21,293 nt of DNA from a virus, in the IMG/VR virus record IMGVR_UViG_3300035698_012178, positions 1-21,293 of that record; one strand, 5' to 3'. Positions 1-21,293 of the stretch are shown here, piece by piece. Position 1 is the first letter of the stretch; each line of letters begins with the position of its first letter. The translations under genes and the position numbers were made by a program. Under the pieces are notes generated by a model. The model searched no databases. It was not told where the DNA came from and saw only the letters and a program-made list of their open reading frames with translations.

Positions 1-310
1 ACAATATATCTTCCGGCCTTACTAACAAAGGTTTATTAATAAAACCTTTCCTTACTAAGTAAAAGAAGTTAGCTTTCCTTTTTATTAAATAATTATCTCC
101 ATAATCTTCAGAATCATCACCATAATACGTTTCTACACCACCACCCACAACCTTCCCCGCATGTCTATAACACCCTCCACAAATCACCCCTTCAAATTTT
201 ATATTAATTACATTCACTACTCTATTATTATTAGTATCATAATCCATTTCACAATGAGCATTGGCACGTACACAATCTCCTATTTTATACTTTGGTTTTT
301 CTTTTTTCAT
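1..310 (-). CDS. Hypothetical protein, C-terminus beyond the window edge
   Basis: This reading frame stays open from an ATG at 310 to the left edge, giving 103 visible residues and no stop codon. A GGGAG ribosome binding site lies about 6 nt before the ATG. The protein is hydrophilic. It has an N-terminal lysine-rich start, a YKIGDCVRA segment that resembles the opening strand of small SH3-like folds, a CGGC motif and a tyrosine/acidic patch. I do not recognise a family. It follows the paralogous small gene at 321-551 after 10 nt and is probably in the same operon. The frame and start are clear; the function is unknown. Confidence 0.75.
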   Translation of the reverse strand, partial: MKKEKPKYKIGDCVRANAHCEMDYDTNNNRVVNVINIKFEGVICGGCYRHAGKVVGGGVETYYGDDSEDYGDNYLIKRKANFFYLVRKGFINKPLLVRPEDIL

Positions 311-320
311 AACAACTCCC

Positions 321-551
321 TTAACACTCAATCCTTCCTTCACCATTAAATTGAATCAAGGGTAATTGCTTCATTTCTCCATGAGTTAATTTTACCCTTG
401 ATAATACTCCATGATGTTTAACAATAAGAACAGCTATCCATCCTCTAAGACCAAGCATTTGTAATTCTAAATCACCATCCTCATTTACTTCTAACCGCGA
501 TTCAACTTCATTCTCTCTAAGTTTACCCGACACTTTAAATGTAATAGACAT
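321..551 (-). CDS. Small hypothetical protein, paralogue of the 977-1204 product
   Basis: This encodes 76 residues with an ATG at 551 and a GAGGAGG site about 8 nt upstream, inside the end of the preceding small gene; the stop is TAA. The protein aligns along its whole length with the product of 977-1204. Shared features are SGK near residue 8, an (S/A)RLE(V/I) segment, a hydrophobic LGxxxWI core, a GxLxR(V/I)xL segment, an EMxQL motif and a G(R/K)IE C-terminus. The two are therefore diverged duplicates separated by two unrelated genes. I do not recognise the family. The fold looks like a small all-beta domain with no membrane segment or catalytic motif. Confidence 0.8.
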   Translation of the reverse strand: MSITFKVSGKLRENEVESRLEVNEDGDLELQMLGLRGWIAVLIVKHHGVLSRVKLTHGEMKQLPLIQFNGEGRIEC

Positions 552-680
552 CTACTTTTCCTCCTCACCCTGATAATTTCCAATCAAAAAACCATCTTTA
601 AACGTAACATACAATACTGTGACACCACAAGACACAGCCCCCACAACAAATCCTATCAAAAGTCCTAATATGAAACACAT
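552..680 (-). CDS. Small single-pass membrane protein (42 aa)
   Basis: This short frame runs from an ATG at 680 to a TAG at 552-554 that directly abuts the ATG of the next gene. It encodes 42 residues. The first ~25 are strongly hydrophobic (leucine, isoleucine, glycine and valine with two cysteines) and would form one transmembrane helix. The tail is short and acidic. A GAGG ribosome binding site sits 7 nt before the start, fused to the TAG of the preceding gene. Support comes from the good start site, the perfect fit between neighbours and the membrane-protein composition. The role is unknown; small phage membrane proteins can act at the host membrane. Confidence 0.6.
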   Translation of the reverse strand: MCFILGLLIGFVVGAVSCGVTVLYVTFKDGFLIGNYQGEEEK

Positions 681-689
681 AATTACCTC

Positions 690-968
690 CTATTTTATTT
701 CCATAGTACATGACCCACAATCAGTCCAATATTTTATATAAGAAATACCTTTTAGTACTATTCCTAACGGATACCCCCAACAAGCATTCTGTTTTATTTC
801 CTTTGGGTAACGATTACAAGTAGGGCACTTAACAGAAATAAACTTATGCCCAGTTTCTTCAAAGTACATATCTATGTCCATTTGTGTAAGAAAAATGTGC
901 ATGTCCACTTTGCCATACTGATTTTCAATCTTATTAATTGCTATTGCTATTTTATTTGGTAATGACAT
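690..968 (-). CDS. Small zinc-ribbon-like protein of unknown function
   Basis: This encodes 92 residues with an ATG at 968 and a GGAG site fused to the TAG of the upstream gene; it stops at TAG 690-692. Two cysteine pairs, CPTC near residue 48 and CGSC near residue 84, are spaced like a four-cysteine zinc ribbon. The N-terminal half looks like a short alpha-helical region. Such ribbons often mediate nucleic-acid or protein contacts in small phage proteins, but no named family is recognised. It is the second gene of the tightly spaced block downstream of the SbcC-like gene. Confidence 0.75.
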   Translation of the reverse strand: MSLPNKIAIAINKIENQYGKVDMHIFLTQMDIDMYFEETGHKFISVKCPTCNRYPKEIKQNACWGYPLGIVLKGISYIKYWTDCGSCTMEIK

Positions 969-976
969 AATTACTC

Positions 977-1204
977 CTACACTTCTATTTTCCCATCATT
1001 ATCAAACCTGAGCTTCAGGAGTTGTTCCATCTCATCTTTATTTAATGGAATCCTTTCTAAACACCCGGTACTTGCTGATAACTGCAATATAGGTATCCAT
1101 AACCTACCCAACACTTCTAATACTAAATTGTCACAATCATCAATCTCAAGTCTTGCTTGTAATTCATTTGGTAATCTTTTTCCTGATATCCTAAAATCAA
1201 TCAT
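977..1204 (-). CDS. Small hypothetical protein, paralogue of the 321-551 product
   Basis: This encodes 75 residues. The ATG at 1204 follows a GGGAGGG site placed at the stop of the SbcC-like gene; the stop is TAG at 977-979 with an in-frame TAA two codons later. It is a diverged copy of the protein encoded by 321-551, matching along its length at SGK, (A/S)RLE, LGxxW, EMxQL and the GKIE/GRIE terminus. No catalytic motif, signal peptide or membrane segment is visible. The family is not recognised. The duplication suggests a small structural or regulatory protein. Confidence 0.8.
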   Translation of the reverse strand: MIDFRISGKRLPNELQARLEIDDCDNLVLEVLGRLWIPILQLSASTGCLERIPLNKDEMEQLLKLRFDNDGKIEV

Positions 1205-1214
1205 ACTTCCCTCC

Positions 1215-3146
1215 CTATGCTACTAGCCTACTTTCCCCATCCCTTTTCTCCACTAACAATATTTCTTGAAACAATTCTTTAAACTTCGGATTATGATCTA
1301 CAAACAATACTTTCTGATCGTAATGCTCTATCCGATCCTGAACCATTCTATAAACTTTCTTACGTCCGGCAGTATCTATACCGGGACAAGATTCATCAAG
1401 CACCAGCACATTAAAAGCAAACGAAGATGTCTCATGCACCAAATCCGCCAACGCTAACGACACACACAGCCTTATCTTGCCCTTTTCACCCTTTGAATAC
1501 ATCGAATAGGGCAACTTCTCTTTAGCGCCGTCATGTACAAATATTTCAAATTTATTCTTTTGCTTCCCTTTCTTTGTCGGCTTGTAAGTTTCAAACGTAA
1601 CTCTTATATTTGCGGAAATCTTTTTTAGATAACGGTTAGCAAGCACTTCAAAACCATCAAGTAAATTACGCATGTCCAAAGCCCTAGCTTCAGGAAACTT
1701 TTCAACCCATACCGTAGCCAATTCCAACTCATGTTTCACATCCTTTACTTTAACTTTTAACTTCTTACGTTTATTCTTTAACTCCCCTAACTCTTCTTTC
1801 ATCTTATCAACGTAAACCTGATAAGGACTCTTGGCTTTCTTCAACACTTTAATATGACGTTTAATCTCACTAATCTGGTTTTTAACATCAGCTATACCTA
1901 TAGATGACAGATTAGTTATACTTGCATCAGCCCTTATCAAATCCTTTTCTGTGTCATTTACTTGTTCTTTTCCCACAACTATAAAATCAAGATGTGAATC
2001 AAACACCTTTTGCTTATAATCTATTTCATCCAATTTATCTTTATATTTTTCTTCATACTCCTTATTTATTTTCGCCAACTTTTTCTTACCGACTCTTTTT
2101 ATCTTTTTAATATCCTCTTTAGTAGTTTTCTTTGTGCAATAAGGACATTTACCAACTTTGGGTAATTCATCATTTTGCTCTGCTATGACCTTATATTTAG
2201 CCTCTAACTTAGTAGCATTTTTGACTATGGCTTTATACTCTTCAGCCTCTTTCTGCATTGCTAGGGCTTCTTTTTGCAATTTCTCAACACCCCTACGTTC
2301 TTTCTTCAACTTATTTTGTAACCTTTTCTTTTGCTCTTCTAATTTCTTACGCTTACGTTCCCACTCCAAATTCATTTTTTCTAATTCAGACTCTTTTACT
2401 TTAAGCTCAATTCCCTTTGCTTTAACACCGTGCTTACAGTCTTTCTCAAAAGTTTTTATATCCTCCATGTACTCTTCAATCTTCCCCTGCCGTTCTTCTA
2501 TCTCTTCTCGAAAACTTTTTAATTTTGATCTATAGAACTTTAAAGCCTCCTTTAATTTCTTTTTTTCTTTGAGTGCTTTCTTCCTACCAATCTCGTAAAC
2601 TTCTAAACGTGGAAATAGTTCTGCAAACAACTCAAATCTTGGTTGCGGTGACAGGTCTACAAAAGTTTTATCAGAAGATGTAGGAAAAACAACTGCATCA
2701 AAAGCTGAAAAATTTAATCCAATTAATTTTTGCAATTTCTCTTCAGCCGCTTTACCAGATAATTCTTTACCTCTCCATTTCAACGTGACTTTATTCTTAC
2801 CTTTATCAGTCCGTGATCTAATAAGAGTGTAAAGTGATTTACCAACTTTAAACTTGTGTGTGATAACGCACTTACCTTTACCATTGTGAATTATATCACT
2901 CACATAATCACTCTTCCGAAGTGGCTTACCAAAGTAAGCCACTCTTAATCCCTCTGTTAAGAAAGACTTTCCAGAACCATTACTAGTAAACTCCTCATCC
3001 CCAAATTCATTAATCTCAACAGGCTCATCATAATTAATCCCTTCCACAAGTACACTTTTCGGTAATTCTGAAAAGTCTATCTTAACAGGGGATTTAAATG
3101 GAGCAAAATTACTATATTCAATTGATTCAAAACTTACATTTGGCAT
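1215..3146 (-). CDS. sbcC: SbcC/Rad50-like (T4 gp46-like) recombination ATPase subunit
   Basis: This 643-residue protein has the layout of SMC/Rad50-type ATPases. The Walker A loop is SNGSGKS (about residues 55-61). A long lysine/glutamate-rich coiled coil covers residues ~185-500 and is broken by a CPYC zinc hook at residues 334-337. The C-terminal head holds the ABC signature region (YSKGEKGK, about 550) and the Walker B strand VLVLDE (about 580-585). It ends with a VDH H-loop near 618. With an SbcD/gp47-like partner it would form a DNA-end-processing nuclease complex for recombination-dependent replication and repair. That partner lies upstream at 3938-5002, separated by four small genes. 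An acidic insertion (about residues 38-54) sits just before the Walker A loop. The stop is TAG. The start at 3146 fits the usual N-terminal strand, although its ribosome binding site is modest. Confidence 0.92.
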   Translation of the reverse strand: MPNVSFESIEYSNFAPFKSPVKIDFSELPKSVLVEGINYDEPVEINEFGDEEFTSNGSGKSFLTEGLRVAYFGKPLRKSDYVSDIIHNGKGKCVITHKFKVGKSLYTLIRSRTDKGKNKVTLKWRGKELSGKAAEEKLQKLIGLNFSAFDAVVFPTSSDKTFVDLSPQPRFELFAELFPRLEVYEIGRKKALKEKKKLKEALKFYRSKLKSFREEIEERQGKIEEYMEDIKTFEKDCKHGVKAKGIELKVKESELEKMNLEWERKRKKLEEQKKRLQNKLKKERRGVEKLQKEALAMQKEAEEYKAIVKNATKLEAKYKVIAEQNDELPKVGKCPYCTKKTTKEDIKKIKRVGKKKLAKINKEYEEKYKDKLDEIDYKQKVFDSHLDFIVVGKEQVNDTEKDLIRADASITNLSSIGIADVKNQISEIKRHIKVLKKAKSPYQVYVDKMKEELGELKNKRKKLKVKVKDVKHELELATVWVEKFPEARALDMRNLLDGFEVLANRYLKKISANIRVTFETYKPTKKGKQKNKFEIFVHDGAKEKLPYSMYSKGEKGKIRLCVSLALADLVHETSSFAFNVLVLDESCPGIDTAGRKKVYRMVQDRIEHYDQKVLFVDHNPKFKELFQEILLVEKRDGESRLVA

Positions 3147-3173
3147 TTTATTAACCTTTCCGCTTAAACTACT

Positions 3174-3254
3174 CTACACTACCACGCCGATAATCACACA
3201 ACTCATCCAGCATTTTTCTAAACTTGCCTTTCTTTCCCTTTCTATTAATTTCAT
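3174..3254 (-). CDS. Possible 26-aa leader-like peptide before the SbcC-like gene
   Basis: The 109-nt gap between the genes at 3256 and 3146 contains a short frame with ATG at 3254, 7 nt after a GGGAG sequence, ending at TAG 3174-3176. Its product has a charged N-terminus and a short hydrophobic C-terminus ending in valines. It is in frame with the SbcC-like gene, so amber readthrough would extend SbcC at its N-terminus. A competing frame (ATG at 3213, TAG at 3169) encodes a hydrophilic 14-residue peptide. Neither has other support; this could equally be an intercistronic spacer. Confidence 0.25.
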   Translation of the reverse strand: MKLIERERKASLEKCWMSCVIIGVVV

Positions 3255-3255
3255 T

Positions 3256-3459
3256 TTATTCTCCCAAATTACCGGAACAATCAACAACAATAACATCCGG
3301 CAATCCTGATCTTTTAACTTCTTCCCAATCTTCTAACATTTTAATTATATCATCAAGAGTATAATCAAAAATACTTTTATCAGGTTTTTTGCTTTTCAAA
3401 TTGAAATATTTACTCAACCAATCCCAACTCTTCTTTTCAACATCCCCACCTATAATCAT
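3256..3459 (-). CDS. Small hypothetical acidic protein
   Basis: This encodes 67 residues from an ATG at 3459, overlapping the end of the preceding gene by 23 nt, with a GAGGAG sequence very close upstream and a TAA stop. The protein is rich in tryptophan, lysine and aspartate. It has a central predicted helical stretch and a short hydrophobic strand (PDVIVVDC) near the C-terminus. No family is recognised and no catalytic motif is evident. Overlapping translation with its neighbour suggests coupled expression. Confidence 0.65.
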   Translation of the reverse strand: MIIGGDVEKKSWDWLSKYFNLKSKKPDKSIFDYTLDDIIKMLEDWEEVKRSGLPDVIVVDCSGNLGE

Positions 3460-3652
3460 TACTCCTCACCATTAATACTTCAACACTATTTGTTTTAATC
3501 CCTAAATCCTCATCATCTCTATGCTCATCCCGCAAAATATCTTCAATAGCACTTACTGTTAAAGGTTTCCCCGAACAAACTATTTCTGTCATTTCAACCT
3601 CTTCATGTCCTTTTGAAAAATCAATAGCTACAAATTTTATAGTAACTATCAT
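3437..3652 (-). CDS. Small hypothetical protein
   Basis: This encodes 71 residues with an ATG at 3652 directly after the TAA of the previous gene and a GAGGGG site spanning that junction; the stop is TGA at 3437. It starts with a beta-strand-like hydrophobic segment, followed by an acidic helical region and another strand. The family is not recognised. The tight spacing places it in the operon started by the promoter at 3941-3913. Confidence 0.7.
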   Translation of the reverse strand: MIVTIKFVAIDFSKGHEEVEMTEIVCSGKPLTVSAIEDILRDEHRDDEDLGIKTNSVEVLMVRSNDYRWGC

Positions 3653-3892
3653 TTACCCCTCCACATCATCAACAGAAACAACAATTGCCGGTTTAATATT
3701 ACCAGATAAAATATTACTTATATCTGCGGCTTCTCCACAATGGCAAATCATCACATTAGGCACTAATGTAAAATTAACATTCGTTCCTTCCGCTACTGTT
3801 TTAACAGTAGGTACAGCCAAACGCAAAGGAAACTCATGTAAATCATTACACTTCTCATTAGGACATCTTACCTGAATTCTTTTTACTTTCAT
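3653..3892 (-). CDS. Small zinc-ribbon-like protein, first gene after an internal promoter
   Basis: This encodes 79 residues with an ATG at 3892, about 6 nt after a GGGGGT sequence; the stop is TAA. An N-terminal CPNEKC motif (C10 and C15) and a later CHC motif near residues 51-53 form a possible metal-binding ribbon, with a beta-rich stretch between them. It is the first gene downstream of the promoter at 3941-3913 and so heads the last transcription block in the window. No family is recognised and the function is unknown. Confidence 0.75.
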   Translation of the reverse strand: MKVKRIQVRCPNEKCNDLHEFPLRLAVPTVKTVAEGTNVNFTLVPNVMICHCGEAADISNILSGNIKPAIVVSVDDVEG

Positions 3893-3912
3893 TTTGTTAC
3901 CCCCATTGTTTT

Positions 3913-3941
3913 ATAGTAGCATGATTAAATTGATTTGTCAA
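3913..3941 (-). promoter_or_regulatory. Sigma70-type promoter with extended -10
   Basis: On the minus strand, TTGACA (3941-3936) is followed by a 17-nt spacer and TACTAT (3918-3913). A TGC just before the -10 hexamer makes it an extended -10 element. The -35 overlaps the stop codon of the SbcD-like gene. Transcription would begin about 15 nt before the ATG at 3892. The same -35/-10 pair with the same spacing occurs at 19096-19068. Confidence 0.75.
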
Positions 3942-5002
3942 GCTATTCTTTTCAATCCCCATTCTAACAACTCCTCTTTATTAGTTTCTTCCTCTACAAC
4001 CATCTTCATATAATCTCTTGGTTTATTATCTGAGGAAATATTTATATCAATAACTTCGTCATCCTCACCTTCAACTTTAATATCATTCACAAAACCTTTA
4101 GCACCCTCCTTTCTTATTTTATCTTCCCACATTTGAACATCAAACGTTTCTCTTTGTTTCCTTGTTAATGTTTGGTTTAATCTTACGTAATTCCCTTTGA
4201 ATCCTCCTAACTCACTTACTTCTACAACAGCTTTGCGCCACATCTTTGATTTTGAGATCGTTACAAAGTTAGGAGTAGGTAACGGTCTATACTCCCATTC
4301 TCCTGTTATTGAATCTAACAACACATATGTTCCACCATGTATTTCACCAAACTCTGTAGGATTAATTGATCCCACATATATAATATTTTCATTCTTGCCT
4401 ATTACTTGTGGCATATGAATATGTCCAGAGAAAACTAACTTAGCTCCCTTAAAATCTTTTCTTTTAAATGGCATACCTTTGCCTGTTGGTTTCTTGCCTG
4501 TAGGATATTTAGCACCATTTATTTCATCATGTACGAACACGATACAATCTAAAAAAGGTTTCTCAAAATCTTTTGTTACTTCTATATTTACACCATTAGG
4601 AATGAAAACAAAATTCAAAGCATTTCGATTCATAACTATTTCAAACTTCCGAATAAACCTCCTAGACCATCTGCCAGAAGTATTAATTGTTTCTATAAAC
4701 CTAAACAATGGAGAATATATATCAACGTAATCATGATTCCCCATCAGCCAATATTCTTTTAGCAACGTATATGCTTCAATACGTTCAACAAACCCATTTA
4801 TAACAGCCTCACTATGCCTATCTTTCTTCTCAGCTATATCTCCTAAGAAAATAGAAGTGTAACCACCATCCTCTATTATCTGTAAGATTGCATCAAGCGT
4901 ATTAAAACCATCAGTCAAACGATCTCCTTTAAAATATTTAATTGAGGTTCTTTCGTCTAAATGAAGGTCAGACCATATCAATGTATCAGGATTAAAAGTC
5001 AT
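3938..5002 (-). CDS. sbcD: SbcD/Mre11-like (T4 gp47-like) nuclease subunit
   Basis: This encodes a 354-residue calcineurin-like metallophosphoesterase. The metal-binding motifs appear in the expected order: DLH (D12, H14), GD (54-55), GNHD (88-91), a VHD histidine near 158 and GHIH (193-196). After the phosphoesterase core comes a C-terminal domain rich in acidic and lysine residues, probably the region that contacts the ATPase. With the SbcC-like protein encoded downstream it should form the end-processing nuclease used in recombination-dependent replication. The ATG at 5002 has a GGAG site about 8 nt upstream and directly follows the TAA of the preceding gene; the stop is TGA. The DLHLD and GDIAEK context is closer to phage gp47 proteins than to bacterial SbcD. 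Confidence 0.9.
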   Translation of the reverse strand: MTFNPDTLIWSDLHLDERTSIKYFKGDRLTDGFNTLDAILQIIEDGGYTSIFLGDIAEKKDRHSEAVINGFVERIEAYTLLKEYWLMGNHDYVDIYSPLFRFIETINTSGRWSRRFIRKFEIVMNRNALNFVFIPNGVNIEVTKDFEKPFLDCIVFVHDEINGAKYPTGKKPTGKGMPFKRKDFKGAKLVFSGHIHMPQVIGKNENIIYVGSINPTEFGEIHGGTYVLLDSITGEWEYRPLPTPNFVTISKSKMWRKAVVEVSELGGFKGNYVRLNQTLTRKQRETFDVQMWEDKIRKEGAKGFVNDIKVEGEDDEVIDINISSDNKPRDYMKMVVEEETNKEELLEWGLKRIA

Positions 5003-5003
5003 T

Positions 5004-5336
5004 TTAATTCTCCTGCAATGGAAACTTTATTATTTTACAACCCTCTTCTTTCTTATCTACATCTACAATAGCATACCACGCTCTCAAACTACCTACAATA
5101 ATATTACTATTCTCTTCAAACTTTAAATCTTCCACCTTCTTTAGTACAAGTTTTTTATCAACAAAACTTCCAAACTGTTCCATCTCATGCTCAAGACCAG
5201 CAAATATATTAGTAAATTCCTTAGGAGGCATTCCATTTTCTAAAACCCATTCAGGAGAAAAATCTATCCTGACAGAATTACCAACCATAACAATCTTACC
5301 ACAAGCACTTTTATATATTTTAGGTTTATCACTCAT
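5004..5336 (-). CDS. Hypothetical protein
   Basis: This encodes 110 residues with an ATG at 5336, 7 nt after a GGAG site, overlapping the end of the upstream nuclease gene by 8 nt; the stop is TAA. The sequence suggests a mixed alpha/beta soluble domain with a strand-rich N-terminus, a central amphipathic helix and a hydrophobic strand near the end. There is no recognised motif, membrane segment or metal site. It sits between the resolvase-like and SbcD-like genes, so a role in DNA metabolism is possible but only by position. Confidence 0.7.
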   Translation of the reverse strand: MSDKPKIYKSACGKIVMVGNSVRIDFSPEWVLENGMPPKEFTNIFAGLEHEMEQFGSFVDKKLVLKKVEDLKFEENSNIIVGSLRAWYAIVDVDKKEEGCKIIKFPLQEN

Positions 5337-5940
5337 CTAACAACTCCGCTTTTATAATACTCTTCAACTTTCTAGGAGTAATCCATCGAAGGAATGATTC
5401 AAGCTCATAGATAACAAACTCTTCCCATTTATCTCCTGTGTAAGCTATTCCTATATGATGTGGTATCTTACCTAACACTCCACAAGTTTGAAAAGCATTA
5501 CTAACATCCCATGAAACAGCAACATAAGCTGAAACATTATTGCCTTTGAATATCAACATAGGATAATTATTAACCTGTTCCGCTTGCTCTACAGCTTGTT
5601 TCCACCACATCAATACATGATCCCTCTTCAACCCACGCAAAATACCATCTATATGATAACTTTTATAAAACTTACATTCGATAGTAAAAAATTTTGTCAA
5701 AAAAGCACCGGGGGATTCACCGCTCACTACTAAAGCATGAATATCTCCAACTTGATCTATTCGTTCAAGTCCTTTCTTTGTCATTACAGTAGCCTTACCA
5801 CCAGAACCACTTGTACGCCAAAAGTAATCTGTCTTTGTGTTCCGGAAAAGCCACTTAGAAAAACGTTTAGCAGTCCATCGTTCAAATGCACTACCTTTAG
5901 CTTTACCTTTGTTTTTCTTTCTCTTCTTTTCTTCAACCAT
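5329..5940 (-). CDS. PD-(D/E)XK nuclease, Holliday-junction-resolvase-like
   Basis: This encodes 203 residues with a lysine-rich N-terminus followed by the layout of Hjc/RecB-like nucleases. There is a glutamate in the first helix (GSAFER, E20), a WRTSGSGG loop (41-48), an aspartate in QVGDIH (D66) and the IECK motif (E88, K90). These supply the usual metal-binding and catalytic set. The role would be cleavage of branched DNA such as Holliday junctions during recombination or before packaging, matching the RecA, UvsY and SbcCD genes nearby. The ATG at 5940 overlaps the upstream TAA (TAATG); the stop is TGA. An alternative is a nuclease of the same superfamily acting on other branched or damaged DNA. 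Confidence 0.75.
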   Translation of the reverse strand: MVEEKKRKKNKGKAKGSAFERWTAKRFSKWLFRNTKTDYFWRTSGSGGKATVMTKKGLERIDQVGDIHALVVSGESPGAFLTKFFTIECKFYKSYHIDGILRGLKRDHVLMWWKQAVEQAEQVNNYPMLIFKGNNVSAYVAVSWDVSNAFQTCGVLGKIPHHIGIAYTGDKWEEFVIYELESFLRWITPRKLKSIIKAELLDE

Positions 5941-6410
5941 TAAGATTTCCCTTTATTGGCAAATTTAACACCATCAGCTACCAAATTACCAAAGTCCTTA
6001 ACAAACTTCGATAATAAATCAGCCGCTAATCCTCCATGCTTATCCCGTACAGTTATAAATGTAGTTGTAATCATCCTCACTAAATTGACATCCCTAGCAA
6101 GGCACACAGCAACAAAATTATCAAGCATATAAGCAGTATCAATACCAAAAGCAATTCCATTAGTAAAACAACCTTGTCCAAAGAACCAGAAAAAATCCTC
6201 TGATACAGTGATCGTCCCATCTTTCTCATTGTAACTAAATTTCTTTTTGATACTTGGATCAAGATTGCCCTCCTTAAACGGTTTAATAAAATTATTCTCT
6301 AAATGATTCCTAGAATAATTATAACCGTTTACCCCAAACATATCATGTAACATATGAAAATGCTCAATACTCCATTTTATAAACTCCAAATCTTTATTCT
6401 TTTGATTCAT
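5940..6410 (-). CDS. Hypothetical protein
   Basis: The best start is the ATG at 6410, with a GGAGGAG site about 8 nt before it; this gives 156 residues. An upstream in-frame extension to 6506 lies inside the previous gene and lacks such a site. The protein is helix-rich, with an aromatic N-terminal part, a central segment rich in glycine and phenylalanine (about residues 75-100) and a lysine-ending C-terminus. I do not recognise a family or catalytic motif. The stop overlaps the start of the resolvase-like gene, suggesting coupled translation. Confidence 0.7.
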   Translation of the reverse strand: MNQKNKDLEFIKWSIEHFHMLHDMFGVNGYNYSRNHLENNFIKPFKEGNLDPSIKKKFSYNEKDGTITVSEDFFWFFGQGCFTNGIAFGIDTAYMLDNFVAVCLARDVNLVRMITTTFITVRDKHGGLAADLLSKFVKDFGNLVADGVKFANKGKS

Positions 6411-6717
6411 TATTTTTCTCCTCCTCTTCTTTTCTATATTCCTCTCTTCGTTGCTTTTCCCATTCAGGAGTTGATAACACCATAAGACCATCAGCACAAC
6501 ACCCATTATAAACGTCCATAAAAAATTTACTTATAGCGAGTAAATCTCCAGTTGTTATACCAAAACCACTATCTGATTCAATTTCTATATTGCCACTTTT
6601 CTCAACAATCACAGTCACAGGCACATGTAATCTGTGTCTTTCAGTTGGAGTTTCCGTGTGTAAATATTTATAAATCCACTTTTCAATCTTTTGTTCTACA
6701 CGTCTTTTTTCAAACAT
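6394..6717 (-). CDS. Hypothetical protein with charged C-terminal tail
   Basis: This encodes 107 residues with an ATG at 6717 closely preceded by GAAGGAGG and a TAA stop. It begins with basic residues (EKRR) and a short helix, then has a beta-rich core with a GFGITTGD loop. It ends in a highly charged tail of glutamate, lysine and arginine (about residues 88-107). The family is not recognised. The tail overlaps the start of the next gene by 17 nt. Confidence 0.7.
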   Translation of the reverse strand: MFEKRRVEQKIEKWIYKYLHTETPTERHRLHVPVTVIVEKSGNIEIESDSGFGITTGDLLAISKFFMDVYNGCCADGLMVLSTPEWEKQRREEYRKEEEEKNNESKE

Positions 6718-6734
6718 CTTCTTCCTCCTTCTTT

Positions 6735-6851
6735 TTATTTTTTTGTTATTGCTCCTATTAATAATTTATAAAAAACCCACAACCAAATCAACGCAGCACT
6801 ACTTATGAATCCAACTTTATTCACACCAACCCATTCTATAAACTCGAACAT
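6735..6851 (-). CDS. Small single-pass membrane protein (38 aa)
   Basis: This short frame has an ATG at 6851 immediately after the TGA of the zinc-ribbon gene, and its TAA is at 6735-6737. The product has a short polar start, one hydrophobic stretch of about 20 residues containing two tryptophans, and a lysine end, typical of a small membrane peptide. It fills the gap between two better-supported genes. The close stop-start junction suggests coupled translation; there is no strong separate ribosome binding site. Confidence 0.5.
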   Translation of the reverse strand: MFEFIEWVGVNKVGFISSAALIWLWVFYKLLIGAITKK

Positions 6852-7148
6852 TCAAAATTCCTTTGAAGCTGATATAGTATTCTCTTCAAAAGATTCTCCG
6901 TATAAAACATGCCTATCCACTTGAGCTTTAATAGTCCACCCCCTTATGTCCATTATTCCAAATTCAAGTTTTCTAAAAGCATCTTTAAATATGAAAGAAA
7001 CTCCACATCCACTACACACAAAAGATATATGATCATGAATTTTTTTCAAACGTAAAATTTCACTTTCACTAACAGAACAGCACATATGAGGAATTTGCAC
7101 TCCCCAACCACAATGGGGACATTCTAATACTATTGCTATTATAGACAT
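6852..7148 (-). CDS. Small zinc-ribbon protein
   Basis: The preferred start is the ATG at 7148, which overlaps the TAA of the recA-like gene and lies 8 nt after GGAG; an in-frame ATG at 7154 is too close to that site. The 98-residue product has a CPHC motif near residue 10 and a CSGC motif near residue 46, the pattern of a four-cysteine zinc ribbon. A beta-rich C-terminal half follows. The exact family is not recognised. Position directly after the recombinase gene suggests coexpression, but its role cannot be read from the sequence. Confidence 0.72.
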   Translation of the reverse strand: MSIIAIVLECPHCGWGVQIPHMCCSVSESEILRLKKIHDHISFVCSGCGVSFIFKDAFRKLEFGIMDIRGWTIKAQVDRHVLYGESFEENTISASKEF

Positions 7149-8218
7149 TACCATCTCTCCTTTGGCTTCCTCTCATCTACCATTTTATCTTCAATGTAAT
7201 GCCATGTTTCCACAGCTTCTTTCCGCAAAGCTTTCCTTAACTTCTTACTCCCCTCTACTGCTTTAATAGCTTTAGGTATTTGATTGCCTAAATTTTCACC
7301 ATTCACAATTATAGTTTTTTCTTTAGAATTCTCACGCTTGAACAAAAGAAGATCATAAATATCATCAATACCGTATCCGTGTCTGATAGAGAAATGACAT
7401 TTCCTGCCATCCTGATCCACACTATTTTTCACTACATCTATGTAAGGCCGCTTGCCTACAGTTCTGTAATATTTCTTCCCATGCACAGACCTTTCAATCT
7501 TCAACTCTTGCCCCTCACCCACATCTAAACGAACACTAGCCCAATGAAGCATAGCATTACCAGTACCAGCAGCCTTGTACTTTTGTCCTCCAAAATAATT
7601 AGTTGCTCCTATATCAGCCCTACGTTGATTAACACAAACAACCACCACTTTTCTACCAGATATTCTCTTGGAAAACTTTCTTAAAACAGAACCAAAAGCC
7701 ATAGCCCGAACCATACCTTCAGGCTGCTTATTCTTAGGATCAAGCTCTTGTCTGCTTACAAGCCCCGCAATGCTGTCATATATAATTACTTGCCACACAT
7801 CAGCATAATTATCATAATCAAGCCAACTTGAACCATATTCAAAAACATCATCTATAAAAACAGGATCATCTTCTGAATCTCCCATAAACTTCTTATAATT
7901 AGTATCCTCTTCAAAAGCATCAAACCCCAATGTCTTAGCAAACTCTAAATCCATCCTACCTTCAATGTCACCAAATAAAACCCTCCCTCCTTTATACTGC
8001 GCGGACGCTGCTATCTCCGTAGCTAAAACACTCTTCCCCCAATTCTCCGGCCCATAAACCTCAACTATAACTCCACCCGGAATACCACCATACTTCTTTA
8101 CACCACCAGAAATAGCAAGATCAACAGGAGTAGAACTAGTAGATAAATATTCCTTTTTATAATACTCATGCTCTTTACGAGTGCGTTTAATTCTTACCTT
8201 TGTTTCCTTCTTAATCAT
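7148..8218 (-). CDS. uvsX: RecA/UvsX-like recombinase
   Basis: This encodes 356 residues of a RecA-family strand-exchange ATPase. A short basic N-terminus precedes the Walker A loop GPENWGKS (56-63), where RecA normally has GPESSGKT. The Walker B strand is VIIYDS, followed by a VVCVNQRR strand and a glycine-rich L2-like DNA-binding loop (NYFGGQKYKAAGTGNA). A basic C-terminal domain follows. It should form filaments on ssDNA and drive recombination-dependent replication, loaded by the UvsY-like protein onto DNA covered by the phage SSB. The ATG at 8218 overlaps the preceding stop codon; the stop is TAA. It is close in size to RecA (about 350). Phage UvsX and bacterial RecA cannot be separated with certainty by eye. 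Confidence 0.92.
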   Translation of the reverse strand: MIKKETKVRIKRTRKEHEYYKKEYLSTSSTPVDLAISGGVKKYGGIPGGVIVEVYGPENWGKSVLATEIAASAQYKGGRVLFGDIEGRMDLEFAKTLGFDAFEEDTNYKKFMGDSEDDPVFIDDVFEYGSSWLDYDNYADVWQVIIYDSIAGLVSRQELDPKNKQPEGMVRAMAFGSVLRKFSKRISGRKVVVVCVNQRRADIGATNYFGGQKYKAAGTGNAMLHWASVRLDVGEGQELKIERSVHGKKYYRTVGKRPYIDVVKNSVDQDGRKCHFSIRHGYGIDDIYDLLLFKRENSKEKTIIVNGENLGNQIPKAIKAVEGSKKLRKALRKEAVETWHYIEDKMVDERKPKERW

Positions 8219-8465
8219 TGATACTATCTCCTATTTCTCTTACAAACAAACCTTGTTCGCCAATATATTCAATTGCTCTTCCTAATATAAACCGGGTACC
8301 AAAAACACCTCTCCCTTTAAACACCGCAAAGGCATCTACCCAACTATAAGCCTCAATAATAGCATCTTGACTTATAATTTTTCGATGATCAATCATTCGT
8401 TTTGATGGTTTATAAGAAACACAATAAAACAATCTTAATTTAAATTTAACTTTTCCTTTTTTCAT
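8211..8465 (-). CDS. Small basic hypothetical protein
   Basis: The preferred start is the ATG at 8465, which overlaps the TGA of the upstream peptidase gene (ATGA) and lies about 9 nt after a GGGG sequence. An in-frame GTG at 8480 is less well placed. The 84-residue product is basic at its N-terminus, then has aromatic beta strands and a helix (residues ~33-48). No family is recognised. Its stop overlaps the recombinase start, so it is likely coexpressed with it. Confidence 0.65.
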   Translation of the reverse strand: MKKGKVKFKLRLFYCVSYKPSKRMIDHRKIISQDAIIEAYSWVDAFAVFKGRGVFGTRFILGRAIEYIGEQGLFVREIGDSIND

Positions 8466-8902
8466 TTTGGATAACCCCACTTAGCGACAGGATAACCAGA
8501 GCCTAGAATCTTATTACCAACACCAACATGAATCATTACCCAAAGTTCTCCCATTCTTTTAAACTCTTCTCTACCAACCCTATCAAATATTTTATCTGCT
8601 TCTTTCTCTAATTTATATGAGAAAACTTTTTTTACAACAATATCCAAAGCACACCCAAACACATGCTCGCTAATTCTCTCCCTTGATCTGCGAGACAATG
8701 TATTGTTATGCTTTAAGCACCTACAACCAGAAGTAACAGGTAAAGGAAATCCACACCAATTACGCAGCAACTCAAAATCATTTAACAAATGTACATTAAT
8801 AAAAGAATAACCACACCCACAAGAACATATAATCTCTCTTAAATAAAGATGTGGAGCAACTTTCGTTTTTACTAAATGAGTTGGTAATATTATACTAGAC
8901 AT
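8462..8902 (-). CDS. M15-type D-Ala-D-Ala peptidase-like protein
   Basis: The start chosen is the ATG at 8902, about 9 nt after an AAAGGA site; a longer frame to 8929 has no such site. The 146-residue product resembles phage M15 peptidases. It has an N-terminal region with CSCGCG, the TSGCRC.KHN segment (57-66), the zinc motif SEHxxGCALDI (H80, D87) and a late histidine in MIHVGVG (H125). Family members cleave peptidoglycan cross-links or terminal D-Ala-D-Ala. The late motif is HVG rather than the usual HVD, so activity is not certain. It lacks a signal peptide and lies in the replication block, unusual for a lysis enzyme. Confidence 0.7.
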   Translation of the reverse strand: MSSIILPTHLVKTKVAPHLYLREIICSCGCGYSFINVHLLNDFELLRNWCGFPLPVTSGCRCLKHNNTLSRRSRERISEHVFGCALDIVVKKVFSYKLEKEADKIFDRVGREEFKRMGELWVMIHVGVGNKILGSGYPVAKWGYPK

Positions 8903-9029
8903 TCTTTTTATCCTTTCTCTTAGGAGCAACTACAGCAATTATTGTTTTATTCATTGTATTAATCCATACTCTCATCCCTCCAAAGGAAACCCACTTCAAA
9001 ATACCTTTCCATTCTTTTACAGTTGACAT
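8895..9029 (-). CDS. Small basic hypothetical protein (44 aa)
   Basis: This frame runs from ATG 9029 to TAG 8895-8897, filling the gap between the thymidylate-synthase-like and peptidase genes. A GGGAAGG sequence precedes the ATG by about 8 nt. The product has two tryptophans in its first half, a short hydrophobic segment and a strongly basic tail (KRKDKK). The end overlaps the start of the peptidase gene by 8 nt. No homology is recognised; the good ribosome binding site and exact fit are the support. Confidence 0.55.
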   Translation of the reverse strand: MSTVKEWKGILKWVSFGGMRVWINTMNKTIIAVVAPKRKDKKNV

Positions 9030-9031
9030 AA

Positions 9032-9760
9032 TTATACCTTCCCTAATCTTATCTTTGCCAATTCCTCTGCATACCCATAGATATGCAACCCTTTACTAAA
9101 TGCAAATATCTCTCCATCATCGCAACCTATTTCTGCGGCCATGTATTCTTTCATGATTTGCAAGGCTGCTAGGTTCACAGGGAAGCCACTCCACAAATCC
9201 CAACTTCTCCAGTACGTGAAAAAATGAAGCTTGCCGTAACGTAACCGGCAATCAATTAAACGTAGACAAGGCGGATCATCTGTACCACAATCAGAAGGCG
9301 CCGCAATCTCCATTGTCGCTTGATTCCAACCTTCCCCCACTTCTCTAAATGTGTCAATCACAGTTTGAATTTGATCCGGTGTATACCACTCTCTATAATG
9401 TTTACGATCACATGAGGGACACATATGATCTACCACACACATTTTCTGTTTACCTACAAGTCTGTTTCCATATGTGTAGGTTTCATTCGGTTGTATATCT
9501 CCAGTCATCAAATAAGGCAGATAATCCTCCACCTGTTGTTGTGTTGCAGGAGGCGGAAGATTTACACCCGGAGGCATATCCGGCACTAGTGGTCTAGCTC
9601 CGGGATATTTAATTTGAATTGATATAGCATCAAACTCAAACCTTTCTTGCCCCTCATAAGAACCTTTTGTAACTATATATCTATAACCATCTAATACTTT
9701 AGCCACACACTGAAACCAAGCATCAGGCAACGTTATTGCTTCAATAATTGTGTGTTCCAT
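9032..9760 (-). CDS. thyA: Thymidylate-synthase-family protein (possible dUMP/dCMP modifying enzyme)
   Basis: This encodes 242 residues with the ThyA fold signature in its C-terminal half. The catalytic cysteine is in PPC (C165), the phosphate-binding RSxD is at 185-188, a GFPVN asparagine is at 196, and HIY (226-228) would contact the sugar. An asparagine at 196 is the residue typical of uracil-binding members, while dCMP hydroxymethylases carry aspartate there. The likely reaction is therefore methylation or hydroxymethylation of dUMP. The ETYTYGNRL segment and short length resemble archaeal-type ThyA proteins. Between that segment and the next helix lies an insert with C108, C114 and C117, a possible metal site. 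The start at 9760 has a GGAG site and lies 18 nt after a structured intergenic element. Which one-carbon transfer it performs is not decidable here. Confidence 0.82.
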   Translation of the reverse strand: MEHTIIEAITLPDAWFQCVAKVLDGYRYIVTKGSYEGQERFEFDAISIQIKYPGARPLVPDMPPGVNLPPPATQQQVEDYLPYLMTGDIQPNETYTYGNRLVGKQKMCVVDHMCPSCDRKHYREWYTPDQIQTVIDTFREVGEGWNQATMEIAAPSDCGTDDPPCLRLIDCRLRYGKLHFFTYWRSWDLWSGFPVNLAALQIMKEYMAAEIGCDDGEIFAFSKGLHIYGYAEELAKIRLGKV

Positions 9761-9778
9761 ACTTTACTCCATCAACAA

Positions 9779-9854
9779 ACAAGTAAGTTGAGCGTCAAAC
9801 CTAACTCCCGATGAATACGTTTGTGAGAAAGGTTATTGCACCCAACTTACTTGT
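9779..9854 (-). ncRNA. Candidate structured RNA element upstream of the thyA-like gene
   Basis: The 120-nt gap between the SSB and thyA-like genes contains perfect 12-bp inverted arms, ACAAGTAAGTTG (9854-9843) and its complement (9790-9779). Between them are nested complementary segments: AACCT with AGGTT (9834-9830 and 9802-9798) and CTC with GAG (9827-9825 and 9807-9805), separated by a 2x2 internal loop. This gives a long two-part hairpin ending 18 nt before the start codon. No U-run follows, so it is not a typical terminator. It could be a cis-regulatory RNA, an operator or a replication signal. Confidence 0.5.
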
Positions 9855-9880
9855 CGTCTCCTATAAGACTTTAATATTAA

Positions 9881-10795
9881 TCAAAAAGGGATTTCATCCT
9901 CCTCATCATCATCATCTGTCTCTTCTACTTCATACCCTGCTTTTTTGGCGCACTCTTCCCAAATCTTACCATCACAATCTTCACACTCATCATTATCACT
10001 ATCGTAATCACCAAACTTCAGACCATGTTTGCATTTCCATTTCTTCTTTTTAGCTACAGTCTTATTCATCTTTTTCTTTTTGCGTTTAACTTCAGCTTCT
10101 ACATCCAATTCTTCATCATCCTCCTCATCTTCATCATCATCTTCGTCCTCCTCTTCGTCATCGTCCTCCTCTTCGTCATCGTCCTCCTCATCTTCATCAT
10201 CATCAATATTGTCCTCATCCTCCTCATCTTCTAGTTCGTACTTACTGCGACGATCATCATCGTCCTCATCTTCCTCCTCTTCTTCATTGCCCATCACTTT
10301 TCCAGAGAAAAACAATTCCTCAAGCTCATCATAATCTTTTTTCTCAAGGTACTTATCAAGCGGTATGGATTCCGCAAGCCACTCTTCCGGTATATCATAA
10401 TCCCTCTCTTCAAACCGGAATCCCTTATAACTCACATTTCCTTTACCTTTACTTGCATTACTAAAACAAACTGTCCTTCCTACTTTCTTTCGCGGATCAT
10501 CAAAATTTATAAAACCCCTGCCCCGACTCATCTTTGATATTTCCAGAAGATTTGTCTCACTAAAGAAATGTGCAATGTACCACACCCGCACACCCTTATT
10601 TTCCTCTTCTTTATTATCAAGGCATACTACCAAATAGGCACAGTAACGTTTTGCCTTAACCCGATCATGCCATTCCTCATCATAATCGTCTGTCTCACGG
10701 TAAGATGTAAGATACTCACAAATAGGACATGACTCACCATAATTCTTAGCAAGACACAAAACGTCATCCTGATTAGGCCCGATCTTCCGATGCAC
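9881..10795 (-). CDS. ssDNA-binding protein, C-terminal part after an in-frame amber codon
   Basis: This 305-codon stretch continues exactly in frame from the gene at 10796-11083, past one TAG, and reads VHRKIG at once. It contains the metal site of phage gp32-like SSBs (histidine 2, C14 and CPIC at 23-26). Next come the rest of the OB-fold-like core (to about residue 165) and an aspartate/glutamate tract (~170-235). A second ribbon (C255, H257, C271, C274) follows. It ends DEEDEIPF, very like the acidic IPF tip of bacterial SSB that recruits partner proteins. The GTG right after the TAG has no visible ribosome binding site, so independent initiation is doubtful. The full protein would be about 400 residues and should coat ssDNA for the polymerase, RecA and UvsY proteins. 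Confidence 0.78.
   Translation of the reverse strand: MHRKIGPNQDDVLCLAKNYGESCPICEYLTSYRETDDYDEEWHDRVKAKRYCAYLVVCLDNKEEENKGVRVWYIAHFFSETNLLEISKMSRGRGFINFDDPRKKVGRTVCFSNASKGKGNVSYKGFRFEERDYDIPEEWLAESIPLDKYLEKKDYDELEELFFSGKVMGNEEEEEDEDDDDRRSKYELEDEEDEDNIDDDEDEEDDDEEEDDDEEEDEDDDEDEEDDEELDVEAEVKRKKKKMNKTVAKKKKWKCKHGLKFGDYDSDNDECEDCDGKIWEECAKKAGYEVEETDDDDEEDEIPF
10109..10288 (-). repeat. Low-complexity trinucleotide tract encoding Asp/Glu in the SSB
   Basis: The plus strand is a run of TCC/TCT/ATC-type triplets, read on the minus strand as GAG, GAA and GAT codons. It encodes the acidic linker of the SSB. Several near-identical 9-15-nt units recur, making the tract prone to length change by slippage. 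The complementary strand shows poly-serine frames that are artefacts of this composition. Confidence 0.8.
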
Positions 10796-10798
10796 CTA
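10796..10798 (-). other. In-frame amber codon splitting the SSB gene
   Basis: On the minus strand the codons read CTT ATT TTG TAG GTG CAT CGG. The frame is unchanged on either side, and the residues on both sides match one continuous phage SSB domain, with the metal-site histidine two codons after the stop. A single base change from TAC, TAT, CAG or TGG would restore the gene. It may be a readthrough site, a nonsense mutation or a sequencing error. Confidence 0.85.
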
Positions 10799-11083
10799 CA
10801 AAATAAGAACGTGCATCTTTTTACCTTTCTCCACAGGCTTATCATAAATAAGTGGAGGCACTTTACCACTACTAAGCCAAGGAATAATTTCCATCTGGTG
10901 ATCGCCACCCTTAAAGAAAACATAGTCCAAAGGCATATTAATCTTCAATGGAGTTCTCCCACCACCAAAATCATCTTTTACCTTGTAAGATGATTCTACC
11001 GAATCCCCACCGGAATAAAGATCGCGTAATTTCTGACCTTTGCTAGTTTTCTTAGTCTTAGTTCCCTTTTTCTTCTTTGCCAT
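10796..11083 (-). CDS. ssDNA-binding protein, N-terminal part ending at an amber codon
   Basis: This encodes 95 residues with an ATG at 11083 after an AAGGAAG-type site at the end of the UvsY-like gene. It begins with a lysine-rich leader (MAKKKKGTKTKKT) and then a segment (about residues 50-95) that fits the first strands of the OB-like core of phage SSBs, ending HVLIL. It stops at TAG 10796-10798, but the same frame continues with the remainder of the domain (9881-10795). Alone it would lack the metal site and most of the DNA-binding fold and should not function. Position right after the UvsY-like gene supports the SSB assignment. It is probably the start of one gene. Confidence 0.78.
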   Translation of the reverse strand: MAKKKKGTKTKKTSKGQKLRDLYSGGDSVESSYKVKDDFGGGRTPLKINMPLDYVFFKGGDHQMEIIPWLSSGKVPPLIYDKPVEKGKKMHVLIL

Positions 11084-11602
11084 TTACTTCCTCCTCTTTC
11101 TTTTTTTAGAATTTCCTAAAAGATGATCTGGATCATCTTTTATTTTAGGTTTTGGAACTTTAGCAAAATAGTTCCCCATAAACAATTTCACTTCCTCACC
11201 GCACATACTCTTTCTCTGACCAAACGCTTCAAGAATCCCCCCTAACACACCTACCTTATAAGCCTGTTTTCTCTTGTTTCTTTTTGCTTCTACCACGTCT
11301 GGATGAATAGGTATAGCCGCTTTTACCGTTTGATCAGTTGTTTTGGGTAATTTAAACTTCTTAGGATTAGCCGCTATATCTAACAAAGCCTCAGCCTCAG
11401 TAAACACCAAATTATCTTTTAACTCTTCCAATTTATACTTAGCTTGAGCATACCGCTTAGACCACCTCTTATAAAGTTTAGGTTGCTCCTCACATTCATG
11501 ATGGAGATTATTTAAATCTATCTCCAATTGAGCCTCAGCTAAATTAGACAACTCAAGAATTGTAAGTTCTTCTTTGTTCTTCCTTTTCTTTTTCTTAGCC
11601 AC
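11084..11602 (-). CDS. uvsY: UvsY-like recombination mediator
   Basis: This encodes 172 residues starting at a GTG (11602), with a GGAG site fused to the upstream TAG, and ending at TAA. Basic tails flank a helical core. The order of features matches T4 UvsY: an LYKRWSKRY helix start (about residues 43-51), a long amphipathic helix, a segment around NPKKFKLPKTTDQTVKAAI, and a final pair of helices with ILEAFGQRKSM (about residues 122-132). Family members load the UvsX recombinase onto SSB-covered ssDNA. The adjacent SSB gene and the nearby RecA/UvsX gene fit that role. The match is by pattern, not alignment, so moderate confidence is appropriate. It is longer than T4 UvsY (137 aa), mainly from the basic ends. 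Confidence 0.62.
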   Translation of the reverse strand: MAKKKKRKNKEELTILELSNLAEAQLEIDLNNLHHECEEQPKLYKRWSKRYAQAKYKLEELKDNLVFTEAEALLDIAANPKKFKLPKTTDQTVKAAIPIHPDVVEAKRNKRKQAYKVGVLGGILEAFGQRKSMCGEEVKLFMGNYFAKVPKPKIKDDPDHLLGNSKKRKRRK

Positions 11603-11611
11603 ACTAATCTC

Positions 11612-11917
11612 CTAGAGCTTCACTATATCTTCACTTCGCCATTTTGTAGGATTTATTATAGAAGCATAATTAAACGTTACAAGCATTTTGTAAGCCAGTG
11701 TCATAATAATAATCACAGCTTTCAAAAAATCTATAGAACTTCCATGGTAATAACTGTACTTAGCTTTCTCCAACTGGTATTCTATGAATAATAAAAATCC
11801 CGGCTCACCGTGTAGTACATCATGCTCTGCTCCACCGTGTTTTAAATCCTGATAGTAACTCTCTAACTCCAAAATCCGCAACACATCTTCTTTTTCTAAA
11901 TTGTTTCTAATTGGCAT
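11612..11917 (-). CDS. Hypothetical protein, possibly MazG-like fold
   Basis: This encodes 101 residues with an ATG at 11917 following GGAG, and TAG at 11612. The protein is helical. It has an HGGAEHDVLHG segment (about residues 27-37), a FIEYQLEKA helix and a hydrophobic helix (FLKAVIIIMTLAYKML, 64-79). The HGG/HD pattern followed by a long helix resembles small phage relatives of nucleotide pyrophosphohydrolases, but the EExxE/ExxD metal motif is not clear. The function is therefore left open. It lies between clamp loader and UvsY-like genes. Confidence 0.7.
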   Translation of the reverse strand: MPIRNNLEKEDVLRILELESYYQDLKHGGAEHDVLHGEPGFLLFIEYQLEKAKYSYYHGSSIDFLKAVIIIMTLAYKMLVTFNYASIINPTKWRSEDIVKL

Positions 11918-11919
11918 TT

Positions 11920-12858
11920 CTATTCTCCTAATAATATAGTTTCGTTAATATAAGGTAAAACATTTCCCCCATTATATAAAGGCTTGTCGAAACAGGTTAA
12001 TAAATGAGTGTAGTAAATCACAGCCCTTTTATTCTTCCCCTTTTTCATCTCGCCAACACACACCTTAGTAAAATATTTATGAATACCCAACCTCAATCCC
12101 TCTTGATCCTCAGTCATTAATGACTCAAAAGCCACACCTGCTTTCTTCAAATCTTTTGTGAAGAAAGCACTAACCAAGTCCATAAACCCACCACTCTCCC
12201 GCATTACATTCAAAAGAGTTAATGCTGTTTCTTCCTCTTCTATGTCTTTTACTAATTCAAGATTGTTCAAAGCGGCCCGCGCCGATCCATCAGACACAGA
12301 TATTACTTGACGTAGTATTTCCTCAGACACATCTAATTCTAACTTCTTTATTACCCTATTTACAACTCTGCCTAACTCCTTTCGACTTAATAATTGTGTC
12401 TTTAAGTCAACTCCTCTTTGCTGACCCCTTATAGCCTTGATTATTTTATGAGGCTCTGTAGTACATAATATAAAAAAAACATGAGGCGGCGTATGCTCAA
12501 ACACATCAAGTAAGGCATCCTGAGCCTGTTTTAAATAACGATGAGCCTCATCAAATATGTAACATTTAAAATCCCCATCAATAGCAGCATACCCCAAAGC
12601 CTCTTTTAAATCCCTCACACTCGCTATAGAGCTATCCTGAGCCACATCTATAACATTCAAATCAGACTTACCAATTCCCAACATCTTTGCGTAAACTTTT
12701 GCGAATGTAGTTTTGCCTGTTCCCGAAGGCCCACCAAATATATACACTTGCGGCCTTTCTTCAGCTTCTACAAACCCATTAAGAACTTCTTTGATATGAT
12801 CATTACCCACAATCGTTTTGAAACTCTTTGGTCTAAATCTAACCCCAAATCCCGCCAT
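11920..12858 (-). CDS. Clamp-loader ATPase subunit (DnaX/gp44-like)
   Basis: This encodes 312 residues of an AAA+ clamp loader. After a RFRPKSFKTIVGN opening (the usual 'RP..f.d.vG' start) come Walker A GPSGTGKT (43-50), Walker B IFDEAH (101-106), a sensor-1 strand ending CTTEP, and a conserved arginine-rich region (RGQQRGVDLK). The sensor-2 motif is GSARAALNNLE, and a C-terminal collar domain follows. It would open and load the DnaN-like clamp encoded nearby. There is no zinc-binding cysteine cluster as in bacterial DnaX, matching phage and archaeal small-subunit forms. ATG 12858 follows a GGGGGG-rich site; the stop is TAG. No second loader subunit is visible in the window. Confidence 0.9.
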   Translation of the reverse strand: MAGFGVRFRPKSFKTIVGNDHIKEVLNGFVEAEERPQVYIFGGPSGTGKTTFAKVYAKMLGIGKSDLNVIDVAQDSSIASVRDLKEALGYAAIDGDFKCYIFDEAHRYLKQAQDALLDVFEHTPPHVFFILCTTEPHKIIKAIRGQQRGVDLKTQLLSRKELGRVVNRVIKKLELDVSEEILRQVISVSDGSARAALNNLELVKDIEEEETALTLLNVMRESGGFMDLVSAFFTKDLKKAGVAFESLMTEDQEGLRLGIHKYFTKVCVGEMKKGKNKRAVIYYTHLLTCFDKPLYNGGNVLPYINETILLGE

Positions 12859-12872
12859 TATTTATTCCCCCC

Positions 12873-13190
12873 TTAATTTTCTGCTACTATTTCAACTACA
12901 CCTTTATATTTATCACTATATTTATTTTTATTTAATCTTGCCCCATAAACAGCATCAAGATACTGACCATCTCCATGATCGTAAACTATAATCCTAGCAT
13001 TTAAATCATACTTTGCCAAAAATTTAATCAACCCTCCTACTGTCATATAACCATGATTGCCAATAGATGAAACATCCCAATCATCATCAGAGGGCGTATG
13101 GATTATTTTTTCCTTCTTACCATCTAAAATAATCACACTAATCATAAAAAGAAAAAACCCAACAAAAACTATTATCGCTATACCTTCCAT
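12873..13190 (-). CDS. Membrane-anchored small protein
   Basis: This encodes 105 residues with an ATG at 13190 and a GGAGGG site about 9 nt upstream, just after the polymerase stop. The first ~22 residues form one hydrophobic helix, probably a membrane anchor. A polar linker leads to a small domain beginning MTVGGLIKFLAKYDLNARI (48-66). That opening resembles a widespread small alpha/beta domain in phage and bacterial proteins whose function is not established. The C-terminus is beta-rich. It sits between polymerase and clamp-loader genes; a role in replication is not shown. Confidence 0.72.
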   Translation of the reverse strand: MEGIAIIVFVGFFLFMISVIILDGKKEKIIHTPSDDDWDVSSIGNHGYMTVGGLIKFLAKYDLNARIIVYDHGDGQYLDAVYGARLNKNKYSDKYKGVVEIVAEN

Positions 13191-13204
13191 CTCATTTATC
13201 CCTC

Positions 13205-15955
13205 CTAGGCTGCTACTTCTTTCATTTCATGCCAATTACCATTTACTTTTGAAATTTCAAACTCAACAGACATCGGCACTACAATAAAATCATTCTCTTC
13301 AGCTAAATCAACCGTCATAACCTTTGTCATATGAGCCATGACCTCTTCTCTTTCTTCAGGCACAAGATCAATTCCTATCTCATCATATATTTGAAAAGTC
13401 ATTTGTGACTCATGCTTCCATTCCTCATCCAATCTAATCATACCCCATAACAAACATAAAAATGCACTACCTTGAATCGGCGTATTAATAATTTGATTCT
13501 TAGTTAAAGCTCCACCGCGCCTTTGTCCAAATAAAGTTTCCACAAACCCATGTTCATTATAGAATACAATTTGCTCATTCTGATATTCTCTAAAAATTTG
13601 GTACTTATCCCAAAATTCTCTCTCCACTTCTCGACAATGTTCTATAAAAGAATTCCTTGTTTTAATCCCTTGATCCTTCAAATAATCCCTGATCACCTTG
13701 TTCTTTTCAATATAATCATACCAAATATTTCTAGCGCACGTTACAAAATAAGAACCATAAAATTGAGGAAATGTCCAACCATTCTTTGCACCGTGTCTTA
13801 AATTAATATGAAACTCTTCCTTAATCTCTTTTATATAAGATGCTTCCATTAAAAACAATTCTTCGGCCATATCCATGTGCATATCACCACCAGTTGTTAT
13901 GTAATCAATCAACACAGGATCACCACTACAACAAGCGGCTAAACAGACCTCTACACCACCATAATCACCTGTTAATAACATATTACCATGACTAGGTTTT
14001 ATCCCCTTCCTTATATAAGCCGCTTGCATTTCATCCCGTTTAGGCATGTTAGCAAAATTTGGAGCATCAGTACTTGGCCTATAAGTTCTAGTAGTATGGA
14101 GACTTGCGTTTGGATGCACCCGATCATCTTCTGATGCTTCCCTTAATATTTCATTTACCTTATCCTTCACCTTAATCAGCTTTTTCATTTCAATAAATTT
14201 GTTAGCAAAAGGACTATTAAACTCAAGCAATGCTGTCTCATCAAGTTTACGCTTTTTCTTAACAGTTTCACTCTTACTTTGATAACCTAAAATGTCAAAG
14301 AAAATTACTTTTTGATCTTGTGATGATCTTAAATTAGGAATTCTACCTTTTAATTTTATAAACTTCTTTATTGCTTTTGATTCTAAAAGTATATCTTTTA
14401 TTACTTTTATTTCTTTTTGTACAGTCACTAATGTTTCATCATAATACTCCCTATCTATTGGTATACCTCTCTCCTGAATATTAGCGAATACATCAGCCCC
14501 CCGCTTAATAAAACTATATGCTTTACGCTGTCCTTTATTTGACGAAAAAGTAAATTCAGTTCTTTGATTCTCATACAAACGATTTAATAAAACAACATCC
14601 CTTCCACAATACAAACCCAAATCCTGAAAATTAACTTTATGCAACCCATTTAAACCGTCAGTTCCACTTGGCCTTATGTACGGGGATACCCCCTCCTCAT
14701 ATCCTTCAATACCATATCGAATGTATGATTGAATCTTAAGGCCCGATACACCGGCAAATCCCCACTTTTCATCAACAATGTGGCTTGCACAATCTAAGAC
14801 ATAATTACCAAGCAATGTACAATAACCCCAATTAGCAGCTACTTTGAACACACCCCTTGTCCATTTATCTTCAAATAAAATATGATGCGCTATTGGCGAA
14901 TTATTAGATACCCCTTTTCTAAAATACTTATTAATCTTTTTCAATTTCGATTCATTATGATAGCCGGGATACTCATATGGAAAAACAACACACCCTTGCT
15001 CCTCAGTATAAAAACCCACACAATATATTTTAGCATTAAGAAAAAATGGAGATAGTCTATTAGTTTCGTAATCAACAAAAACTCTTCCTCTAAAATTAGC
15101 TAGTGTGTCTAATTCAAAAAGTATTTCCTCATAATCTGTTATCACCCTTATTTGATTATCAACACTCCTTAATAAATCATCCTGCTTTGTGTGCCCTTTA
15201 AACGGCCTACCATTCACTTCAATAAATTCTACAGCCTGTTTTACATCCCTTGCTAAACATGATCTAGCATTCTGATTGTAATTTAAAGAAGAGGGATGCA
15301 CCATAGGCATTACCCAAGCATTAGTATATAGATCAGGCATTACCAAACCTCTCCACCTATCTATTTTACTACTGCCTAAACGATTAGCATAAAAACTTGT
15401 GAATGCTGAAGCTCCTAACAACCACACAAATTCAGGATTTGCCTCTTCCAAACATTTATTTACGTAAGGTCTACAATAAGATATTTCTTGATTATTAGGA
15501 GTCCTATCATACTCAGGTCTGCAATTTATAGCATTAATTACATGAGCATCTTTATCTAAATCAAAATCATTTTCAGATAATATTTCTCTAAATACTTGTC
15601 CTTTATCTCCATCAAAATCTCCCGACCCCTCACCTTTTATAAATACTTTTCTCTCACCATCTCCGGCCAATGCTGATTGGGAATTACTAACTCCTGGCTC
15701 ATATCGAATATTGCACTTATGGCACAAAGGCTCTCCAGACACGCGCAATTCCGCTGAAACATCTTTACGCTTTGTTACTCTAGCAGTTCCTACTTGAGCC
15801 ATTTGAAGCTCTTCGGCTGTAAAAAATTCTTCAGGCATTTTTAAATCCCTATCACAAAATTGATCAACATCTAATTCATAATCTTTACAGGCTTCCCTAT
15901 CAGGATCACAACATGAAGGTTCTGCATACACAAATGAACACAATGATAACACCAC
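13205..15955 (-). CDS. polA: Family A DNA polymerase with N-terminal family-4 UDG-like domain
   Basis: This encodes 916 residues. Residues ~75-245 look like a family-4 uracil-DNA glycosylase: four cysteines at 78, 81, 145 and 161 fit an iron-sulfur cluster, GEGSG is at 108-112 and HPS at 220-222. The family's acidic residues after GExPG are altered, so glycosylase activity is uncertain. A DEDDy exonuclease follows (D295/E297, D363, Y449/D453). The polymerase domain has motif A DYGGVE (664-669), motif B R720/K724/YG (733-734), NTPIQGS (824-830) and motif C YDE (857-859). Motif C has tyrosine where HDE is usual. The start is GTG at 15955 with GGGAG upstream; a second GTG lies at 15952. A cysteine-rich N-terminal extension of ~70 residues is unexplained. 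SPO1-type phage polymerases have a comparable fusion. Confidence 0.92.
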   Translation of the reverse strand: MVLSLCSFVYAEPSCCDPDREACKDYELDVDQFCDRDLKMPEEFFTAEELQMAQVGTARVTKRKDVSAELRVSGEPLCHKCNIRYEPGVSNSQSALAGDGERKVFIKGEGSGDFDGDKGQVFREILSENDFDLDKDAHVINAINCRPEYDRTPNNQEISYCRPYVNKCLEEANPEFVWLLGASAFTSFYANRLGSSKIDRWRGLVMPDLYTNAWVMPMVHPSSLNYNQNARSCLARDVKQAVEFIEVNGRPFKGHTKQDDLLRSVDNQIRVITDYEEILFELDTLANFRGRVFVDYETNRLSPFFLNAKIYCVGFYTEEQGCVVFPYEYPGYHNESKLKKINKYFRKGVSNNSPIAHHILFEDKWTRGVFKVAANWGYCTLLGNYVLDCASHIVDEKWGFAGVSGLKIQSYIRYGIEGYEEGVSPYIRPSGTDGLNGLHKVNFQDLGLYCGRDVVLLNRLYENQRTEFTFSSNKGQRKAYSFIKRGADVFANIQERGIPIDREYYDETLVTVQKEIKVIKDILLESKAIKKFIKLKGRIPNLRSSQDQKVIFFDILGYQSKSETVKKKRKLDETALLEFNSPFANKFIEMKKLIKVKDKVNEILREASEDDRVHPNASLHTTRTYRPSTDAPNFANMPKRDEMQAAYIRKGIKPSHGNMLLTGDYGGVEVCLAACCSGDPVLIDYITTGGDMHMDMAEELFLMEASYIKEIKEEFHINLRHGAKNGWTFPQFYGSYFVTCARNIWYDYIEKNKVIRDYLKDQGIKTRNSFIEHCREVEREFWDKYQIFREYQNEQIVFYNEHGFVETLFGQRRGGALTKNQIINTPIQGSAFLCLLWGMIRLDEEWKHESQMTFQIYDEIGIDLVPEEREEVMAHMTKVMTVDLAEENDFIVVPMSVEFEISKVNGNWHEMKEVAA

Positions 15956-15973
15956 TTTTTATTATCTCCCATC

Positions 15974-17026
15974 TCAATCTATCCTCACTTTCTGAGCCAT
16001 AATATGTGTAAAATTCTTTGTACTAAACTCAAGTTTACTAGCTCCAATCACCGTCATCTTCATAGCGCCTTTTTCCAACACCTGAGAAAAGAAAGCCGGA
16101 TTAATAAGAAACTCTACGGGATCACCGGCATAATCTATGTCAATATTACGCTCAATCTCACCTGTGCTTTTCTCTGCTTTACAAAATATTTCCCCATCAA
16201 ATATCTTAATCTCAATACCTGTCCTTGTCACCTTATCAGGCCCATCTGTCATAACCTCAACCGAATCAATAACGTCTTTTATATTTGAAGGTAATATAAA
16301 TGTTTCCCCCTCTGCTCCAAAATGCTTTTCACAATCCAAAAACTCACCAGAAAAAACCCTTACTGAAAATATACCACCTTCCTTAGTTTTAAAATGCGCC
16401 CACGATCCATCAGTACTATAATACTGAATATCAGCTTTTACTAATTCATCAACATATTTTGCCGGGATAAGAAGATTGTCTTCCATCTTTAATTTCATTT
16501 TATAACGACTAACCCGCGTCCTATCCGTTGAATATATTTTATTACCAACAACGTAAACACAAACTAATGTTCCTGAATTAATATCTTTAGACGCTGAAAA
16601 CTGACACAACTTTAAACCCTCTCTAAAATTAGATGGTAGTATCTTCCACTCATCTATTTTATGAACCTTAAGTTTCTTCCATTCTTTTTCAATCTTAGGA
16701 TTCTGAGTTGATTTAGACTGTGCTTCAGACAAAGGCTTCAAACTCACTTTAGATGACACACTTTTAATATTGATCTTTGTTTTAAATACTTCTATTTCAA
16801 TAAACTTTTCCGGAAGCTTTATTAATATCTTGTACAGATCAGAAGCTTTAACAGAAAACTCTCCCAATCCAACAAAAGAAATGAATATTGAAATGTCATC
16901 ATTATAAGTATAAATCCCCTTTTTAGTAAAAACAAAATGGCTTGTTTGCTCTCTGGGATCACTGGTTGTCAATCCCGGTCTAATTACTTCCAATGCGCTT
17001 ATTAACTCTTCTCTCAATACCTTCAA
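15974..17026 (-). CDS. dnaN: DnaN-like sliding clamp
   Basis: This encodes 350 residues with three-domain DNA clamp features: an N-terminal helix-strand start (LREELISALEVI), repeated beta-alpha-beta units, a central STDRTRVSRYKM segment (168-179) typical of bacterial-type clamps ('atDghRl'), and a C-terminal strand. The ring would encircle DNA and tether the polymerase encoded directly downstream, loaded by the ATPase at 11920-12858. The start is TTG at 17026, about 7 nt after a GGGGGGAG site, and overlaps the end of the radical SAM gene by 47 nt; the stop is TGA. It is somewhat shorter than the ~366 residues usual for bacterial DnaN. Confidence 0.88.
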   Translation of the reverse strand: MKVLREELISALEVIRPGLTTSDPREQTSHFVFTKKGIYTYNDDISIFISFVGLGEFSVKASDLYKILIKLPEKFIEIEVFKTKINIKSVSSKVSLKPLSEAQSKSTQNPKIEKEWKKLKVHKIDEWKILPSNFREGLKLCQFSASKDINSGTLVCVYVVGNKIYSTDRTRVSRYKMKLKMEDNLLIPAKYVDELVKADIQYYSTDGSWAHFKTKEGGIFSVRVFSGEFLDCEKHFGAEGETFILPSNIKDVIDSVEVMTDGPDKVTRTGIEIKIFDGEIFCKAEKSTGEIERNIDIDYAGDPVEFLINPAFFSQVLEKGAMKMTVIGASKLEFSTKNFTHIMAQKVRID

Positions 17027-17933
17027 TATCTTCTCCCCCCATACTGTAACCCTTGATTTTACAAAATTGATATAACGTTGAATTTCTTATATAATGACCA
17101 TTGGCCCAATCCCTTAGTACCCTTTGTTTAAAATCCTTAGCATCATAAGACATTACATAAGGATCAATGTTATATGTCCTTTGTAATACCAACAGTCTAT
17201 AAATATCTTCCTCAAGTGTAGAATTAAAACCAACTAAGACAAAGAATTGAAACATTCTTGGCCCCATATATTTTAACAAAGTATCTATGCCTTTTCTTAC
17301 TTTATCCTCATCTTTTACATTATCCCAAGCAAACCTAATTTGCTTAAATCGTTTTACCTGTTTCAATAAAGAAGCTTGCCACATCTTAATTAAACGGATG
17401 TCCAACCCTTGTGAAAAATCCACACTTAATTCATTCTCAATTAAAAATATAAGCACTTCTGCAAAATGATTATTTGGAGCGGCTGTTAAATTATTATCTA
17501 ATAACACAACTCTCTTTTGTCCTCTCCAAAAAGATTCTACACTACTCACCACATGAATCTTTCCCTCTTTCTCAGGCACAACACAAAACTCACAATTTCT
17601 AACACAACCCCTTGTAGTAAATCCCATTGCGTAACCGGAATAAACACCTTGATAAAGACCATAATCAGGACATAATTTTTCTATATTCTCAGGCAACCGT
17701 GTCTTTAAAGAATAACCGGAACCACCTCTTACAACTTCCACATTGTCATCAATAGTATAATCAAAATCTGAAGTCGAAGAAAATACTTTGCTTATATAAA
17801 CCTTATCATAAGTACCGAATGAATTACACCAATTTACAAAATCACCTTTGATTTTGTGGTAAGCTGATAACTTCATTAAGGCTAAGTTAGGCCATTTTGA
17901 ATCAACATCTATTAAGCCGATTTTCTTTCCCAT
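16980..17933 (-). CDS. Radical SAM protein with N-terminal B12-binding-like domain
   Basis: The start chosen is the ATG at 17933 after GGGGGTT; an upstream extension to 17990 would run through the terminator. The 317-residue protein begins with a Rossmann-like segment (IGLIDVDSKWPNLALMKLS, 5-23) and continues into a CxxxCxxC cluster (C110, C114, C117) preceded by TTRG. This is the iron-sulfur motif of radical SAM enzymes. The later region fits half of a TIM barrel (LLDNNLTA, VDFSQGLDIRL). Such enzymes act through a 5'-deoxyadenosyl radical; the substrate cannot be told. Similar proteins are common in large phages, usually as unknowns. It stops at TAG, 47 nt inside the clamp gene. Confidence 0.82.
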   Translation of the reverse strand: MGKKIGLIDVDSKWPNLALMKLSAYHKIKGDFVNWCNSFGTYDKVYISKVFSSTSDFDYTIDDNVEVVRGGSGYSLKTRLPENIEKLCPDYGLYQGVYSGYAMGFTTRGCVRNCEFCVVPEKEGKIHVVSSVESFWRGQKRVVLLDNNLTAAPNNHFAEVLIFLIENELSVDFSQGLDIRLIKMWQASLLKQVKRFKQIRFAWDNVKDEDKVRKGIDTLLKYMGPRMFQFFVLVGFNSTLEEDIYRLLVLQRTYNIDPYVMSYDAKDFKQRVLRDWANGHYIRNSTLYQFCKIKGYSMGGEDIEGIERRVNKRIGSN

Positions 17934-17945
17934 TACAACCCCCAA

Positions 17946-17981
17946 GAAAGTATAAAAAGGAGGCGGTTCCCCGCCTCCTTT
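17946..17981 (-). terminator. Intrinsic terminator after the acidic/basic protein gene
   Basis: On the minus strand AAAGGAGGCGG (17981-17971) is followed by GGAA and CCGCCTCCTTT (17966-17956), then TTATACTTT. This is an 11-bp GC-rich hairpin with a tetraloop and a T-rich tail, 26 nt after the TAA of the gene at 18007. It separates that gene from the radical SAM-clamp-polymerase operon. Confidence 0.88.
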
Positions 17982-18006
17982 ACATCTCACAACTAATCAG
18001 CTTAAT

Positions 18007-18903
18007 TTACTTCTTTTTCTTTTTCTCGATCTTCAACATGTCTTGCTCAATCAGAATAGTTACAACATCCTGACAACGCTTGCAACGAACCTTTGTGTAC
18101 TGTGCCTGAGTATCGTAACCGGCCTTCTCTAATTTCGTATGAATAGCTTCTACATTAGGATTCTTTCCCTTTAAAATGTAGGGAAGAGCCAATTCATAAG
18201 TGCGGACATCAGCCGACTTGTCAGCCTTTTTCTTTGTGGCTTTCTTTGTCGTCTTTACTGCTTTCTTTGTAGCTTTCTTTGTGGCCTTTTCCTTTGTAGA
18301 CTTCTTTACCGTTTTCTTTGCTGCCTTTTTATTACTTTTCTTTTTAGCCACTTCTTTTCCTCCTTTTTTATTCTTTTTGAGTTTCTCCTCTTCCTCCTCC
18401 TCTTCCTCTTCTTCGTCCTCCTCTTCCTCTTCCTCTTCCTCTTCCTCTTCTTCGTCCTCCTCCTCTTCCTCTTCCTCTTCCTCTTCTTCGTCCTCCTCCT
18501 CTTCTTCGTCCTCCTCCTCTTCTTCGTCCTCCTCTTCCTCTTCCTCTTCGTCCTCCTCTTCCTCTTCGTCCTCCTCTTCCTCTTCCTCTTCTTCACGTTC
18601 GGGACGTGCCTTTACATCAGGTTTAATTTTTATCTTCTGAGCCGCTTCCTCCGCTCTAGCATTAGCGTTATAGAAATCCGTAATCTCATCGGACAACTCA
18701 TTAAACTCCTCATCGGTCAATGTGTTATTCATAAACTCCATAAATTCAGCATACAACTTCTTAGGATCGGTTGCCTCAAAAACCTTATCAGTTTCATCCT
18801 CCAACATAGTTACAACTTCATACAGCTTAGAAGCAATAACCGTAAATTCCTTAGCTTTCTTTGTTCCTTTCTTCTTTGATCCCTTTTTCTTTGCTTTTGC
18901 CAC
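18007..18903 (-). CDS. Acidic/basic low-complexity protein, histone-H1-like middle region
   Basis: This encodes 298 residues starting at GTG 18903 after AGGAGG. A lysine-rich leader is followed by a helical region (21-95). Next is an almost pure Glu/Asp run (about 102-174), then a Lys/Ala/Thr tract with KKATKKAVKTTKKA-type repeats (175-230). A globular C-terminus carries CKRC near residue 278 and a KKKKK tail. The basic tract resembles histone H1 tails and bacterial H1-like proteins that bind DNA. The acidic run could act as a DNA mimic or chaperone-like segment. It has its own strong promoter, leader hairpin and terminator, suggesting high, independent expression. No named family is recognised; a role in DNA packaging or nucleoid control is inference only. 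Confidence 0.85.
   Translation of the reverse strand: MAKAKKKGSKKKGTKKAKEFTVIASKLYEVVTMLEDETDKVFEATDPKKLYAEFMEFMNNTLTDEEFNELSDEITDFYNANARAEEAAQKIKIKPDVKARPEREEEEEEEEDEEEEEDEEEEEEEDEEEEEDEEEEEDEEEEEEEEEEEDEEEEEEEEEEEEDEEEEEEEEEEKLKKNKKGGKEVAKKKSNKKAAKKTVKKSTKEKATKKATKKAVKTTKKATKKKADKSADVRTYELALPYILKGKNPNVEAIHTKLEKAGYDTQAQYTKVRCKRCQDVVTILIEQDMLKIEKKKKK
18381..18596 (-). repeat. GAA/GAG trinucleotide tract encoding polyglutamate
   Basis: About 216 nt of almost pure CTC/TTC/TCC triplets on the plus strand encode the Glu/Asp run of the protein at 18007-18903. The pattern CCTCTTCCTCTT with occasional TCG or GTC interruptions repeats many times, so length variation by slippage is likely. It explains the spurious poly-serine and poly-arginine frames here. 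Confidence 0.88.
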
Positions 18904-18928
18904 TTTAAATCCTCCTAATAAGGAAAGA

Positions 18929-18967
18929 GGATCACAGCTATTATTATAAACATCATAGCTGTGATCC
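18929..18967 (-). promoter_or_regulatory. 12-bp hairpin or operator in the leader of the acidic/basic gene
   Basis: Perfect 12-bp inverted arms GGATCACAGCTA and TAGCTGTGATCC flank a 15-nt AT-rich loop. The 3' arm on the transcript is followed by TCTTTCCTTATT and then the AGGAGG site of the GTG at 18903. It could act as an attenuator, as an mRNA-stabilising 5' hairpin, or as a DNA operator. Confidence 0.65.
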
Positions 18968-18969
18968 AG

Positions 18970-19020
18970 TTAAAAGGTTAATAATATTCTATCCGTCCAA
19001 TCAGCATAACACACCCCCAT
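18970..19020 (-). CDS. Possible 16-aa leader peptide
   Basis: The leader between promoter and hairpin holds an ATG at 19020 opening a 16-codon frame ending at TAA 18970-18972. A second ATG at 19007, four nt after GGGGGTG, opens a 9-codon frame ending in two tyrosines and TAA at 18978. The second has the better ribosome binding site. Either could be a translated leader coupled to the hairpin; both are short enough to be chance. Confidence 0.2.
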   Translation of the reverse strand: MGVCYADWTDRILLTF

Positions 19021-19067
19021 TTGTTGTTTAAATACCCAGTTAAGTTCTTTTCAATTGATTCTCTTAT

Positions 19068-19096
19068 ATAGTACACCAAATTTACCTACTTGTCAA
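19068..19096 (-). promoter_or_regulatory. Sigma70-type promoter for the acidic/basic gene
   Basis: TTGACA (19096-19091) and TACTAT (19073-19068) are separated by 17 nt on the minus strand, the same hexamers and spacing as the promoter at 3941-3913. It lies just after the stop of the HTH-like gene and about 155 nt before the GTG at 18903. The 194-nt gap it opens contains this promoter, short leader frames and the 18929-18967 hairpin. Confidence 0.8.
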
Positions 19097-19097
19097 G

Positions 19098-19340
19098 TTA
19101 ATAATTATCACTCTTCTCTTTTAATTCCTTAAATAATTCCGTGAACTTACGCTCACTCATGTTCAATAGTCCACCGGCCATAGCAAAGTCATATTCACAA
19201 GCATCCAACAGTCCTAATACCACTTTATAAAGACCCCTATCTTCAGCGTACATAACCTGCTTTTCAGACAGTTTTAACAACTCACCAATCTTAGCTCTCG
19301 ATTCTAGTTGTTTCAATTCCCGCCCATTCTTTTTACTCAT
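19098..19340 (-). CDS. Small protein with a Fis-type HTH-like C-terminus
   Basis: The start is taken as the ATG at 19340, overlapping the stop of the upstream gene; a TTG lies one codon earlier. The 80-residue product is all-helical. Its C-terminal half (about residues 49-73: YDFAMAGGLLNMSERKFTEL and on) resembles the Fis-family helix-turn-helix, where an alanine-glycine turn is followed by a recognition helix. It could bind DNA, but this is a pattern match only. It ends at TAA just before the promoter at 19096, so it may be the last gene of the upstream operon. Confidence 0.72.
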   Translation of the reverse strand: MSKKNGRELKQLESRAKIGELLKLSEKQVMYAEDRGLYKVVLGLLDACEYDFAMAGGLLNMSERKFTELFKELKEKSDNY

Positions 19341-19606
19341 CAAACCAAACCGCCCATTAAGAACATTACAAACGCAATCAAATAATATACCACACCATTA
19401 CCCGACACCACCAACTCATCTCCACAACCCGGATTAAAAACTACTACAGGAAAACCTTTCTCACTTGCTAAATTAACACCTTCATACCAAGCTAATTCAC
19501 TAAGACCTTCATGTTCTTCCCCGTTTATTATTTCAAACTCATTTCCAAAAATAGATTTAAATCGCTCACAAGTATAACACTCATCCTTCACAAATAACTT
19601 ATTCAA
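19340..19606 (-). CDS. Glutaredoxin-like protein with C-terminal membrane segment
   Basis: This encodes 88 residues starting at TTG 19606 with a perfect AGGAGG 5 nt upstream. The first ~60 residues follow a thioredoxin-fold layout: a beta strand, CYTC at 10-13 and helix, then a strand and the cis-proline turn FPVVVF (53-58). A hydrophobic C-terminal stretch (VVYYLIAFVMFLMGGLV) replaces the last helix and is probably a membrane anchor. It may serve a disulfide-exchange role such as electron donor for ribonucleotide reductase, though no reductase gene is in the window. Membrane-tethered phage glutaredoxins are unusual. The stop overlaps the next start. Confidence 0.72.
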   Translation of the reverse strand: MNKLFVKDECYTCERFKSIFGNEFEIINGEEHEGLSELAWYEGVNLASEKGFPVVVFNPGCGDELVVSGNGVVYYLIAFVMFLMGGLV

Positions 19607-19941
19607 CTCGGCCTCCTAACTCTAATCTTTTTTGAGCGTTTCACACGTTTCTTTTTCTTCTTTAAACGTTTCCTAAAAAACTCAACCAATGTTGCTAAAT
19701 CACCATCAACAGCACCAGCCATTACAGCTAAAACTCTTTTGCCAGGAATTAAATCGTAATGAATTAATGTTTGACTGTACTGACAATGTGATCTATTTAA
19801 CCCCACCCTCTCAGCCATTATATGAAGCTCTTCAATATCACCGTCAGTCCACATATGACACCAATTTCTACCAAAACGTTTAGCAGCGGGAGCTATAACA
19901 TCTTCAGGATATTCTATTATACTATCTATAAAAACCGTCAT
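19603..19941 (-). CDS. DUF4031-like protein with basic C-terminal tail
   Basis: This encodes 112 residues with an ATG at 19941 (ATGA overlap with the methyltransferase) and GGAGG upstream. The core fits the DUF4031 pattern: an MTVFIDS start, a W-C-H-M-x-x-D segment (about residues 27-33), ELH in the middle, an HYDL segment (64-67) and a C-terminal alanine-rich turn. Residues ~92-112 form a strongly basic tail (KKKKKRVKRSKK), suggesting nucleic-acid contact. The biochemical function of the family is not known to me. The end overlaps the TTG of the glutaredoxin-like gene. Confidence 0.7.
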   Translation of the reverse strand: MTVFIDSIIEYPEDVIAPAAKRFGRNWCHMWTDGDIEELHIMAERVGLNRSHCQYSQTLIHYDLIPGKRVLAVMAGAVDGDLATLVEFFRKRLKKKKKRVKRSKKIRVRRPS

Positions 19942-21140
19942 AGTTCCTCCACTTCCTCATATGATACTAAATTAACATCCTTCTGGCTTACTCTTTTATC
20001 AGCCATTTTCTTATATTTTGGTGATAATTCTATCCCTACAAAATCCCGATCCAGTTCCTTTACTACTAATGCTGTAGTACCACTTCCCATAAAAGGATCA
20101 AGCACCACACAAGGAATAGTTTCCCCAATACCACAATCACAAGTCGGCTCCCACCCCACCGTCTTTACCTCAACAGTTCCCATACTAAGATTACCGTCCC
20201 TTCTAAAACCGCTTTCTTTAAGAACTGCTAATTTACCACCAACTTCCTTTTTATTCTTAGATGCTTTCTCCACCATTCTAATCCACGGAGATTTGCATTT
20301 AGGGCAACACCCCTTTGTTGATGTTCCCACCTTAATCAATGGTTCCACTAACTTTGGAGGGAAAACCGCATAATGTGCATCAGGAAATGATGCTGTATTA
20401 ATAGCCCACACAGACCTAGGAGTACGCTTACCGCTGTATTCAGCATATTCAGGCGGACGCGCATTCACACCATACTTGCCCCTTCTCTCTCTCGATCCTT
20501 TTGCGGCCCTTGTTCCTGATGGATATACTCCTTTTTCTCTAACAGCTTCCAAATCAAAGAAATAATGTTGTGACTTAGTTAATAAAAAAACATATTCATG
20601 CGATCCACAAAACCGATCTTTAGCAGGATCAGGCATAACACTACCACTATAACTAGAGCAAAAAGAAAGGCCTTTGGCCCAAATAACATCTTGCCGCAAC
20701 CACCATTCGTCAGCCTGAAGAGCCAAAGCCGTTCTCCAAGGTATTCCACACATATCCTTTGGTTTTAAATTAGAGGCTGTTACTTTCCAATCCTTTTTAC
20801 AACCTTGTCGTTTTCTACTTTGTGAAATCCCTTGATTTTTTAATGTGTTGTGTGTCCCTCCACCAACATAAGAATCACCTAAATTTAGGAACACCACTCC
20901 TGATGGATGCAACACCCTTCTTACTTCACGAAAAACTTTTACAAGATTATCTACAAATTCTTCTGGTGAATCCTCCTGCCCCAATTGACCAACCTCATCA
21001 TAATCACGTTTCCTATAATAAGGCGGACTAGTAACCACTAACTGAATACAATCATCAGGATACCTTTTTAAAACTTCTAGGCTATCCCCGCACACTATCT
21101 TATTAAGGAAAGGTTTTATTCTTTTAACTCTCTTTTTCAT
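19938..21140 (-). CDS. Beta-class DNA methyltransferase (N4-cytosine or N6-adenine)
   Basis: This encodes 400 residues. The catalytic motif TSPPYY is near residues 38-43, and the SAM-binding motif DPFMGSGTT is near the C-terminus (about 347-355), the order of beta-class enzymes. SPPY is shared by N4-cytosine and some N6-adenine methylases, so the modified base is not decided. Between them lie a target-recognition region and an insert with CCPKC and CDCG cysteines, a common zinc site in this family. The enzyme would protect phage DNA from host restriction or mark it. The start at 21140 overlaps the end of another methyltransferase (21137) by 4 nt. No partner restriction gene is visible. Confidence 0.9.
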   Translation of the reverse strand: MKKRVKRIKPFLNKIVCGDSLEVLKRYPDDCIQLVVTSPPYYRKRDYDEVGQLGQEDSPEEFVDNLVKVFREVRRVLHPSGVVFLNLGDSYVGGGTHNTLKNQGISQSRKRQGCKKDWKVTASNLKPKDMCGIPWRTALALQADEWWLRQDVIWAKGLSFCSSYSGSVMPDPAKDRFCGSHEYVFLLTKSQHYFFDLEAVREKGVYPSGTRAAKGSRERRGKYGVNARPPEYAEYSGKRTPRSVWAINTASFPDAHYAVFPPKLVEPLIKVGTSTKGCCPKCKSPWIRMVEKASKNKKEVGGKLAVLKESGFRRDGNLSMGTVEVKTVGWEPTCDCGIGETIPCVVLDPFMGSGTTALVVKELDRDFVGIELSPKYKKMADKRVSQKDVNLVSYEEVEEL

Positions 21141-21293
21141 GCCACAACACCTTCAATTTCCTCATCGACGAATAAATAATTTGCTTTTATCTCCAACATT
21201 TTTTTAATTCTTTTATTAGCCAAATCCACATATTCTTCTGCTATTTCAAAACCAATAAATTTCCTACCTGTTTTAATAGCCGCTATAGCTGTA
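21137..21293 (-). CDS. C-terminus of a second DNA methyltransferase (partial)
   Basis: Fifty-one codons are readable from the right edge to TGA at 21137. They encode AIKTGRKFIGFEI and EEYVDLANKRI, which match the segment that follows the SAM-binding DPFxGSGTT motif in beta-class methyltransferases; the full enzyme on 19938-21140 has DRDFVGIEL and PKYKKMADKRV in the same place. The catalytic part lies outside the window. The ATGA overlap with the next methyltransferase indicates coupled translation of two methylases. Confidence 0.75.
   Translation of the reverse strand, partial: TAIAAIKTGRKFIGFEIAEEYVDLANKRIKKMLEIKANYLFVDEEIEGVVA

Follow-up and report, generated by a model that had tools for sequence, protein, structure and literature searches.

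An in-frame amber codon in the gp32-like single-stranded DNA-binding protein gene of an environmental virus, probably a single-base nonsense lesion

How should a stop codon be read when it stands inside the conserved domain of an otherwise intact phage replication gene? The question is raised by a virus contig from a metagenome, IMG/VR record IMGVR_UViG_3300035698_012178. The window analysed here is the whole record of 21,293 bases, which is classed among linear records, often fragments. A replication cluster on its minus strand contains genes for a sliding clamp, a uracil-DNA glycosylase-polymerase A fusion, a clamp loader, a UvsY-like protein and a single-stranded DNA-binding protein (SSB). 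The same cluster also includes a thymidylate synthase-like gene, a UvsX-like recombinase and gp47/gp46-like proteins, the naming of the latter two resting partly on position and on synteny with MAR10. In the polymerase (13205-15955, minus strand) the N-terminal uracil-DNA glycosylase superfamily domain covers residues 114-232 (E 3.5e-14), and a peptidase M15-like protein (8462-8929, minus strand; PF08291, E 8.8e-7) is encoded inside the cluster. Two further minus-strand genes encode a radical SAM protein (16980-17990; phrog_9298, E 1e-82), which is related to proteins of Bacteroides phages and, more remotely, to proteins of Methanomassiliicoccales viruses, and a 298-aa protein (18007-18903) with Lys-rich ends, a long Glu/Asp run and no family match.

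The SSB gene (9881-11083, minus strand) starts with an ATG at 11083, behind an AGGAGG Shine-Dalgarno sequence at 11090-11095 on the same strand, and ends with a TGA at 9881-9883. The sole break in the frame is a TAG at codon 96 (10796-10798, minus strand), and the frame does not change at the interruption. If the amber is read through, the gene has 400 codons, a delimitation to which translation, structural model, profile and PHROG matches all contribute. The first 95 codons (10799-11083) specify a Lys-rich N-terminus and the first OB-fold strands, and the 304 sense codons after the amber (9884-10795) the metal site, the remainder of the core, an acidic tail, a Cys motif and an IPF tip. A TAG at this place with the frame unchanged had been described in a sequence-only reading of the same DNA, and the minus strand confirms it. 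Beyond the stops of the 30 other open reading frames (ORFs) of the window, the frame stays open for at most 175 codons; in that case the TAG of the ORF at 11612-11917 is followed by the UvsY-like gene, which has its own GTG and Shine-Dalgarno sequence. Because the frame past the SSB amber is so much longer and holds the remainder of a conserved domain, it is not a product of chance.

By sequence and structural model, the interrupted gene encodes a gp32-like SSB, with predicted binding of single-stranded DNA. An AlphaFold model of the read-through protein, built from a 48-sequence alignment, is confident over a core of approximately residues 41-260 (block means 81-98, with a mean pLDDT above 90 across most of the core). 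Significant Foldseek matches to it were gp32 structures only (six chains, the best being RB69/T4 gp32, E 1.6e-7), and the gp32 core fold is recognisable in the model. By sequence, a profile of 11 relatives matches gp32 in the PDB (E 0.009) and family members match the SSB family phrog_1192, while the full-length window SSB was not named directly by Pfam and PHROGs searches. The protein also has a His-Cys-Cys-Cys metal site with gp32-like spacing. The first ligand, H98 (10790-10792, minus strand), and the remaining ligands C110, C119 and C122 (10718-10756, minus strand) are invariant in the 48 sequences, and His occupies the H98 position in 141 of 145 relatives. Two further statements of the sequence-only reading are borne out by these results: both sides of the TAG belong to one gp32-like SSB, the read-through model matching gp32 and the conserved domain spanning the stop, and the stop lies two codons before the metal-site histidine. 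In the model, codon 96 falls within a confident beta-strand (residues 93-101), and a 95-residue product would comprise only the first part of the OB fold, with all metal ligands absent.

Relatives were gathered by clamp-loader and SSB profile scans, which yielded 172 loci with an SSB and 145 distinct sequences. None of the 145 has a stop at the codon-96 column, nor had any of an earlier first set of 81. The column holds Trp in 46 sequences, Tyr in 33, Phe in 22, Arg in 12, Lys in 10 and other residues in 22, with TGG (46), TAT (17) and TAC (16) among the codons used. The four nearest relatives by identity (L135, L149, L150 and L090) all have TGG, and Trp is dominant among the closest sequences. 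Alignment with homologues, which had been proposed as a check on which residue replaces the TAG, thus returned Trp, Tyr or Phe. TAG is one substitution away from TGG (Trp) and from TAT/TAC (Tyr), and the ancestral codon 96 was most likely aromatic (Trp or Tyr). In a tree computed without the codon-96 column the window falls near a Phe/Trp clade (support 94/96) on a branch of length 1.6, and owing to this long branch the exact ancestral residue is unsure. No close relative was found in viral contigs by single-protein scans with SSB, polymerase and UvsX or by an exact degenerate motif spanning the codon, so codon 96 could not be compared with that of a near-identical virus. Together, the collected relatives outline a broad, largely unnamed family of gp32-like SSBs in environmental phages.

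The GTG that lies immediately 3' of the amber codon suggests that the locus could comprise two genes, with termination at the UAG, re-initiation at the adjacent GUG and assembly of the two chains. Termination-reinitiation is known in operons. However, this GTG has no Shine-Dalgarno sequence before or after the TAG, unlike the neighbouring genes, which have theirs, and the earlier remark that it lacks a ribosome binding site stands. Moreover, a scan covering the SSB core found no homologue with the SSB as two separate genes in the 172 loci, and in the model the cut would fall inside strand 93-101. A functional split gene is extremely unlikely.

Programmed readthrough, in which a leaky UAG would determine how much full-length SSB is made relative to a 95-aa fragment, had likewise been proposed, and a frame open for 304 codons past the stop speaks for it. 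Against it, the stop is conserved in 0 of 145 relatives, and shuffled versions of the RNA past the stop fold at least as well as the original (z +0.67 and +1.50, pseudoknots lying outside the folding model). A stimulating downstream RNA element was rejected on these scores. With its end within a strand, the short product would by the model amount to half an OB fold, and the proposal of two programmed products finds support on none of these three counts. Both readthrough and a split gene are poorly supported, as every feature that could be tested came out absent, and we regard programmed readthrough as very unlikely.

Whether TAG serves as a sense codon in this phage can be judged from its use elsewhere in the window. 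It ends 7 of the 30 other ORFs, and five of these stops run into the Shine-Dalgarno sequence that precedes the following gene (e.g. TAGGAGG), so that TAG is not avoided as a stop; the interior count is a single TAG in ∼6,600 codons. Given this ordinary usage, a change of the whole-genome code was rejected, and decoding of TAG throughout the phage, another option put forward earlier, is contradicted. No tRNA gene was detected in the 21,293 bases of this likely fragment. Twelve relatives' records were also searched, and the tRNA genes present in four of them include none with a CUA anticodon. Recoding in TAG-decoding phages is concentrated in late genes, and no structural genes were recognised in the record, so late-gene recoding could occur elsewhere in the genome.

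Decoding of the amber by a suppressor tRNA, encoded either by the host or by phage sequence outside the record, would give full-length SSB from a gene that is intact past the TAG. The record is a 21 kb linear fragment compared with relatives' records of 60-112 kb; efficiencies of up to 70% of wild type are given for amber suppressors (PMC8954436), and phages that decode amber exist (PMC10607447). On the other side stand the tRNA searches, the ordinary TAG stops and the finding that Gln, the residue inserted by TAG-decoding phages, occupies the codon-96 column in only 1 of 145 relatives. Suppressor decoding is unlikely, but it is the only rival with an appreciable probability, because the host and the remaining phage genome lie beyond the record. 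Its stronger form, in which the amber is decoded in the natural host by a suppressor tRNA from either source, and phage replication would depend on the decoding state because the essential SSB could be produced only in cells that read UAG, is a little less probable still. With the amber decoded, an essential replication protein would be switched by a single codon. A different amber-reading scheme, insertion of pyrrolysine in a pyrrolysine-using host, could point to the 10 of 145 relatives with Lys at the column and to the distant relatives of the radical SAM gene in viruses of the Methanomassiliicoccales, an order that uses pyrrolysine. Yet most relatives have aromatic residues at the site, the radical SAM gene is nearer to those of Bacteroides phages and the replication proteins are of bacteriophage type, which makes the probability of this scheme close to negligible.

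The identity of the window SSB to its relatives is as other genes predict, with residuals of +0.061 (clamp loader), +0.006 (UvsX) and +0.002 (polymerase) against a residual spread of 0.06-0.08, and gene decay or accelerated divergence was rejected, the SSB gene having diverged no further than its neighbours. After the amber, every invariant residue, the C-terminal Cys motif and the terminal tip are kept. Residuals and intact C-terminus together imply that the lesion is recent, artefactual or suppressed.

The C-terminal part bears features of its own. The Cys motif C-x2-G...C-x2-C...W-x2-C (9950-10033, minus strand) is related to a motif in many relatives; the strict pattern CPxGxxFGxDxd...CxxCxxWxxC occurs in 37 of 81, and the window form differs from it by two residues. 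In this SSB family the motif lies beyond the gp32 core. The acidic tip DDDDEEDEIPF (9884-9916, minus strand) resembles the tip of bacterial SSB, given as DDDIPF in a passage of PMC5872125. Among the relatives, one (L060) ends in DDDIPF and one (L038) in DDDIPY, and others end differently. The IPF tip may be a borrowed docking tip for host proteins on a gp32-type protein.

The frequency with which similar interruptions arise was estimated from homologues. In the genes of the window, 5.6% of random substitutions yield a stop. In 130,494 aligned residues from homologues of nine window proteins there were six stops, which, judged by eye from their positions, look like overruns of gene ends or junctions and not like interruptions. 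Stops in polymerase alignments were at alignment ends or apparent gene junctions, again by eye, and were left uncounted. Of 156 SSB relatives that are complete, one (L214) is interrupted, by a lone in-frame TAG. This TAG, at 3691-3693 on the plus strand of its record, lies in a Lys/Ser-rich linker. It is followed by 115 in-frame codons ending with the conserved Cys motif, and no tRNA was found in the 7.5 kb record; a case of this kind fits sporadic interruptions at a low background rate. Other genes and whole SSB genes combined, the background of interior stops is one (that in L214) in ∼170,000 codons, and ∼0.04 interruptions are expected per window of 6,582 codons, a rough figure, since the loci overlap and are related. 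At this rough rate, one lesion is unusual for a single window but expected across a scan of many.

We therefore turn to the explanation that we favour: the locus is probably a gp32-like phage SSB gene of the ordinary kind with a nonsense lesion of one base, either a null allele or a base error. One reading frame is interrupted by one stop, the codon is a sense codon in all relatives and the gene is otherwise intact, its remainder undecayed; from this we infer that the lesion is recent or artefactual instead of decoded. The amber is most likely a single-base mutation or a sequencing error, not a new decoding trick, and a single nonsense substitution is the simplest account, given how often random substitutions create a stop. 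Translated as it stands, the gene would yield 95 residues, with termination within the OB fold and ahead of the metal site, and no functional SSB would be made. The assembled copy could represent a null allele that is rare or recent; such an allele could persist through co-infection, in dead particles or where the phage population is mixed. Alternatively, the TAG could be a consensus or damage error in the metagenomic assembly. Two considerations count against a lesion: selection would act against a true null allele, since SSB should be essential, and at the low background rate no particular window would be predicted to carry a lesion. Of the options listed in the sequence-only reading, null mutation and base-call error are thus the ones favoured, and programmed readthrough and phage-wide decoding are not. 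For annotation, one interrupted SSB should be called, not two hypothetical proteins; as a lesion, the amber carries little weight beyond that.

Compared with known systems, the closest structural counterpart is RB69/T4 gp32, which has the core fold in common with the window SSB (TM-score to target 0.66) at ∼13-17% identity in the structural alignment. The metal ligands of T4 gp32 are His64, Cys77, Cys87 and Cys90 (PMC10862658), with a spacing close to that of H98, C110, C119 and C122. The acidic C-terminal part is likewise shared, as is the context of a gene adjoining a UvsY-like mediator with a UvsX-like recombinase near, whereas the extra C-terminal Cys motif, the IPF tip and the interrupting amber set the window SSB apart. 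Edwardsiella phage ZHS (ZHS_54) and the Vibrio Mardecaviruses MAR10 (MAR10_073) and SSP002 (SSP002_072) have SSBs 24-27% identical to that of the window and the same order of clamp, polymerase, clamp loader, UvsY-like gene, SSB and RecA/UvsX, but each of these SSBs is encoded by one unbroken gene, with Tyr or His at the codon-96 position. An in-frame TAG inside a phage gene is also found in phAss-1 (PMC10607447) and crAss-like phages (PMC9523058). However, in phAss-1 as many as 41 ORFs contain TAG, and three CUA suppressor tRNAs are present (PMC10607447), compared with one TAG, no tRNA and normal TAG stops in the window, a difference that counts against suppressor decoding here. Sporadic in-frame stops are widespread, short-lived and enriched in phages and transposons, and sequencing error is one of their four sources (Belinky et al. 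2021, PMC7918605). Persistence and selection are not measurable from the single copy of the window gene, unlike in that set, but the gene resembles those prokaryotic and mobile-element cases in having a lone in-frame stop with the remainder intact.
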